Of a stretch of 64,000 nucleotides of DNA, positions 1 to 64,000 are shown one piece after another. The DNA comes from Anatilimnocola floriformis (GTDB lineage: Bacteria; Planctomycetota; Planctomycetia; Pirellulales; Pirellulaceae): contig NZ_JAMLFW010000005.1 of assembly GCF_024256385.1 (NCBI RefSeq), positions 1 through 64,000 on the forward strand, read 5' to 3'. Within the stretch, counting starts at the first letter, position 1, and every line of letters starts with the position of its first letter. The translations under genes and the position numbers were made by a program. The notes beneath the pieces were generated by a model, which was not told the DNA's origin, made no database searches, and saw nothing but the letters and a program-made list of their open reading frames with translations.

Positions 1-3000
1 GCCCGCCGTCGTACCGAGCGCGCTCGCATTCGAAATCTGCAGCGTCCCGGCCTGCACATCGGTCAAACCGCTGAACGTATTCGTGCCGCTGAGCGTCACC
101 GCGCCGGTGCCACTCTTCACCACGTTGCCCGTGCCGCTGATCACGCCCGGGAACGACCCACTCGTCAAAATCAAATTCGCATTCGCCGAGTTAAAGAACC
201 GCGTCACGATCTGATCACCGGCGCTACCTGTCAGCGCGCCCAGCGTCACGTTGAGTTCATTCAGCGTCAGATCCTGCACCAACCGTAGCGTCACATCGCC
301 ACCACCGGCGAGCGCCGCCGGAGTCGCCGAATAGTCACCACCATTCACAATGATCACACCGCTGTAACTCGGCAGCGCCGTAAACAACGCTGCCAACGAC
401 TGAAACGCATTCACCCCCATCGTCGCCGACTGCACCCCGGGAGTCTCCCGATCACCATCAACCACACCCGACGCCGGGAAGTCATCATCGACGTAGAGTG
501 ATGCCGTTGGTCCGACCAGCACGACGTCATTTCCATCCCCACCGTTGTATTGAATAGTCATGGCTTTGCCGTCAACCATCACTGTCGCGCCGGCGGGCAA
601 TCCGTTGAATGTTCCCGTTGTATCTGCCGGCGAGGTGCCATCATTGTCGATGATCACATACACCTGGCCGCTGCCGGGATTGAATGTGCCCGCAGCGCCG
701 GTGTAGGTCACCACCAAGGTTGCGGACGCACCGATGGCAACGCTTCCCGATGACAGCACCTTTACCTGGTCGTAGTCGGTGCCCGCCACACTGCCCGAAG
801 GCGAGCCGATTTGAATCTGCAACGCACCGTTTTCGACGTAGTTGCCGTTGACGGTTGTTGTGCCAATCGCGGTACCAGGCGCGTGCGTGCCGCCGGAATT
901 GATCGTCAGCAGGCCGGTCGTGCCGGTGCCGGTCAACGTGGCGCCAGTCTGCACCGTCGGCGCACTCACGAGCGAGCCGGTTACCGACAGCGTACCGGCG
1001 GTTACCGTGGTAGCGCCGGTGTAAGTGCTTGCGCCACTCAGCGTTTGCGTGGCGGTGTTGCTCTTGGCGACGAGACCCGTGCCGGAGATGCTGCCCGCAA
1101 AGGTTCCAGCCGCGGTATTGTTGATCGTGAGGTTACCGCTGCCCAGCGTCACGCTACTGCCTGCAGCGCCGTTGAGAGGACCCACTGTTTCGTTGCTATT
1201 GGCGAGAGCCAGCACGCCCGTCGCCGCCACCGTTACCACCGAGGTATCGGGAATGGCATTGCTATTGCCCGAGCCCGAGATCGTCACATAGTCAATGAAC
1301 GAAGTCCGATCGAGCGTCGGTTCCAAGCCTTCGAATTGCAGTGTGTGGGCGCCGGCAGTCAGCACGAGACCGGGGATTGTGACCAGATTGAATGAAGTGC
1401 TCGAAGCAGGAGTGACATTGGCGAGGACAACCGTGCCGTCGACGCGCACGTTGAAAGGATTCGCGCCGCTGCTGCGCGACTCGGTCAAAAATCGGAGCGT
1501 GTAAGTTCCGGCGCTCGCGAACGTAATGCTCTGCGAGAAGTTGCCGAGTGTCTGCACAAAGCCGTTCTGATTGCCATTCACCAGGCCAGCGGGGTTGAAA
1601 CCGCCGCCATTGCCGTTGATCAAACCGCTAAGGCCCAGGAAGGTCCAGGTGGCAGTCGCATTGTTGTAAGAATTGGTGTTAACCGGCGTGAGGACTGGCG
1701 ATTCGAAACTAAAATTTGGAACCGGAACGTTGACTCCGGTTTGCAGCGTTCCAGCATTGATGTCGGTCGGGCCGCTGTAGGTGTTCGTACCACTGATGGT
1801 TTGCACCCCGGTGCCGATCTTGGCGATTCCGAGCGTGCCGGCCGTATTGCGAATCGTGCCGCCGAAGTCATTGCCGGTCGCATTGTTGTCGCCGAACGTC
1901 AATGTCGGCGTACCGCTGATGCCGTCGACCACGCCCTGGCCCGCGAGGCCGTTGATGGTGTCGCTGAAACCGTTGAGATTGAGCGTGCCATCGACCTGCG
2001 TGAGCCCCGCCGTTGCACCGTTGGGAATCTGATTGGCAGCGCCGAGATTCAAACGCCCAATCACGCCGACCAGCGTGTTGCCGGCATAGTTATTGGGGCT
2101 GGCGGTTGCGTTATTCAGCGTCACGCCGCCCGAGGCGAGCACTTCGAGGCCATTCGTTCCTGTCAATTGGCCAGTGAATGTCATCGCACCTGCGCCCATC
2201 ACTTTGATGCGGGCCAGGTTGGCGGTTGCAGTGCCCGACATCACGTTGCCGGTCGTATCGATGCGGATGCCGCCGAGTTGATCGGTGCCGAGGGCCGTGT
2301 TGACAATCACGTTGTTGACTAGCGTGATATTGGCGGCGGTATCGAACAGAATTTGCGCCTTGTCGGTCGCCGCGCTGCCGATCGTGATCGCGCCGCGTCC
2401 AAACGGACTGCTCACAATCGCGCCCGGCGTACCCACCGTGGTAACTGCGCCATTGATGCGCAATCGTGTGCCGGCGGCAGTGTTTTGCAACAGCAGACCA
2501 CCCGAGAATGTATTCGGGCTCGTCAGCAAGAATGGAGTGACGTTGGCATTGGGGTTGGCGAGATTGAAAGTCAGCACGCCAGTGCCATCGGTGATCAGTG
2601 CGCTGATGGTGCTCGACTGATTGGATTCAGTAAACGCGGCATTCGCGCCGTTGTTGGTGATCGTATTGGTAGTCGCACTCGTGCCGACATTCGTAAACGC
2701 CGCGTTGAAACCACCCAGATCGAACACGCCGTTGCCGGACATGTTCAACACCCCCTTCGAGGTAAACGTGTTCGCACTGCCGTTGCGCAGCGTTCCGTCG
2801 CTAACCGTTGTGGCGCCGGTGTAGGTATTCACACCGCTTACCGTCCAACTACCTGTTCCCGACTTCGTCAGGTTCGTCGCGTTAGGGGTTTGATCGGCAA
2901 TGATCTGTGCGTACGTATTTGCGCCCGTGTTCGTGCCCGTCAACGTCAGCGTACGGACACCCACCGTATCAAACCAATTGGTATTCGCCGCGTTGTAGGT

Positions 3001-6000
3001 AAAGCTCAACGAAGCGGCTGGTATCGATCCCGAAGCGTCGATTGTTGCGCCCGTGGTCTGCACGCGCATCTGACGATTGGTCGACTGCGCAGTGCTCCCC
3101 GTGTATTGCAACGTGCCGCCGCGGAAGACAAACCCAATCCCCTCCGCAGCCGTTGATTCTGCCGTTGCCAGACGCGCGCCGAGGCTACCTGCAACGCCGT
3201 AATCGGTAATCGTCGCGGCATTGAGAATGCCACCTTCAAACGCTGTCACACCGGTGTAAGTGCTGGCCGTGTTGGTCAAGTACCAAGTGCCCGTGCCGGT
3301 CTTGGTGATGCTGGTCGGGCTGGCTGCCTGGTCGATGATGATGTTGGCGAAGACATTGGGGCCGGTGTTCGTACCAGCCAAGCGGAACGTGCGCGTGCCA
3401 CCCGTATCGAACCAGTTAGTGTTCGTCGTGTTGTAGGTGAACGAGAGCGTCGCGGCCGGCACACTACCGGAAGCATCGATCGTGCCGCCCGTGGTTTGGA
3501 CGCGAATCTGACGATTCGTCGACTGTGCGACCGCGCCCGTATATTGCAACGTGCCGCCGCGGAATACGAAACCCATGCCGTCGCCCGTTGCGGTTTCCTG
3601 GGCTGCAGTGCGGGCACCCAAGCTGCTCGGCACACCGTAATCGGCGATCGTGGCAGCATTCAGAATGCCGCCTTCAAACGCCGTCACGCCGGTGTAGGTG
3701 CTGGCCGTGTTCGTCAAGTTCCAAGTACCCGCGCCGGTCTTGGTGATGCTAGTTGGACTGGCTGCCTGATCGATGATGATGTTGGCGAAGACATTCGGGC
3801 CGGTGTTTGTGCCACCCAAGCGGAAGGTTCGCACGCCACCCGTATCGAACCAGTTGGTGTTCGTCGTGTTGTAAGTAAACGAGAGCGTCGCGGTTGGCAC
3901 ACTTCCTGAAGCATCGATCATGCCGCCCGTCGTCTGCACACGAATCTGGCGATTGGTCGACTGCGGAACCGCGCCTGTGTACTGCAAGGTACCGCCGCGG
4001 AAGACGAAACCCATGCCGTCGCCCGTTGCAGTTTCCTGGGCTGCAGTGCGGGCACCCAAGCTGCTCGGCACACCGTAATCGGCGATCGTAGCAGCATTCA
4101 AAATACCCCCTTCGAACGCCGTCACGCCGGTATAGGTGCTGGCGGTGTTGGTCAGGTTCCAGGTTCCCGCGCCGGTCTTGGTAATGCTCGTGGGACTAGC
4201 CGCCTGATCGGTAATCAGATTCGCGAATACATTGGCGCCGGTGTTCGTACCGCCTAAGCGGAACGTACGAACGCCGCCGGTATCGAACCAGTTGGTGTTC
4301 GTCGTGTTGTAGGTAAACGACAGCGTCGCGGTCGCCACACTTCCCGATGCATCGAGCCCACCGCCAGTCGTTTGCACACGAATCTGGCGATTCGTCGACT
4401 GGGCGACTGCACCCGTGTATTGCAGTGTGCCGCCGTTGCGGAAGACGAAGCCCATCCCCTCGCCGACGCTGGTTTCCTGCGATGCGAGTCGCGCACCGAG
4501 CGCGCTCGCCACGCCGTAGTCGGTGACGGTCGAAGCATTCAAAATGCCGCCGTTGAAGGCAGTAATACCTGTGTAGTTGCTCGCGTTGTTGGTCACCCAC
4601 CACGTTCCCGTGCCGGCCTTGGTGAGGTTCGTCGGGTTGGTCGACTGGTCGGTAATCTGCTGCGCAAACGTATTCGCGCCGGTGTTCGTGCCCGTTAGCG
4701 TGAAGGTGCGCTGGCCGCCCGTGTCGAACCAGTTCGTATTCGTTCCGCTATAGGAAAATGTCAGCGTGGCCGCGGCGACGCTGCCCGAGGCGTTGATCGT
4801 GCCGCCGGTCGTTTGCACGCGAATCTGGCGATTCGTGCTCTGCGGCGTGGCGCCCGTGTACTGCAACGTGCCGCCGCGGAACACGAAACCCATGCCGTCG
4901 CCCGCCGCGGTCTCTTGCGCAGCGAGCCGCGCGCCGAGCGCGCCCGGCACGCCGTAATCGGTGATCGTGGCTGCATTGAGAATACCGCCGCTGAACGCCG
5001 TCACGCCGGTGTAGGTATTCGTGCCCGTTAGCGAGAACGTTCCCGTGCCGACCTTGGTCAGACCGCCCGCTCCGGAGATCACGCCCGAAAACGTCGAGTT
5101 CGTGGCGTTGCCGGTCGTCAACGTTTGGTTCAGCGTCACCGTTGGCGTGGCATCGGTCGACGACAACGCACCGATTGTTTCGCCGTTCGCGGCATTCAGT
5201 ACCAGCGCTGCATTGCCGGCGAGGTTAACGTTGGTCGCATCGGGAATGACGTTGCCCGTGCCCAGATTGTAGGTGTTGGTGCTCGTTGTCCCTTCGAGCG
5301 AAATCAGCGGCGTGTTGAACGCAGCATCAAAGCCGCTGATGTTCACCGTGTCGCCGCCATTGGTGATCACTGTCAGCGACGTGGTCGGCGCTGTGAAAGC
5401 CACCGATTCGCCCAGCGTGCTGTTGATTGTCGTCACCCCGTCGGCGCCACCGGTGTCGCTGATCAATACCGTCTCCGCGCCACCCGTAAATGTAAAGCTA
5501 CGAGTCGTCGCCGAAAGGTTATCGATGACAGGTTCAAGTCCCACGTAGGTCAGCAGGTGACCATCGACCGCGATCGACCCGTCGTTATCGTTGACGAACG
5601 AGTAATCGACGCTGTCGACCTCGCCGTTCTCCAAAATGATCTGATCGCCCGGGTCGGTGCTGTTCTGGCCACCGCCGTAGAAAAACAGGCCGTTCTCCAA
5701 AATCGCGTTGCCATGCGACATATCGACGCGCAGCGTGTCGTCGCCGTTGCCGCCAAACACGTGCAACTGCTGCGTCGGAATCGCGCTGAGCGGAATCTTT
5801 AGCGTGTGCTGATCTTCCAGCAGTTCCGCGCCGGGAATCGTCGTGCCATCAAAGGGCAAGAGGACGTCGGTGACGAGAATGTTCCCTTCGCCGTCCTGCT
5901 TGACGATGATTTCGTTGTTGTATTCCGAACCAGTCGCCGACCGCACAACCAGCTTGCCCTGATTGATAAATGCCACCGGCGTCAACACGTCGGTGGGCGC

Positions 6001-6168
6001 GTCGGGAGGCAAAATCTCTTGCGACGTATCGCCATGCAGCACCATCCGCGGCTCGAGAGCTTCCAAAAACGCGCGGCGTTTTTTCGCGCTTGAAGCGTCT
6101 TTACTGCGGGGGTTTTTACCCAATCGACCCAAGAAACGAGCGTACAGAGAGCGGGTGCGGCTCAGCAT
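1..6168 (-). CDS. Giant LEPR-XLL surface protein with autotransporter-type beta-strand repeats (N-terminal 2056 residues, C-terminus outside window)
   Basis: The minus-strand frame is open from ATG at 6168 to the left edge without a stop, so at least 2056 residues are encoded. Residues 1-37 are basic, and residues 38-44 read LEPRMVL, the LEPR-XLL motif found near the N-terminus of very large exported planctomycete proteins. Residues about 60-390 form a Ca-type or filamentous lead-in rich in Gly, Asn and Thr. Residues about 392-1123 are five tandem units of 146-147 residues. Later residues repeat GTGxxxLSGTNTYTGxT, the autotransporter-associated beta-strand repeat. Residues about 1483-1637 resemble a jelly-roll or carbohydrate-binding module (starts VPNFSFESP). 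It is probably a beta-helical cell-surface or secreted adhesin. The family assignment is firm; substrate and exact role are unknown. The preceding 399 bp is its only upstream region. Confidence 0.9.
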   Translation of the reverse strand, partial: MLSRTRSLYARFLGRLGKNPRSKDASSAKKRRAFLEALEPRMVLHGDTSQEILPPDAPTDVLTPVAFINQGKLVVRSATGSEYNNEIIVKQDGEGNILVTDVLLPFDGTTIPGAELLEDQHTLKIPLSAIPTQQLHVFGGNGDDTLRVDMSHGNAILENGLFFYGGGQNSTDPGDQIILENGEVDSVDYSFVNDNDGSIAVDGHLLTYVGLEPVIDNLSATTRSFTFTGGAETVLISDTGGADGVTTINSTLGESVAFTAPTTSLTVITNGGDTVNISGFDAAFNTPLISLEGTTSTNTYNLGTGNVIPDATNVNLAGNAALVLNAANGETIGALSSTDATPTVTLNQTLTTGNATNSTFSGVISGAGGLTKVGTGTFSLTGTNTYTGVTAFSGGILNAATITDYGVPGALGARLAAQETAAGDGMGFVFRGGTLQYTGATPQSTNRQIRVQTTGGTINASGSVAAATLTFSYSGTNTNWFDTGGQRTFTLTGTNTGANTFAQQITDQSTNPTNLTKAGTGTWWVTNNASNYTGITAFNGGILNASTVTDYGVASALGARLASQETSVGEGMGFVFRNGGTLQYTGAVAQSTNRQIRVQTTGGGLDASGSVATATLSFTYNTTNTNWFDTGGVRTFRLGGTNTGANVFANLITDQAASPTSITKTGAGTWNLTNTASTYTGVTAFEGGILNAATIADYGVPSSLGARTAAQETATGDGMGFVFRGGTLQYTGAVPQSTNRQIRVQTTGGMIDASGSVPTATLSFTYNTTNTNWFDTGGVRTFRLGGTNTGPNVFANIIIDQAASPTSITKTGAGTWNLTNTASTYTGVTAFEGGILNAATIADYGVPSSLGARTAAQETATGDGMGFVFRGGTLQYTGAVAQSTNRQIRVQTTGGTIDASGSVPAATLSFTYNTTNTNWFDTGGTRTFRLAGTNTGPNVFANIIIDQAASPTSITKTGTGTWYLTNTASTYTGVTAFEGGILNAATITDYGVAGSLGARLATAESTAAEGIGFVFRGGTLQYTGSTAQSTNRQMRVQTTGATIDASGSIPAASLSFTYNAANTNWFDTVGVRTLTLTGTNTGANTYAQIIADQTPNATNLTKSGTGSWTVSGVNTYTGATTVSDGTLRNGSANTFTSKGVLNMSGNGVFDLGGFNAAFTNVGTSATTNTITNNGANAAFTESNQSSTISALITDGTGVLTFNLANPNANVTPFLLTSPNTFSGGLLLQNTAAGTRLRINGAVTTVGTPGAIVSSPFGRGAITIGSAATDKAQILFDTAANITLVNNVIVNTALGTDQLGGIRIDTTGNVMSGTATANLARIKVMGAGAMTFTGQLTGTNGLEVLASGGVTLNNATASPNNYAGNTLVGVIGRLNLGAANQIPNGATAGLTQVDGTLNLNGFSDTINGLAGQGVVDGISGTPTLTFGDNNATGNDFGGTIRNTAGTLGIAKIGTGVQTISGTNTYSGPTDINAGTLQTGVNVPVPNFSFESPVLTPVNTNSYNNATATWTFLGLSGLINGNGGGFNPAGLVNGNQNGFVQTLGNFSQSITFASAGTYTLRFLTESRSSGANPFNVRVDGTVVLANVTPASSTSFNLVTIPGLVLTAGAHTLQFEGLEPTLDRTSFIDYVTISGSGNSNAIPDTSVVTVAATGVLALANSNETVGPLNGAAGSSVTLGSGNLTINNTAAGTFAGSISGTGLVAKSNTATQTLSGASTYTGATTVTAGTLSVTGSLVSAPTVQTGATLTGTGTTGLLTINSGGTHAPGTAIGTTTVNGNYVENGALQIQIGSPSGSVAGTDYDQVKVLSSGSVAIGASATLVVTYTGAAGTFNPGSGQVYVIIDNDGTSPADTTGTFNGLPAGATVMVDGKAMTIQYNGGDGNDVVLVGPTASLYVDDDFPASGVVDGDRETPGVQSATMGVNAFQSLAALFTALPSYSGVIIVNGGDYSATPAALAGGGDVTLRLVQDLTLNELNVTLGALTGSAGDQIVTRFFNSANANLILTSGSFPGVISGTGNVVKSGTGAVTLSGTNTFSGLTDVQAGTLQISNASALGTTAG
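2803..4995 (-). repeat. Five tandem 438/441-bp coding repeats inside the giant protein gene
   Basis: Unit boundaries, read on the minus strand, lie at about 4995, 4557, 4116, 3678 and 3240, ending near 2803. Four units are 438 bp and one is 441 bp; the extra codon is an Asn (FRNGGTLQ instead of FRGGTLQ). Each unit encodes FxGGILNAATITDYGV, GMGFVFRGGTLQYTG, QSTNRQIRVQTTGG and TNTNWFDTGG blocks. Units at 4116-3679 and 3678-3241 are almost identical at the DNA level, while the outer units have diverged more, as expected after recent internal duplication or conversion. Confidence 0.92.
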
Positions 6169-6567
6169 GAAGAGGCTACCGAGAAAACAGAGAGAATAGA
6201 TGGAGATTGCTGGCTACCGACAAATACAACCAGCCTTGGTTCTCTGTTCCCACGAAACCAAGCCGTTCAGATTGCAGCGATGGCGGAATCTGCAGTAGTC
6301 GTGAGGAGTATAACGACGGTCAAGAAAAATATCCAACGATTAGCGAAATTTTCGCCTTTCGACGGGCGGTCATCAGACTGGCCGTCTGTCAGGGTTTCGC
6401 AAGTAAGTCGTTGTTAAAAAACGACTTCAGTCGATATCTTGAGGATTGAAAAAACAAGGACGAGGGGTTATGAAAATCGCGTCTGCGTTTTTCCTAAGGC
6501 CTTCTGCACGAATAGCTTAGGCTAAAATGCAAATCGCAATTCCCTGTTATATTCTTAGCCGACTGGC
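6169..6567. other. 399-bp intergenic region upstream of the giant repeat protein
   Basis: No convincing gene is seen. The region must contain the promoter of the giant minus-strand gene and the end of the phosphatase transcript. It holds a small perfect dyad, AAGTCGTT at 6405-6412 paired with AACGACTT at 6420-6427 around an A-rich loop, and CCTAAG/CTTAGG near 6494-6522. A plus-strand 80-codon frame at 6207-6449 has no recognisable motif and is not called. Confidence 0.5.
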
Positions 6568-8292
6568 TCAAAACTTCGCCTTCGGCGTCAGGGCTTCGAG
6601 CAGGGGATCTTCCTGGCAGCCGCCGGGAGAATCGACGCCGAGGAGTCGCGATGCCGTGGGAGCGAGGAAAGCCGGGCTGATGCGGCGTTCGTATTTGCCC
6701 GTGACGATGCTGTTGCCGATTAGCAGCATCGGCACATGCGTGTCGTAATGCCACGGACTGCCGTGGGTCGTGCCGCGCGGTTTGGCGCCGGACACGCCGG
6801 GGATGGAGTAAGGCGTGTAGCAATACTGCACGTCGCCGCTGCGCTGCGGATTGAAACTGAGACGCATCTTGGCGAGCAGCCGAGCATCGCCGCCGGCGAG
6901 GAGTTCTTCGCGCGTGTATGCGGCGGCGACGTAGTTCTGCCGCAGCAGCCAATCGCGAATCAGCTCGCGGGCTTGCACCAGATGATTGGCTTTCAAGTTC
7001 GGATGGTCGTAGTTCAGATAGACCTGATTCGAGTCGAGATCGAGAATCACGTTTTTCGTTTTTGGATCCTGCAGCTCTTTTACTTTGATTTCTTGCCGCA
7101 GGAGTTTTTCGAGCGTCTCTTTAATGACCTTCGAATCGCCGATCGGGTTGCGCTTGGCGGGGAGTGTGCGTTCGCCAACCTGCGGGCGCTCGGCGACCAA
7201 TTCTGGAATTGGCGCCACGCCGTGATCAGCCGTTAGAGCCAAGGTCCACTTGCCCGCGCCGACTTGCTCATCGAGATACTTCACAAAACCGGCTAGCTGG
7301 CGGTCGGTGCGATAGGTAATGTCTTCGACTTCCAGGCTCAGCGGACCGAAGGCGTGACCGACGTAATCGTTCGACGAAAAGTTGATCGTCAGCAAATCGG
7401 GAGCGTCATCGGCGCCAAGCTTTTCATTTTCGATGACCGTGCGCGCGGCGAGCAGCGTGTAGTCGTTGCCGAAGGGCGAAAACAAAACGTGATCGCCATA
7501 TTTGTCGGCCGTCATTTCGCCGGCCTTGGCCATCGCATGCGGAAACGCAGCCGTCCATCCCGACGGGGGGTTCTCATGCACGTTGTCGTCGGCGAACTGC
7601 TGGTTGTGATACTTCTCCTTCGGTAGCAGCAACTCCCAAGTCTGTCCGCGGAATTGTTCGACGGCTTTGGCGTCGTTCATATTGCGAAAGTAGCCCGGCA
7701 GGTCGGAGCGGTAATAGGTCGATGTGACCCACTGATTTTTTTCCATCCAAAATGCGCAGTCAGCCCGATGGCCACTCATCAAGATCGAAGCCCGATCCTT
7801 GATCGCCACGCCGAAGACCTTCGACTGGCTGTTGGCGAGTTTCAAGCGATCGCCGACAGTATCGACGAGCAGTACCCGCGGCGACATCGGCTTGCCGCCG
7901 GTGATGCCGATGATTTCGACGAGCGGATCCGAAACGCAGTAACGAATCTTGCCCGTCGCGCGATCGAACCAATCGTTTTCAATCACGCCGGTCGTGCCCG
8001 GATAAGCGCCCGTCAGCTGCACCGAGTGCCCCGGCGCCGTGATGGTGATCGCATGAGCGTGATGGCAGTTGGCATAGAAAGCGCCGTTCTGCAGCACGTT
8101 GCGAAAGAAGCTCTGCTTCGTGTCTTCGGGAAAGTTGTCCTGAAAACGGATGAGGTAGTCCTGGCAGAACTGATCGACGCTAACGACCACCATCAGTCGC
8201 GGTCCGGTCTTTTCCTGGGCCTGCGCCGAGCCAAATAAGACGAGGGCTAGCAGCGAAAAAAAAGAACCGATCGAAAGCAAGCGAACAGGCAT
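6568..8292 (-). CDS. Secreted PafA-like alkaline phosphatase / type I phosphodiesterase family protein
   Basis: The 574-residue product starts at ATG 8292 with a classical signal peptide (MPVRLLSIGSFFSLLALVLF, cleavage after a SAQA-type site). An upstream in-frame extension to 8808 overlaps murB and is rejected. After the signal come VVVSVDQ (first metal-binding Asp), the TITAPGHSVQLTGAYPG segment holding the candidate nucleophilic Thr followed by PGH, and LTADHGVAPIPE with the metal-binding Asp-His pair. This layout is that of the alkaline phosphatase superfamily, PafA or nucleotide pyrophosphatase branch, acting on phosphate mono- or diesters outside the cytoplasmic membrane. It is transcribed divergently from murB. 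Substrate is not deducible from sequence. Confidence 0.9.
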   Translation of the reverse strand: MPVRLLSIGSFFSLLALVLFGSAQAQEKTGPRLMVVVSVDQFCQDYLIRFQDNFPEDTKQSFFRNVLQNGAFYANCHHAHAITITAPGHSVQLTGAYPGTTGVIENDWFDRATGKIRYCVSDPLVEIIGITGGKPMSPRVLLVDTVGDRLKLANSQSKVFGVAIKDRASILMSGHRADCAFWMEKNQWVTSTYYRSDLPGYFRNMNDAKAVEQFRGQTWELLLPKEKYHNQQFADDNVHENPPSGWTAAFPHAMAKAGEMTADKYGDHVLFSPFGNDYTLLAARTVIENEKLGADDAPDLLTINFSSNDYVGHAFGPLSLEVEDITYRTDRQLAGFVKYLDEQVGAGKWTLALTADHGVAPIPELVAERPQVGERTLPAKRNPIGDSKVIKETLEKLLRQEIKVKELQDPKTKNVILDLDSNQVYLNYDHPNLKANHLVQARELIRDWLLRQNYVAAAYTREELLAGGDARLLAKMRLSFNPQRSGDVQYCYTPYSIPGVSGAKPRGTTHGSPWHYDTHVPMLLIGNSIVTGKYERRISPAFLAPTASRLLGVDSPGGCQEDPLLEALTPKAKF

Positions 8293-8548
8293 GCGGCAAA
8301 CCAGTGGAAGGAAGGTTGTTGCTAGCGGCAGGGCCAAGGGGAGACTCGTGACTATAATTGCGTTCGCTAGGGGGCTCAAGCGAGCAGCCCGCGAAGGTTG
8401 GCTAAAGAATGTGCAAGGAAATGCGTCAAGCTGTCGCGAGGTGCTATCATCCGCTGCATCGGCAATGACGGGCGCGGCGGATTGCGTTAGAATGTGCGGG
8501 CTGAAATCACGGTTTTGAAGCACGGCTTTTCTGGAGCACCAGGCGGGC

Positions 8549-9427
8549 ATGGGAATTCTGACGGGACTGGAACATTTCGTTCGCGAGCAGGAGCCGCTGG
8601 CTCCGTTCACCTGGCTGCGACTTGGCGGAGCGGCGCAATACTTCGCCGAGCCGACTTCGCAGGCCGAGCTCGTGGAATTGGTCAAGCGCTGCCAGCAGAA
8701 TAGCTTGCCGTTGCGAGTTCTCGGCGGTGGCTCGAATCTGCTCGTGCGCGACGAAGGCGTGAAGGGCGTTGTCGTGCAACTGACGGCTGGCGCTTTTGCC
8801 AACATCACTCATCAAGGTCGGCGCATCACCGCCGGCGGCGGTGCGAAGCTCGGCCATGTCGTCTCAACAGCCGTTCGCGAAGGACTGGCCGGCATTGAAA
8901 TGCTCGCCGGCATTCCGGGCACGCTCGGCGGCGCGTTGCACACCAACGCCGGCACGCACAGCGGCGACATCGGTCAATGGCTGGTCTCAGCAACGGTGTT
9001 GTCGACGACCGGCGAAGTCAAAACTCGGCAGAAGCAAGACCTGCGTTTCGGTTATCGCGCCAGCAGTCTCGACGACTTGGTAATTCTGTCTGCCGAACTG
9101 GAACTAGAGCCCGGCGATCCAGCCTGGCTGACGAAACAAATGCAGCAGCAGTGGATCCTGAAAAAGGCCTCTCTCCCTCTCAGCGATCAAAATACGGGCT
9201 GCATTTTCAAGGACGCTGGCGGGCGGACTGCCGCCAGCCTGATCGACGAAGCCGACCTCAAGAGTGAGCGCCGCGGCGATGTATCGATCAGCGATCGGAA
9301 CTCCAACTACTTCGTGGCCGGCCGCAAAGCCAAGGCCAGCGACGTGCTCGATCTGATCGCGCACATTCGCAAGGTGGTTGCCGATCGGAATGGCATCGAT
9401 TTGGAACTGGCGATTGAAGTTTGGTAG
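8549..9427 (+). CDS. murB: UDP-N-acetylenolpyruvoylglucosamine reductase
   Basis: MurB reduces the enolpyruvyl group of UDP-GlcNAc-enolpyruvate to UDP-N-acetylmuramate using NADPH and FAD in the cytoplasm, the second committed step of peptidoglycan precursor synthesis. The 292 residues show the FAD-binding GGGSNLLV (about 59-66), the GIPGTLGGALHTNAG block (121-135) and FGYRAS (167-172). The segment normally read as G-S-x-F-K-N-P is GCIFKDAGG, so the proton-donor position is Cys218 rather than Ser; Cys is an accepted variant at this site. The gene is followed after 62 bp by an ftsQ-like gene on the same strand, a dcw-cluster style arrangement, and supports a peptidoglycan wall in this planctomycete. 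Confidence 0.95.
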   Translation: MGILTGLEHFVREQEPLAPFTWLRLGGAAQYFAEPTSQAELVELVKRCQQNSLPLRVLGGGSNLLVRDEGVKGVVVQLTAGAFANITHQGRRITAGGGAKLGHVVSTAVREGLAGIEMLAGIPGTLGGALHTNAGTHSGDIGQWLVSATVLSTTGEVKTRQKQDLRFGYRASSLDDLVILSAELELEPGDPAWLTKQMQQQWILKKASLPLSDQNTGCIFKDAGGRTAASLIDEADLKSERRGDVSISDRNSNYFVAGRKAKASDVLDLIAHIRKVVADRNGIDLELAIEVW

Positions 9428-9489
9428 TCGCCGAGTTGTCAGAGAGAACTCTTTGCGGAGCGAAGAGTGTTTAGAAATGGAGTTCGCAC

Positions 9490-10413
9490 ATGAAAAAAAA
9501 TACCCCGCCACCGGCGAAGCCTGTCGAAAGCAGTCCGTCGGTGGTTTCTGTCTTGTTTCATCCTCGCTATCGCACACTGGTCGGCTTGATCATCCTTTGC
9601 GGCGCGGCTTATTGGGGCTTTCAAGAAGCGTGGCAGCGTTGGGGCGAACCTTCGCTCGCTTCCGAGCCTTATCAAGTCACCACCGAGCAATTGCTAGTCA
9701 CTTCGCAGCCACCTTGGATCGAGGGAGACGTCAAAGCCGAAGCGATTCGCGACGGCGGGCTGACTCGCATGGATCTGCGCGAACGGGCGCTCCTCGATCG
9801 CGTGCGCCGAGCCTTTGCCGTGCACAATTGGGTTGCTCAAGTGAAGCAGGTTCGCAAGTCGTATCCGGCGCAGGTCATCGTCGATCTGGAATATCGCAAG
9901 CCGATGGCGACCGTCGAGGTTGCTTACCGCGGCCGGCCCGAGCTACTGCTGATTGATGAGAAAGCGACGCTGCTGCCCTCGCCCAGCGAAGCCTTTGCCG
10001 CTCGCAACTTGCCGGACCTGCTGCGGATCGACGCTGGCGACACCGCGCCGGCGGGACCGTATGGCACGGACTGGGGAAATCCTCGCGTGACTGCAGCCGC
10101 CAAGATCGCAGCGGCCTGGGGTGATCGTTGGTCGGCGCTCGGTTTGTATCGCATCGTGGTGAGCGAAGATACGAACGGCAGAATCAGCTACGAACTGCAA
10201 ACGCGCAACGGTGGCCGCTGCGTTTGGGGAAATCCGCCAGGTCAAGAAACGGCCGGCGAACCGCTGCCGGCAGTGAAAGTGGAACGAGCGATTGCCGCTC
10301 ATGCTCACGGGCAGCTGAAAGACGACCGCGATGCGCCGCCCGTCGATCTCAGCGGCGGCACGACACCGATGCCCGCCCGCACCGCCACCCGGCCGCGGCG
10401 AGCACCACTCTAG
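9490..10413 (+). CDS. FtsQ/DivIB-like bitopic membrane protein
   Basis: The 307-residue product has a proline-rich cytoplasmic tail, one transmembrane helix at about residues 29-45, and a periplasmic part beginning with a POTRA-like stretch (about 60-130, including AEAIRDGGLTRMD and VIVDLEYRKPMATV). That is FtsQ topology and domain order. FtsQ links early and late division proteins in the membrane. ATG 9490 is preceded by GGAG seven bases upstream. Position directly behind murB is the usual place of ftsQ in dcw clusters. Sequence similarity is weak by eye, so the call rests on topology plus context. The C-terminus ends in a Pro/Arg-rich tail. Planctomycetes lack FtsZ, so the partner set would be non-standard. 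Confidence 0.72.
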   Translation: MKKNTPPPAKPVESSPSVVSVLFHPRYRTLVGLIILCGAAYWGFQEAWQRWGEPSLASEPYQVTTEQLLVTSQPPWIEGDVKAEAIRDGGLTRMDLRERALLDRVRRAFAVHNWVAQVKQVRKSYPAQVIVDLEYRKPMATVEVAYRGRPELLLIDEKATLLPSPSEAFAARNLPDLLRIDAGDTAPAGPYGTDWGNPRVTAAAKIAAAWGDRWSALGLYRIVVSEDTNGRISYELQTRNGGRCVWGNPPGQETAGEPLPAVKVERAIAAHAHGQLKDDRDAPPVDLSGGTTPMPARTATRPRRAPL

Positions 10414-10420
10414 AGAAAAA

Positions 10421-10445
10421 GTAGGCCGGACTATTGGTCCGGCCT
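10421..10445 (+). repeat. GTAG-headed palindrome (REP-like) between convergent genes
   Basis: GTAG at 10421-10424 leads into GCCGGAC (10425-10431), a five-base loop and GTCCGGC (10437-10443); pairing extends to A10423/T10445. It sits in the 54-bp gap between the ends of the ftsQ-like gene and acs, so it could also act as a bidirectional terminator, though no T-run follows. It shares the GTAG head with four other palindromes in the window. Confidence 0.7.
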
Positions 10446-10467
10446 GGAGCGGAGAAGTTACGAAGAT

Positions 10468-12417
10468 TTACTCTTCATCGCCGCGGAGTTTCGCCAGCAC
10501 GCTGTAATCTTCCAACGTGCTCGTATCCTGCACCGATTCTTTTCCGGCGGCGATATCGCGTAAGAGCCGCCGCATGATCTTGCCGCTGCGCGTCTTCGGC
10601 AGCGAACCGGTAAAGCGAATGTCGTCCGGCACCGCGAGCGCACCGATTTCCTTGCGGACGTGCTGCTTCATCGCGGTTTTCAACGCATCGTTGGCTTCAC
10701 CGCTCTTGAGCGTGACGAAGACGACGACCGACTGACCCTTCAGTTCATCAGGCCGGCCGACGGCAGCGGCTTCGGCGACGTTCGGATGGCTGACGAGAGC
10801 GCTCTCGACTTCGATGGTGCTCAGACGATGGCCGCTGACGTTGATCACGTCGTCGATGCGACCCATGATCCAGTAATAGCCGTCGTTGTCGACGCGGCTG
10901 TTGTCGCCGGTCAGATAGTTGCCGGGGACCTTCGTCCAATATTGCTGCACATAGCGATCGTCATCGCCCCACAGGCCGCGAAGCATGCCAGGCCACGGCT
11001 TGGCGATGCAGAGCATGCCGCCTTGATTGGGGCCGACCGGTTGCAGTTGCTCATCGAGCAGCACCGGCACGACGCCGGGCATCGGCTTGGTGCAGCTGCC
11101 GGGCTTGGTCGCGATGGCGCCAGGGAGCGGGCTCATCATGATGCCGCCCGTTTCAGTCTGCCACCACGTATCGACGATCGGGCAACGCTCGCCGCCGATC
11201 TTGCGGTGATACCACATCCACGCTTCGGGATTGATCCCTTCGCCGACCGTGCCGAGCAGCCGCAGGCTCGAGAGGTCATGCTTGTCGACGTGATGATCGC
11301 CCCACTTGATGAATGCCCGAATCGCCGTCGGGGCCGTGTAAAGAATCGTTACGCGATGCCGTTCGATGATGTCCCAGAAGCGGTCTTCTTCGGGCCAGTT
11401 CGGAGCCCCTTCGTACATTACCGTCGTAGCGCCCGCCGACAACGGGCCGTAGACGATGTAGCTGTGACCGGTGACCCAACCGCAATCAGCCGTGCACCAG
11501 AAAATGTCGTCGTCGCGATAATCAAAGACCCATTCAAAGGTCTTCTTCACGAACAGGTTGTAACCTGCCGTCGTGTGGCGGATGCCCTTCGGCTTGCCGG
11601 TGGAACCGCTGGTGTAAAGGATGAACAGCGGATGTTCGCTGTCGAGTTGCTCGGCCGGGCAATCAGCCGAAGCCTTGGCGGTGATGTCATGCCACCAATG
11701 ATCGCGGCCGTCCTTCATCGCCACATTGTTTTTGGCCCGTTGAAAGACCACGCAGTTCTGCACCGTCGGCGACTTCGCCAGCGCGGTATCGACGGTCGCT
11801 TTCAATTCGAGCAACTTGCCGCGGCGCCAACCGCCATCGGCCGTGATGACGACTTTGGCTTTCGCATCGTTGTTGCGATCGGCAATCGCTTCGGCCGAGA
11901 ACCCGCCGAAGACCACGCTATGTACCACACCGATTCGCGCACAAGCGAGCATGGCAATCGCCAGCTCCGGCACCATCGGCATATAAATGGTCGCTACATC
12001 ACCGGGCTTGAGGCCCAGGCTTTTCAGCGAGTTCGCAAACTTGCAAACCTCGCGATGCAGCTGAGCATAAGTAATCGTCCGCTGTTCGCCGGGCTCACCT
12101 TCCCAAATAAAGGCGGCTTTGTTCTTGCGCCAACTATTTAGATGGGCATCGAGGCAGTTGTAGCTGACATTGGTCGTGCCGCCGACAAACCACTTGGCGA
12201 ACGGCGGTTGCCAATCGAGCACCTTATTGAATGGCTTGAACCAATGGAGATCTTTCCTCGCGAGTTCGCCCCAGAACTTTTCGGGATCGCGGATCGACTC
12301 TTCGTACAGGGATTCGTAGGCCGCGAACGAGCCAATCTTCGCCGCGGCTTGAAAGTCTGCCGTGGGGGGAAACTTCCGGTCTTCTTGCATCACCGAATCG
12401 ATCTGACCACCGCTCAT
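10468..12417 (-). CDS. acs: Acetyl-CoA synthetase (acetate-CoA ligase)
   Basis: Converts acetate, ATP and CoA to acetyl-CoA, AMP and PPi through an acetyl-adenylate. The 649 residues from ATG 12417 equal the usual family length; an ORF extension to 12516 adds a non-conserved leader and is rejected. AAGGG lies upstream of the chosen start. Visible motifs are the ATP-binding [11 protein letters not shown] (268-278), [32 protein letters not shown] and the C-terminal [11 protein letters not shown]. Lys613 in that last motif is the catalytic lysine controlled by reversible acetylation in this family. No acetyltransferase or deacetylase gene is adjacent. It ends convergently with the ftsQ-like gene. 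Confidence 0.97.
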
Positions 12418-12595
12418 CGCCGTTCGCCCTTGCTTCACACGTTTCACAAATCCTGGAGAGTCGAAAGCGCCCGCTTCCCTGCGGACCGGTAGTATCATCG
12501 CTGGAAAACAACCCATTAACTAGTGGCCGATTGTCGCCCAGCCCAGCCGGTCGCCACCCGATAAATAGAGCTCGCCGCTGGGTTGAGAAAGTAGA

Positions 12596-12937
12596 ATGGC
12601 GGAGATGCGATTCTCCCTGCGAACATTATTGATCGGCCTGTCCGTGGTCTGCGCTCTGTCGGCAATCGTCGGAATCGGCGCAAAGGCAATCAAGCCCTCC
12701 TATGGCTACGGCATTCAGGCCAAATGTGGTCGTCTGCCCGCAGACGATTCGTCGCTGGAGACTTGGTTGAGCGCACAACCGGGCGTTGTCAGGGTGCACG
12801 TTCAGCGCGAGAACAATCAAGTTCACGTCATTTGGATCATGTCGCAGGATTTAATGAGGAATCCACCCGTACCTGACTTGCGGCCCGAACTCGAGAACCT
12901 GGGCTACACTCCCATTATTTCCTACGACCGACGTTAG
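12596..12937 (+). CDS. Small FSLRTLL-anchored hypothetical protein
   Basis: The 113-residue product begins MAEMRFSLRTLLIGLSVV and continues into one transmembrane helix (about 8-26), leaving a roughly 85-residue domain outside the membrane. The FSLRTLL start is shared with the next gene and, in modified form, with a gene at 24.8 kb. The soluble part (LETWLSAQPGVVRVHV, VHVIWIMSQDL) has the alternating pattern of a small alpha/beta fold but no named domain is recognised. The start could be ATG 12596 or ATG 12605. Function unknown. Confidence 0.7.
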   Translation: MAEMRFSLRTLLIGLSVVCALSAIVGIGAKAIKPSYGYGIQAKCGRLPADDSSLETWLSAQPGVVRVHVQRENNQVHVIWIMSQDLMRNPPVPDLRPELENLGYTPIISYDRR

Positions 12938-13005
12938 GTTGCCCGAGAAGATGAATTATGCTGCCGGCACGCGTAGAATTGCTCGCGACGTTGGCAGGCC
13001 CACTC

Positions 13006-14367
13006 ATGACAACACCCACGCGCAACTGGTCTCCTCTTCGCTTCAGCCTGCGCACGCTGTTGCTCGCGATCACGCTGGTGGCGGTCGCCATTGCGGTGTA
13101 TCGCTGGCCTTGGGAAGAAAGGCATTTATCATCGAGTGGCGCTGAAAACCCTCTTTTTCAAGAAGTCGAGATCGCCACTTATCGCCGCGATTGGCGGGGC
13201 AAGGCAGTTCTCAACGGACCTCTGAGAATTCAGCGCGATGGCCGACCTCACTATCTGGCCACGTATTACGAAGGAGAACTACACGGTCTACGACAGTGCT
13301 TTGATGAGCAGGGAAGAGTCTTGATCGAGGGGTATTATCGGCACGGCAAAATGCACGGCCCCTTTCGCGCGGGTGACGGCACGACATGGGTTACGGAGGG
13401 ACAGTACCGAGACAATGCGCCGCATGGCACGTGGCGATTCTTGATAAGCGAACGGTACGGATCGCCAACGCCGCCCGGATTTCCCTATCTTGCGCCGCTG
13501 ACATTACCCGGCGAAGAATGGGCGCGCCCACTTCCAAATCCACATGTCGTGGTCACTTCGGAGTGGGACAGCATCAATGGTCACGTCAAGCGGAAATGGG
13601 CCTCACCCAGCGGCGAACTTCTTCGCACGGCTGAGTACCGTCACGGCGATCTTGTCCTTTGGAACGATGTACCGATTGTCGAGCACTTTATCGCCTGGCT
13701 GCGGAGCCCGTATGTCGACGATGAGCGGCTGGCGAAGTTTTTCGAAACGGCCAAGTCAGGAAATTGGTACGAGGATGGCAGGGGTGATTATTCGGTGCTG
13801 GGATTTCTCGGCAACCCGGAGAAAGCCGTTGTGTTTCGGGAGAATCGCGAGGGTGACTCTTGGCTCGACTTCAACAGTCCTGGGTTACTCGCCGCGACGC
13901 TCTGCGAAGAAACTCTCGCCAACGGTTTTCGTTTCGACTATCGCTACGGCCAACTTTGGCTGGTGCCCGCCGAGGATGGCGAAGAGTTTATCGATCGCAC
14001 GGGTGTCGCGCAGGTTGCATTCGAACCAGGCAGCACGCAAGCCCACGAGTGGGAAACGCGGGTCAATGTGTTCACCGTGAGTGCTCACGATGTCGTCCCG
14101 ATCGCAATCGATCAACTCCTGGCCGAGACGAGCATCGAGTTTGATTACTCAGTGCTGTTGCCCAAAGAACCTCGCCGCGGGAGAACGACCTCGGAAAAGC
14201 ACGCCACGTACCGCCGCCGCGATGCTCTCGGCTTGTTGCTGCAGGCCACGGGCTGCCGCGTCGAGCAGCAAGGGAATAAGCTGATCTTCACGCCGCGGCC
14301 CGGACGAACCGAGGGCGAACGCTACAACAATCCCTTTCCAGCGCGCATCGTCGATCCGTTTGGTTAA
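13006..14367 (+). CDS. FSLRTLL-anchored protein with MORN/YwqK-like repeats and a C-terminal STN-like domain
   Basis: From ATG 13006 the product has 453 residues; an ATG at 12958 would add 16 residues. A membrane anchor (RFSLRTLLLAITLVAVAIAV) is followed by repeats of the type GPLRIQRDGRPHYLATYYEGELHG, VLIEGYYRHGKMHGPF and TEGQYRDNAPHGTWRF, which resemble the toxin-antitoxin YwqK/MORN variant. The last about 90 residues (VFTVSAHDVVPIAIDQLLAE, YRRRDALGLLLQATGC, NKLIFTP) follow the pattern of an STN domain, the short module at the N-terminus of secretins and TonB receptors. That combination is unusual. It overlaps the preferred thiL start region closely and may be cotranscribed with the 113-residue protein. 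Function unknown. Confidence 0.72.
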   Translation: MTTPTRNWSPLRFSLRTLLLAITLVAVAIAVYRWPWEERHLSSSGAENPLFQEVEIATYRRDWRGKAVLNGPLRIQRDGRPHYLATYYEGELHGLRQCFDEQGRVLIEGYYRHGKMHGPFRAGDGTTWVTEGQYRDNAPHGTWRFLISERYGSPTPPGFPYLAPLTLPGEEWARPLPNPHVVVTSEWDSINGHVKRKWASPSGELLRTAEYRHGDLVLWNDVPIVEHFIAWLRSPYVDDERLAKFFETAKSGNWYEDGRGDYSVLGFLGNPEKAVVFRENREGDSWLDFNSPGLLAATLCEETLANGFRFDYRYGQLWLVPAEDGEEFIDRTGVAQVAFEPGSTQAHEWETRVNVFTVSAHDVVPIAIDQLLAETSIEFDYSVLLPKEPRRGRTTSEKHATYRRRDALGLLLQATGCRVEQQGNKLIFTPRPGRTEGERYNNPFPARIVDPFG

Positions 14368-14377
14368 TCTAGAGGTT

Positions 14378-15304
14378 ATGGAACTCGAATTTCTCCGCTG
14401 GTTGCGCGAAAGAATTCCAGCGGCAACAAACATCCCGCTCGGCGTTGGCGATGATGCTGCGCTCCTAGCGCAGCAAACGGGACAGCAAACCGTCGTAACC
14501 ACCGACATGCTGATGGACGGCACCGATTTTCTGCTGAACGAATGCGGGGCCGCTGCCGCGGGACGCAAAGCGCTCGCGGTAAATCTGAGCGATCTGGCCG
14601 CGATGGGGGCCAAGCCCGTGGCGGCGTTTGTTTCGATCGCAGTGAGCAAGAAAGATGGCGCTGAACAAGCATTGGCCATGGCGAAAGGCATTTTCGAGGG
14701 GCTGTTGCCGCTCGCTGAAGAGCTGGGTTGCGCGATTGCCGGCGGCGATACGAATAGCTGGAGCGGGCCGCTGGTGATCAGCGTCACCGCGCTCGGCGAA
14801 GTGCCTGTTGGTAAGGCTTGGCTGCGGAGCGGCGCTGAACCGGGCGATGCCGTGCTCGTGACGGGCCAATTCGGCCGCAGCATCGAAGGAAGGCATCTTA
14901 CGTTCACGCCACGCGTGCGCGAGGCACTGCTGCTGCAGCAATTGAGTGCCGAGATTCATGCTGCCATCGATGTCAGCGATGGCTTGTCCCTCGATTTGTC
15001 GCGAATCTGCTCGGCCAGCGGTTGTGGTGCGCTGCTTGAGCTCGCACACATTCCGCTCACGCTCGCAACGACCGAGCATTGCGGCGAAGATCTCGCCGCA
15101 GCCTGGCGTCATGCACTTACCGACGGCGAAGACTTCGAATTGATCCTCGCCGTTCCTCCGCGCGAAGCCGATCGTCTGCTGCGCGAACAACCGCTGGGAG
15201 TCCAACTCACGCAAATCGGCACGTTCACGGCCGAGCCTGGTTTGAAACAGCAACTGCCAAGCGGCGAAGTTCTGCCGCTCGAGCCGCGAGGGTACGAGCA
15301 TTGA
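14378..15304 (+). CDS. thiL: Thiamine-monophosphate kinase
   Basis: ThiL phosphorylates thiamine monophosphate to the cofactor thiamine pyrophosphate with ATP. The 308-residue product shows the PurM-like ATP-binding features GVGDDAALL, TTDMLMDGTDF, the NLSDLAAMGAKP segment, AGGDTN and the late IDVSDGLSLDLSRI and LTDGEDFELILA blocks. ATG 14378 is preferred over an in-frame TTG at 14360 that would overlap the previous gene; AGAGG lies just before it. The stop codon overlaps the TTG start of tsaE, so the two genes are translationally coupled. Confidence 0.93.
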   Translation: MELEFLRWLRERIPAATNIPLGVGDDAALLAQQTGQQTVVTTDMLMDGTDFLLNECGAAAAGRKALAVNLSDLAAMGAKPVAAFVSIAVSKKDGAEQALAMAKGIFEGLLPLAEELGCAIAGGDTNSWSGPLVISVTALGEVPVGKAWLRSGAEPGDAVLVTGQFGRSIEGRHLTFTPRVREALLLQQLSAEIHAAIDVSDGLSLDLSRICSASGCGALLELAHIPLTLATTEHCGEDLAAAWRHALTDGEDFELILAVPPREADRLLREQPLGVQLTQIGTFTAEPGLKQQLPSGEVLPLEPRGYEH

Positions 15305-15768
15305 GTGAGTACGTCTTCAGCTCAAATTCGCTGGCCGATACCGATCGCCTGGCGGCCATGCTCGTCAGCGTTTTGCCGCAGCGCGCGACGATCGCATTCT
15401 GCGGCACTCTCGGAGCCGGCAAGACCCGCTTCGTCCAGGGCCTGGCCGCGGCGGCGGGCATCGACCCCGCCGATGTCACCAGCCCGACGTTCGTCCTCTG
15501 CCAGCAATACAACGGCTCGCGGCGTCTTTACCATCTCGACGCTTACCGCCTGCACGACGCCGACGAATTCCGCGAGCTCGGCACCGATGAACTCTACGAC
15601 GAGGCGGCCCTCACGCTCATCGAATGGGCCGATAAGGTCGAACCCGCGCTCCCTGATTCTTATCTCCTCATTCAAATCGAAGTGACCGGCGAACAAACTC
15701 GCCAGTTCCGCATCGAAGCCATCGGTGACGAGCTCGGCCAAGTCATCGCCGCGCTGCGCGCGCTCTAA
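15301..15768 (+). CDS. tsaE: tRNA threonylcarbamoyladenosine biosynthesis ATPase TsaE
   Basis: TsaE is the ATPase partner of TsaB/TsaD in forming t6A37 on ANN-decoding tRNAs. The 155-residue product carries the P-loop GTLGAGKT (35-42), VTSPTFVLCQQYNG (switch-like region), LYHLDAYRL and LTLIEWADKVEPALP, all family hallmarks. The only suitable start is TTG 15301, which overlaps the thiL stop as TTGA; the longer frame upstream is antisense-free but lies in thiL and has no family similarity. TsaB and TsaD are not in the window. Confidence 0.92.
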   Translation: MSEYVFSSNSLADTDRLAAMLVSVLPQRATIAFCGTLGAGKTRFVQGLAAAAGIDPADVTSPTFVLCQQYNGSRRLYHLDAYRLHDADEFRELGTDELYDEAALTLIEWADKVEPALPDSYLLIQIEVTGEQTRQFRIEAIGDELGQVIAALRAL

Positions 15769-15854
15769 CGCCCCGGTGGATTACCGGCTTTAGAATTACT
15801 CCTCTCTTGCCATGGCAACTCGCTTCGCCACGCACCAGCAGTTACAACCAAATC

Positions 15855-16505
15855 ATGCCCCTTACTCATTTTCTCCAGCAACTTTTCCACCACAGCCGGG
15901 TGACGGTTGAGGCCGAGGGAGACATCGCGCTCGACGATCCGCAGTTGTGGGCCTTGCTCGAGCAACACGACCTAGCCTGGCGACAACAACTGCCGCGCGA
16001 CCTGCCGCCGCTCGATCAAACATCGGCGTTGTTCGGAGCGATGGCCATCTACCGCAGTGCTCAGGTCTTGGTCTTTCGCGATACGCCGGTCGCGGGATTG
16101 CAGCAATCGTTGCACGGCCCGGAATTGGCCGGCGCTCGCGAACAATTTTCGGTCGACCTGTGTCTCCGTTTTCTGCCGGACCTGGTGCGGCTGGCACGAG
16201 CGCGGTCGCACGACGATCCGCTGGTTCGCTGCCTGCTCGATCTCGGCAGTTGCTGGCCGTTGTCCTCGGTGGGCATCGCCGGTGTCGAACTCAATGAGCT
16301 GGGGAAAACACGCGTCACCGCGCTCGCCGAAAACCCCGGCGTGTGGCAGTTGTATCTCGATCGCGTATTGCAAACCGGCGATGAATCTCGGCTGGCCGAT
16401 CCGCGAGTCCGACTCGCGGCGCGACGAGCGGTGGGGGCGTTTCCGCAATTGGCGGGAAAATTGTCGAAGAGTCTGGAAGAACCCAAGGAAGTTCCTGCCG
16501 CATGA
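15855..16505 (+). CDS. Accessory protein 1 of the MoxR operon (bpX-type, unassigned)
   Basis: The 216-residue product, from ATG 15855, is largely alpha-helical and has no signal peptide. Recognisable stretches include LPLDQTSALFGAMAIYRSAQ and LVRCLLDLGSCWPLSSVGIAGVEL. Its stop overlaps the MoxR start as ATGA, and the gene leads the four-gene operon. In MoxR-vWA-beta-propeller ternary systems such small proteins are annotated as bpX domains; I cannot assign which bpX family from sequence alone. Inferred role: adaptor between the ATPase and the vWA/propeller subunit. Confidence 0.75.
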   Translation: MPLTHFLQQLFHHSRVTVEAEGDIALDDPQLWALLEQHDLAWRQQLPRDLPPLDQTSALFGAMAIYRSAQVLVFRDTPVAGLQQSLHGPELAGAREQFSVDLCLRFLPDLVRLARARSHDDPLVRCLLDLGSCWPLSSVGIAGVELNELGKTRVTALAENPGVWQLYLDRVLQTGDESRLADPRVRLAARRAVGAFPQLAGKLSKSLEEPKEVPAA

Positions 16506-17674
16506 CTGCTGAAGTGCAACCGAAGTTTGATCCGCATCTAGGCCAACGACTGGTGAACGACGTGCTGTCGCCGCTCAAGCGGGCCTTTGTCGGCAAGGAC
16601 GAGATTGTCGACCTGCTCGGCGTGTGTCTCGCCGGCGGCGAAAACCTCTTTCTGCTCGGCCCGCCTGGCACGGCGAAGAGCGCCGTTGTCCGCGAACTTT
16701 CGCGCCGGCTCGACGGCAAGGTGTTTGACTATCTCCTCACGCGATTCACCGAGCCGAACGAACTCTTCGGGCCGTTCGACATTCGCAAGCTCCGCGAAGG
16801 AGAGTTGCTGACGAACACCGAAGGGATGTTGCCCGAGGCGTCGCTTGTTTTTCTCGATGAGTTGCTGAACGCCAACAGTGCGATCTTGAATAGCCTGCTG
16901 ATGGTGCTGAACGAGCGGATCTTTCGCCGCGGTCGCGAGACACGCCACTTGCCGACGCTGATGGTCGTCGGCGCAAGCAATCGGTTGCCGGAAGATGAAA
17001 CGCTCGGCGCACTCTTCGATCGGTTCTTGCTCCGAGTGCACTGCGACAACATTCCCGGCGATCAACTGAGCGAGGTTCTAGTCGCCGGTTGGCAGCTTGA
17101 TGCTCGCAAGCACGAAGTGGTCACCAATCCGATTTCTGCCGATGAAATTCGCCGGTTACAGCAGCAGTTGTCGCACGTCGATCTCGTGCCGCTTCGGCCG
17201 GCGTACACCGAATTGATCCTCAGGCTTCGCCAGGCCGGCATTCCCGTTTCCGATCGCCGCGCCGTGAAGTTGCAACGGCTGGTTGCGGCGAGTGCGCTGC
17301 TCTGCGGCAGAAATGTCGCCACGCAAACCGACCTATGGATTCTCCGCTACATCTGGGATACCGAAGAACAGCGCGAAGTTCTCGCCGCCATCGTGCAGGA
17401 AGCCGTCGATAAAGCCAGCGAGCAAGAGAAGTCGTCGGCGCATCCGCGCTCGCAGGGCATATTGCCCGATCTAGAAGCCCTTGCCCGCGATTTGCATGAA
17501 CTAAAAACCAAGCTCGCCGCTGCGACGACCGATTCCCCAGAGCGTTCAACGCTTCGCGACCAACTAAGCATTCTCGCGGGGCGGATTCCTTGGGTTGCCG
17601 CTCAGCAACAGCGCGAACATTTGCAGCGGCAGTTCGAAGAGCTGTGGCAGCAAAGTGGAGGAACTTCGGCATGA
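16502..17674 (+). CDS. MoxR-family AAA+ ATPase
   Basis: The 390-residue product is a MoxR/RavA-type AAA+ ATPase, a remodelling chaperone that usually acts with a vWA-domain partner. It has the Walker A GPPGTAKS (53-60), the FTEPNELFGPFDI segment, the Walker B LVFLDELLNAN (115-125), sensor 1 VVGASNRLPED and a helical lid, followed by a coiled C-terminal region. Both ends overlap neighbours by ATGA (16502-16505 and 17671-17674), implying stoichiometric, coupled translation with the flanking operon genes. Motif completeness suggests an active ATPase. Confidence 0.95.
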   Translation: MTAEVQPKFDPHLGQRLVNDVLSPLKRAFVGKDEIVDLLGVCLAGGENLFLLGPPGTAKSAVVRELSRRLDGKVFDYLLTRFTEPNELFGPFDIRKLREGELLTNTEGMLPEASLVFLDELLNANSAILNSLLMVLNERIFRRGRETRHLPTLMVVGASNRLPEDETLGALFDRFLLRVHCDNIPGDQLSEVLVAGWQLDARKHEVVTNPISADEIRRLQQQLSHVDLVPLRPAYTELILRLRQAGIPVSDRRAVKLQRLVAASALLCGRNVATQTDLWILRYIWDTEEQREVLAAIVQEAVDKASEQEKSSAHPRSQGILPDLEALARDLHELKTKLAAATTDSPERSTLRDQLSILAGRIPWVAAQQQREHLQRQFEELWQQSGGTSA

Positions 17675-18411
17675 GCGATCGCCGCAGCGAGAACGCAGGT
17701 TGGGCTGCTTCGTTGCCGCTGACCGCTGTGGCCGGGTTGGCGTCGCTTCGTTTTTTGAGCGGCGCCGAAGCGCTGGTTGTCGGCGAGCAAGTCTGGCTCC
17801 GCGGCGAAGCCTTGAATGACGCCGATGAACTGCGCTTGCGGCAAACGCCCGGCTTGGAACGATTTGATATTCGCGAGCGCGACGAACTTTTTTCGACTGG
17901 TTCGCTGCTTCCTTGTGGTCGGCTGCCGACGGGAGCTTGGCGAAAGCTCCGCGATTTCATCCAGCCCGAACAACCGCCGCTGCGCATCGTCAGCGGCACT
18001 TGGCCGCAGCTGACATTGTCGCTCGTGCGCGATACCGTTCAGCGCGAAACGACTGCGCTGCTGACTTCGCTCCGCGATTGGGAGCAATACGCGCTGAGCG
18101 CAGCGCAGGTTCGGTTGAATCCGCTGAAATTCGCCATGAACGGCGACAATCAGGTCCTCATCGTCGGCTCGCCGCTGCCCCCGCTCACGGGCCAGCGATT
18201 TTGGGAAGAGAAAGGGATTTTTACGGCGGCCGGTTGGCATTGGTCGCCGGCCGTCGAAGTCGCGATCATCCGCCGCGTATTGCAACTCGGCGACCACGAC
18301 CTCGCCCTCTGGTATGCCGATGGCAGGTGGGAGTTGATTCGCCAGGATGACTTCGTCGCCGCCCGCCGGGCTGCGGTGCGGGCGACGGCAGCGGGAGTGC
18401 ATGACAAATGA
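17671..18411 (+). CDS. Accessory protein 2 of the MoxR operon (bpX-type, unassigned)
   Basis: The 246-residue product starts at ATG 17671 inside the MoxR stop; an in-frame TTG upstream is rejected. It opens SLPLTAVAGLASLRFLSGAEALVVGEQVWLRGE, then LPCGRLPTGAWRKLRDFIQP, and contains QVLIVGSPLPPLTGQRFW near residue 175, features consistent with the bpX accessory domains of ternary MoxR-vWA-propeller systems. No catalytic motif is seen. It overlaps the next gene by ATGA at 18408-18411. Function inferred only from context. Confidence 0.78.
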   Translation: MSDRRSENAGWAASLPLTAVAGLASLRFLSGAEALVVGEQVWLRGEALNDADELRLRQTPGLERFDIRERDELFSTGSLLPCGRLPTGAWRKLRDFIQPEQPPLRIVSGTWPQLTLSLVRDTVQRETTALLTSLRDWEQYALSAAQVRLNPLKFAMNGDNQVLIVGSPLPPLTGQRFWEEKGIFTAAGWHWSPAVEVAIIRRVLQLGDHDLALWYADGRWELIRQDDFVAARRAAVRATAAGVHDK

Positions 18412-21128
18412 CTCCCGCCCAGATCGCCGCTGCCCGTTCGTATCTCGCGCCGCCTCGGCCGGAGTTTTGGCACTGGGATGACGAGCAAAGTGCCATCGCC
18501 TGGCTCGATGGTCCCACGATTACCTTGCGACAAGAGCTGGCCGTTGTCCTCGCGTCGCAGCCGAACAGCGGCCGCGGCTTGCCCGAGCTGACGGTGGTCC
18601 TGTTGATTCTGTCGGCCTGTCGCGAGAGTTGGCACGCAAGTCGTACCGCTCTGGAACGAGCCCTCGAGGATCTTTATCCGGCGAGCGGTTTGCCTCGCGG
18701 CGTCGTTGAAGTGCTAGATCGCTTGGAGGACGTACACAAAGTTGCTCGCGACTTGTTTCAGACCGCTCAGCGGAAGAGCGAACTGCTGTGGTACCTGTTC
18801 GCCGATCAGCCGAACCGCGAGACCGATGTCGAGACTGCCGACGAAATTGTGGAGTTGCTCGCCAAGCCGGCGCTGCAGCTAGAAAACTTGGGACGCAAGC
18901 CCGCCGATCTGTGGCACACGTTCATGTCGCTGCGGAGTGCGCTCGAGCGTTTTGATCCGGACGAATTTCTTGCCTGGTGCGACACGGGCCTCGAGCAGGA
19001 AGTAAAACCCGCGCCGCTGGAAGTGGAGTACACTAGCGGCCAGCGGGTGCGGATGCTGCTGACGGAGCTGAACGACGACGAGGAACTCGGCGGTGTGGCG
19101 CGACTGGCTCGTCAGTTGCTGGCCGCGATTGCCTTGCCGCGGCCACTCGCGGAGCCGGATGATTTGCCGTTGGGAGGGGTTTCAGACATCGCCAACCGGG
19201 GAGCGCTCGATCGACTATTGCTCAGCGAACTGGCCTACGATGATCTGACGCTGGCCGTCCGGATTGCGACCGGCGAGGCTCTTTATTACCGCCGCGAGAC
19301 GCCGCCAAAGTCACCGCCGCTACGACGGATGATCGTGCTCGACAGTGGGTTGCGGCAGTGGGGCGTGCCGCGAGTGTTCATCACTTCGGTCGGCTTAGCC
19401 CTGGCGGCGGCCGGCGACGAACGGCTGGCGATCGAAGCCTATCGGGCTCGCGGCGAGGAGTTGGTCGAAGTTGATCTGACGCGAAAGGACGGCTTGCAGC
19501 AACAACTCGCCGCGCTCGAAACCGATCTTCACCTCGGAAAGGCTCTGCCGGCCATTCAGCAATTGCAGCTCAAAAACGCCGACGGCGAAAATCTGCCCAG
19601 CGATGTGGTGCTGGTCACCAGCGACGATGCGCTCGCCGATGAGGAGTTCCGCAAGCAACTGCGGGCCGCCAATCTCGACGGCGCTTGGATCGCCGCCATC
19701 AACCGCGCCGGCCGGGTGCGGTTGATGGAACTCGGCCTGCGCGAGATGGTTCTCAAACGCGAATGCCGGTTCGATCTGGCGGAGATTCTCACGCCGGCCC
19801 GCAAACCGCTCGTGCCGCTGGTGACCGGCGACGGCAAACTGCCGGCGTTCTGCCGGCTAAAAGAGGTACCGCTGCGAATTCCGCATGACCTGTCGATCGA
19901 GCGGGCCTGGTCAATCGGCGATCAAGGCGTGTTGGCGATTTATAAGGACTACCGACTCACTTGGTGGACGGACACCGTCATCGGTCCGCAGCAGTTGGCC
20001 GACAACATGCCGCGGGGCCGGGTGTTGTGGGCGGATAGCGTCAGCGAGCACGCGCCCTATCGGGCGGTGGTCGGCACGTTGTCGGTCCGTGGGTTGTATG
20101 CCCTGCAGGTTTGGCCTGGCGAGCGAGATGTAAGTGTGGCCCTGCTGAAACACAACCATCAGGAGCAGTTCACCACGGTAACGGCGACGGCGGAGCACAT
20201 CTTTTTGATCGGACCGCATCGCGCGGTGGCTTTTGCCTGGTCGGGCGAGGAACTGGCTACGTGCAAAGTGGTCGACCGGCACCTCGGCGGCCGGTATTTT
20301 CTCCGCAACGGCACGCAGTTCGTCGGTGCGATCACGGTTCGGGGCGACAAGATCGGCCTGACGGCAGGCTATACACTCAAATCGACTCCGGCTCATCAGA
20401 TTTTGGGAATCGCCGGCGAGCGCGAAGTTCCGCAGGTCATTCGTTGCGACGGCTATGCGATTGATTTGATCTCGGGGCATGCGAGCCAACTGATCACCGG
20501 CCATACGCTGCCCGTCACCTTGCTGGCGCAATCACGCGACAACCGGACGTTGGTGCTGCAGGATAAAGATCGAAAGCAGGTGGTGGTCCGCCTCGATAAG
20601 CTAGGTTGCCGGCAAGTTTGGGGCGACCCAGCTTACTTCGCCGAGGAGCACGTGGCGAAGTTCATGGGAAGTAAAGTCAATCTGCGGCAGCACTTCCACG
20701 GCATTTATGTGACGGCCCGAGGAGACCTGGCCCTGAGAAGCCGCAAGGGCCTCGAGCTGACGCTCGACGCTCTGCCGCGGATGCGGTGGCGAGATAGCGG
20801 CCGGTCAGAGGTTCGGCAGCCACAGCTGCGGCCGTTTGCCAACGTCGACGCTCCCAGCGGATATCTGTTGCAACGAGCAACCTGGGACGACGGCAGCCAA
20901 GCCTGGCTCGATTCGCGTGGCTTGCTTCATCTGCGGAGCAGCAACCCGCAGGTCGCCGAGCTAACGCTGATTCTGCAGGACGGCGAAACGGCCGGTTGGA
21001 GCAGCACGCACGGCCTGTTCGGCTCGCCCTATTTCACCGGCACCCCGGCGTTACAGGAGACGCCACACTCGATTCGACGCACCTTGCATGCCTTCAGCGC
21101 ATCGCTGGTGAGCGTCGTTACGACGTAG
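18408..21128 (+). CDS. Degenerate vWA plus beta-propeller-like effector or receptor subunit of the MoxR operon
   Basis: The 906-residue product has three parts. Residues 1-300 are helical (bpX-like). Residues about 305-445 look like a von Willebrand A fold: RRMIVLDSGLRQWG at the first strand keeps Asp312 and Ser313 of a DxSxS MIDAS motif but not the last Ser, and DVVLVTSDDA and AWIAAINRAGRVRL follow as later strands. Residues about 490-890 are repeated four-stranded blades of 40-60 residues (AWSIGDQGVLAIYKDYRLTW, HIFLIGPHRAVAFAW, GYLLQRATWDDGSQAWLD), as expected of a beta-propeller. It is the last gene of the operon. Known for the family: vWA-propeller proteins partner with MoxR ATPases. Inferred: the propeller senses or binds a target. 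Confidence 0.82.
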   Translation: MTPAQIAAARSYLAPPRPEFWHWDDEQSAIAWLDGPTITLRQELAVVLASQPNSGRGLPELTVVLLILSACRESWHASRTALERALEDLYPASGLPRGVVEVLDRLEDVHKVARDLFQTAQRKSELLWYLFADQPNRETDVETADEIVELLAKPALQLENLGRKPADLWHTFMSLRSALERFDPDEFLAWCDTGLEQEVKPAPLEVEYTSGQRVRMLLTELNDDEELGGVARLARQLLAAIALPRPLAEPDDLPLGGVSDIANRGALDRLLLSELAYDDLTLAVRIATGEALYYRRETPPKSPPLRRMIVLDSGLRQWGVPRVFITSVGLALAAAGDERLAIEAYRARGEELVEVDLTRKDGLQQQLAALETDLHLGKALPAIQQLQLKNADGENLPSDVVLVTSDDALADEEFRKQLRAANLDGAWIAAINRAGRVRLMELGLREMVLKRECRFDLAEILTPARKPLVPLVTGDGKLPAFCRLKEVPLRIPHDLSIERAWSIGDQGVLAIYKDYRLTWWTDTVIGPQQLADNMPRGRVLWADSVSEHAPYRAVVGTLSVRGLYALQVWPGERDVSVALLKHNHQEQFTTVTATAEHIFLIGPHRAVAFAWSGEELATCKVVDRHLGGRYFLRNGTQFVGAITVRGDKIGLTAGYTLKSTPAHQILGIAGEREVPQVIRCDGYAIDLISGHASQLITGHTLPVTLLAQSRDNRTLVLQDKDRKQVVVRLDKLGCRQVWGDPAYFAEEHVAKFMGSKVNLRQHFHGIYVTARGDLALRSRKGLELTLDALPRMRWRDSGRSEVRQPQLRPFANVDAPSGYLLQRATWDDGSQAWLDSRGLLHLRSSNPQVAELTLILQDGETAGWSSTHGLFGSPYFTGTPALQETPHSIRRTLHAFSASLVSVVTT

Positions 21129-21559
21129 CGGAATGAAGAAGTAAGAATGCAGCACGCAGAATAAATCAGCTTTGTTGATTCTGGACTCGTCGGTATCTCG
21201 TGCCGTCTTCGTTCTGGATTCTGCGTTCTTCCTTCTGTATTTCCTTAGGCATTCGTGAGCGACTGGCGGCTAAGTCGCTGCGCAGTTGCGCCATCCATAA
21301 ACCAAAAAAGGTGAGATCATACACCGCTAGCGACTCTTCCCAAACTGTCCAATCTCGCTATTTTTGTCTCTGATATGTAAAAGTTTGCATGCGAGCCACC
21401 TAATTGGAGGGGGTTCAGTCCCTCATCGAAGCCTTACCCTGGTTGCCGCCGCTTGACCGGTTAGCGTCAATGAGCCCCGCACAGGCCGCGTGGCCGACGC
21501 ATGATTCGCAATTTATGCGGTCAGCGTAAACGTCAAGGTTTCTCAGGGAGGTTTGCAGG
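21129..21559. other. 431-bp intergenic region with imperfect dyads, upstream of the CAP-domain gene
   Basis: No gene is seen. CGCAGAAT at 21155-21162 pairs with ATTCTGCG at 21218-21225 and the flanks are imperfectly complementary, giving a long weak hairpin; inside it AATCA/TGATT (21164-21180) forms a smaller one. GAGGG...CCCTC occurs at 21407-21424. The start of the downstream gene is preceded by GGAGG eight bases upstream. Part of the first dyad may terminate the MoxR operon transcript. Confidence 0.45.
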
Positions 21560-22390
21560 ATGAAGTTATTGGCATGGGGATTGGTTTTGGTTTCGGCGGG
21601 AATCGCGGCGGCGCAACAGCCGGCGAATTCGGTTTCTGCTCCCAAAACTAGTAACGCCAAGGCGACGCAAGAGAGCGTCGGGGCGAGTGGAAAGGACACC
21701 CAAAGCCAACCAGCGGTGAAGACTGTCTCTGCTACGACCGTCACACCCAAGACAGAACAGCCGAAGACCGATGCGAAGAAGGCCGCCGCGGCCTCGCCGG
21801 CCAAGGCAGCACCAGTGCCGCTGTATCAACAGCCGACGATGGTCACCATGCTGCAACGCAGCAATGGCATCCGCGGCCGCGTTGGCCTGCGAGCCCATCG
21901 GCTGAACCCGGCACTGTGCCAGGCAGCCCAGAACCACGCAGAGTACATGGCCGCGACCGGGGCCTTCAGCCACGATGTCAATCTGGGCTATGTGGGTCGG
22001 GCCCGGCGTTTCGGCTTCCGGGGCAATGTTCGCGAGAACATCGGCTGGAACTACGCCACCATCGACTCGGCCTTTGCCGGCTGGCAGGGTAGCGGCGGTC
22101 ACTACGCCGCCATCGTCAGCCCCGAAACGACCGAAGCGGGCTTCGGCTACGCCAAGTCGCGTAACGGCCAGACCTACTGGGTCAGCGTCTATGGTTCGGG
22201 CACTGCGGCTGACCTAGCCGACGCCAAGGCCGTGTTTGCCAAGGACAAGGAAAAGGCCGAAGAAGCCGCCGCTGCCAAGCTGGCTGCGGAAGAAGCCGAC
22301 GCCGAAGCCGAAGGCAAAGTCGTCCCCGCTTCGGCCGAAACCGAAGTGAAAGACACCGAAGCCAAGCCGAACAAAGACACGGCTGGCTAA
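21560..22390 (+). CDS. Secreted CAP (SCP/PR-1) domain protein
   Basis: The 276-residue product has a signal peptide (MKLLAWGLVLVSAGIAAAQQ), a low-complexity Thr/Lys/Ala linker to residue 90, a CAP domain at about 95-215, and an acidic Glu/Ala-rich tail. CAP features seen are LNPALCQAAQNHAEYMA, GAFSHD, VRENIGWNY, the AGWQGSGGHYAAIV segment with the conserved His, and TYWVSVYG. Bacterial CAP proteins are secreted and often bind lipids or act on peptides; the precise activity is not predictable. The tail AEEAAAAKLAAEEADAEAEG suggests a charged helical extension. Confidence 0.88.
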   Translation: MKLLAWGLVLVSAGIAAAQQPANSVSAPKTSNAKATQESVGASGKDTQSQPAVKTVSATTVTPKTEQPKTDAKKAAAASPAKAAPVPLYQQPTMVTMLQRSNGIRGRVGLRAHRLNPALCQAAQNHAEYMAATGAFSHDVNLGYVGRARRFGFRGNVRENIGWNYATIDSAFAGWQGSGGHYAAIVSPETTEAGFGYAKSRNGQTYWVSVYGSGTAADLADAKAVFAKDKEKAEEAAAAKLAAEEADAEAEGKVVPASAETEVKDTEAKPNKDTAG

Positions 22391-22410
22391 GGTCGCTATG
22401 AATCCCCGTT

Positions 22411-22438
22411 CCCTCTCCTCGGTACTCCGAGGAGGGGG
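22411..22438. terminator. GC-rich hairpin between convergent genes (interspersed repeat, possible terminator)
   Basis: CTCCTCGG (22415-22422) pairs perfectly with CCGAGGAG (22427-22434) around TACT, and the stem extends by several C/G pairs outward. It lies between the converging CAP and esterase genes. No T-run follows. A truncated copy of the same sequence (CCCTCTCCTCAGTACTCCG) occurs at 50200-50218, so it is also an interspersed repeat. Confidence 0.55.
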
Positions 22439-22475
22439 GTAGGTTAGGCCCGAGGCGGATACTAACGCCGATCGC

Positions 22476-23462
22476 TTACTTCGGCGTCGCCGGTTTGATG
22501 CTCACTTCGCTCTCGGGCAGGGCTTCGATCTTGGCATCGACTCCCTTGAGGTGCTTGTCGAAGAACGACGTCGCCAGTTTGATGACGCCCGGCAGTAGGA
22601 ACGAAGCTCCGCCATGCCCCGCGCCGGGGAGCTTTTGCAGCGTGCTCTCAACACCTGCCTTGCCCAGCAGTTCCTGCAGTTCTTCGCTTTGAGCATACGG
22701 CACGAGGGTGTCGTGATCGCCGTGCAGGATCAGGAACGGCGGGTTGTCCTTGCTGACATACTTCACCGGGCTGACGGCTTCGCACTTCTCCTTGTCCTCG
22801 CCCACCTTGGCGGCAATCAGCTTGTGGTAGGGATCACCATCCGTATTCCACTTGAAGATGTTCTTCACGTTCTTGTCGGCTTCGGCCTGCTTGATGACGG
22901 TGTAAAAGTCAGTCGGGCCAAAGATGTCGCAAACGGCCTGTACGCGGTCGGATTGATCTTCATTGCCACCGATGGCCGGAAATGCCTTCTTTCCGCCACT
23001 CGTGCCGACGAGCGCCGCCAGATGCCCGCCCGCCGAAGCGCCACCCACGCCGATCTTTTCGGGATCGATGCTGTACTTCTTGGCGTTCGCCCGCAGAAAG
23101 CGAATCGCGGCCTGACAATCTTGAATCTGCGCGGGAAAGATCGCCTTCTGACTGAAGCGATACTCAACGCTGCACACCACGTAGCCGCGCGCGAGCTGAC
23201 TCAGGTACGGCATCTCTGATTTGCTGCCGCCGCTCCAACCGCCGCCGTGAATCCACACCAGCAGCGGCAACGGCTTGTCGCTCGGAGTTTCGGGATAGAC
23301 GATGTCGAGTGCCTGGGCTGCGTCGCCATCCGGCACGTACTTCACGTCGTACTCGCCGACGAAACCCTTGGGCAGGTTTGGCCGAGCCTTCTGAGCGGCG
23401 GCGAAACCGCTCCAGCAAAAGAGTAAAGCCAAAGCCGCCGCAAAGCGGAGAGACGTGCGCAT
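22476..23462 (-). CDS. Secreted alpha/beta hydrolase (BD-FAE / carboxylesterase type)
   Basis: From ATG 23462 the product has 328 residues and a signal peptide (MRTSLRFAAALALLFCWSGF). The oxyanion motif HGGGWSGG, the nucleophile motif GGASAGGH (Ser in GASAG), a late acid region HGDHDTLVPY and the catalytic His in GAGHGGASF match the hormone-sensitive-lipase-like and BD-FAE esterases that act on small acyl esters or acetylated sugars outside the cell. An ORF extension to 23552 is rejected because it precedes the signal peptide. It is monocistronic, with a REP-like palindrome just upstream. Confidence 0.92.
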   Translation of the reverse strand: MRTSLRFAAALALLFCWSGFAAAQKARPNLPKGFVGEYDVKYVPDGDAAQALDIVYPETPSDKPLPLLVWIHGGGWSGGSKSEMPYLSQLARGYVVCSVEYRFSQKAIFPAQIQDCQAAIRFLRANAKKYSIDPEKIGVGGASAGGHLAALVGTSGGKKAFPAIGGNEDQSDRVQAVCDIFGPTDFYTVIKQAEADKNVKNIFKWNTDGDPYHKLIAAKVGEDKEKCEAVSPVKYVSKDNPPFLILHGDHDTLVPYAQSEELQELLGKAGVESTLQKLPGAGHGGASFLLPGVIKLATSFFDKHLKGVDAKIEALPESEVSIKPATPK

Positions 23463-23543
23463 AGAGAGCTCCTGATCGTTGAACTGAGATGCCGGCAGAG
23501 AAGCCGACATCGTAGCAATCAACCAGGACGCTGAAAACGTAAG

Positions 23544-23565
23544 ACGGACCAATGGTCCGCCCTAC
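23544..23565 (-). repeat. GTAG-headed palindrome (REP-like)
   Basis: On the minus strand GTAG (23565-23562) is followed by GG and the palindrome CGGACC-ATT-GGTCCG (23559-23545). It lies in the gap between the sigma-factor stop and the esterase start, so upstream of the esterase gene. Same GTAG-then-hairpin layout as the elements at 10421, 25310, 28934 and 59480. Confidence 0.65.
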
Positions 23566-23604
23566 AGAAGACGCGTTCTTTCACGGAGTGAAAGACGACT
23601 CTGA

Positions 23605-24513
23605 CTAGTCACCCATCGCTTCGAGGGCTTCCATCTCGCGTTCGCGAGGATCTTTCAAGCTGTCGGCGAGGCGGGCGAGGGCTTCGGTTTCGATCTGACG
23701 GACGCGTTCGCGGGTCAGGCCGAGGCTTTCGCCGATTTCCTTCAGCGTGTGGGGCTCGGTGTTCTCGAGGCCGAACCGCATCTTCAGAACGGTCGCTTCC
23801 CGCACGTCCATTGTCGTCAGCATTTCGCGAATATGCTTCAGCGAATCGTCTTCGACCATCACGTCTTCGGGGTTCTTCAGACGCTCGTCCATGACGATCT
23901 CGCCCAGCGACCAGCCAGCTTCGGCTTGATCGGTCTGCGGCGTGCTGTTGTAAATGCGGATGGCCTTCTTGATGATCGGCAGCTTCTTCTTCTGCAAGCC
24001 GAGGACGCGGGCCACTTCTTCCGGCGTCGGCGTACGGCCGAGTTCTTCGGTGAGGCGAGCACTGGCACGACGCCATTTGCTCAGCAGCTCGACCATGTAG
24101 GCCGGAATGCGAATCGTCTTGGCGCTGTTGATCAGAGCGCGCTTGATCGATTGCTTGATCCAGTAGCTGGCATACGTGCTGAACCGCGTGCCGACGCCGG
24201 GGTCGAAGCCTTCGACCGCGCGGAGCAGGCCCAGGTTGCCCTCTTCGATGAGGTCTTGCAGGCTCAGGCCCTTGCCCGTGTAACCGCGGGCGATATTGAC
24301 GACCAGCCGCAGGTTGGCACGGACCATTCGGTCGCGAGCCCGCACATCGCCATCGGCGATCGCGGCGGCCAGTTCTTGTTCATCCTTCGCGGTAAGGAGT
24401 GCCGTTTCGTTGATCTCGCGGAGATAAGTCTCCAGCGGAGTTTGCAACGAGACGCTCTTACGGGGCGCAGCCTTTACCGCGGCTGCGGCCGTCTTGCGTT
24501 TGAGCATGGCCAT
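23605..24513 (-). CDS. Sigma-70 family RNA polymerase sigma factor (RpoD/RpoS-like group)
   Basis: The 302-residue product has sigma region 1.2 (PLETYLREINETALL), region 2 with ANLRLVVNIARGYTGKG, LQDLIEEGNLGLLRAVEGFDP and FSTYASYWIKQSIKRAL, region 3 with RIPAYMVELL and region 4 with TLKEIGESLGLTRERVRQIETEAL. Region 1.1 is absent, so it is shorter than a full primary sigma and resembles group 2 factors. The start may be ATG 24513 or ATG 24507. It directs RNA polymerase to -35/-10 promoters. No anti-sigma gene is adjacent. Confidence 0.95.
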   Translation of the reverse strand: MAMLKRKTAAAAVKAAPRKSVSLQTPLETYLREINETALLTAKDEQELAAAIADGDVRARDRMVRANLRLVVNIARGYTGKGLSLQDLIEEGNLGLLRAVEGFDPGVGTRFSTYASYWIKQSIKRALINSAKTIRIPAYMVELLSKWRRASARLTEELGRTPTPEEVARVLGLQKKKLPIIKKAIRIYNSTPQTDQAEAGWSLGEIVMDERLKNPEDVMVEDDSLKHIREMLTTMDVREATVLKMRFGLENTEPHTLKEIGESLGLTRERVRQIETEALARLADSLKDPREREMEALEAMGD

Positions 24514-24800
24514 CGTGCGAAATAACCTAAACGATGCGGAGCCATTGCGGTGCCCGAAAATCCCTGGGCCATGTCAAACGTTTCCGTTGACAAAGGATTT
24601 ATCGTCCACTGCTGGCAATGACTGCACGCGGACTGTCCTGTGGCTGAGTGTGCCGGCTGTGCGGGTAGAGCGGAGGGTCAAAGAATTACAAATGCGCGAC
24701 CTAACGGCTCGCAGCAGGCCAGAATGTGCACGATTTTCGTCGCAACAACTAAAATAAACGGTACCACCTGTTCATCCGCTCGGTGCTTACGGGTTCAGCC

Positions 24801-25277
24801 GTGAATTTTTCGTTGCAGCGATTGTTTTTGTTGGTGACGACCGTTGCGGTCTTCCTCTGGCTGTATCTCGGCTTCCACCGAGTGCTGACCCGCGTCGAGT
24901 ATGGCGAGAGCCGGCCTTCCGTCCCTTGGCTCCCCGCCGCTGCGAAGAATGTCTCGTACTACAAGTCGTATGCCTTCACCGCGTATGAATTCGAAATTCC
25001 CGAAGACGACTTCGTGAAATGGTCGGGTGAGAAGCTGACGACGATCAACAGGCCCGTGCGCGTGCCCCGCTATTGCCTCATCCGCATGCCGCTCCCCGAC
25101 CTCATGCCGAACCCCACGCTCCGGCAGGAGCGGGAACAAATACGGACGCTGGCCACGCGCGAAACCCTCGTCTCGCAAGGGTTGGCATACGACCATCACC
25201 GCGACAGCGGCGGCGGAACGATCGTGGCCTACGACCGGCAACGCGGGAAGGGATATTTCTGGCACGCACCATATTGA
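24801..25277 (+). CDS. Small membrane-anchored hypothetical protein (FSLQRLF start)
   Basis: The 158-residue product opens with FSLQRLFLLVTTVAVFLWLYL, one transmembrane helix, and continues into a roughly 130-residue domain outside the membrane (YKSYAFTAYEFEIPEDDFVKW, DSGGGTIVAYDRQRGKGYFW). The anchor is a variant of the FSLRTLL start seen at 12.6 and 13.0 kb. GTG at 24801 or GTG at 24783 are both possible; neither has a clear ribosome-binding site. No family is recognised. Confidence 0.55.
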   Translation: MNFSLQRLFLLVTTVAVFLWLYLGFHRVLTRVEYGESRPSVPWLPAAAKNVSYYKSYAFTAYEFEIPEDDFVKWSGEKLTTINRPVRVPRYCLIRMPLPDLMPNPTLRQEREQIRTLATRETLVSQGLAYDHHRDSGGGTIVAYDRQRGKGYFWHAPY

Positions 25278-25305
25278 TTCGGTTGTTCAGTTAGCTCGAG
25301 CAGGA

Positions 25306-25402
25306 TCGCGTAGTTCGAAGCCATGCTTCGAACGAGCGAGACAGACTGATCGGCGGTCCTACTGGCGGCCGCTCATTCGAAGCATGGCTTCGAACTACGC
25401 GA
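25306..25402. repeat. Inverted pair of GTAG-headed palindromes (BIME-like)
   Basis: Two 33-bp arms (25306-25338 and 25370-25402) are reverse complements with one mismatch, separated by 31 bp. Each arm carries GTAG and then a perfect hairpin: GTAG at 25310-25313, TTCGAAGC-CAT-GCTTCGAA at 25314-25332, and on the other side TTCGAAGC-ATG-GCTTCGAA at 25376-25394 followed by CTAC. This is the REP-pair layout. It lies between the 24.8-kb gene and the phosphoesterase gene. Confidence 0.8.
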
Positions 25403-25439
25403 CCTTGCAGCTATTCCGGCTGGCGATGAAAATGTTTCC

Positions 25440-25976
25440 ATGCGAATTGGAATCTTTGCCGATGCTCACGATCACCTGGCCAATATTCGGCTGGCCGTCG
25501 AACGCTTTAATCAAGAGCAGGTCGAGGTCGTGCTATTTGCCGGCGACATTGTCTCGACCATCAGCGTGCCGCCGCTGAAGCGGCTGAATTGCAAAGTCGT
25601 CGCTTGCTTCGGCGACAACGAAGGCAACAAGATCGGCTTGAAGTCGGGTTTCACCGGCTTGGGGACGATCGAAGAAGCGCCGGTGCGCTACACGGCCAAC
25701 GACGGCACGCGGTTCGTTATCGTGCATATGAAACGGCAGCTGCGCGGCCTGAACGAAGAGTTCGATATCCAAATCGTCGGCCACACGCACAAGGCCCGCG
25801 TCGAGCGCGAGCCCGATGGCCGAATGCTGATTAACCCCGGCGAAACCAGCGGCTGGAGCTTTGGCCGGCCGACAATCGCGGTGCTGGAGACCACCACGCG
25901 CGAAGTGCAGATCATCGATCTGCTCCCGACAGCTCCACCGAGCGAACCACTGCCGGCGGCGGTAGAAGGGGCCTGA
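25440..25976 (+). CDS. YfcE/MJ0936-type metallophosphoesterase
   Basis: The 178-residue product has the calcineurin-like motifs in order: D-x-H as FADAHDH (7-13), GD as FAGDIV, GDN as ACFGDNEGN, H as FVIVHM, and GHTH as IVGHTHKA. This size and motif set is that of small bacterial phosphodiesterases using two divalent metals. GD-N-E in place of GNHE is normal for this subfamily. The Pro/Ala-rich C-terminus (PTAPPSEPLPAAVEGA) is not part of the fold. Substrate unknown. Confidence 0.9.
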   Translation: MRIGIFADAHDHLANIRLAVERFNQEQVEVVLFAGDIVSTISVPPLKRLNCKVVACFGDNEGNKIGLKSGFTGLGTIEEAPVRYTANDGTRFVIVHMKRQLRGLNEEFDIQIVGHTHKARVEREPDGRMLINPGETSGWSFGRPTIAVLETTTREVQIIDLLPTAPPSEPLPAAVEGA

Positions 25977-26004
25977 CACGAGATTTGGTGTTCACTAGCG
26001 AGCA

Positions 26005-26442
26005 CTAAACCGTCGGCAGCGTGAACTTCGTTCCGTTGATGTGCCCCACCGGGAACATTGGCCCTTTGATGCCGAATGGACCGGTTCCAGTCCCTTGGTA
26101 ATACAACTTCGCCGGATTGTCAGTGAATCGGCCGCAACACAAGAGACGCAACAGGGTGTAGTCAGGGCTGACAGCGTTGGCAGAAATATCGATCCACTGC
26201 GGCCAACAGCCGTCGCGGCAGAGACAGTCGACGACTTGATCCGCAGTGAGGTTGCTTAGCTCCACGCCGTCATCGTCGGGATACAGCACGTCGTCGGGAG
26301 ACGCGTTGCCATCGTACGATTGATTGAGCAACACTCGGTACCGAAATTCCAGCGATAGCTCGTTGGTAACGAACTGACGAGCAAAGCGAACGGCAGTGTC
26401 GCTCGCGGCGAGCAGCACAACGCGAAAATCATGAGGAGCCAT
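26005..26442 (-). CDS. Conserved-looking hypothetical protein
   Basis: The 145-residue product has no signal peptide or membrane segment. A central Cys-rich stretch (VVDCLCRDGCWPQWIDIS, then LLCCGRF) and a C-terminal GPFGIKGPMFPVGHIN segment look constrained, but I do not recognise the family. It lies 53 bp downstream of the HPr gene on the same strand and may be the last gene of the hpf-EIIA-HPr group. The coding pattern, with a long frame free of stops and natural amino acid composition, supports it being real. Confidence 0.68.
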   Translation of the reverse strand: MAPHDFRVVLLAASDTAVRFARQFVTNELSLEFRYRVLLNQSYDGNASPDDVLYPDDDGVELSNLTADQVVDCLCRDGCWPQWIDISANAVSPDYTLLRLLCCGRFTDNPAKLYYQGTGTGPFGIKGPMFPVGHINGTKFTLPTV

Positions 26443-26495
26443 GCAATTGCTGCCAAGTGTTTCACTTCGCCGCGGCTGGCTAACTTTCGGCTGAA

Positions 26496-26801
26496 CTACG
26501 TCGCAGCCGGTTCGTGGCCATTCTCCAACTCGCCAAAACCGCCCTCGACGAGTTGAGCGAGTGCGTCGAGCGATTCGGCCGCGTCAGGGCCGGTGGCTTT
26601 CAGTTTCAATTGCGTGCCGTTGCCGGCGCCGAGGGTGAGCAGATCGAGAATGCTCTTACCGTCGATGATCTGGTTGCCCTTTTGAATCTGCACCTTGCTC
26701 TTGAACGTCATCGCCATTTTGACGAACAGGTGCGCCGGGCGCGCATGAAAGCCCTGCGTGTTGACAACGACAACGAGACGTTCAGCTGTGGGCTCGGACA
26801 T
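26496..26801 (-). CDS. ptsH: HPr-like phosphocarrier protein
   Basis: HPr accepts phosphate from Enzyme I on a histidine and passes it to EIIA domains. From ATG 26801 the product has 101 residues with the active-site motif GFHARPAH and the regulatory-serine region GKSILDLLTLGAGNG, so both the catalytic His and the HPr-kinase Ser equivalent are present. An ATG at 26816 would add MALFV. The gene follows the EIIA gene by about 150 bp on the same strand. No Enzyme I, HPr kinase or sugar permease is seen in the window, which suggests a regulatory PTS. Confidence 0.9.
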   Translation of the reverse strand: MSEPTAERLVVVVNTQGFHARPAHLFVKMAMTFKSKVQIQKGNQIIDGKSILDLLTLGAGNGTQLKLKATGPDAAESLDALAQLVEGGFGELENGHEPAAT

Positions 26802-26953
26802 GACGAACAACGCCAAAGAGGGAACCGAAAAGGGTGCGAGCGAAAAAACTCACACCTGCAGCGCAGTCCGCCGAAAAACACTGCGCTGAAACCGATGCAG
26901 AAAAATCGCAGCGGAACGATGATCCGCTGCCCTGCGAACGAGGCAAACTAAAC

Positions 26954-27427
26954 TTAGGCGAACTGATTGTGATCGGCTTCGTCGAGCAATTGACGAATGT
27001 CTTGTACCGACGTCGCTTGCTTGAGGAAGCGGCAGAACGTGTCGTCGCGCAGCTGGCGCGAGATATTTTCCAGGGCCCGCAAGTGATCGGCTGGGCGATC
27101 CGGCGGCGAGACGAGCAGGAAGAAGAGGTGAACCTTGTCGCCGTCGAGGCTGTTGAAGTCAACGCCTTCGTGGCTCACGCCCACGGTGCCGACCAGCTTG
27201 GTGGCGCTGGGGTGCTTGGTGTGCGGAACGGCCACGCCGCGGCCGATGCCGGTGCTGCCGAGTTCTTCGCGCTTCAGAATGGCAGCGATGATGCCTTCTT
27301 GATCGGCGGCATTGATGGCGCCCGCTGCCGCCAAGCCTTCGACCAGTTCGCGGATCACGTCGGGCTTCTGCAGAGCGGTCACGCTGGCCTTGATGGCGTC
27401 GACCTGTACAAAATCACTGAACTTCAT
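26954..27427 (-). CDS. ptsN: PTS EIIA domain protein (fructose/nitrogen-regulatory type)
   Basis: The 157-residue stand-alone EIIA domain has the active-site segment GRGVAVPHTKHP with the phosphorylated His, LFFLLVSPPDRPADHLRALENISRQLRD, and the C-terminal helices of the family. Single-domain EIIA proteins of this branch act in the nitrogen-related regulatory PTS rather than in transport. ATG 27427 is preceded by AAGGA about eight bases upstream. It lies between hpf and ptsH, an order reminiscent of the rpoN-hpf-ptsN region of proteobacteria. The symbol is by family analogy. Confidence 0.9.
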   Translation of the reverse strand: MKFSDFVQVDAIKASVTALQKPDVIRELVEGLAAAGAINAADQEGIIAAILKREELGSTGIGRGVAVPHTKHPSATKLVGTVGVSHEGVDFNSLDGDKVHLFFLLVSPPDRPADHLRALENISRQLRDDTFCRFLKQATSVQDIRQLLDEADHNQFA

Positions 27428-27529
27428 TTCTCAGTTCCTTGCAATGAAAGGAGCAGCCAGCGACTGCCGCATTGTATCTAAATCAAGTTTGTTCGATTCA
27501 CCGCGATTGCGAAAGCCTCGCTCGCGAGA

Positions 27530-27877
27530 CTATTCATCTGTCGCTTCGGCGACGGGGGGCTCCAGGTGCTTATGACCGGTCGCCTTATGATCCTTCAGCC
27601 GTTCCTTGAATTTTCGCACTTGGGCCTCGACCTTGTCGATGACTCCATCGAGCGCGGTCAGCACATTTTCGGCCTTCACGGTGGCGATGAACTCGTCGTG
27701 ATGTTCGGCCAGGATCCGAACTTCCACGCTCGGTTCGTCGCGATGTTCGAGATCGACCACCACCTGAATCGCCGTGATCCGGTCAAACAACCGGCGGATC
27801 GATTCCACCTTATCGGAAATTTTTTCCTGGGTGCCGGGGCTCAAATGGCCATGCCGTGCCGAGATGTTGATCTGCAC
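27530..27877 (-). CDS. hpf: Ribosome hibernation promoting factor / RaiA-type protein
   Basis: The 115-residue short-form HPF binds the 30S decoding region and inactivates ribosomes in slow growth. QINISARHGHLSPGTQEKI, FDRITAIQVVVDLEHR and VEVRILAEHHDEFIATVKAENVLTALDGVIDKVEAQVRKFKERLKDH-type features are all seen (beta-alpha-beta-beta-beta-alpha order). GTG 27877 is chosen because GGAG lies eight bases upstream; an in-frame TTG at 27898 is less likely. The C-terminal domain of long HPF is absent; only a short Glu/Pro tail follows. Confidence 0.92.
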   Translation of the reverse strand: MQINISARHGHLSPGTQEKISDKVESIRRLFDRITAIQVVVDLEHRDEPSVEVRILAEHHDEFIATVKAENVLTALDGVIDKVEAQVRKFKERLKDHKATGHKHLEPPVAEATDE

Positions 27878-28108
27878 CGATGCTACTCCAAAAGTCAAAA
27901 GGGAAGCCCTCTAGTCTAGCTTTTACTGCGACGAGCAACAGGGCAGGAAAAATCGTACCTCACGGGAAATGCGCAAAGCCGAAATGCTGTGCGCCGCTCC
28001 GTTTAAATCCAATGTAACGATGAGGCCAGCAGGCGGGAATCAGGAGTCGGGCAACCGTCGGTCGCCGCAGATCGCACAGCGGCAAGGCCTTGCGCTGTTT
28101 GCGGGCGG

Positions 28109-28894
28109 TTAAAACCGCATCGAAGTAAACCCGCCGTCGACATACAGATCTTCGCCGGTGATGAACGATCCCCCCCCGCGCGAGAGGAGCAGGATGGCCG
28201 CGGCGACCAGTTCGCTCGGTTCGCCGAACCGGGCCATGGGCGTCTGGCGGAGGATGTTTTCGACCCGCGCGGCGTCCAGAATCTTGCGGTTCTGCTCGGC
28301 AGGAAAAAAGCCGGGGCAGATCGCGTTGACGCGGACCTTTTGCGTTGCATATTCGCGGGCCAGGTTTTTCGTCAGGTTCACCACGGCGGCTTTGGCGGCG
28401 GAATAGGCGAACACGCGCGACAACGGCAAATGCGAGGTCACGCTGCCGATGTTCAGAATGCTGCCCCCCTTTTCCTGAGTCGCCATGTAAGGCGCAAAAA
28501 CCTGGCAGCCGAGATGCGTCGTAAAGAGCTGACTCGTGATCACCGAGTTCCACTGCTCGTCGGTGATCTCGGCATAAGGAATGGCGCTGTTCGTGCCAGC
28601 GCAGTTCACCAGCATGTCGACCTGGCTGAACCGCGTGAGCGTACTGCGGAGAAGCTGCTGCACACTCTCGCGCTGGTCGGCGTTCACTTCCAGAAAGATC
28701 GCCCGGCCGCCCGCTTTTTCGATGGCAGCCACTCGCTCGGCGCCCCGTTCCTGCGAACGGCCAGCAATCACCACAATGGCCCCCGCCGCAGCGATCCCTT
28801 CGGCCAGCGCACCGCCGAGCACGCCGGTGCCGCCGATCACCACGGCAACCTGGCCGTCGAGCCCAAACAGTTTTGTCAGAAACTCACTCGCCAT
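28109..28894 (-). CDS. Short-chain dehydrogenase/reductase
   Basis: The 261-residue classical SDR has the NAD(P)-binding GGTGVLGGALA, NCAGTN, the catalytic Ser in LNIGSVTSHL, the Y-x-x-x-K motif as YSAAKAA, and ICPGFF after it. The length and the VDGGFTSMRF end fit 2-keto or hexuronate-type oxidoreductases such as the D-mannonate oxidoreductase-like group, but substrate is not provable from sequence. The C-terminal Gly-Gly-Gly loop before FITGEDLYVDGG is typical. It is monocistronic, with a REP-like pair just upstream. Confidence 0.92.
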   Translation of the reverse strand: MASEFLTKLFGLDGQVAVVIGGTGVLGGALAEGIAAAGAIVVIAGRSQERGAERVAAIEKAGGRAIFLEVNADQRESVQQLLRSTLTRFSQVDMLVNCAGTNSAIPYAEITDEQWNSVITSQLFTTHLGCQVFAPYMATQEKGGSILNIGSVTSHLPLSRVFAYSAAKAAVVNLTKNLAREYATQKVRVNAICPGFFPAEQNRKILDAARVENILRQTPMARFGEPSELVAAAILLLSRGGGSFITGEDLYVDGGFTSMRF

Positions 28895-28933
28895 GGAAAC
28901 TCATCCCGCCCGAATTGGCAGAACGAATGCGAA

Positions 28934-29004
28934 GTAGCTGAATTCGCCAGAATTCAGAGGTGGCAATCGGGCGTGACCATCTGAATTCTGGCGAATTCAG
29001 CTAC
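28934..29004. repeat. Inverted pair of GTAG-headed palindromes (BIME-like)
   Basis: GTAG (28934-28937) plus CTGAATTC-GCCA-GAATTCAG (28938-28957), a 23-bp spacer, then CTGAATTC-TGGC-GAATTCAG (28981-29000) plus CTAC (29001-29004). The two halves are exact reverse complements. It occupies the gap upstream of the SDR gene. Confidence 0.8.
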
Positions 29005-29059
29005 AGTCGATTCGACTGCCCTGATTTGCCGCTTGAACGACCCTGATGGTAGTCGGTGG

Positions 29060-29180
29060 CGGAAGGCATGGGGAGGGAGGAGGCGGGGGGCGAGAGGCGA
29101 GAGAGGAACAGCCTAACGGTGAAGGGTTCTCTGTTGTTTTCCCTACCCTCTTCCTCTCTTCAACCCTTCATCTCTCCGAC
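29060..29180. repeat. Purine-rich GGAGGCG/GCGAGAGGCG tract with a dyad
   Basis: A run of GGGAGGGAGGAGGCGGGGGG and GCGAGAGGCGAGAGAGG-like sequence (about 29070-29110) is followed by TGAAGGGTT...AACCCTTCA complementary segments around a pyrimidine-rich loop. A related purine-rich tract occurs at 50146-50180. It lies just past the stop of the 125-residue gene at 29184 and may be a dispersed non-coding repeat. Confidence 0.45.
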
Positions 29181-29183
29181 GCC

Positions 29184-29561
29184 TCACCGCTTCACGTGTT
29201 CGACGAGCTTTCCCTTCGTCACCGTTACCTGCAGGGTATCGAGGTCGAGCACGTACTCGGAGTGATTCTCGTTCTTGATGACGAGCGTTCCTTTGGTCGG
29301 CGTCACGAGGGTGATGAAGACATCCTGCACGTCCTTCTCTAGCACCACATCGTAGCGGACGACATACACCTGCTTCCGCCAGATCAGCCGATCGGTCGAC
29401 ACATCCCAAGCCTCGACGCAGCCCATCTGGTCATGCGGCACGCGATACTCGACCGCTCCCTGCCGAACCGGATCGACCTTCACCGGCGGCGAGCGTTTGG
29501 CAAACGCGGCCGGCGTGGCGAACAGACAGATAACCATTGCAAGGAGCGGGAGGTTTTTCAC
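29184..29561 (-). CDS. Small secreted hypothetical protein
   Basis: From GTG 29561 the product has 125 residues with a signal peptide (VKNLPLLAMVICLFATPAAFA). GGAAAG lies upstream of this start; the longer frame to 29909 runs through an inverted-repeat region and another gene and is rejected. The mature part has VEYRVPHDQMGCVEAWDVS, WRKQVYVVRYDVVLEKDVQD and VFITLVTPTKGTLVIKNENH, a beta-rich pattern without a named family. Function unknown. Confidence 0.7.
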   Translation of the reverse strand: MKNLPLLAMVICLFATPAAFAKRSPPVKVDPVRQGAVEYRVPHDQMGCVEAWDVSTDRLIWRKQVYVVRYDVVLEKDVQDVFITLVTPTKGTLVIKNENHSEYVLDLDTLQVTVTKGKLVEHVKR

Positions 29562-29645
29562 GAGAAGGTCTTTCCGTCGGATTTGAAGAGGCGCCACCTG
29601 AATAAGACGCAGTGTAAGGCGCATTGGTTTTCGCCGCCGCAAGAA

Positions 29646-29781
29646 AGCCCGCAGCGTGAGCGAGGGTTTGGGCGCGTGGACGCAAGAATTGGCAACGTGC
29701 GGCAGCACCATCGCGGTTGTGCTGTCGCACGTGGGTGGATCTAGAGTCTTCGCGCCCAAACCCTCGCTCACGCGTCGGGCT
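29646..29781. repeat. Nested 136-bp inverted repeat
   Basis: Outer arms of 31 bp (29646-29676 and 29751-29781) are reverse complements with two adjacent mismatches. An inner stem (ACGTGCGGCAGCAC at 29695-29708 with GTGCTGTCGCACGT at 29719-29732) has one mismatch. The whole could fold as a long hairpin with an internal loop. It lies between the secreted protein gene and the YjfB-like gene and contains no ORF of its own that I would call. Confidence 0.75.
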
Positions 29782-29790
29782 ACCTGGGAG

Positions 29791-29979
29791 TTACGCGTAG
29801 AGATCGAGCTGCTTGCCGGTATCGAGCGTCTTGCCGATTTGGGCGGCCGATTGCAGCATCTGATTGATGGCTGCGCCCTGTTGCTTGTCAGCGGCTTGGG
29901 CCTTCCCAAGAACGCTGATCATAATCTGCGTTTGCACGGCAGAGTTCTGAGCGGCGGATAAGCTGGAAGTGTCGCACAT
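29791..29979 (-). CDS. YjfB-like putative motility protein
   Basis: The 62-residue product reads as a YjfB-family protein: an N-terminal helix with alternating small residues, then QTQIMISVLGKAQAADKQQG, AINQMLQSAAQ and the ending TGKQLDLYA, which parallels the short YjfB proteins of Bacillus (ISVMKKA, KQQGQALTQML, and a final G-Q-x-x-D-x-x). Family members are described as putative motility proteins; biochemical role unknown. No flagellar genes are nearby. Confidence 0.7.
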   Translation of the reverse strand: MCDTSSLSAAQNSAVQTQIMISVLGKAQAADKQQGAAINQMLQSAAQIGKTLDTGKQLDLYA

Positions 29980-30134
29980 GGCCGGTGAGTGGGCAGGGAA
30001 AGAAAGATCGGCGTCTCTTCCTCGTCATCGGCTTGCCTGCGAGCGGATTTCAAAAAACTTGGCCCAAGCAGATTACACGGAGTATTCCGCACAATCGGCG
30101 GAAGCTGGAGTATGCTGCTGGAAAAGGGGATCCC

Positions 30135-30752
30135 GTGAATCAAGCCTGGCCCTTCCACGACGAGCCGAACACTGCGTGCTTTACCACGACCTTTGTGCTC
30201 GAGGGTTCGCCGATCTTGCGCGTGTATCACGACTTCGATGGCGGTTGGCAGTTTCATGGCGATGACGATCAGCCGGCGACCGCGGAAGTTGCGCGCGTCG
30301 TTTCGCTGGCGAGCATGGTGACGCGCGACGCCGCGCTCGCGCAGTTGCGTGATCTGCCGTATGGCTGGCGAGCGACACGCAGTAGCGTTCGAGCACCGTG
30401 GCTGTTGGAGAAGAACAATCCGTATCCCACGTTCGCCGAAAACGGTTACTACCTGGAAGACGCGCTCTGGCTGTCGCAATATCGCGACGACATCACTCCT
30501 CCGCCGGAAGAAACGCGAGACGATCTTCCGCCCGGCACTTATGTGAAGCTTATTTTTCGTTTCGCCGCCGAAGACGCCGAACGGCAGGATGATGAAACAG
30601 AGCGGATGTGGGTGCAAATCACCGACCGCGACGAAGACGAAAACTACGTCGGCGAACTCGCCAACGACCCGCATCACGCACAGGTTCTAGCCTGCGGCGA
30701 CGTCGTGTCATTTCATCCGCTGCACATCATGGCGGTATTGGAGGCGGAGTAG
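30135..30752 (+). CDS. DUF2314-like domain protein
   Basis: From GTG 30135, preceded by AGGGG, the product has 205 residues. The N-terminal half has TTTFVLEGSPILRVYHDFDGG and WQFHGDDD, a segment common in cytosolic proteins paired with DUF2185 or DUF2314. The C-terminal half (MWVQITDRDEDENYVGELANDP, then GDVVSFHPLHIM) matches the DUF2314 pattern in which a Gly-x-Leu-x-Asn-x-Pro turn is conserved. No signal peptide. Proteins of this type occur in polymorphic-toxin immunity contexts, but no toxin gene is adjacent. Function uncertain. Confidence 0.72.
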   Translation: MNQAWPFHDEPNTACFTTTFVLEGSPILRVYHDFDGGWQFHGDDDQPATAEVARVVSLASMVTRDAALAQLRDLPYGWRATRSSVRAPWLLEKNNPYPTFAENGYYLEDALWLSQYRDDITPPPEETRDDLPPGTYVKLIFRFAAEDAERQDDETERMWVQITDRDEDENYVGELANDPHHAQVLACGDVVSFHPLHIMAVLEAE

Positions 30753-30849
30753 ATTTTGAGGGTGGCTCTGGCTTATTCAATGCCACCCGTTTGGGTTGCA
30801 GTAAAGTGGTAGTGGCACATTAAGTGGACCTTAGCCGGGAAAGGCGGAA

Positions 30850-31137
30850 TTAAGGGGAAACCGGAATCTTTGGCGATGCCCCTGAGCGTGACTCAAACGC
30901 CGGACTCGCCCACACTCCCGGCCGCAACTTCCGGTCGATCTGCTCTAGGGGCCAGAAGATTCGCGATGGCCAGTCGCCATTCATGCGGTAGTTCCGAAAG
31001 GCGATGCGATCCATGCTCACTCTTTCAAGCCGATCTTCACCTGGTTGAACCAGCACCAAATAACTCCCCACGTACAACACTGGCAGGAGCAACAGCACGA
31101 TGGCGACAATCAGAGGTGCGCGGGATTCGCGGGTCAT
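30850..31137 (-). CDS. Small membrane-anchored hypothetical protein, cassette gene 2
   Basis: The 95-residue product has one transmembrane helix (PLIVAIVLLLLPVLYVGSYL, about residues 8-28) and a short external part (RMNGDWPSRIFWPLEQIDRK). Its ATG overlaps the stop of the upstream cassette gene as ATGA, so the pair is translationally coupled. It lies wholly inside the 23-bp inverted repeats. No family recognised. Confidence 0.65.
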   Translation of the reverse strand: MTRESRAPLIVAIVLLLLPVLYVGSYLVLVQPGEDRLERVSMDRIAFRNYRMNGDWPSRIFWPLEQIDRKLRPGVWASPAFESRSGASPKIPVSP

Positions 31138-31478
31138 GTCCCAACTCTTTTAAAAGTGTGCGGCTCCTCGTGCATCCAAATCTTCAGATCATCGCCATCT
31201 CGTTTGTAGGGGAGATACACCTCTCCCCACTTGATTCTGCGAATTAGCGGATACACGCTGTAACGCGACCTGCCACCCAAAGGCGCGTCGGCATACCCAT
31301 TGGTGCCGAAGCTCCAGCCGCCGTCAGACCCGGTAACCGGCTCCCATCTACCCTGAATCGCCTTGCACTCATACGCGCAGTAACAGTACGCCGCAACGCA
31401 AACGAACAGGAACATTGTGGCGATAGTCAGTCTCGCGGTTTGGGGTGTCATGAGGGCCATGGGCATTCCGTTTGGCAA
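31134..31478 (-). CDS. Small membrane-anchored hypothetical protein, cassette gene 1
   Basis: The 114-residue product starts at about 31478 (later Met codons at 31466 and 31460 are alternatives). One transmembrane helix (LTIATMFLFVCVAAYCYCAY) is followed by a domain with WSFGTNGYADAPLGGRS and RIKWGEVYLPYKRDGDDLKIW. It overlaps the 95-residue gene by four bases. The pair is the only content of the inverted-repeat cassette. No family recognised. Confidence 0.66.
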   Translation of the reverse strand: MPNGMPMALMTPQTARLTIATMFLFVCVAAYCYCAYECKAIQGRWEPVTGSDGGWSFGTNGYADAPLGGRSRYSVYPLIRRIKWGEVYLPYKRDGDDLKIWMHEEPHTFKRVGT

Positions 31479-31720
31479 TAATGACGAAAGACTTCACTCC
31501 ACCGCGTAATCCGGCACGGTTTGGGTCGGGCATCGATGATTAGCGGCAGTTGTTCCCGCCTTATTTTGCGGGTCTACTTAATGTGCCACTACCAATAAAG
31601 TGCAATATTCCAGCGCGATATTGCAGGCTGGTTTTGCTGCCAAGTCTTTTTACTGTAATGATTTGCGCGAGAAATCGAGTTTCGTATTGCTTGCAATAAT
31701 CTAGGGGTCTGAAAGGGGGG

Positions 31721-33226
31721 CTATTTGGTCGCCGTGCTGGGCTTTTGCGCTGTTTCGCCAGCGGGCTTTTCGGCCGGTGTTGGTTCGCCGGCGGACTTCG
31801 GTGGGTCGAACAGGCGGAAGCCAGAGATTAGTTCCTGATCGATGTGGGCGTACTTTTCCACGAGCTTCGCATCAATGGTGAAGACCAGCGAAGCGCGGCG
31901 GCCTTCGGAATCGGAGACGTGATAATAGGTCCACTGGATCGGAATTTCCGAGGCAGCGCCAGTGACGAGCAGGCGGTACACCAGCAAGCCGTTATCGGTG
32001 GTGTTTTGCGAGGCTTCGGCGATGGTGCCCTTGTTTTGCTCGAGGGCTTTCTTCACGTCCCCCTGAAAGGCTTCGATCGTGAGCTTCTCGTCCTTGGCGA
32101 AGTTCTTGAGTTTGGCGATGTTGCATTGGGCGATGAGTTCGCCACGATCGACAAGCCGCAGGACCGCGCTGTCGTAACGCTCGGTCATCACCCGCCAACG
32201 GCGATCGTGGTTGAGCTCGAGACCACCTTTTTCGGAACGGAAGGTCAGCAGCTTTTGACCAAGGCCTGCCGTGAGGGGCAGCATGCTGAGGGACTTTTCG
32301 CTGAGCTCGGGCGCGTCGTCGGTGAGGGCCGTGAGGATGCGGATCCGCGTGGTGACGTCGTAACCCGGCTGGGCATGGCCGACCGCGCGATTTTCGGTGA
32401 AGCTGAGGGCGATCCAGGTGAGGAGTTGCTCCTTGGGATCGAGGTTGATCTTGGCTTTGAGATTTACTTCGCTCGAAACGCCACCGACCGCGCCGGTGAC
32501 TTTTCCTTCGAGCGAGAGAATCGCAATGCCATCGCGCAGCTCGTCGAACTTGCCGACAACGTCATGCTTGTGAACGGCATCGAGACTGAGCAGTCGAACC
32601 ACGGCAGCATCGGGCACCGGCCAGGTTTCGCCAACCTTCAGGGCTTTGCCGGGCAGGAGCGACTCAGGCAATACGCCGGTGCCGGGAACGTCGATCAGTT
32701 CGAGTTCCTCACGGAGCAGTGGCCCCTCGGGCGAGAAGTAGATCCCCTCGTCGCTTTCGGCCTGCAGCACGACCAATCGGCGCTCGTCGCGCAGCTTCTC
32801 GCTGAACTCGGTGTTTTTCAGATTGAATTTGGTTTCCGCCGTTTCGTAGTGGCGAACCAGGCGAGTGGCAGCCGAGTCTTTTCCGGCCGGCTTTGTTTCC
32901 GGCAGCCGCCGTTGCAAGAACAGCTGGTCGGCGGTTACTGACATGGGGAGGAATTTCACTTCCCGCCCGGTGGGGTTCATTTTCATCTGGCCGGAGACTT
33001 CGACAGCGACCTTCACCCGCTGGGTGCGCGTCTCATTGGAGTTGACTGCTAGCAGCAGCGCGCCGTCCTTGCTGGGCTTGGCGTCGTCGGCAGCGTAGGT
33101 AGCAGTTCCCGCAGTGGCGAGAAGGCCTGCCACTGCCGAAACCCGCAAAAATTTCCGCCGAGAAATTTCAGCGGACAAGGAATCGGTGCTGGCAACGAAG
33201 TGTTTATAGTGGCGGAGATGCGTCAT
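31721..33226 (-). CDS. Tat-exported hypothetical protein
   Basis: The 501-residue product has a twin-arginine signal: ISRRKFLRVSAVAGLLATAG at about residues 21-40, with the S-R-R-x-F-L consensus. The mature part is a repetitive beta-rich domain (VKVAVEVSGQMKMN, VLQAESDEGIYFSPEGPLL, GKVTGAVGGVSSEVNLKAKI) similar to planctomycete proteins of unknown function, ending in a Pro/Ala/Glu-rich tail. It is exported folded, so a cofactor or quick folding may be involved. No catalytic motif is evident. Separate from neighbours. Confidence 0.82.
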   Translation of the reverse strand: MTHLRHYKHFVASTDSLSAEISRRKFLRVSAVAGLLATAGTATYAADDAKPSKDGALLLAVNSNETRTQRVKVAVEVSGQMKMNPTGREVKFLPMSVTADQLFLQRRLPETKPAGKDSAATRLVRHYETAETKFNLKNTEFSEKLRDERRLVVLQAESDEGIYFSPEGPLLREELELIDVPGTGVLPESLLPGKALKVGETWPVPDAAVVRLLSLDAVHKHDVVGKFDELRDGIAILSLEGKVTGAVGGVSSEVNLKAKINLDPKEQLLTWIALSFTENRAVGHAQPGYDVTTRIRILTALTDDAPELSEKSLSMLPLTAGLGQKLLTFRSEKGGLELNHDRRWRVMTERYDSAVLRLVDRGELIAQCNIAKLKNFAKDEKLTIEAFQGDVKKALEQNKGTIAEASQNTTDNGLLVYRLLVTGAASEIPIQWTYYHVSDSEGRRASLVFTIDAKLVEKYAHIDQELISGFRLFDPPKSAGEPTPAEKPAGETAQKPSTATK

Positions 33227-33952
33227 TTTGGATCCCGATTTGAGACGGCGGTCCCGAATCGAGACTTCGCCCCTTCGCCCGACCTACCCAGTTTGCGGAT
33301 TAGTCCTATTCCGCGGGGTAACAAGCATCGTGATCATCGGTTTGGGACGGTGGCGGTGTTCAACAAAACCCAATTGTCCGGCGTGTGGTTTGTGCTGGTG
33401 AGACTGGATTGTTGTCCCCGGAAGCGATCTGGTCGCTGTGATAGCAAAGTCACGCAGAGAACGGCAAAACGTGGCGCTTTTCGATCGATTCGGCCCTGAG
33501 AATATGTGCCGCGATTGCGGGTTGGGAGAAATCCAAAGCGCAAGCGCGAACTTGAGTTACAGCGGATGTGACTTACTCAATAACGGCGGTTTGCCGCGTA
33601 CCGTTGGCCAAGGTGTCCAACGCGGCATAGCAAATGCATCCCTCCAAAGCGTTGCCCGAGTGGCTGTCACAAATTTTAAGGCGCGGTGTCTTTCAGAATG
33701 TGACAAACGTCCGGCAAAAACCAACTAAGAGTCATCAACAAGTGTAAGGAATTGCTCGACACCCGGTATCTGATGGTGAGAGAGAACAAACGTTGATCTG
33801 CAAGCGTAAGTGAGTGCAGGAGTTCGGCGGTTAGTGAGCAAGAGGCTCACTGGCAAGAGGCGGACCCAATCGATCAGTCGGCGGCAGGAGGCCAGGAACA
33901 GTCGGCGGATCGGAAAATCCCGGCCATAAACCGGGTAGAATAGAGGCTTATC
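33227..33952. other. 726-bp region without a convincing gene, upstream of the HTH-sigma factor
   Basis: It is flanked by divergent genes. Two plus-strand frames (near 33200-33499 and 33438-33728) lack motifs and ribosome-binding sites and are not called. The length suggests a long 5' leader or several regulatory sites for the sigma-factor gene. I see no hairpin with a T-run and no known riboswitch pattern. Confidence 0.45.
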
Positions 33953-35617
33953 ATGCATGCCAGTTATGTCAACTCGTCCCTCAAGCAGCTGCGAGACCAG
34001 CAGGTTCGCTTCGCGCCTCGGGAAAAGAAAATCGAACAAGTAAACCGGGCCGAACGGCTCCTCGCCGAGATGGACCGGGAACGCAACTATACGTACGAGT
34101 ACCTCTGTTTCCGCATTACGGACTATCGCCCCGAAGCGACTCCGAGCGTGGTGATGGACGGGAAAGACGCCATTCACGATCTCCGGCTGTTTGTCGAAGA
34201 CGTATCTGACGCCGCCAACATCCCCGTCGGCGATGCCGGCGAGCCGGTGCACACCGTCGAAGAACTCAGCAAGCTCTTCAAGGTTTCGACCAAGACCATC
34301 GCGCGTTGGCGTGAGCAGGGTCTGGTGAGCCGTCGTTTTGTGTTCGAAGGACGTCGCAAACGCGTGGGTTTCCTGCGCAGCAGCGTCGAACGCTTCATGA
34401 CCCAGAACGAAGAGAAGATCAAACGCGGCGAAAAGTTTAGCCAGCTGACCGAAATCGAGAAGACCGAGATCATCGATCGCGCTCGTCGCCTGGCGACGGC
34501 TGGCGGTTGCCCCTCGGAAGTTGCTCGCCGCGTCGCGAAGCGGATGAACCGGAGCGTCGAAACGATTCGTTACACCCTGCGAAACTTCGATCAGCAGAAT
34601 CCCCATCTGGCCATTTTCCCGGACCAGACGGGCCTGTTGTCGGACGAGCAGAAGCAGCGGATCTATCAGCAAGCCAAACGCGGTGATTCGATCGACGTGC
34701 TCGCCAAGCGGTACTGCCGCACGCGGACCACGGTCTATCGTGTGCTGAACGAAGTTCGCGCCAAGCGGATTTTGGAACTGCCGCTCGAATACATGCACCA
34801 CGAAAGCTTCACGCCCGAGAACGAAAAAGAGTTCTTTGGCCCGATGCCGGTGCCAGAAACCCCGACGCGCAAGCTGCGCAGCCCGAGTGGATTGCCGCCG
34901 TACCTGGCTGCTCTCTACGAAGTGCCGCTGCTGGCTCGTGAGCAGGAGATGCACTTGTTCCGCAAGTTCAACTTCCTGAAGCACAAGGCCAAGACGCTTC
35001 GCGATCAGCTCAATCCCGCCGCCGCTCGCACCAGCGAGATGAACGAGATTGAGAACTTGTACGAAGAAGCGGTCAAGGTGAAGAACGAGATCGTGCAGGC
35101 CAACCTGCGGCTGGTGGTTTCGATCGCCAAGCGGCACGTGAGCGGCACGGAAGATTTCTTCAGCCTGGTGAGCGATGGCAATATGTCGCTGATCCGTGCC
35201 GTCGAGAAGTTCGACTTCTCGCGCGGCAACAAGTTCAGCACGTACGCCTCGTGGGCCATCATGAAGAACTTCGCCCGCACCATTCCGGAAGAGTACAAGC
35301 GGCGCGACCGCTTCCGCACCAGCCAGGACGAACTGTTCGTCGGCCAAGCCGATAGCCGGCCGGACTCGCTAAATCAGGAAGTAGTGCAGAACACGCTGGA
35401 GTCGCAGGTGCAAAAGATCCTGGCCCAGCTCGACGAACGCGAACGGCAGATCATCATCAGCCGCTTCGGCCTCGATCACAGCCAAGAACCGCTGACCCTC
35501 AAAGAAGTCGGCGCCGAAATGGGTGTGACCAAGGAACGCGTCCGCCAGATTGAGTCGCGTGCTCTGACGAAGGCTCGTCAGGTCGCGATGAGCGAACACA
35601 TCGAACTGCCGGACTAA
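33953..35617 (+). CDS. Sigma-70 factor with three N-terminal helix-turn-helix segments
   Basis: The 554-residue product couples DNA-binding modules to a sigma core. Segment 1 (about 98-148) is MerR/excisionase-like: VHTVEELSKLFKVSTKTIAR, then WREQGLVSRRFVFEGRRKRV. Segment 2 (about 165-212) holds GGCPSEVARRVAKRMNRSVE. Segment 3 (about 228-272) holds DSIDVLAKRYCRTRTTVYRV. The core has region 1.2 (LPPYLAALYEVPLL), region 2 (ANLRLVVSIAKRHV, LVSDGNMSLIRAVEKFDF, FSTYASWAIMKNF) and region 4 (TLKEVGAEMGVTKERVRQIE). Sigma region 3 is short. This architecture is seen in planctomycetes but its regulation is not described that I know of. An ideal terminator follows at 35651. Confidence 0.93.
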   Translation: MHASYVNSSLKQLRDQQVRFAPREKKIEQVNRAERLLAEMDRERNYTYEYLCFRITDYRPEATPSVVMDGKDAIHDLRLFVEDVSDAANIPVGDAGEPVHTVEELSKLFKVSTKTIARWREQGLVSRRFVFEGRRKRVGFLRSSVERFMTQNEEKIKRGEKFSQLTEIEKTEIIDRARRLATAGGCPSEVARRVAKRMNRSVETIRYTLRNFDQQNPHLAIFPDQTGLLSDEQKQRIYQQAKRGDSIDVLAKRYCRTRTTVYRVLNEVRAKRILELPLEYMHHESFTPENEKEFFGPMPVPETPTRKLRSPSGLPPYLAALYEVPLLAREQEMHLFRKFNFLKHKAKTLRDQLNPAAARTSEMNEIENLYEEAVKVKNEIVQANLRLVVSIAKRHVSGTEDFFSLVSDGNMSLIRAVEKFDFSRGNKFSTYASWAIMKNFARTIPEEYKRRDRFRTSQDELFVGQADSRPDSLNQEVVQNTLESQVQKILAQLDERERQIIISRFGLDHSQEPLTLKEVGAEMGVTKERVRQIESRALTKARQVAMSEHIELPD

Positions 35618-35650
35618 ATTCGGCCGTGAGATTTTGAAAAGCAACCTTCG

Positions 35651-35678
35651 GGGATGAGCGAAAGCTCATCCCTTTTTT
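35651..35678 (+). terminator. Rho-independent terminator of the HTH-sigma gene
   Basis: GGGATGAGC (35651-35659), tetraloop GAAA, GCTCATCCC (35664-35672) and six T residues (35673-35678). Stem is perfect over nine base pairs; it lies 34 bp after the stop. Confidence 0.92.
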
Positions 35679-35792
35679 CGTTTGAAAGTTGGGTTCGATG
35701 GCTACTCCCTACGCTAAAAGGAGTTGCAATACCCCACGCACCATGTAGTCTGAACGTTTCGTTATTCGCAGCCTTCCTGAAGCGACTGTCCA

Positions 35793-37292
35793 ATGCCAGA
35801 CAACAGCCAGCCGCCACCAGATCCTCGGTCGCGACCTCGCGCTCTGCCGCGGGCAATTCCGCTCAATCCGCTGCCGCCACCAACTCCTCCTCCGCAGCAG
35901 CCGCCGATTCCTCCGCAAATGTGGCAGCCACAGCCACCTCCGGCCGGCTATGCACCACCGAATTATCCGCCACCGAATCATCCCCCGCAGCCGCGCCCAA
36001 CTCCGCCCTATCAACCACCGGGCTACCAACAGCCCAACTACCAACAACCCGGTTATCCGCAGCCGCCCTATCCACCGCAGCAGTATCAACCACCTGTTTA
36101 TCAGCAGCCCGTCTATCAGCCACCACCGGAGCCCCAGCCGTTTGTTGTCACGACAAAACCGCGGCAGACGCCAGTAATCAATCGCGGTCGCGGCTCCAAG
36201 AAAAGCAGCGCCGGGACGGTGATTACCACCATCTTCGCGGTTGTCGGTGTGATGGTGCTTGTCTGCTGCGGTGGCCTGTTTTTCTTAGCCGAGTCGCGCA
36301 GCGGCGATAGCAGCGGCGGGTCCGACGGCCGCTACGATCTCGAAAAAGTTCCTCTGCCGAATTTCCCGCCGTACCAGACGGCCATGAAAAAGCGGTTCGG
36401 CAATGTGATGCTACACAGCATCCCGCTCGGCACGAGTCGCAACGGGCACTACTCGACTCCTGGCCACGGCGGCTCGCTGTTTTATTATCTGCCACCGGGC
36501 GAGCATGCGCCCGGGTCGCTTCCGTGCGTCTTAATCACGGCGGCGGGGAGCAACTTGTTTCAGGGGAAAAATTTCGATCGGATCACGACTGTCGAAGATG
36601 CTGCCGAACACCTGCCGTACGTGCATGCCGGCATGGCGGTGATGGTGTACGAGATGGATGGCAGCCAGGAATTCAAGACCGACTCTGAATTCAAAACGGT
36701 CCACAAAGACTTCAAGGCCGCCTGCGCGGGGATGGTGAACGCTCGCAATGCGTTTGAGTACGTCCTGCAGAAGTGCCCCGAAGTCAACCCAGATCAGATC
36801 TTCGCCGCGGGACATAGTTCCGCAGGAACTGCCGCGTTGCTGTTTGCCGCTCATGAACCTCGTCTGGCCGGTTGTGTTGCCTACGCACCGGTCACGGACA
36901 TTGCGAAGTTTCTCCCACCCGACTCCTTTTTTAAATTGTTGAGAAGGATGCCGTCGCTAACCTTCTACATGTCGAAGGCCTCTCCTGCCACGCATGCCAA
37001 GCACATTGAATGTCCGGTCTACTTATTTGCCTCTTATGGGGACAAAGTGGTGGACCGGGACCAAGTCGAAGGTTTCACCAATATTCTTCGCAATACGAAC
37101 TCCAACGTGGAGCTGGACATGGTTGGCTTCGGCGACCACTACCAGTCGATGATCGACGACGGCGTCCCGTCAGGGATTAGTTGGATCAACATGCAAATCG
37201 GTAAAACTGAGCAACGAATTAAACCAGAGCAGCGGCGCTCGAAGAGAATACTGGAGAATCATTCGAAGTCGCCGCGAGCGCCAAACCGGTGA
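35793..37292 (+). CDS. Membrane-anchored alpha/beta hydrolase with proline-rich cytoplasmic tail
   Basis: The 499-residue product begins with about 125 residues of Pro/Gln/Tyr repeats (YPPPNHPPQP, GYQQPNYQQPGYPQPPYPP), a basic stretch, one transmembrane helix (TVITTIFAVVGVMVLVCCGGLFFL), then an alpha/beta hydrolase at about 185-480. The nucleophile elbow is GHSSAG, the late acid region includes FASYGDKVVDRDQVEG and the His lies in VGFGDHYQS. S9-peptidase or dienelactone-type hydrolases match this pattern. The membrane topology places the enzyme outside the cytoplasm. The Pro/Tyr tail may bind partners or be phosphorylated. Substrate unknown. Confidence 0.85.
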   Translation: MPDNSQPPPDPRSRPRALPRAIPLNPLPPPTPPPQQPPIPPQMWQPQPPPAGYAPPNYPPPNHPPQPRPTPPYQPPGYQQPNYQQPGYPQPPYPPQQYQPPVYQQPVYQPPPEPQPFVVTTKPRQTPVINRGRGSKKSSAGTVITTIFAVVGVMVLVCCGGLFFLAESRSGDSSGGSDGRYDLEKVPLPNFPPYQTAMKKRFGNVMLHSIPLGTSRNGHYSTPGHGGSLFYYLPPGEHAPGSLPCVLITAAGSNLFQGKNFDRITTVEDAAEHLPYVHAGMAVMVYEMDGSQEFKTDSEFKTVHKDFKAACAGMVNARNAFEYVLQKCPEVNPDQIFAAGHSSAGTAALLFAAHEPRLAGCVAYAPVTDIAKFLPPDSFFKLLRRMPSLTFYMSKASPATHAKHIECPVYLFASYGDKVVDRDQVEGFTNILRNTNSNVELDMVGFGDHYQSMIDDGVPSGISWINMQIGKTEQRIKPEQRRSKRILENHSKSPRAPNR

Positions 37293-37376
37293 GCGCCACC
37301 TGTTACGAAGGATCGTTTGCCGCGACAATTGAGGCTTGTTCGATAAGCATTTCGTCGCCCTGAAGTTAGCCGTCGC

Positions 37377-37994
37377 ATGCCTGGCCCCGCCCGCTCCGCT
37401 CCCCCGATTGCCAACCGTCTCGAACTGCCGCTGGGCGAAGGCTACGCACTGCGCGTCGATTTCGATCGGGCTCACGATCGCTGGCAACATCGCGTGTTCC
37501 TCGTGGTGCCGGCCAATAGCGAGATCGTCGGACCTGTGCTGCTGCTAGAAAGCATCGAAGGCACTGCTGATGACGATTGGCCGATCAGCCCGCCGCTGCA
37601 ATTCGTCAGCATCGAAACCCGGCCCAAGCAACTGCCGGTCGCCCTGCTCATGGGCATGTCTGGCGACGGCCACTGGTCGGCGAGCATCGAGCAATTAGCC
37701 GCCGACCAGACACTCCGCTTCGACATCGCCTGCCGCGCCAAGTCCCGCCCCGCCAACCTCGGCTCGCGTTACCGCATCGGCCCGCGTGTGGAAAACGCAC
37801 AACAAGACAACAGCGTACAACTGCGAGTGGGAAAACTCACGCTGGAGTTCATGGGCGAACAAGCCAAGGATTCGCCACTGCCGACGATTCAATTGCAGGA
37901 AAAAGAGCTGCACACGCAATTCAACGAGCCGGTGCAGGAGGGAGCTCAGACGTATCGGTGGATTTATCGGCTGCGGGCGATCCCTGCGAGCTAA
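37377..37994 (+). CDS. Hypothetical protein
   Basis: The 205-residue product has no signal peptide. It is beta-rich (LPLGEGYALRVDFDRAHDRW, HRVFLVVPANSEIVGPVLLL, RYRIGPRV), with an immunoglobulin or C2-like look but no known motif. ATG 37377 is chosen; no strong ribosome-binding site is seen. It ends two bases before the end of the Rpn-like remnant on the other strand. Function unknown. Confidence 0.7.
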   Translation: MPGPARSAPPIANRLELPLGEGYALRVDFDRAHDRWQHRVFLVVPANSEIVGPVLLLESIEGTADDDWPISPPLQFVSIETRPKQLPVALLMGMSGDGHWSASIEQLAADQTLRFDIACRAKSRPANLGSRYRIGPRVENAQQDNSVQLRVGKLTLEFMGEQAKDSPLPTIQLQEKELHTQFNEPVQEGAQTYRWIYRLRAIPAS

Positions 37995-37996
37995 CC

Positions 37997-38345
37997 TCAG
38001 GCCGAAGCAGGTGGCAATTTGCCTTCCAGATCGTCGCACAGTTTGGAAAGGCTGGACAATTCCATCGCCGTCAGTTCTTCCTGCGATGTCTGTGGAAGCT
38101 TCAAGACGCCCTGCATCATTCGAATGTGCCTGGCCAAGCCTTTGCGCTCACCTTCTTCGCGTCCTTGCTCTGTTGCCATTTTCAGGTTCCAGCGCTGATC
38201 ACGCTCAGCCTTCAGGCGAGCCTGGTACTGATACCGTTCTTCGGGCGTTTGAGCAATCATTTCCACAACTCCAGTAGCCTTGGCAAATTCGCGACCTGGC
38301 AGCAGTCCCTTCAGTGCTTCTGCTTCAGTCGACCGTCGGATCAAT
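37997..38345 (-). pseudogene. C-terminal remnant of an Rpn-family (PD-(D/E)XK) transposase-like nuclease
   Basis: The last about 115 codons of a minus-strand frame encode EALKGLLPGREFAKATGVVE, MIAQTPEERYQYQARLKAE, RDQRWNLKMATEQGREEGER and a final helical LSKLCDDLEG, the typical C-terminus of Rpn recombination-promoting nucleases. The catalytic PD-(D/E)XK domain, which should lie upstream, is missing; upstream the frame reads antisense-like noise over the PPP phosphatase gene. I therefore call it a truncated pseudogene. Its position next to the phosphatase gene marks an old insertion or deletion. Confidence 0.7.
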
Positions 38346-38367
38346 TCCCAGCGGCATGCAGGCGCCC

Positions 38368-39267
38368 TCACTTCGCGGCGACTTCCTCGTTCACCCGTTC
38401 GTACAAATAGCCGATGCGGCTGAGCGCTTCGATCTGCGTAATGGTTTGCGATATCGGCAGGATCGCATACGCAGCCCGGCCGCTGCAGCAATCCAGAATG
38501 ATCTGCTGCGGATTGGGCGTGGACACACCGTTGGCGCATGGTTCATGGCCATGGATCAGCAGTTTGGCGTTGACGATCTTGGCAAAGGCAGCCGCGTTGG
38601 CAGCGCGAAAGTCGCGACCCCAGACAAGGCGGAAGATGTCACTTCCCGGTTGCCAATCGGCGGGCGTGAGGGGCCGTTCGAACACATTCAGATTAAAGCC
38701 GTTCACGTCGCAGCGGTCGGGCAGTGTGTGAGAAATGAACGCGCCGCCGACGGTCCGAATGGCCAGTGGACACGTACTGATGAACTGCAGATAAGCGCCG
38801 CGGATTTTATCGGTCGCGGCCGCACCGTAGAGCTCGACAATGCCGGCGCGAAACTGCAAATTCAGCATCCGCTTGCTTTTGCAGATCGGAAAATCACCCA
38901 GCTCGGCGAGCTCGTGATTGCTGAGCAAAAAGTGAAACCGCTCGGGATATTCGCACTTCAGCGCGGCGACATCTTCCAGCAGCAGGTGCGACATGCAGCC
39001 TGCATCGCCAGGGTAAGCCGGTCCGCCGTGGCAAACTTCCTGCATGATCAGGTGCCGGCGCGGATTGTTCGGCAAATCGGCGATCTGCAGTATCCGTTTG
39101 AAGTTCAACCGATTGCCATGCAGGTCGGCCGAGATCATCACTTCGTCGCCGTGGTCGGCATCGAGAAAGACGACGTTCCCCTGCCGGGCTTTGGTACGGC
39201 GATTGGCAGCCGCGGCCTGCGCGCAGGTCTGGAGGACGGATTCGATATGCTCAGCGGAGGCAGCCAT
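38368..39267 (-). CDS. PPP-superfamily metallophosphoesterase with altered motifs
   Basis: The 299-residue product has calcineurin-like motifs: SADLHGN in place of GDxHG, EVCHGGP at the position of GDxVDRG, LLSNHEL in place of GNHE, and LLIHGHEP for the late His motif. The first metal-ligand Asp and His are kept, but the GD and GN motifs are changed, so activity or metal set may differ. Ser/Thr protein phosphatase or a related phosphohydrolase is the best description. It is cytoplasmic. An Rpn remnant follows. Confidence 0.8.
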   Translation of the reverse strand: MAASAEHIESVLQTCAQAAAANRRTKARQGNVVFLDADHGDEVMISADLHGNRLNFKRILQIADLPNNPRRHLIMQEVCHGGPAYPGDAGCMSHLLLEDVAALKCEYPERFHFLLSNHELAELGDFPICKSKRMLNLQFRAGIVELYGAAATDKIRGAYLQFISTCPLAIRTVGGAFISHTLPDRCDVNGFNLNVFERPLTPADWQPGSDIFRLVWGRDFRAANAAAFAKIVNAKLLIHGHEPCANGVSTPNPQQIILDCCSGRAAYAILPISQTITQIEALSRIGYLYERVNEEVAAK

Positions 39268-39357
39268 GACGAATTGTCAGCGTACCACCCGAAAAAGAAA
39301 AGGTCTATTTCGGGTGCTCGGCTGTCATCGTAATCCGTACCGCGGCAAAATGCCGGC

Positions 39358-39579
39358 TCACGGACTCTCGCAGGGCACATACAGGCAAATCTCGCTCACC
39401 TTAGCGACCAATTCGAGATAGCGGCGGTGAGCTTCAAAACGATTGGCAAAGTACTGCCGATTCCAGGCATTCTGGCAACGGATTCGCCAGGCGACACAGT
39501 AGTTGGCCGAGGTTGCGGGATCGAATTCGTTATCTTCGAACTGGCAATCGGGTAACTGAGTTTTTGTCGTGGCGACCAT
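39358..39579 (-). CDS. Small hypothetical protein
   Basis: The 73-residue product (MVATTKTQLPDCQFEDNEFD, then YCVAWRIRCQNAWNRQYFAN, EAHRRYLELVAKVSEICLYV) has natural composition, and AGGAA precedes the ATG by seven bases. No family is recognised. It precedes the PPP-like gene on the same strand. Confidence 0.5.
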   Translation of the reverse strand: MVATTKTQLPDCQFEDNEFDPATSANYCVAWRIRCQNAWNRQYFANRFEAHRRYLELVAKVSEICLYVPCESP

Positions 39580-39743
39580 CCGATGATTCCTGTGTTATGG
39601 CTGCGAGTTCGCAGATTGGTGCTGATTCGCAGGCCGCAGCAGTGCTTGCTAGTCTTGTTGTCTTCTCTGCCCAGCGTAGCGATGCTGATTTTGTTACCGG
39701 GATATTTCCCGAACTGGTTACTGCAACCACTACAATCAGCACC

Positions 39744-40472
39744 ATGAGTTGTGACTCCGGCACGCCAGATTTTGCGACGACCCACTGGAGCCTCGTGCTG
39801 CGCGCGGGCGGCGACAATAAATCGGCTACCGCGGCCCTGCAGACACTGTGCGAACGCTACTGGTACCCGCTCTATGCCTATGTCCGCCGTCGCGGCTTGG
39901 CATCGCCCGAGGCGCAGGACCTCACCCAGGAGTTCTTTGCCCGACTGCTCGAAAAAAACTCGCTCGCCGCGGCTTCGCCCGAGCGTGGCAAGTTTCGCGC
40001 GTTCCTGCTCACGTCGCTGAAGAACTTTCTCGTCAACGAATGGGAAAGAGGGCGTGCGCAAAAGCGCGGCGGCGGCGAGCGGCCCATCTCCTTGGATTTG
40101 GAGTCCGCGGAGTCGCGGCTCCGCCTAGAGCCTGCGCACGAACTAACGCCGGAGCGACTCTTCGAGCGGCAGTGGGCGCTGCTCTTGCTCGAGCACGTGA
40201 TGCAACGGTTGCAGGCGGAACAGACGGCCGCCGGCAAGGAACGACAGTTCGAACTCCTCAAGGAGGTCCTCGTCGGCGGTTCCGATCGGCTCCCCTTTCT
40301 CGCGATCGCGACCGATTTGCAAATCTCCGAAGAAGCCGCTCGCCAGGCGGGCAGTCGATTGCGAAAGCGTTATCGCGAACTGCTGCGGGAAGAAGTCAGC
40401 CACACCGTTGCCACCGAAAGCGAGGTGGACGATGAAATTCGGAACCTGTTTCAGGTGCTCGCTGGTGGATAA
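39744..40472 (+). CDS. ECF-type sigma factor paired with a Ser/Thr kinase
   Basis: The 242-residue product has region 2 (ALQTLCERYWYPLYAYVRRR, then EAQDLTQEFFARLLEKN, FRAFLLTSLKNFLVNEWERG) and region 4 (LPFLAIATDLQISEEAARQA, GSRLRKRYRELLREEV), without regions 1 and 3, so it is an ECF sigma. The FATTHWSLVLRAGGD start is typical of planctomycete ECF groups linked to Ser/Thr kinases. The longer frame to 39513 is rejected. The kinase gene follows after about 110 bp on the same strand. Inferred: signal transduction through kinase and sigma factor rather than an anti-sigma. Confidence 0.93.
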   Translation: MSCDSGTPDFATTHWSLVLRAGGDNKSATAALQTLCERYWYPLYAYVRRRGLASPEAQDLTQEFFARLLEKNSLAAASPERGKFRAFLLTSLKNFLVNEWERGRAQKRGGGERPISLDLESAESRLRLEPAHELTPERLFERQWALLLLEHVMQRLQAEQTAAGKERQFELLKEVLVGGSDRLPFLAIATDLQISEEAARQAGSRLRKRYRELLREEVSHTVATESEVDDEIRNLFQVLAGG

Positions 40473-40581
40473 CCGGGAAGTGTCGATTTATTTTTGTCAC
40501 GGGTGGCAAACTATCCTGTAGAAACCGGTAGCAAAGCTCATTCAGCCGGTTTTTCGCCGGCACTACCCGGTTGTGACTCTC

Positions 40582-42594
40582 ATGAACGATCCTGCCATTT
40601 CCCGCTGTTGCCCGACCTGTGGCATGCCGATTCCCGAGCACGCGCCGGCCGGATTGTGCCCGCGGTGCCTGCTAAATGCTGGCCTCGAAAGTGGCGGCGC
40701 GACTTCTCCGGCTACGCCGCCCGGCGGTTTTTCGCCACCGGAGATCGCCATCCTCGCCGCGAAGTTTCCACAGCTAGAAATTCTGGAACTCCTGGGCAAG
40801 GGCGGCATGGGCGCGGTCTACAAAGCGCGGCAACGGGGCCTTGATCGGCTCGTTGCGATCAAGATCCTGCCGCCTGAGATCGGCAACGATCCTGCCTTTG
40901 CCGAACGTTTCGCGCGCGAAGCCCGCGCCCTCGGCAAGCTGAATCATCCGCACATCGTCGCCGTGTATGACTTCGGCCAGGTCGATGGGCTGTATTACTT
41001 TCTGATGGAATACGTCGACGGAGCCAACCTGCGACAGGCAATTCACAGCGGCGGACTAACATCAAAGGATGCATTGTCGATCGTTTCGCAAGTTTGCGAT
41101 GCGCTGCAGTTTGCCCACGATGAGGGTGTCGTGCATCGCGACATCAAGCCGGAGAATATCCTCATCGACAAACGAGGCCGCGTGAAAATCGCCGACTTCG
41201 GCCTCGCCAAACTTCTCGGCCAGGATCAAGCCGATCAAAATCTGACTCACACGCATCAGGTGATGGGCACGCTCCGTTACATGGCGCCCGAACAGATGCA
41301 AGGGTCGAAAGAAGTCGACCATCGCGCCGACATCTTTTCGCTCGGTGTGGTCTTCTACGAACTACTAACCGGCGAGCTTCCCGTCGGCCGGTTTGCGCCG
41401 CCGTCGAAGACCTTCGGCGTCGATGCGCGACTCGATGAAGTGGTGCTGCGATCACTCGAGCGTGAACCGACACTTCGTTACCAGCACGTCAGCGAGGTGA
41501 AGACCCAAGTGCAGTCGATCGCCGGGATCTCGCCTGCGGCACTGCAGAGGATGGTCGGCCGTGAGTACCGTTCGCAGGCGGAGTTCTTTGGTTGGCCACT
41601 GGTACACATCGCGTCCGGTATCGACGCCCAGACTGGCAAGCCAAAAATTGCGCAAGGGATCATCGCCATAGGAGACACCGCGATCGGCGGACTTGCCATT
41701 GGTGGCCGCGCGGTGGGAGTTTTTGCCTGCGGTGGTGTCGCAGTCGGTTTGTTTTCGCTCGGTGGGGTTTCGCTCGGCCTGCTATTCGCCTTCGGCGGTT
41801 GTGCGTTTGGATTGCTGGCTTTCGGCGGACTCGCCATTGGTGCACTTGCGGCGGGCGGCTGTGCTGTGGGCTATTACGCCATCGGCGGAGGCGCGTTCGG
41901 CCTGCACACGTTGAGCGGCGCGTCGCGCGATCCTGCCGCGATGAAGTTATTGGAAAACGTCAGCAATGTTCGCACATGGCCCACATGGATTCTGTGGCTC
42001 GGCCTGGCAGTGCCAGCGGGCTTTGGCTTGCTGATTGGCTTCGTCGTTTGGTTGCAAAATCGCAAAGCCGCTCCTCCGGTTGACCGCGTCATTGAAGAAG
42101 AGAAACGCCTGCGCGCCGAGCAAGATCGCGTGCACGCGCAGCGCATGAGCCTGCGTGATCAAGAGAGTGTGTGGTACGACCTGGGCGTGATTGTCGCTTA
42201 CTTCTTGCGCAGTAAGACCGTGTGCTGGATCATCGGGGCCCTGGCATCGCTGGTGTATCTCGGTTGCCTCATCACATACTTCAATTTCCACGGTCAGCGT
42301 CTGATGCAGGGCGGCCAGCTGGTGCAACGCTTTTCGGCCGGTCAGCCGACACCCTGGCTCACGGTCGAAGCCAGCGCCACCGGTTATCACGCGGCCTTTC
42401 ATTTCTTCTGCTGGGCGCATGCGGTTGCTTTAACGGGCTTCGCCGCACTGCAAGTCGCGCGGCAGATGGAACGATTGCAAACGGGCAAGATGCACTCGAT
42501 GGTCTGGCACTACGTCCTCTGGATCGTTGTGCTCTTTCTGGTTGTCGTGCTCGGACTCTCGCATCTCACGATACCCATTCCGGTGACGCACTGA
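40582..42594 (+). CDS. Zinc-ribbon Ser/Thr protein kinase with glycine-rich repeat and C-terminal membrane domain
   Basis: From ATG 40582 the product has 670 residues. It opens with a zinc ribbon (CCPTCGMPIPEH, GLCPRC). The kinase domain (about 66-320) is complete: GKGGMGAVY loop, VAIK (Lys94), HRDIKPEN (Asp187), ADFGLAK and APEQ. Residues about 352-446 are a ten-residue-period glycine repeat (IAIGDTAIGGLAIGGRAVGV, then FACGGVAVGLFSLGGVSLGL), predicted to form a compact beta-roll or membrane-associated layer. Four or more transmembrane helices follow. Kinases with zinc ribbons next to ECF genes are known in planctomycetes. The repeat is unusual in a kinase. Confidence 0.93.
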   Translation: MNDPAISRCCPTCGMPIPEHAPAGLCPRCLLNAGLESGGATSPATPPGGFSPPEIAILAAKFPQLEILELLGKGGMGAVYKARQRGLDRLVAIKILPPEIGNDPAFAERFAREARALGKLNHPHIVAVYDFGQVDGLYYFLMEYVDGANLRQAIHSGGLTSKDALSIVSQVCDALQFAHDEGVVHRDIKPENILIDKRGRVKIADFGLAKLLGQDQADQNLTHTHQVMGTLRYMAPEQMQGSKEVDHRADIFSLGVVFYELLTGELPVGRFAPPSKTFGVDARLDEVVLRSLEREPTLRYQHVSEVKTQVQSIAGISPAALQRMVGREYRSQAEFFGWPLVHIASGIDAQTGKPKIAQGIIAIGDTAIGGLAIGGRAVGVFACGGVAVGLFSLGGVSLGLLFAFGGCAFGLLAFGGLAIGALAAGGCAVGYYAIGGGAFGLHTLSGASRDPAAMKLLENVSNVRTWPTWILWLGLAVPAGFGLLIGFVVWLQNRKAAPPVDRVIEEEKRLRAEQDRVHAQRMSLRDQESVWYDLGVIVAYFLRSKTVCWIIGALASLVYLGCLITYFNFHGQRLMQGGQLVQRFSAGQPTPWLTVEASATGYHAAFHFFCWAHAVALTGFAALQVARQMERLQTGKMHSMVWHYVLWIVVLFLVVVLGLSHLTIPIPVTH

Positions 42595-42608
42595 CGAAGA
42601 TTGCCGCA

Positions 42609-44105
42609 TCAACGACCGAGTCGCCGCAGTAGCGGCTCGATGTTGAGCCCCGCGTGCAGTTCATGCGGACAAAGTTTCTCGGCCCACTCTGCCGTGGTCA
42701 GTTGCTTGCCACGGCTGAACAGATTGATCCGCAGCCAGGAGACGATCACCTTAAAGTCGCCGCGAGTGATGAATTCGTCGATCAATAAAATCGCACTCGG
42801 CATGTGCTGGGCTAACTGAGCCATCATCACATTGCCAAGTGTGTACGTGGGGAAGTAGCCGAACATTCCCGCTGCCCAATGGCCGTCCTGCAAACAGCCC
42901 TCGCGATCGTTGTCGGGCTTCACGCCCAAGAAGCGTTCGTACGCGCTGTTCCAGGCCGCCGGCAGATCGTTCGCCTTGAGATCGCCGCGCAGCAGCGCTT
43001 GTTCGAGTTCCACACGCACCAGAATGTGCAGGTTGTAAGTCGCCTCATCGGCCGTAACGCGGTTGATGCCTGGTTCGACACGCCGCAAATCAGCCGCGAT
43101 ATCCTCGGGCGTCCACAGGCCGCGAATCGCAGGAAATGCATCCTCAATCTGCGGCAGGGCGAACTGCCAGAAAGCCACGCAGCGACCAACGGGATTTTCC
43201 CACAGCCGAGCCTGCGACTCATGCACGCTCAGCGAAATAGGTTCACCAACGGGCTCGCCAAAATGCTCCGGCGGCAAACCTTGGTCGTAGAGCGCATGTC
43301 CCAGTTCATGCAACAGCACCGAAATCACCGGTGCGAGATTGTGCTCGTTGTAGCGAATCGCTATGCGACAATCGTGCGCGCTGATGTGCGTCGTGAAGGG
43401 ATGCGCGGCCGTATCGAGCCGGCCGCGGCGAAAGTCAAAACCAAGTTGCCGGGCCAGTTCTTCGCACAACCTGCGCTGCGTGGCTATGTCGAAGTTCCCC
43501 GTCAGCGGCGGCGGTTGCTGCCGAGGCCGTTGCCCCGCCACGCGATCTTGCACGAGCTTCGGCAACTCAGCGCTCAGTTCGGCCAGCGTGGCTTGAATCG
43601 TCGAGAACGGCAAACCAGGCTCGTACTCGGCGACCAGCGCTCCGTAGCCATCGCGATCGGCTGACCAACAGCGGGCCTGTTCGCGTTTCAACGCAACCAC
43701 GCGATCCAGCCAAATACCGAACCGGCCGAAGTCATCTTGTTCGCGCGCAATAGCCCATTCGTGCTGGGCGGTAGTCGTTACCCGCGCAAGTTCCTCCACC
43801 AGCGACTTCGGCAATTGTTTTGAAAGCAGATGCCGTCGCCGCAGTTCCGCGACGTTGATTTTCTCGGCGGGTGTCTCGCCATTGCCATCAACCAACGACA
43901 ACCATTCGTCGAGTCGTGGATCGCAAGCGATCTCGTGTTGCAAACCGGCGAGGTAGGCCAGTTGCTGCCCGCGATACTCAGTGCTCGCGTCGGGGAGCAT
44001 CGTCAACTCATCCCAAGCCAGTTGCTCATGGATGGCGGTGACACGGGCCAACTGCTGCAGATGGTCGAGAAGCGATTCGTAAGCCTGGCGAGCGTCGGAC
44101 TTCAT
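42609..44105 (-). CDS. Carboxypeptidase M32 (Taq/Pfu family)
   Basis: The 498-residue M32 metallocarboxypeptidase removes C-terminal residues from peptides using Zn or Co. It has the HEXXH motif in [15 protein letters not shown], the downstream Glu ligand in [17 protein letters not shown], and a [14 protein letters not shown] block. The length equals the family norm. ATG 44105 gives the expected [16 protein letters not shown] start. It is cytoplasmic and divergently arranged with the dehydratase gene 70 bp away. Confidence 0.95.
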
Positions 44106-44175
44106 GGCTGCATTCTATTACAATGAAGCGACTGCAATCAGCTTGCGCACGACTCACCTACACTTTGCACATCCC

Positions 44176-46191
44176 ATGCCCAAATCGTTTCTCCTCCCTC
44201 TCGAAGATCTGCTTGCCCTACCGAACGATCAGGTCGCCACGATTCAAACGCACGCGGTGGGCCCGCAAGGTGCGCTACCGCTCGACGACGCGATGCTCCG
44301 CGAGTGGTCAAGCGGCGACTTGTTCGGGCTCTCGCAAAACGCCGGCATGGGTTGGTCGCCGCAGGAGTTGCTCGGGCCGCAGTATTTGATTCTGAGTACC
44401 CAAGGTGGCGTGCGAGCCGCCGATGGCACACCGATTGCGCTCGGTTATCACACGGGGCATTGGGAAGTGGGGCTGCTCGTGCAAGCCGCGGCGCGCGAGA
44501 TCAAATCGCTCGGCGGCGTGCCGTTCGCTGGTCATGTTTCGGATCCCTGCGACGGCAGAACCCAGGGGACCGTCGGCATGTTCGATAGCTTGCCCTATCG
44601 CAACGATGCGGCGATCGTGCTCCGCCGTTTGATTCGCTCGCTGCCGCAGCGGCAAGGGATTGTCGGCGTTGCGACGTGTGATAAAGGTCTGCCCGCGATG
44701 ATGATTGCGCTCGCGGGAACTTCGCAGTTTCCCAGCGCCATCGTTCCCGGCGGAGTAACGCTGCCGCCGACTGAAGGTGAGGACGCCGGCAAGGTGCAAA
44801 CGATCGGCGCTCGCTACGTGCAAGGCGAAATGTCGTTGCAAGATGCTGCCGTGGCGGGCTGTGCAGCGTGCGCTACTCCCGGCGGCGGTTGCCAGTTCCT
44901 CGGCACGGCGGCGACTTCGCAAGTCATCGCCGAAGCCCTCGGCATGGCTCTTCCGCATTCGGCGCTCGCTCCCAGCGGTCAACCCATCTGGCTCGATCTG
45001 GCCACTCGCAGCGCTCGCGCGGTGCATCAACTGGCCGCCCGCAATTTGAAATTGAAAGACATTCTCACCGACGCCAGTGTGCGTAACGCCATGGTGGTGC
45101 ATGCGGCCTGCGGCGGTTCGACGAATCTGCTGCTGCACGTTCCTGCGATCGCACACGCTGCCGGTCTGCGGCGACCAACTTCTGCCGACTGGAGCGAGAT
45201 CAATCGCCGCGTGCCGCGGTTCGTTTCGGTGCTGCCGAACGGACCGGTCGCGCATCCGACGGTGCGGATGTTCTTCGCCGGCGGTGTGCCGGAGATCATG
45301 CTGCATCTGCGTGCCTTGAATCTGCTCGAGCTCGATGCGTTGACCGTCACGGGCCATCGCGTCGGCGACGTGCTCGATTGGTGGGAGCGTTCGCCGCGAC
45401 GGCAGATGGTGCGCGAAGTACTGAAAGCTCGCGACAATGTTTCGCCCGACGACGTGATCATCCCGCCCGCCGATGCGCGGAAGCGCGGCTTGACCAGCAC
45501 CGTCTGTTTTCCGCACGGCAATCTTTGCCCCGAAGGCTCGGTTATCAAAGCGACCTCGATCGACCCGAGCGTCGTTGGCGCGGATGGCGTGTATCGCAAA
45601 ACTGGCCCGGCCCGCGTCTTCACTTCCGAGCGCGAAGCCATTCGCGCCGTGAAAGGACAAACGGCCGTGCCGCTCAAGCCGGGCGACATTCTCGTCCTCA
45701 TCGGCCGCGGCCCTATGGGGAGCGGCATGGAAGAGACGTATCAAATCACCTCGGCGCTCAAATTTCTGAAGTGGGGCAAGGAAGTTGCCGTCGTCACCGA
45801 TGCCCGCTTTAGCGGCGTGAGCACCGGCGCCTGCATCGGCCACGTTGGTCCCGAAGCCCTCGCCGGTGGCCCGATCGGCAAGGTTCGCGATGGCGACATC
45901 ATTCGCATCGTCGTCGATCGCAACGAACTGACCGGCTCGGTCGATTGGATCGGCGATGGCGTGAATGAATACACGCCAGAAGAAGGAGCCACGATTCTCG
46001 CCGAACGTCCGCCGCGCGCCGATCTTGCGCCCGATAAAGATCTGCCGGCCGACACTCGGCTGTGGGCCGCGCTGCAACGCGCCGGCGGCGGCACTTGGGG
46101 CGGCTGCGTCTACGACGTGGAGAAGATCATCGCCACGCTCGAAGCGGGCGAAGCCGCGATCCGCGAACAAACGGCAGCCAACCTCGGCTGA
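44176..46191 (+). CDS. YjhG/YagF-type sugar-acid dehydratase (IlvD/Edd family)
   Basis: The 671-residue product belongs to the Fe-S dehydratases; the YjhG/YagF branch dehydrates D-xylonate to 2-keto-3-deoxy-D-xylonate. Seen are [13 protein letters not shown] (Cys125), [13 protein letters not shown] (Cys168), [33 protein letters not shown] and [20 protein letters not shown]. The three cysteine segments are the expected cluster ligands. The start at ATG 44176 ([18 protein letters not shown]) matches family N-termini; an upstream ATG at 44104 is rejected. No pentonate aldolase or transporter gene is adjacent, so the substrate stays tentative. Confidence 0.92.
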
Positions 46192-46272
46192 ATGCATTTC
46201 AACGTGGCCGCGCGCGAGCGGGTGTGATAGTCTAAAACTCCCGCACTTTCCTCCCGCCTCTCCTGCGTTGCC

Positions 46273-48762
46273 ATGTTGCTGGACCGAAGATCTGCCGGAC
46301 TCCTCGCATGTCTCGCTGCGCTGCTGTGCGCCGGCGTGGCCACGGCAGCCGATTTCGATCCCAAGTCGGTGGAGTTCTTTGAAGCCAAGATCCGGCCGGT
46401 CCTCGTCAAGCATTGCTACACCTGCCATTCGGCGGAAAGCAAGGAACTGCGGGCTGGCTTGTTCGTCGACAATCGCGATGGCTTGCGCAAAGGTGGCGAC
46501 TCCGGACCGGCTGTTGTTCCTGGTGATGCAAAGAAAAGTTTGCTACTCGCGGCGATTCGCTATCAAGACTTGGAAATGCCGCCGACAGGGAAATTGCCCG
46601 ACGACGTCATCGGCGATTTTGAACGCTGGATCGCGGCCGGCGCGACCGACCCTCGCGATGAAGTAACCAAGCCTGCCGGGAGCAAGGAAATTGATTTCGC
46701 CAAAGCCCGCGAGCATTGGTCGCTTCGGCCTGTCGTGCGGGCCGATTTATCTCGGTTGAAAAGCTCGGCGTGGGCGCGGACCGACATCGATCGTCTGGTT
46801 GCCGACAAATGGGAAGGGCAACAGTTGACGCCAGTTCCCGATGCGCCGAAGTCGCAGTTGTTGCGGCGGGCTTATTTCGATTTGATTGGCTTGCCGCCGA
46901 CGCCCCAGGAACTGAAAAACTTTCTCGCCGATGAATCGTCGCAGGCTTTTGAGCGAGTTGTCGACGAATTGCTTGCCTCACCTCGCTTCGGCGAGCGCTG
47001 GGGGCGGCATTGGCTTGATCTGGCTCGTTACGCCGATTCGAACGGTCGGGCGCAGAACATTTTCTTTCAGTTTGCCTGGCACTATCGCGATTACGTCATT
47101 GATGCTTTCAACCGCGACTTGCCCTATGACCGGTTCATCATCGAGCAGCTTGCCGGCGATCTGCTCCCTGCCGAAACGGCGGTGGAGCGCGATCGGCTGC
47201 GGATTGCGACTGCGTTTCTCGCCATCGGGCCGAAGACGTTTGAGTCGGCGCCGGAACTCTTTTCGATGGATCTGATCGATGAGCAGATCGATGTCACGAC
47301 GCGAGCGGTGCTCGGACTAACCGTCAGCTGTGCACGTTGCCACGATCACAAGTTCGATGCGATCCCAACCAAAGAGTACTACGCCCTGGCCGGCATCTTT
47401 CGCAGCACCGATACACTCTTCGGGCCGTCGTTCTTTCAACGGCCTGCGTTCGACAAGCGGTATCACCTGCACCCGATCGGCGCCGATGCCGAAAAGCTCG
47501 GCGAGGCTGCGTTTGAGTATCGCGCGCAACTGCGGGGACTCATGGGAAAGCGCGATCAAGCTGCCGTGATCGCTTATCGCACGCAGCGACAGATCGACGG
47601 AATCAAAGTCGAGTGGCAGCGCGCTGGCAATGACGCGCCCGACCCAAAACTCGACGAACTCCTTGCGCTGCATAAGGTGCAACTCGCTGAGCGCGAACGA
47701 CTGAAGGCCGAAACCAAAGCGATGGAAGAAGCCGCGCCGCCCCTTCCCGATTTCACACAGGGTGTGAAGGAGATGACGCAGGTCGAAGACTGCACGCTGC
47801 GGATCCGTGGCGAGTTCGACAAACCGGGTGAACGAATTCCGCGCGGCGTGCTGACGCTCTGCTCGCTCGGCGAAAAACCGGCCATCCCCGTCGACCAGAG
47901 CGGCCGGCTGGAACTCGCGCGCTGGCTGGTCGCGAAAGAAAATCCGCTCCCGGCCCGCGTCGCCGTCAATCGCATTTGGCGGCAACTCTTCGGCAGCGGC
48001 ATCGTGACCAGCGTCGACAACTTCGGCGTGATCGGCGAACGCCCCAGCCATCCTGAGTTGCTCGATTATCTCGCTGCGCAGTTCATGGAGTCGAACTGGT
48101 CTACAAAACGCCTCATCCGCGAAATCATGCTCAGCCGTACCTACCAGCTGGGCACGCGTTTCCAGGAAGCGAACAGCAGCCGAGATCCGAACAATGTCTT
48201 GCTCTGGCGGATGACGCCGCGGCGACTTGAGGTGGAGCCCTTCCGCGACGCAGTTCTCTCGATCAGCGGTGCGCTCGACCTGCAACCGCCGCGCGGTCCG
48301 CACATCGGCCTCGTGCGAAATGGCTTGCTCGAAGAGAATCCCAAACTCGCGGAGATCCACAAAGAATCGAATCGCCGCACGATCTATCTGCCAATCGTTC
48401 GCGGGCAGTTGCAGGAGATGCTGCAGACGTTCGACTTCGCCGATCCGAACCTGCTCATCGCCCAGCGCGATGAGCGAACGATTCCGTCGCAATCTCTCTT
48501 CATGCTCAACAGCCCTTGGCTGTGGGCGCAGGCGAAATTGGCAGCCGAGCGGATGTTGTCGCTGAAGATGAACGACGATCAAGCGAAGCTGAACTGGTTG
48601 TTTCAGGCATTCTTTTGCCGAGCCGCAACCAAGGATGAACATGCGACGCTGTTGAAATTCATCGCAGCTCAGCGTGAGCGAGTCCAAGGCGACGAAGTGG
48701 TAGTGTGGATGCACGTTGTTCAGGCACTCTATGCCAGCGCGGAGTTTCGGTACCTGCAATGA
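46273..48762 (+). CDS. PSCyt1-DUF1549-DUF1553 secreted cytochrome-like protein
   Basis: The 829-residue product has a signal peptide (SAGLLACLAALLCAGVATAA), a PSCyt1 c-type heme domain with CYTCH at residues 48-52 and Met candidate near LEMPPTG, then DUF1549 (AWARTDIDRLVADKWE, RRAYFDLIGLPPTP, PRFGERWGRHWLDLARYADS) and DUF1553 (LARWLVAKENPLPARVAVNR, RIWRQLFG). This architecture is a planctomycete hallmark and is usually paired with a DUF1501 protein, as here with an ATGA overlap at 48759-48762. Roles in extracellular catabolism are inferred, not proved. Confidence 0.95.
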   Translation: MLLDRRSAGLLACLAALLCAGVATAADFDPKSVEFFEAKIRPVLVKHCYTCHSAESKELRAGLFVDNRDGLRKGGDSGPAVVPGDAKKSLLLAAIRYQDLEMPPTGKLPDDVIGDFERWIAAGATDPRDEVTKPAGSKEIDFAKAREHWSLRPVVRADLSRLKSSAWARTDIDRLVADKWEGQQLTPVPDAPKSQLLRRAYFDLIGLPPTPQELKNFLADESSQAFERVVDELLASPRFGERWGRHWLDLARYADSNGRAQNIFFQFAWHYRDYVIDAFNRDLPYDRFIIEQLAGDLLPAETAVERDRLRIATAFLAIGPKTFESAPELFSMDLIDEQIDVTTRAVLGLTVSCARCHDHKFDAIPTKEYYALAGIFRSTDTLFGPSFFQRPAFDKRYHLHPIGADAEKLGEAAFEYRAQLRGLMGKRDQAAVIAYRTQRQIDGIKVEWQRAGNDAPDPKLDELLALHKVQLAERERLKAETKAMEEAAPPLPDFTQGVKEMTQVEDCTLRIRGEFDKPGERIPRGVLTLCSLGEKPAIPVDQSGRLELARWLVAKENPLPARVAVNRIWRQLFGSGIVTSVDNFGVIGERPSHPELLDYLAAQFMESNWSTKRLIREIMLSRTYQLGTRFQEANSSRDPNNVLLWRMTPRRLEVEPFRDAVLSISGALDLQPPRGPHIGLVRNGLLEENPKLAEIHKESNRRTIYLPIVRGQLQEMLQTFDFADPNLLIAQRDERTIPSQSLFMLNSPWLWAQAKLAAERMLSLKMNDDQAKLNWLFQAFFCRAATKDEHATLLKFIAAQRERVQGDEVVVWMHVVQALYASAEFRYLQ

Positions 48763-50138
48763 ACGCTCTCAACTATTCTCGTCGTCAAATGCTGCAACGA
48801 GTCTCTTGCGGCTTTGGCATGGTCGCGTTTGCTGGCTTGTGCGGTGAGGAAGCCCGCGCGAATAAGCTCGTTGCCGAGAAAGGTCCGCTCGCGCCGAAGG
48901 AGCCGCACTTTGCGGCCCGGGCCAAGCGGATCATCTTTTTGTGCATGCATGGCGGGCCGACGCATGTCGAGACGTTTGACTACAAACCCAAGTTGCAAGC
49001 CGATGACGGGAAGCCGTCGCACAAGAATCCAAATTTGCAGTATCTGGCGTCGCGGTGGGAGTTCAAACAGCGCGGCGAGAGCGGCTTGTGGGTTAGCGAA
49101 CTGTTTCCGCATGTGGCTCAGCACGCCGATGAGTTGTGCTTGCTCAACGGCTGTCTGACTGACAATCCGAATCATCCGCAGGCGCTCGATCAGCTCCACA
49201 CCGGCAGCTTTCAATTCATCCGCCCGAGCGTCGGCGCTTGGACGCTGTACGGCCTAGGCACCGAGAATCAATCGCTGCCGGGCTTCGTGACGATCAGTCC
49301 GAAGAGCGGTACCGCGCGGCAGTACGGCAGTGCGTTTCTGCCCGCCCTTTATCAAGGCACGCCGGTCGGCGAGCACGGCAAGGGAATCAGCCAAGCCGTT
49401 GTCAGCAACTTGGCCAATCCGAAGTTGACGGCAGGCGAACAGCGCGAGCAACTCGCGCTGGTGCAAGAGCTCAATCGCCAGGCTCTCGCTTCGCAGCAAG
49501 TGAATCCGAAGCTCGAAGGAGTCATTGAAGCGTATGAACTCGCCTTTCGGATGCAGAGCGAGTTCCCACGCGTGCTCGATACGAAGGAAGAAACGGCAGA
49601 CACGCTGAAGGTCTACGGCATCGATGAGCCGGCGACGGCAGAGTTTGGGAAGCAGTGTTTGCTCGCACGGCGGTTTGCCGAAGCGGGCGTGCGGTACATT
49701 GAGATCACGCATGGCGACTGGGACGCCCACGGCAGTTTGCAGGCGATCATGGGGAACAACAGCCGCGCGACCGATAAGCCGATTGCTGGTCTGCTGGCCG
49801 ATCTCAAGCAGCGCGGTTTGCTCAAGGATACGCTCGTCGTGTGGGGTGGCGAGTTCGGCCGCACGCCCGATGATCCGACTCGCAACGGCCGCGGGCACAA
49901 TCACAAAGGTTATTCGATGTGGCTGTGTGGTGGCGGCGTGAAAGGTGGCACCGCCTACGGCCGGACTGATGATTACGGGTACGAAGCCATCGACGGCCGT
50001 GTTCACACGCACGATCTGCACGCGACAATGCTGCATCTGATGGGGCTCGATCACGAACGCCTCACCTATCGCTACGGCGGGCGGGACTTTCGCTTAACCG
50101 ATGTGCATGGGCGCGTCGTGAAGGAAGTGCTGGCGTGA
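48759..50138 (+). CDS. Tat-exported DUF1501 protein
   Basis: The 459-residue product starts at ATG 48759 (overlapping the previous stop) with a twin-arginine signal YSRRQMLQRVSCGFGMVAFA. The mature part has the alkaline-phosphatase-superfamily-like DUF1501 features FLCMHGGPTHVETFDYKP, NHPQALDQLHTGS, VVWGGEFGRTPD, GRGHNHKGYSMWLCGGGVKG and the final DLHATMLHLMGLDH. It is secreted folded with its DUF1549/1553 partner. Reaction unknown; sulfatase-like hydrolysis has been suggested by fold. Confidence 0.95.
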   Translation: MNALNYSRRQMLQRVSCGFGMVAFAGLCGEEARANKLVAEKGPLAPKEPHFAARAKRIIFLCMHGGPTHVETFDYKPKLQADDGKPSHKNPNLQYLASRWEFKQRGESGLWVSELFPHVAQHADELCLLNGCLTDNPNHPQALDQLHTGSFQFIRPSVGAWTLYGLGTENQSLPGFVTISPKSGTARQYGSAFLPALYQGTPVGEHGKGISQAVVSNLANPKLTAGEQREQLALVQELNRQALASQQVNPKLEGVIEAYELAFRMQSEFPRVLDTKEETADTLKVYGIDEPATAEFGKQCLLARRFAEAGVRYIEITHGDWDAHGSLQAIMGNNSRATDKPIAGLLADLKQRGLLKDTLVVWGGEFGRTPDDPTRNGRGHNHKGYSMWLCGGGVKGGTAYGRTDDYGYEAIDGRVHTHDLHATMLHLMGLDHERLTYRYGGRDFRLTDVHGRVVKEVLA

Positions 50139-50261
50139 GGGATGGGGGAGGCGAGGTGCGAGAGGCGGGAGGCGAGATACGATGATGAATATCTGAATTC
50201 CCTCTCCTCAGTACTCCGGGTTTGCGCTGCTTTGTGCCTAAGTAATAAACGAGATAACCAA

Positions 50262-51179
50262 ATGATTCGTCGAACCGCGTTGATGTTGTTGGCATTGGTA
50301 TCGGCCTGCGCCATAAGCAGCGCCCAAGAGAAACCTGCTCCGAAGAAAACTGTCCGCCTCTTCACGATCGGCAACAGCTTTTCGCAAGATGCGACCTTCT
50401 TTCTCGATGACTTGGCCGCAGCGGATGGGAACTTGCTGATTCAAAAGGGGGCCTTTGTCGGCGGCAGTCCGCTGGAACTGCACTGGACTCGCGCTCAGCT
50501 GAATGAGAAGGACCCGACCGATAAAGCTGGCCAATACAACGGCAAAGGCTTGAAGGATCTGCTCGGCGAGGACAAGTATGACTTCGTCACGATTCAACAG
50601 GCGAGCATCAAAAGCCACAACATCGACACCTATCAGCCGTTTGCGACGAACCTGCGCGACTACGTGAAAAAGCACGCGCCGAATGCGGAACTGCTGCTGC
50701 ACGAAACCTGGGCTTATCGCGTTGACGATCCGCGCTTCAACGTTGCCAAGCCGAAGGAAGGCGAGCCGAAGACGCAAAAGGACATGTACGAGATGCTCGC
50801 CAAATCGTACCGCACCGTCGCCGGTGAGTTGGGCGTGCGATTGATACCTGTTGGCGATGCTTTTTGGGCCGCCGACAACGACGCGCAGTGGGGCTACAAA
50901 CCCGACACGAAGTTCGATCCCAAGACCGCCAAGTCCCCTGAGCTCCCCGACCAAAAGCACTCACTGCACGTCGGCCGCAAGTGGAGCAAGGATGCCAAGG
51001 GCGAAACCACCCTCGGCATGGACGGCCATCACTCGAGCACGGCGGGCCGCTACCTGGGCGCTTGCGTGTGGTACGAGATGCTTTTCAAGACGAGTTGCGT
51101 CGGCAATAAGTTCATTGCCGGCCTGGATGCGGATTACGCTCGCTTCTTGCAAGAGACGGCGCATGCTGCCGCAAAATAG
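50262..51179 (+). CDS. Secreted DUF4886 (SGNH-hydrolase-like) protein
   Basis: The 305-residue product from ATG 50262 has a signal peptide (MIRRTALMLLALVSACAISS). LFTIGNSFSQDATFFL gives the SGNH block I Ser, LLLHETWAYRVDDP and GMDGHHSSTAGRYLGACVWY supplies the block V D-x-x-H-like residues. DUF4886 proteins are SGNH-like esterase candidates often found in polysaccharide gene clusters. The upstream spacer carries the truncated CCCTCTCCTC repeat. It is in the same direction as the DUF1501 gene but separated by 123 bp. Confidence 0.88.
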   Translation: MIRRTALMLLALVSACAISSAQEKPAPKKTVRLFTIGNSFSQDATFFLDDLAAADGNLLIQKGAFVGGSPLELHWTRAQLNEKDPTDKAGQYNGKGLKDLLGEDKYDFVTIQQASIKSHNIDTYQPFATNLRDYVKKHAPNAELLLHETWAYRVDDPRFNVAKPKEGEPKTQKDMYEMLAKSYRTVAGELGVRLIPVGDAFWAADNDAQWGYKPDTKFDPKTAKSPELPDQKHSLHVGRKWSKDAKGETTLGMDGHHSSTAGRYLGACVWYEMLFKTSCVGNKFIAGLDADYARFLQETAHAAAK

Positions 51180-51225
51180 TATTTTCCTAGCTTTAGCTGG
51201 AGTGGCTCTCCAGTAAGGACAGCGT

Positions 51226-53058
51226 ATGCCCGCAGCCAATCAGAACGCGACGGTCTTCCCCTTCTTCAAGACCTTTGTTCTCCCTGCGCTCCTCATCTTT
51301 CTTGTTCCCCTCATCGGCTATTTCTTCTTTCGGCATGCGCAAAGTCGTTATGACGGCATGATGCGAGAGACGATCTTGAGCCAGGTGCAAGCCGATCAAA
51401 GACTTGATGCTGAAGGGCGGGCCAATGCGGTTGAGTTTTTCTCGAAGGTGCCGTTCTCTCGATTGGTTCAGAACGAGGAGTTTGCCCGCGATGTTCCCAG
51501 CAACCTCAAGATTTACTTCGCGACGTTTCGCTGGATGATCTTGATCGCGGGGGCGTCGATCGTGCTTGGAATCGGCGTGTTTGTCGTGGCGGGAATTTGC
51601 GTGGTATGTTCGCTCCGCTCGCATTACGCGCAGTACTTGAGCTTGCTGGTGGGCTGGCATGTACTGCGGATCTTTGGAGCTCTGCAAGCGGTCGCGCAAG
51701 GCACGCTGTTGGTGGCCTTGTCGTATTGGATGACAGCGCTGTGGACCAACAGTTTTTATCCGCAGCTGATCGTTGTGGTCGGCATTCTGGCCGTCGTGGC
51801 GGTGTGCCTGGTGATCGCTGCCATTTTTCGCCGCGTGAAGAATGACTTTGTCGTCCCGGGGCAAATGCTGGAAAAAGACGCAGCCGGCCCGATTTGGGAT
51901 GAAATGAAACGTATCTGTGCCCGCGTGGGAACCGAACCACCCGATCAGATCATCGCGGGCATCGACGATAATTTTTATGTCACCGAGCGCCCCGTCACTG
52001 TCGGCGGCAAGGAGTATCACGGCAGGACGCTGTTCGTCAGTTTGTCGCTGCTCAAGCAACTGCAGGGCGGCGAAGCCGATGCGGTGCTGGCGCACGAGAT
52101 GGCGCACTTCAGCGGCCAGGACACGCTCTACTCACGGAAGATCGGACCGCTGCTGGTGCGGTACGACACCTATTTGAAAGCGTTGCACGATGGCTTTGTG
52201 ACCTGGCCGATCTATTCGTTCATGCTCTGCTTTCGCGCGCTCTTCCAGCTGTCGCTGGGCAAGCTCAGCCGGCAGCGAGAATTTCGCGCCGATCGCGTCG
52301 CCATGGAAGCGACTTCGCCGCGCGATGCCGCCGGCGCACTGCTCCGCACGGTGGCTTATTCGAAGTATTGGTCAGGAATCGAAGCGGAACTCTTCGAACA
52401 AGAGCGGGCACTGGAAAACATCAATGTTTGCGAACGCATCGAACGTGGATTTCACGAATATGCGTCGAAATTTGCGAGCAGCACCGACATCGGCGAACTA
52501 GCCCCGGCCCATCCATTTGACTCGCATCCACCGCTCGAACAGCGACTCGCCGCCCTCGGCATGCAACTCGATTCGGCCGATACTCAGGCGTTGCTGACCA
52601 CGCCCGGCGACGGCCAATGGTATCGCACCATTCCAGCCGCGGAACCGCTGGAAGCAGAACAGTGGAAAGCATACGAAGATCGCTTTTGCGCGATCCACGA
52701 GCAGTCGCTCCCTTACCGCTTTTTGCCCGAAACCGATGAAGAACGGGCCATCGTCGAGCAAACCTTTCCGCCCGAGACGTTCACCAGCCGCAAAGGTGAT
52801 TTGTCGCTCGATCACGAAAAGTTCAAACGCGCGAACTGGCCGGCCCCAATTCGCTTTGCCGAAATCACCGGCCTCTTGCTCGAAAACAACGTACTGAAGA
52901 TCGACTACAACGATGGGCGGAAACAGTCGCTAACGCTCCCCATTTCTGAATTCGCCCGCCAAACATCGCTGATCAGCGCGATCCAAAACTACTACGGCAG
53001 GTACCTGGCCGCGGCGGAGTATCAGAAGCAGAAGAAGGCGAAGGGAGCAGCGAAATAA
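51226..53058 (+). CDS. M48-type membrane metalloprotease
   Basis: The 610-residue product has three to four N-terminal transmembrane segments (FVLPALLIFLVPLIGYFFF, ILIAGASIVLGIGVFVVAGI, LIVVVGILAVVAVCLVIAAI), then a zinc-protease domain with HEMAH (290-294) in DAVLAHEMAHFSGQD and the third ligand region REFRADRVAME. A C-terminal about 170-residue extension follows. M48 proteases of this type degrade or process membrane proteins. AAGGA precedes the ATG. The last residues are Lys-rich. Confidence 0.93.
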   Translation: MPAANQNATVFPFFKTFVLPALLIFLVPLIGYFFFRHAQSRYDGMMRETILSQVQADQRLDAEGRANAVEFFSKVPFSRLVQNEEFARDVPSNLKIYFATFRWMILIAGASIVLGIGVFVVAGICVVCSLRSHYAQYLSLLVGWHVLRIFGALQAVAQGTLLVALSYWMTALWTNSFYPQLIVVVGILAVVAVCLVIAAIFRRVKNDFVVPGQMLEKDAAGPIWDEMKRICARVGTEPPDQIIAGIDDNFYVTERPVTVGGKEYHGRTLFVSLSLLKQLQGGEADAVLAHEMAHFSGQDTLYSRKIGPLLVRYDTYLKALHDGFVTWPIYSFMLCFRALFQLSLGKLSRQREFRADRVAMEATSPRDAAGALLRTVAYSKYWSGIEAELFEQERALENINVCERIERGFHEYASKFASSTDIGELAPAHPFDSHPPLEQRLAALGMQLDSADTQALLTTPGDGQWYRTIPAAEPLEAEQWKAYEDRFCAIHEQSLPYRFLPETDEERAIVEQTFPPETFTSRKGDLSLDHEKFKRANWPAPIRFAEITGLLLENNVLKIDYNDGRKQSLTLPISEFARQTSLISAIQNYYGRYLAAAEYQKQKKAKGAAK

Positions 53059-53059
53059 C

Positions 53060-53084
53060 CGCCACCGCCTCTGCGGCGGTGGCG
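53060..53084. terminator. GC-rich hairpin between convergent genes
   Basis: CGCCACCGCC (53060-53069) pairs perfectly with GGCGGTGGCG (53075-53084) around a five-base loop, between the ends of the M48 and speA genes. No T-run follows on the plus strand, so it may serve as a weak or bidirectional terminator. Confidence 0.6.
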
Positions 53085-53099
53085 ATTGGTGGTTTCCGA

Positions 53100-55034
<1,935 letters not shown>

Positions 55035-55137
55035 CTCAGGCAGTCCCCAAGGCAAGTGATTTTCGGAACAGGAAAACGAATGATTATACGCGCTTCGGCT
55101 GCATAGCAAGGACGGCAATTTCCCGCAGCGGGGAAAA

Positions 55138-56145
55138 TTAACGATGGGCCGGCGCGGCAGGTGTTTGCAGCGACAGCGCCAGCCGTTGCATCCCTTCGGC
55201 CATCGTGATCTTGGGTTCGTAACCAAAATCGCGCTTCGCCGCCGAAATGTCGAACCAGTGCGAAGTGCCGAGCTGCAGCGCGAGGAACCGCGTCATTCGC
55301 GGCTCGTCGGTGCGGCGGAGCAGCGTCCATAGCCCTTCGAGCAGCGCGCCGGCGGCATACGCGCCGCGGGTGCTGATGCCTCTTCGTACCGGCGGCAAGT
55401 GTGCGAGCGACATGATCTGGTCGATCCAGTTCCAGCAGTTCACCGGCTCGTCGTTGGTGATGAAATACGCCTTGCCGCAAACGGGCGAGCCCGGCTTGAG
55501 GGCGTCGGCAGCTTGCAGATGGGCCGTCGCGGCGTTCTCTACATACACTGCATCGACTTGATTGTGGCGATCGCCGACGTAACGCAACTTGCCGCTGCGA
55601 GCCCGCGCGAGAAGCCGCGGAATGAGATGCTGATCGCGAGGCCCCCAAATCAAATGAGGCCGCAGCGCCACGGTGAGAATATCCTGACAATTAGGATCGA
55701 GCACCAGTTCTTCGGCGATGGCTTTGGTGTGGGGATAGTGCGCGAGAAACTTCTGCGGATACGGCACGCTCTCATCGACACCACACTGATCGCCACCGGC
55801 AAAAGTCACGCTCGGGCTGCTGGTGTAGATCAGCTTTTTCACTTTATTGACGTAACAAGCCTCCAGCACATTAGCCGTGCCGTTGACGTTCACATCCCAG
55901 TAATCGCGCAGCTTCCCCCAGATGCCGGCGATCGCAGCGACGTGAAACACCGCGTCGACACCTGCGGCGGCTTTCACCACCGACGGCAACTCGCGCACGT
56001 CGCCGCGGGCGAGATCGACGCCGAGCGCGGTCAATTCGGGAGTATCGCGCCGCACGAGGGCGCGCACGCGATCGCCGCGGGCGATCAGTTGTTCGACGAT
56101 ATAGCGGCCGAGAAACCCGTTGGCGCCGGTGACGAGTGCATGCAC
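55138..56145 (-). CDS. NAD-dependent epimerase/dehydratase (3-beta-HSD/OleD-like extended SDR)
   Basis: The 335-residue extended SDR has GANGFLGRYIVEQL (NAD-binding Gly motif), AAIAGIWGK, TSSPSVTF and the Y-x-x-x-K catalytic pair in AHYPHTKAIAEELVL. The GISTRGAYAAGALLEGLWTL segment resembles OleD/3-beta-hydroxysteroid dehydrogenase-type reductases with a C-terminal hydrophobic region. The start is GTG 56145, directly after the TAA of the small upstream gene, so the two are coupled. Substrate may be a beta-hydroxyketone or sterol-like lipid; unproved. Confidence 0.9.
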   Translation of the reverse strand: MHALVTGANGFLGRYIVEQLIARGDRVRALVRRDTPELTALGVDLARGDVRELPSVVKAAAGVDAVFHVAAIAGIWGKLRDYWDVNVNGTANVLEACYVNKVKKLIYTSSPSVTFAGGDQCGVDESVPYPQKFLAHYPHTKAIAEELVLDPNCQDILTVALRPHLIWGPRDQHLIPRLLARARSGKLRYVGDRHNQVDAVYVENAATAHLQAADALKPGSPVCGKAYFITNDEPVNCWNWIDQIMSLAHLPPVRRGISTRGAYAAGALLEGLWTLLRRTDEPRMTRFLALQLGTSHWFDISAAKRDFGYEPKITMAEGMQRLALSLQTPAAPAHR

Positions 56146-56364
56146 TTAGATCAGTCCTCTTCCCCATCGAATCCACCGCCAAGCGAGACCGGCAATTACC
56201 AGGGGAGCCGCCACTCCCCCGAGGCACGTGCTGATAGATGGGTGCTCAAAAAACGTATTCAAACCAAACAATAACAAGCCAGGCGCCAAACCGCACAGCA
56301 CGATCCAGCCGTTGATTTGCGCGATTCGCCGCGCCGACTTTTCTCGTTGTCCGTAAACTTTCAT
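56146..56364 (-). CDS. Small two-helix membrane protein
   Basis: The 72-residue product from ATG 56364 (alternatives at 56373 and 56388) has two transmembrane segments: INGWIVLCGLAPGLLLFGL and GGVAAPLVIAGLAWRWIRW. Its stop codon abuts the GTG start of the SDR gene, so they form a coupled pair. No family is recognised. Confidence 0.6.
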   Translation of the reverse strand: MKVYGQREKSARRIAQINGWIVLCGLAPGLLLFGLNTFFEHPSISTCLGGVAAPLVIAGLAWRWIRWGRGLI

Positions 56365-56453
56365 GCCTCTCATTCTAACCGCGCGCAATTTGGTTGAAAT
56401 CCCGTGCTAATCGGGCGAAGATGCCCGAGCTATTTCAACAAAAAGGCACTGCC

Positions 56454-59400
56454 ATGTCGCATCTTTCGTTTCGCCGTTTGCTCTACGCGATCGCGTGTAG
56501 CTTCGTCATCGTCAGTGATGTGATGGCTCAAGAACCAAAGCCCGTCGCTCCTGACACGCTCGACAAGGACTACGCCGCCGAACTGCCGCGAACAGCGCCG
56601 CTGTCGCCAGCCGAGGCCATGAAGTCGTTTGAAATCGCTCCTGGTTTTCGATTGGAACAAGTGGCCGCCGAGCCGCTTGTCGCCGATCCGATTGCGATCT
56701 GCTTCGACGAGAACAGCCGGATGTTCGTCGTCGAAATGCGTGGCTATTCGGAGAACCGCGAAGAAAAGCTCAGCCGAATTCAATTGCTCGAAGATACCGA
56801 TGACGACGGCAAGTTCGACAAGAGCACGACCTTCGCCGATGGCTTGCTGTGGCCGACGGCCATTCATTGCTGGCGCGGCGGCGTGTTCGTCGCCGATGCT
56901 CCCGACTTGCTCTATCTCAAAGATACGAACGGCGACGGCCAAGCGGACGTCAAGAAAGTCGTGCTCACCGGTTTTGAGACGAGTAATGTGCAAGGCCTGG
57001 TGAATACGTTTCAGTGGTCGCTCGATAATCGTATTACTGCAGCCATTAGCAGCAGCGGCGCCGAATTGCGAAAGCCGGACGATCCGAACGGCAAGGCTTT
57101 GTCACTCCGCGGGCGCGATTTGTCGTTCGATCCGGAGACCATGGATCTTGCCGCGATCAGCGGCGGTGGTCAGCACGGGGCAACGACGGACATTTGGGGA
57201 AATCGATTCGTCTGCAGCAACAGCGATCATATTCAAGCCATTCTCTACGAAGATCGCTATCTCTCGCGCAATCCGTATCTGGCCGTGGGCCAGGTTCGCC
57301 GGAGCATTGCCACCGATGGTCCGCAAGCCGATGTCTTTCGCATCAGCCCGGTGGAACCGTGGCGGATCGTGCGCACCCGGTTGCGCGCCAACAAAATCGT
57401 GCCGGGCATTGTCGAAGGTGGTGGCCGGCCGGCAGGTTATTTCACCAGTGCCACGGGCTTGACGATCTACAACGGCGACGCGTGGCCCGAGATGGTCGGT
57501 CAGGCATTTGTCGGCGATGTCGGCAGCAACATCGTGCATCGCAAGCAACTTGTTTTTTCCGGAGGCGATTTCCGCGCTTCGCGCATCGAAAGAGACAAGG
57601 AGTTTCTGGCCTCGCGCGACACCTGGTTCCGCCCAGTGCAATTTGCCAATGCGCCGGACGGCTGTTTGTATATCTGTGACATGTACCGCGAGACGATCGA
57701 GCACCCTCAGAGCATCCCACCGATCCTGAAGAAACATCTCGATCTCACCAGTGGTCGCGATCAGGGACGGATCTATCGCGTGTTTCACGTGAATTCCCAG
57801 CTGCGAAAATCCTTGCCCAAATTCGGTCAGGCGTCGGTGGCCGACCTGGCCGCCGCCCTGCATCACCCCAACGGCTGGCACCGAGAAACCGCGGCCCGGC
57901 TGCTGTGCGAGCGGAAGGATCGCGAGGGGAAGGAGATTATCGAGCAACTTTTGGCAGCCGAGCGCAAGGCAGACCAACCTGCCAATTACCCCCGCATCCT
58001 CTATCTGCTGGAAAAATTCGGAGCGTTGTCGGAGAGCTTAGTGCGAGATCGGCTCGAAGACTCGCATCCACGCCTGCGGGAACATGCCTATCGGCTGGCG
58101 GAAGGACATCTTCATTCGGCGCGAATCCGGCAAGCGATTGCCAATCCACAGCGTCACAATGATCACCTCCTCGATTCCCAGGTGCGCGCACAGAAATACT
58201 TCACGCTGGGATATCTGCCGGTGGAGGAACGAATTGCGGCGGTCAACAGCGATTATTTGGGGGGCGAGGGTTATCAGACCGCCCTCTTGTCTTCGTTTGC
58301 CGATGGCGCTGGCCTGTTGCTGGAGAAGATTGCCGAGGAAGACACCGTCAAGCTGTCTTCCAAGACAGGTCATGTGAAATTGATGCAGACCCTCTTCCGT
58401 CAGATCGGCAAGCAGCAGCATCCAGCCGATGTTGCCATCGCGATCAAGATTCTCGCCCGTTGGTCCGAACAAAAGTCATCTCTTGTCCCTGTCGGCGTCG
58501 AAGCTCTGGCAGCCCGACAGGATTCACCTCTCGCCCGGCAACTCGCCAAAGCCACCGGCGGCAAAGCCGATGAATGGCTGCAGGAAATGATTGCAGACGC
58601 TGCCAAGAATGCCCGCAATCGTGCAGCAGAGCCCAGCGACCGCGTTGCCAGCTTGCAGCAGCTGAGACTCGCTGCGTTTCCGCAAGTGGAGCCTGTCGTC
58701 GCGCAACTCATCTCACCGGCCGAACCTGCTGAAGTGCAATCGGCTGCGCTCACGTTGCTCGGCTACTTCGATGCGCCACCAATCGCCGATCTTCTCGTTG
58801 CTCGCTACGAACAACTTACGCCGTCGATGAAAAGCCGAAGCCTGGATTTGCTCCTTTCTCGATACTCATGGTCGCTGAAGTTGCTCGAGGCCATCGAAAA
58901 CAATTCCGTGCCGGCTCTCGAACTGGATGCTACACGCCTGAAAATGCTCAAGGAAACTCTCGTTTCAAGAGTAGATCAACGGATTCAAAAGATCAGCAAG
59001 TCCGACCTCACGCCGTATCGTAGAGATGTCCTCAACAGCTACTATTCGGTACTCAAAGAGACGGGCGATGCCACTCGCGGCAAAGAGATCTTCAAAAAGA
59101 ACTGCGCGGCCTGTCACAAGTTGCAAGGCATCGGTCACGAGATCGGCCCGAATTTGGCGGCTATGAAGAACCGCGGGGCGGAAGCGATCTTGGTAAACGT
59201 GCTCGATCCCAATCGCGAGGTGAATCCGCAGTATCTCAACTATCTGCTGCTGACGACCGACGGCCGATCGTTGAGCGGCATTCTTAGCGCCGAAACGGCA
59301 ACCAGCGTGACGCTGCGTAAGCAAGAGAACGTCAGCGAAACGATTCTCCGCGTTGATATCGAAAGTCTGAAAAGCACCGGCCAATCGCTGATGCCGGTGG

Positions 59401-59468
59401 GGCTGGAGAAGCAGATCGATCGGGCCGCGATGGTGGATTTGTTGGAGTATTTGAAGACGGTGGAATGA
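56454..59468 (+). CDS. PVC-type membrane-bound dehydrogenase with C-terminal heme c domain
   Basis: From ATG 56454 the product has 1004 residues and a signal peptide (RRLLYAIACSFVIVSDVMAQ). Residues about 50-440 form a sorbosone-dehydrogenase-like propeller (FDENSRMFVVEMRGYSENRE, LKDTNGDGQADVKKVVLTGF). Residues about 450-840 are HEAT-like helical repeats. The C-terminal domain has a CAACH heme site (884-888) followed by HEIGPNLAAMKNRGAEAILV and a late Met candidate in TGQSLMPVGL. This is the known Pirellula/Verrucomicrobium heme-binding type. Its substrate is unknown; sugar or alcohol oxidation is inferred from the propeller. Confidence 0.94.
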   Translation: MSHLSFRRLLYAIACSFVIVSDVMAQEPKPVAPDTLDKDYAAELPRTAPLSPAEAMKSFEIAPGFRLEQVAAEPLVADPIAICFDENSRMFVVEMRGYSENREEKLSRIQLLEDTDDDGKFDKSTTFADGLLWPTAIHCWRGGVFVADAPDLLYLKDTNGDGQADVKKVVLTGFETSNVQGLVNTFQWSLDNRITAAISSSGAELRKPDDPNGKALSLRGRDLSFDPETMDLAAISGGGQHGATTDIWGNRFVCSNSDHIQAILYEDRYLSRNPYLAVGQVRRSIATDGPQADVFRISPVEPWRIVRTRLRANKIVPGIVEGGGRPAGYFTSATGLTIYNGDAWPEMVGQAFVGDVGSNIVHRKQLVFSGGDFRASRIERDKEFLASRDTWFRPVQFANAPDGCLYICDMYRETIEHPQSIPPILKKHLDLTSGRDQGRIYRVFHVNSQLRKSLPKFGQASVADLAAALHHPNGWHRETAARLLCERKDREGKEIIEQLLAAERKADQPANYPRILYLLEKFGALSESLVRDRLEDSHPRLREHAYRLAEGHLHSARIRQAIANPQRHNDHLLDSQVRAQKYFTLGYLPVEERIAAVNSDYLGGEGYQTALLSSFADGAGLLLEKIAEEDTVKLSSKTGHVKLMQTLFRQIGKQQHPADVAIAIKILARWSEQKSSLVPVGVEALAARQDSPLARQLAKATGGKADEWLQEMIADAAKNARNRAAEPSDRVASLQQLRLAAFPQVEPVVAQLISPAEPAEVQSAALTLLGYFDAPPIADLLVARYEQLTPSMKSRSLDLLLSRYSWSLKLLEAIENNSVPALELDATRLKMLKETLVSRVDQRIQKISKSDLTPYRRDVLNSYYSVLKETGDATRGKEIFKKNCAACHKLQGIGHEIGPNLAAMKNRGAEAILVNVLDPNREVNPQYLNYLLLTTDGRSLSGILSAETATSVTLRKQENVSETILRVDIESLKSTGQSLMPVGLEKQIDRAAMVDLLEYLKTVE

Positions 59469-59478
59469 TGCAGGGCGA

Positions 59479-59508
59479 CGTAGCACGAACCTAGGGGTTC
59501 GTGCTACG
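59479..59508. repeat. Perfect GTAG-headed palindrome (REP-like)
   Basis: CGTAGCACGAACC (59479-59491), loop TAGG, GGTTCGTGCTACG (59496-59508): a 13-bp perfect stem with GTAG on one strand and CTAC on the other. It follows the heme dehydrogenase stop and may also act as a terminator-like hairpin. Confidence 0.8.
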
Positions 59509-59597
59509 CGATCCTGCCGACATGGTTCACTTCGCCGATTGGCTGAACTATATTCTCCATTCTGCGATTTACTTTTTGCATTCCTCGAAAGGCCTCT

Positions 59598-60269
59598 ATG
59601 AAACTCTCCCCATTTGCTTTGTTGCTTGTGCTTTCCTGCACGATTGCCTCTGCTCAAGAATCGATCTTCGATGGCAAGACTCTCGAAGGTTGGAAGGGCA
59701 ACGACGCTTTCTGGTCGGTGAAGGACGGCACGATCACTGGTCAGACCACCAAAGAAAACCCGACCAAGGGCAACACGTTTCTCATCTGGCAGGGTGGCGA
59801 GATCGGCGACTTCGAATTGAAGTTGCAGTTCAAGATCGTCGGCGGTAACAGCGGCATTCAATATCGCAGCGTCGACAAGGGGAACCACGTCGTCAACGGT
59901 TACCAGGCCGACTTCGAAGCCGGCGACACCTACATCGGCATCCTGTACGAAGAAGGTGGCCGCGGCATTCTCGCTCAGCGGACCCAGAAGGTCGAAATCG
60001 CCAGCGATGGCAAGAAGACCGTCGCCAGCGAACCGACTGTCGACAACAAGGAATTCCTTGCCAGCGTGAAGAAGGAAGACTGGAACACGTTCGAAATCAC
60101 CGCCAAGGGTCCGCACCTGGTGCACAAGATCAACGGCCACACCACGATCGACGTGACCGACAACCAAGAAGGCAAAGCCAAGGCCAGCGGCATTCTCGCC
60201 CTGCAATTGCACGCCGGTCCGCCGATGACCGTGCAGTTCAAGGACATTCAGCTGAAGAAGTTGAAGTAA
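59598..60269 (+). CDS. Secreted DUF1080 (3-keto-disaccharide hydrolase-like) protein
   Basis: The 223-residue product has a signal peptide (MKLSPFALLLVLSCTIASA) and the DUF1080 jelly-roll features IFDGKTLEGWKGN, FWSVKDGTITGQTT, FELKLQFKIVGGNSGIQYRS, GYQADFEAG, W-N-T-F-E-I and GILALQLHAGPPMTVQFKDI. DUF1080 proteins bind or hydrolyse carbohydrates such as 3-keto-disaccharides. It is on the same strand as the heme dehydrogenase, separated by 129 bp that includes a REP-like palindrome. AAAGG lies before the ATG. Confidence 0.93.
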   Translation: MKLSPFALLLVLSCTIASAQESIFDGKTLEGWKGNDAFWSVKDGTITGQTTKENPTKGNTFLIWQGGEIGDFELKLQFKIVGGNSGIQYRSVDKGNHVVNGYQADFEAGDTYIGILYEEGGRGILAQRTQKVEIASDGKKTVASEPTVDNKEFLASVKKEDWNTFEITAKGPHLVHKINGHTTIDVTDNQEGKAKASGILALQLHAGPPMTVQFKDIQLKKLK

Positions 60270-60349
60270 GGGGAAGAGACGAAGGGCATAGGGGTTAGAG
60301 GTTAGGACGATGCCTAATCTCTGATCTCTGCTAGCTCTGGTCTCCTATT

Positions 60350-61150
60350 CTATCTAGGCAGGAATATCAGTACCCTGCCGTCGACGTTGCAGAACAGATT
60401 CTGCCCCTCTTGATGAAACGGCTCGTCCCAGTGGCAATGACCGCAGAGGACGAGCAGGTCGCGGCAGGGCTCTAGCGCTGCATTGATCAGGTCGAGGCCG
60501 GCTTGCTGCGGGCCGTTTCCTTGCGGGCCCTGATGAAATAGCAGCACATTCGCGCAGCGGTCGGTGCAATGCTCGATCGCCGTGAGGAACTCTTCTTCCG
60601 TCTTCCGATTGTTCTTACGCGGGTTGCCGAGAATTCCGGAGACGCCGCCGATCGTGAACGATCGGCTGTGGAATGTCTTGCCGTCGAGCACGCGGACTTC
60701 CGTGAGCAGTTCATGCGGGTTGAGCTCGTCGTGATTTCCCAGCACCGCTGCAGTTTCGCTGGCGATGCGCGCCAGGGCATTGAACGCGCTCGTTACATCG
60801 CCCGTGCCGCCCAGTTTGTTCAGATCCGGGTAGTCATAGAAATCGCCGCAGAGCAGACACAGATCAAGCGCCGGCAAATCCTCAGCCTGCTGCAGCCGTT
60901 CGATTTCATCCGCCAAGAGTTCGCCGAGCAAGCGATTGGTCGATTCTTTTTCCCGTCCTTGCAGATCTGCCGTGGCGAGAATAGTGGGTTGCGGGCCTGC
61001 AGAATTCTCGTAGCGCACTGTGTAGACAGGGAGCCGCCGATTCCGCGGCCCGGACGAACCCGAGGTGCGGAAAGGGATTTCGTGAATCAGCTCGGGCTCG
61101 TCGTGGGTAAACATGCAAGCCAGGACAAGTCTGCCGGTCGGCAGGTTCAC
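60350..61150 (-). CDS. Metallophosphoesterase, coupled to the GH13 gene
   Basis: The 266-residue product has CGDFYDYPD, VLGNHDELNP, VLLFHQGPQGN and CGHCHWDEP, the late calcineurin-like motifs. The first motif is TADLQG, so the usual first His (DxH) is a Gln. The start is GTG 61150, whose GTGA overlaps the stop of the GH13 gene, so translation is coupled. An internal ATG (MFTHDE) is an alternative. Role in glucan metabolism is inferred only from coupling. Confidence 0.85.
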   Translation of the reverse strand: MNLPTGRLVLACMFTHDEPELIHEIPFRTSGSSGPRNRRLPVYTVRYENSAGPQPTILATADLQGREKESTNRLLGELLADEIERLQQAEDLPALDLCLLCGDFYDYPDLNKLGGTGDVTSAFNALARIASETAAVLGNHDELNPHELLTEVRVLDGKTFHSRSFTIGGVSGILGNPRKNNRKTEEEFLTAIEHCTDRCANVLLFHQGPQGNGPQQAGLDLINAALEPCRDLLVLCGHCHWDEPFHQEGQNLFCNVDGRVLIFLPR

Positions 61151-63051
61151 ACGGCAAAAACTCGAGCCTGAAACGGCTTCAAGCCAAAGCCGGCCGTGCC
61201 GCCCGTAATGTATGGCAGGTCCTGTCCCACGCCGCCGTGTTCGCGTAGCGACGGCCGATAGCCCCAGGGCCAGGCAACGTCGATGTGCGGGTAATCACGG
61301 CCGCTGAGATTGGCCACCACGATCACCTGATCGTTGCTCCCCAGGCCGCGGCCACCGGTGCGGCAATAGGCCAGCAGGCGTTCGCCGTCGTTGCCGTCAA
61401 ACTCGGGGTGAAAGCCGGGATTGCCCGAGCTAAAGCCGAAGAACTCCACTTCGTTGCGCTGCAGGGCGCCGTGCCATTTTCGCAATTGGATCAGATTGGT
61501 CACGCGGCTCAACACTTCGGCGTGCCCCGGTTCGGCGCGGCGATACCAATCAACCGGGTCCGACATTTTCAGCCGCCAATTGCGGTTGTCGATGTCGTGC
61601 AGATCGGCAAATTCTTCGCCGGCCAGAAACATCGGAATGCCCGCCGCAGTGAGCGTTAGCGCGAACGTCGTTATCACCTGCTCAAAGGCAATCCCAGCCA
61701 GGCCGATCCGCGAATTCGGATCGCGCCGCTCGCCAGTCAATTTTTGCAGGTAATAGTCGAGCAGCCGCTGCTCGTGATCAGCTTCGATATCGTGCGACGT
61801 GCAGTAGGCCACACGATTGGCCAGATCCCAAAAGACCCGATTCGGGCGTTCATCGGGCGAAAAAACATCGGGCCGAGCGGCCATCAACGATTGTTTCATG
61901 CGCACACTGCGCGAGTGCTCGCCGAGCTTCGTCCCCAGCGTGTTCGAGACCAGCGCCCGGAGCGTATCGCGAAAATGAAAGTCCCACATGCTGTCGACCA
62001 CGCGCCGGCCGCGATGATTCGCGCCGGTGATTCCCGCCCGCCGCCAAGAGTCTTCGGCGATGACGATGAACGGCCTGCCGGCAAAGAGTTGGTCATTCAC
62101 CGCGTGCGCTTTTTCGGTGAAGTCTTGAATGAAGTCGTAGTTATCGATCCCCTTGAACTCATCGAGGCGAAAACCATCGACGTGATATTCCTTGACGAAG
62201 AACTCGGCCATGCCGAACTGAAAGTTGCGGGCCTGAAACGCACCGCCGCGCTGCGTGCGATAGCGAAACGCTTTGCCGCCCCAGTCCGGCCGGCCGTCAC
62301 CGTTGGGATCTTTCTCCTCGTCACCGCTGTAGAGGAAGAACCAATCGTAAGCCAGGTCCTGCAGCGGGCACTTGCGGCCGTGGTTCATCACCACGTCCAT
62401 AATCACGCGCACTCCCTTGGTGTGGCAGTAGTGCACGAAGCTCTTCAGATCAAAAGGCTCGCCCAAGTCGTAATCGGGCGCGAAGAAAAACCGCGTGCCG
62501 TAGCCCCAGTTGAGCGTGTCGGCCGAATCCTGAATCGGCAGCAGTTCGATGCAATTCACTCCCAGCGGCAGAATGTATTTGTCGAGCATCTCGAACCGCG
62601 TCTTGTCAAACGTGCCGAGCCCGACCTGCCGATCAAAGCCATCCTCGCCCGGATCGGCCCAGCGCATCGGCAGTTCATAAATCACCAGCTGATTGTTCTG
62701 CGGTAAACCTCCGGTGGGCATCTCGCCGCGCCAGTCAAAACCAGGCCGATGGCGATGATTGTTGCGAATGTAAAACACGCCGCGATAACCAGAGAACCGC
62801 GTCAGCTCCTCGGCGTACGGATCGGGAACGGTGATCGTTGCCTGGCCCGATCGCTCAAGCAGAAACTCATACTCGTACTCGCCATCGGGCAGATGCAGCG
62901 ACGACAGATCGATCTGCCACCAGCCGTCATTGGTCGAGTTCAAATCGGCATGCCGCCAATTGCGCGGAAAGCCTCCTTCGCGCGGCAAGGGAGCAAATTG
63001 AAGTTGCAAGCGCGCAGCATCGAGCGCAGGAATTCGCAGTAAGTTCGACAT
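61147..63051 (-). CDS. GH13 alpha-amylase family enzyme (branching-enzyme/trehalohydrolase-like)
   Basis: From ATG 63051 the product has 634 residues. An N-terminal CBM48-like module (WWQIDLSSLHLPDGEYEYEF) precedes the (beta/alpha)8 barrel with GVNCIELLPIQDSADTLNWG, IMDVVMNHG, GFRLDEFKG (nucleophile Asp), FIVIAEDSW (acid/base Glu) and CTSHDIEAD (third Asp). The combination is typical of 1,4-alpha-glucan branching enzymes or malto-oligosyltrehalose trehalohydrolases. No signal peptide, so cytoplasmic glucan metabolism. The frame to 63117 is rejected. Confidence 0.9.
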   Translation of the reverse strand: MSNLLRIPALDAARLQLQFAPLPREGGFPRNWRHADLNSTNDGWWQIDLSSLHLPDGEYEYEFLLERSGQATITVPDPYAEELTRFSGYRGVFYIRNNHRHRPGFDWRGEMPTGGLPQNNQLVIYELPMRWADPGEDGFDRQVGLGTFDKTRFEMLDKYILPLGVNCIELLPIQDSADTLNWGYGTRFFFAPDYDLGEPFDLKSFVHYCHTKGVRVIMDVVMNHGRKCPLQDLAYDWFFLYSGDEEKDPNGDGRPDWGGKAFRYRTQRGGAFQARNFQFGMAEFFVKEYHVDGFRLDEFKGIDNYDFIQDFTEKAHAVNDQLFAGRPFIVIAEDSWRRAGITGANHRGRRVVDSMWDFHFRDTLRALVSNTLGTKLGEHSRSVRMKQSLMAARPDVFSPDERPNRVFWDLANRVAYCTSHDIEADHEQRLLDYYLQKLTGERRDPNSRIGLAGIAFEQVITTFALTLTAAGIPMFLAGEEFADLHDIDNRNWRLKMSDPVDWYRRAEPGHAEVLSRVTNLIQLRKWHGALQRNEVEFFGFSSGNPGFHPEFDGNDGERLLAYCRTGGRGLGSNDQVIVVANLSGRDYPHIDVAWPWGYRPSLREHGGVGQDLPYITGGTAGFGLKPFQARVFAV

Positions 63052-63180
63052 GGCAAGAAAATCCCGAGGTAAGTCGCGGTGTGGGCCAAGAGAGGATTGA
63101 CCGCAGTTGTAGCTCACCCGAGGGATGAATGCGCCACGTGACAGTTCTTGTCAGTGGCGAGCTGTTTGCCGCGGGCACTT

Positions 63181-64000
63181 CTACTCCGCAATCACTTCGC
63201 GCAACTTATCTGCCAATCGCTGGCCGGCAACAACGGCCTGACGGCGGGCGATGGCGCGGGCTTTCTTTTCCGTGCCGATCGGCAGGATGGGCACATCTTG
63301 AATCGGCACCACGCCGGACTTGTAGTCGTCCCACAGCACGATCGGCAGTTCGCCGTTGAGATAAGCGGCCGCGACCGAGAGCTTGTAGCTTTCTTGTACC
63401 CAGGCCTTCACGTCGCCGTTGGCGGCTTCGGGAATTTTGTCGGGCTGCAGGGCGGGATCCTTCAGCAGCGACGCGCCGAGGTCGGCGATGCTTTCGGGAT
63501 CGGCATCGGTGCCGAGCATGGCGTCCCACAGCGTGTGGAGCTTGGTTGGTTCGGCGCCGATATCGACGCGCAGTGAAGTCTTGTTGCCACCTTCATCGCC
63601 GAGCGGCAGCCGATCGGGATCGACGAAGGCGGTGACGTGGCAAGGCTGATGAATGTCGCCGATGAGATGAAAGGCCCAGCAAGTGCGAACCGCGCGGTTC
63701 TGTTCCGCGGTCACGCCGGCAGCGGCGCCGGAATCTTCGCCCGCGCCTGCCTTCGCAAATTTCACCGACAGCGGAATCTGCTGCTCGGCGTTGAAGGGTT
63801 GTTTCAGCGGTTCGCCGAGTGTGAGATCGGTCTGACCTTTTTTGTACGGATAGTTGATGTAATGCCACGTGCTGCGATGGAACTTGTGGATCGGATGATC
63901 TTCGGGCTTCCCCTGGAAATTGCGCGGCGGCCGCACCCAATCGCTCCACACCGCTGCTCGCATGAAGGCCCATTCCTGTTCATCGGCGCCGGTCGGCACA
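63181..64000 (-). CDS. S1/P1-type nuclease (C-terminal part, N-terminus outside window)
   Basis: At least 273 residues are encoded to the right edge; the last codon in view, at 63997-63999, is GTG (Val) and is probably internal. Motifs of the zinc-dependent S1/P1 nuclease family are seen: STWHYINYPY, AFHLIGDIHQPCHVTAFVDP (zinc-ligand His/Asp), GDEGGNKTSLRVD, and LHTLWDAML. These enzymes cut single-stranded DNA and RNA outside the cell or in the periplasm; the signal peptide would lie beyond the window. The C-terminus has RRQAVVAGQRLADKLREVI. Confidence 0.9.
   Translation of the reverse strand, partial: VPTGADEQEWAFMRAAVWSDWVRPPRNFQGKPEDHPIHKFHRSTWHYINYPYKKGQTDLTLGEPLKQPFNAEQQIPLSVKFAKAGAGEDSGAAAGVTAEQNRAVRTCWAFHLIGDIHQPCHVTAFVDPDRLPLGDEGGNKTSLRVDIGAEPTKLHTLWDAMLGTDADPESIADLGASLLKDPALQPDKIPEAANGDVKAWVQESYKLSVAAAYLNGELPIVLWDDYKSGVVPIQDVPILPIGTEKKARAIARRQAVVAGQRLADKLREVIAE

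Follow-up and report, generated by a model that had tools for sequence, protein, structure and literature searches.

How a sigma factor comes to carry what looks like a DNA-binding protein at its N-terminus, and what such an attachment would do there, are the questions raised by a gene of Anatilimnocola floriformis (Planctomycetota; Planctomycetia; Pirellulales). Promoter recognition by a sigma factor normally depends on its regions 2 to 4, while activation is left to other proteins. The gene lies in the 64,000-nucleotide stretch analysed here (the window), where an open reading frame with an ATG start covers exactly positions 33953 to 35617 (+) and encodes 554 residues. A first-pass annotation had described three helix-turn-helix (HTH) segments ahead of an otherwise normal sigma-70 core, and had proposed that a regulator is fused to a sigma factor and may control its own gene. 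The features discussed below are collected in Table 1.

Table 1. Features of the array-sigma gene and its flanks (all on the forward strand of the window).
Feature	Position	Strand	Basis or assignment
Two-box element GCGCGAACTT-N15-TGACTTA	33544..33575	+	Candidate promoter or operator
Probable leader RNA hairpin, GGA in loop and in 3' bulge	33871..33912	+	Window form by RNAfold; covariation in relatives
HTH-array sigma factor gene, 554 aa	33953..35617	+	ORF, Pfam, orthologue alignment, AlphaFold2
N0, conserved N-terminal helical domain, residues 1-93	33953..34231	+	AlphaFold2, orthologue profiles
HTH1, winged, MerR/BldC/excisionase-like, residues 98-151	34244..34405	+	Pfam, sequence and structure matches
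HTH2, trihelical HTH, residues 163-216	34439..34600	+	AlphaFold2; HTH_28 above cut-off in L141
HTH3, homeodomain/resolvase/Mor-like HTH, residues 228-276	34634..34780	+	Pfam, AlphaFold2
Sigma region 1.2, residues 311-345	34883..34987	+	phmmer to HrdB/SigA chains from residue 313; no Pfam r1_2 match
Sigma region 2, residues 377-446, altered 2.4	35081..35290	+	Pfam, phmmer; by-eye comparison with L122/L123
Sigma region 4, residues 472-547, RpoD-like 4.2 TKERVRQIE	35366..35593	+	Pfam, AlphaFold2
Intrinsic-terminator-like hairpin and T run	35650..35682	+	Terminator scan

Contigs of one genome per species were scanned for relatives, and the best 80 of 402 relative-encoding stretches were kept; the other 322 may include other sigma factors. 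Full-length orthologues, 60-69% identical, are encoded in 79 of these best 80 of 402, and the three HTH segments align in all 79. The start column holds M in 78 of these 79 and V in one. L078, whose ORF is in two pieces, was excluded from the orthologue counts.

The protein was modelled with AlphaFold2 both whole (61 aligned sequences; alignment A1, the window and 60 of the 80 loci) and as residues 1-303 alone (77 rows; A2, the window and 76 of the 80). The whole-protein model has a mean pLDDT of 83.6 and a pTM of 0.45, so that the position of the array relative to the core is undefined in it; the corresponding values for the N-terminal part are 86.1 and 0.60. The predicted units are N0 (1-93), a winged HTH (102-151), two trihelical HTHs (167-215 and 231-274), sigma regions 1.2-2 (316-443), a low-confidence linker (445-470), and region 4 (472-547). 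The three segments announced ahead of the core are thus predicted to fold as HTHs, and, as they also align in the 79 orthologues, the refuting outcome named in the first-pass annotation did not arise.

Regions 2 and 4, by which membership of the sigma-70 family is judged, are both present: Sigma70_r2 scores 46.7 bits (cut-off 24) at 380-438 and Sigma70_r4 65.4 bits (cut-off 24.1) at 490-542. With phmmer, the core aligns with SigA and HrdB chains from residue 313 (E 2e-34), which takes in region 1.2, yet the Pfam r1_2 profile gives no match. TIGR02937 is above its cut-off (92.4 vs 42.9), the ECF family PF07638 has no match in the window protein, and region 1.2 is apparently present. The protein resembles primary and group 2 sigma-70 factors (RpoD, SigA, HrdB), with which regions 1.2, 2 and 4 align, and region 4.2 retains the RpoD-type residues TKERVRQIE. 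Residues Y431 and W434 are retained as well, and we take them to be equivalent to E. coli Y430 and W433. The best NCBIfam match is MzaA, the sigma factor of the MZA anti-phage system (NF041931); the better of its two matching stretches, 337-445, lies in the sigma core, and the score falls far short of the cut-off (150 vs 800 bits).

In three respects, the window protein differs from RpoD, SigA and HrdB. N0 and three HTHs precede region 1.2, region 2.4 is altered, and region 3 was not detected. No PF04539 match was found in the window protein at E<=1, and a genome-wide search with the same profile gave five other places, none at this gene. A region 3 concealed in the linker was considered and set aside; Pfam does not detect one, and the linker (445-470) lies below pLDDT 50 in the model. 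Compared by eye, region 2.4 reads STYASWAIMKNFAR in the window protein vs STYATWWIRQAITR in L122, an RpoD-like protein of the same genome, so that WWIRQAIT is replaced by WAIMKNFA, and the window protein lacks the canonical motif by which region 2.4 reads the -10 element. L122 and a second RpoD-like protein of this genome, L123, have both region 3 and the canonical 2.4 motif. The description of region 2 as normal is consequently not supported, and the earlier list of modules lacked N0, the altered region 2.4 and the absence of a detectable region 3. The window also encodes a second sigma-70 factor, at 23605-24513 (-), with Pfam regions 1.2, 2, 3 and 4.

The evidence for the individual HTHs is uneven. 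HTH3 is the clearest in the window protein, with HTH_23, HTH_28, HTH_29 and HTH_38 all exceeding their Pfam cut-offs at 229-273. The curated cut-offs of HTH_17 and MerR are not reached at 101-152 of the window protein (24.7 vs 27 and 20.9 vs 28.2 bits), and among distant orthologues HTH1 exceeds the HTH_17 cut-off in L135 (50.5 bits), L149 (34.0) and L145 (30.7). HTH1 also matches an excisionase PHROG at 1.7e-7, resembles BldC weakly by phmmer (E 0.016 for 6amk and 0.023 for 6ama), and superimposes on BldC and Xis structures with Z of 6.1-6.2 and rmsd of 2.1-2.6, a Z in the range of common arrangements. HTH2 has no best-stretch Pfam match of its own in the window protein. In orthologue L141, HTH_28 is above cut-off at 197-248, and we assign this match to HTH2 because HTH3 follows at 255-289. 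Comparison of the module with the structure library gave no Foldseek match at E<=0.001 and only structural Z values under 7; since these structure matches are weak, the HTH label is based on sequence profiles and predicted fold. The proposal that HTH2 and HTH3 are a displaced sigma3-4 or a paired domain was rejected as too weak (VIA-align Z about 6, rmsd 15-21). A mobile-element origin of the module was likewise dismissed, with no relatives found in plasmids or in viral contigs (two short peptide patterns only).

The most conserved portion of the array is formed by its recognition helices and wing. Across 80 rows, positions conserved at 95% or more make up 28 of the 47 residues in these elements vs 20 of the 110 other HTH residues (Fisher p 9e-7, which is optimistic as the 47 positions were set after conservation was seen). 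The net charges are +8, +4 and +6 for HTH1, HTH2 and HTH3, and -2 for N0. Together with the architecture, this conservation pattern favors the earlier proposal that a probable DNA-binding module has been fused to a sigma factor.

N0 is more elusive, as none of the searches made gave a fold for it. N0 is absent or unrecognizable in family f8 of the order, where the matches start no earlier than about residue 65-97; the N0 score is 0 in L154. Two short sigma factors, L159 and L164 (ORFs of 379-381 aa), consist of N0 and core without the HTHs, a form that is possibly an ancestral or a stripped version.

BldC of Streptomyces, which is MerR-like, and phage Xis are small stand-alone DNA-binding proteins. 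HTH1 resembles their winged HTH in sequence and fold, whereas here it belongs to an array of three HTHs fused to a sigma core. A sigma factor with an extra domain has a parallel in the same phylum: PMC8567305 describes planctomycete ECF (group 4) sigma factors that carry added domains such as WD40. In contrast to those, the present protein apparently has region 1.2, resembles RpoD in regions 2 and 4, and carries as its extra part an HTH array at the N-terminus. No description of a fusion between a sigma factor and three HTHs was found in the open-access papers searched.

In a survey with a profile of the N-terminal part, a match is present in 196 of the 198 genomes sampled from the class and in all 109 genera sampled. 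Among the 177 genomes with a completeness of 90% or more and a contamination of 5% or less, 176 match. The gene is mostly single copy: one match is present in 185 of the 196 genomes, and two or three in the other 11, some of which are split genes. With a single-sequence query, 142 of 146 genomes of the order match, five of them with a second match, and each of the 20 nearest relatives has exactly one; a genome of the same genus is 89% identical over residues 1-303. A second copy of the array region, 44-45% identical, was noticed in three genomes of the order (G064, G084 and G089), and by sequence these copies are possible paralogues. The family becomes patchy across the phylum sample, with matches in 89 of 392 genomes (83 of 217 good genomes). 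Within the best 80 of 402 stretches, the mean top-residue frequency is 0.87 in region 2, 0.84 in both HTH1 and region 1.2, 0.74 in HTH2, and 0.65 in HTH3; region 2 is the most conserved part in the order-level orthologues.

The fate of the two halves outside the class is informative. We fetched 60 loci, comprising 48 of the 49 outside-class matches (the partial G220 was excluded) and 12 from the class, and scored them with profiles built from the order-level orthologues. The core scores are bimodal, with 33 loci at 131 bits or more, 27 at 69 bits or less, and a gap between. All 27 loci with decayed cores lie outside the class, where they account for 27 of the 48 loci; one of these genes, L161, is incomplete and lies at the end of its contig. 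The array is retained more often. All three HTHs score at least 10 bits in 27 of the 33 core-intact and 16 of the 27 decayed loci, and at least two do so in 30 of 33 and 24 of 27. A check with Pfam, which is independent of the order-level profiles, was run on 10 of the 26 decayed and 10 of the 33 core-intact proteins. Region 2 is above cut-off in 0 of the 10 decayed vs all 10 core-intact proteins, the latter including L159, which lacks the HTHs. Among the 10 decayed proteins, seven (L142, L146, L144, L163, L145, L149 and L172) have one or more HTH families above cut-off at the array, L169 and L182 have none there, and L162 is a borderline case. Region 4 is lost or reduced but not always lost, as three of the 10 decayed proteins (L149, L162 and L182) keep a Pfam match at the C-terminus.

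The same trend is seen at individual residues, in a comparison from which L159, L161 and L164 were excluded. The 26 decayed proteins retain T115 in 23, R118 in 25, R120 in 25, G123 in 26, E203 in 22, R206 in 26, and R263 in 24 cases, while the HTH positions S112, R135, S201, T204, R256 and Y262 are variable in intact and decayed groups alike. In the core of the decayed proteins, replacements or gaps prevail at Y431, W434, G409-N410 and E528/R531/Q532; most of these proteins do keep G506 and a basic residue at 427. Mean pairwise identity over N0 and the HTHs is.29-.34 in the 26 decayed vs.26-.36 in 19 intact distant proteins, and that over regions 1.2 and 2 is.19 and.23 vs.41 and.48, respectively. 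The decayed and intact cores are still linked by profile-profile alignment, although the two profiles come from a single alignment. In a tree of the N-terminal part (58 rows, without the same three loci), the decayed state needs three changes, all forced by starred branches; this tree contains a long branch, and 15 of its rows have an odd composition. A single origin of decay for all 26 rows is rejected (AU p 0.0004). A single clade of the 25 decayed rows without L172 is not rejected (AU p 0.17), and for this reason we claim at least two losses rather than three. Since N-terminal parts survive the decay of the core, the module apparently has a function that can be separated from promoter melting.

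In many relatives, the gene lies 5' of tuf, secE and nusG. Of the 56 order-level loci whose downstream sequence extends for 3.9 kb or more, 41 have an EF-Tu gene 3' on the same strand. Genes for tRNA-Thr, Tyr, Gly and Thr, in that order, lie 3' of the gene in 32 of the 39 loci scanned, and in most cases tRNA-Trp lies beyond them. Where the flank is long enough, tuf is followed by SecE- and NusG-like ORFs; the one tuf, one secE and one nusG that were checked each pass their NCBIfam cut-off. In the 60 fetched loci, tuf is within the stretch in six of the 12 class-level loci and in none of the 48 outside-class loci at E<=1e-60. The link is absent from the window genome, as both of its EF-Tu genes are on another contig. 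The earlier view of the gene as a stand-alone unit therefore describes the window well, but not the order-level relatives in which a tRNA-tuf-secE-nusG cluster follows on the same strand. A strong terminator had also been noted. The hairpin at 35650-35673 is indeed present, but when the region is shuffled the same scan still finds 3.7 such sites on average; within 150 nt 3' of the gene, terminator-like hairpins occur in 25 of 78 orthologues vs three of 78 shuffled sequences. Upstream, the divergent gene (31721-33226, -) is kept in 63 of 70 loci, and Pfam found no known domain in its product, only a sub-threshold TAT signal. A different neighbor is seen among the 60 fetched loci (L135-L194): in 24 of them, a menaquinone-biosynthesis-like gene adjoins 5' in the same orientation; 21 of these 24 go with decayed forms, making up 21 of the 26 decayed loci, and the copy at L157 was checked as PF02621.

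The 726-bp gap to the divergent gene (33227-33952), whose length the first-pass annotation gave correctly, contains two candidate control elements. The first is a two-box DNA element whose form in relatives is GCGAACTT-N15-17-ACTT, often followed by CGTA (-N-CGTA). Scored with leave-one-out matrices against 312 control stretches, it is above the 1% control threshold in 24 of 78 leaders and above all 312 controls in 21, with a nearly fixed spacing (one gap length in 18 of the 24). A strict version of the pattern, composed after examples were seen, occurs in 15 of 80 leaders vs 0 in the rest of the same loci (1.42 million positions, both strands). The spacing suits a promoter (-35 GAACTT, -10 nACTTt) and equally a pair of half-sites separated by two turns of the helix. 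The exact pattern with CGTA gave 10 matches in 60 genomes vs 15 for the reversed control, and hence no regulon was found; four of the 10 are at the array-sigma gene itself (G005, G019, G021 and G023), and the window genome has no match because its copy lacks CGTA. Autoregulation, raised in the first-pass annotation, thus receives only circumstantial support from an element that recurs in these leaders and whose strict form is absent elsewhere in the loci. The element could also be a promoter for another sigma factor.

The second element is in the leader RNA. The motif CGCANGGA lies just 5' of the ribosome site in 40 of 80 leaders, the window not among them, against 0.7 expected. In 33 aligned rows, chosen by this motif and with the structure named by hand, 75% of the stem cells are paired vs 61.5% in shuffles, with 86 double changes vs 34.5; slid stems are 33-52% paired. 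RNAalifold predicted no pairs on the MAFFT leader alignment. Two GGA triplets, one in the loop and the other in the bulge 10 nt downstream of it, are among the most conserved leader positions. The window and the same-genus genome have a shorter form of the hairpin that folds alike. Model R1 was built from 22 of the 33 rows, and 22 of its 26 matches at E<1e-3 therefore arise by construction; the window copy gave no match. In 20 genomes, R1 found three matches at E<1e-3 and a fourth at E 0.006, all at the array-sigma gene, but its exclusivity is not strict, as one genome has a match elsewhere at E 0.0025 and there is another at E 0.04. Rfam gave none at gathering scores in eight of the 80 loci and none at E<=0.1 in the window leader. 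Two conserved GGA triplets near the ribosome site, one in a hairpin loop, are reminiscent of CsrA-regulated leaders. The genome has eight CsrA-family genes above cut-off (L195-L202), an unusually high number, and CARGGA is enriched in 79 leaders (47 vs 7.9 expected, a figure inflated by the shared hairpin). These two observations make CsrA control a fair guess and nothing firmer; the hairpin is possibly read by a CsrA protein.

What, then, is this protein? The reading we prefer, in which we have about as much belief as doubt, is of a sigma factor that its own HTH array tethers to DNA and that is probably autoregulated; the array would be separable, and the relatives with a decayed core would be regulators. 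The N-terminal array, one winged and two homeodomain-like HTHs, would hold core regions 1.2, 2 and 4 to DNA by binding a specific operator, a copy of which probably lies close to the promoter of the gene itself. In this way the attached sigma, together with core RNA polymerase, would be brought to a small set of promoters, whose -10 element would be read by the modified region 2.4. The array would have its own role in DNA binding and regulation, and it is mainly the array that is kept in some other planctomycete lineages, in which the sigma factor may have turned into a transcription regulator. Expression would probably be further tuned in the mRNA leader by the two-GGA hairpin, possibly via CsrA.

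The repeated loss of the core also invites an opposite emphasis, in which the array is the real protein, a regulator or of nucleoid type, and the core is an RNA polymerase contact or a relic that does not initiate. Decay at least twice with most of the array staying, and the clean split in Pfam region 2, speak for it. We nevertheless think it unlikely, because the window's order keeps the core, with region 2 its most conserved part and the RpoD-type 4.2, Y431 and W434 all in place. It is rather improbable, too, that the protein is an alternative sigma factor whose N-terminal helices bind protein or RNA, or inhibit like region 1.1, instead of binding DNA. N0 and the array do occupy the position of region 1.1, a short N0-sigma form without HTHs exists (L159, L164), and the structural Z values are low; these points must be set against the clustering of conserved residues on recognition helices and wing, the positive charge of each HTH next to a negative N0, and an array that outlives the sigma core, at least in part, in 27 loci. 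Class-wide occurrence, mostly in single copy, an RpoD-like 4.2 and a place 5' of tuf-secE-nusG in many relatives would even suit an ordinary housekeeping sigma factor with a decorative N-terminus. This we can scarcely credit: RpoD-like genes with region 3 are present in the genome, and L122 and L123 have the canonical 2.4 as well, unlike the array sigma with its altered 2.4 and no detected region 3.

On a wider view, held tentatively and with some doubt outweighing belief, the tethered sigma factor would derive from an old fusion of sigma and three HTHs, its array would act independently of initiation, at least two lineages would have converted the sigma factor into a regulator, and in the class that keeps it intact the protein would be a self-targeting sigma factor, led to its promoters by an operator of its own. 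A class-wide, mostly single-copy fusion of sigma factor and DNA-binding module would be a different route to target RNA polymerase. The tuf-secE-nusG linkage in many relatives, the gene's own conserved DNA element and its leader RNA suggest a core role in planctomycetes, in which transcription control is little studied. If this wider reading is true, living genomes of this family show a sigma factor being converted to a DNA-binding regulator. As relatives keep most of the DNA-binding half while losing the sigma half, the role of each half can be asked directly.
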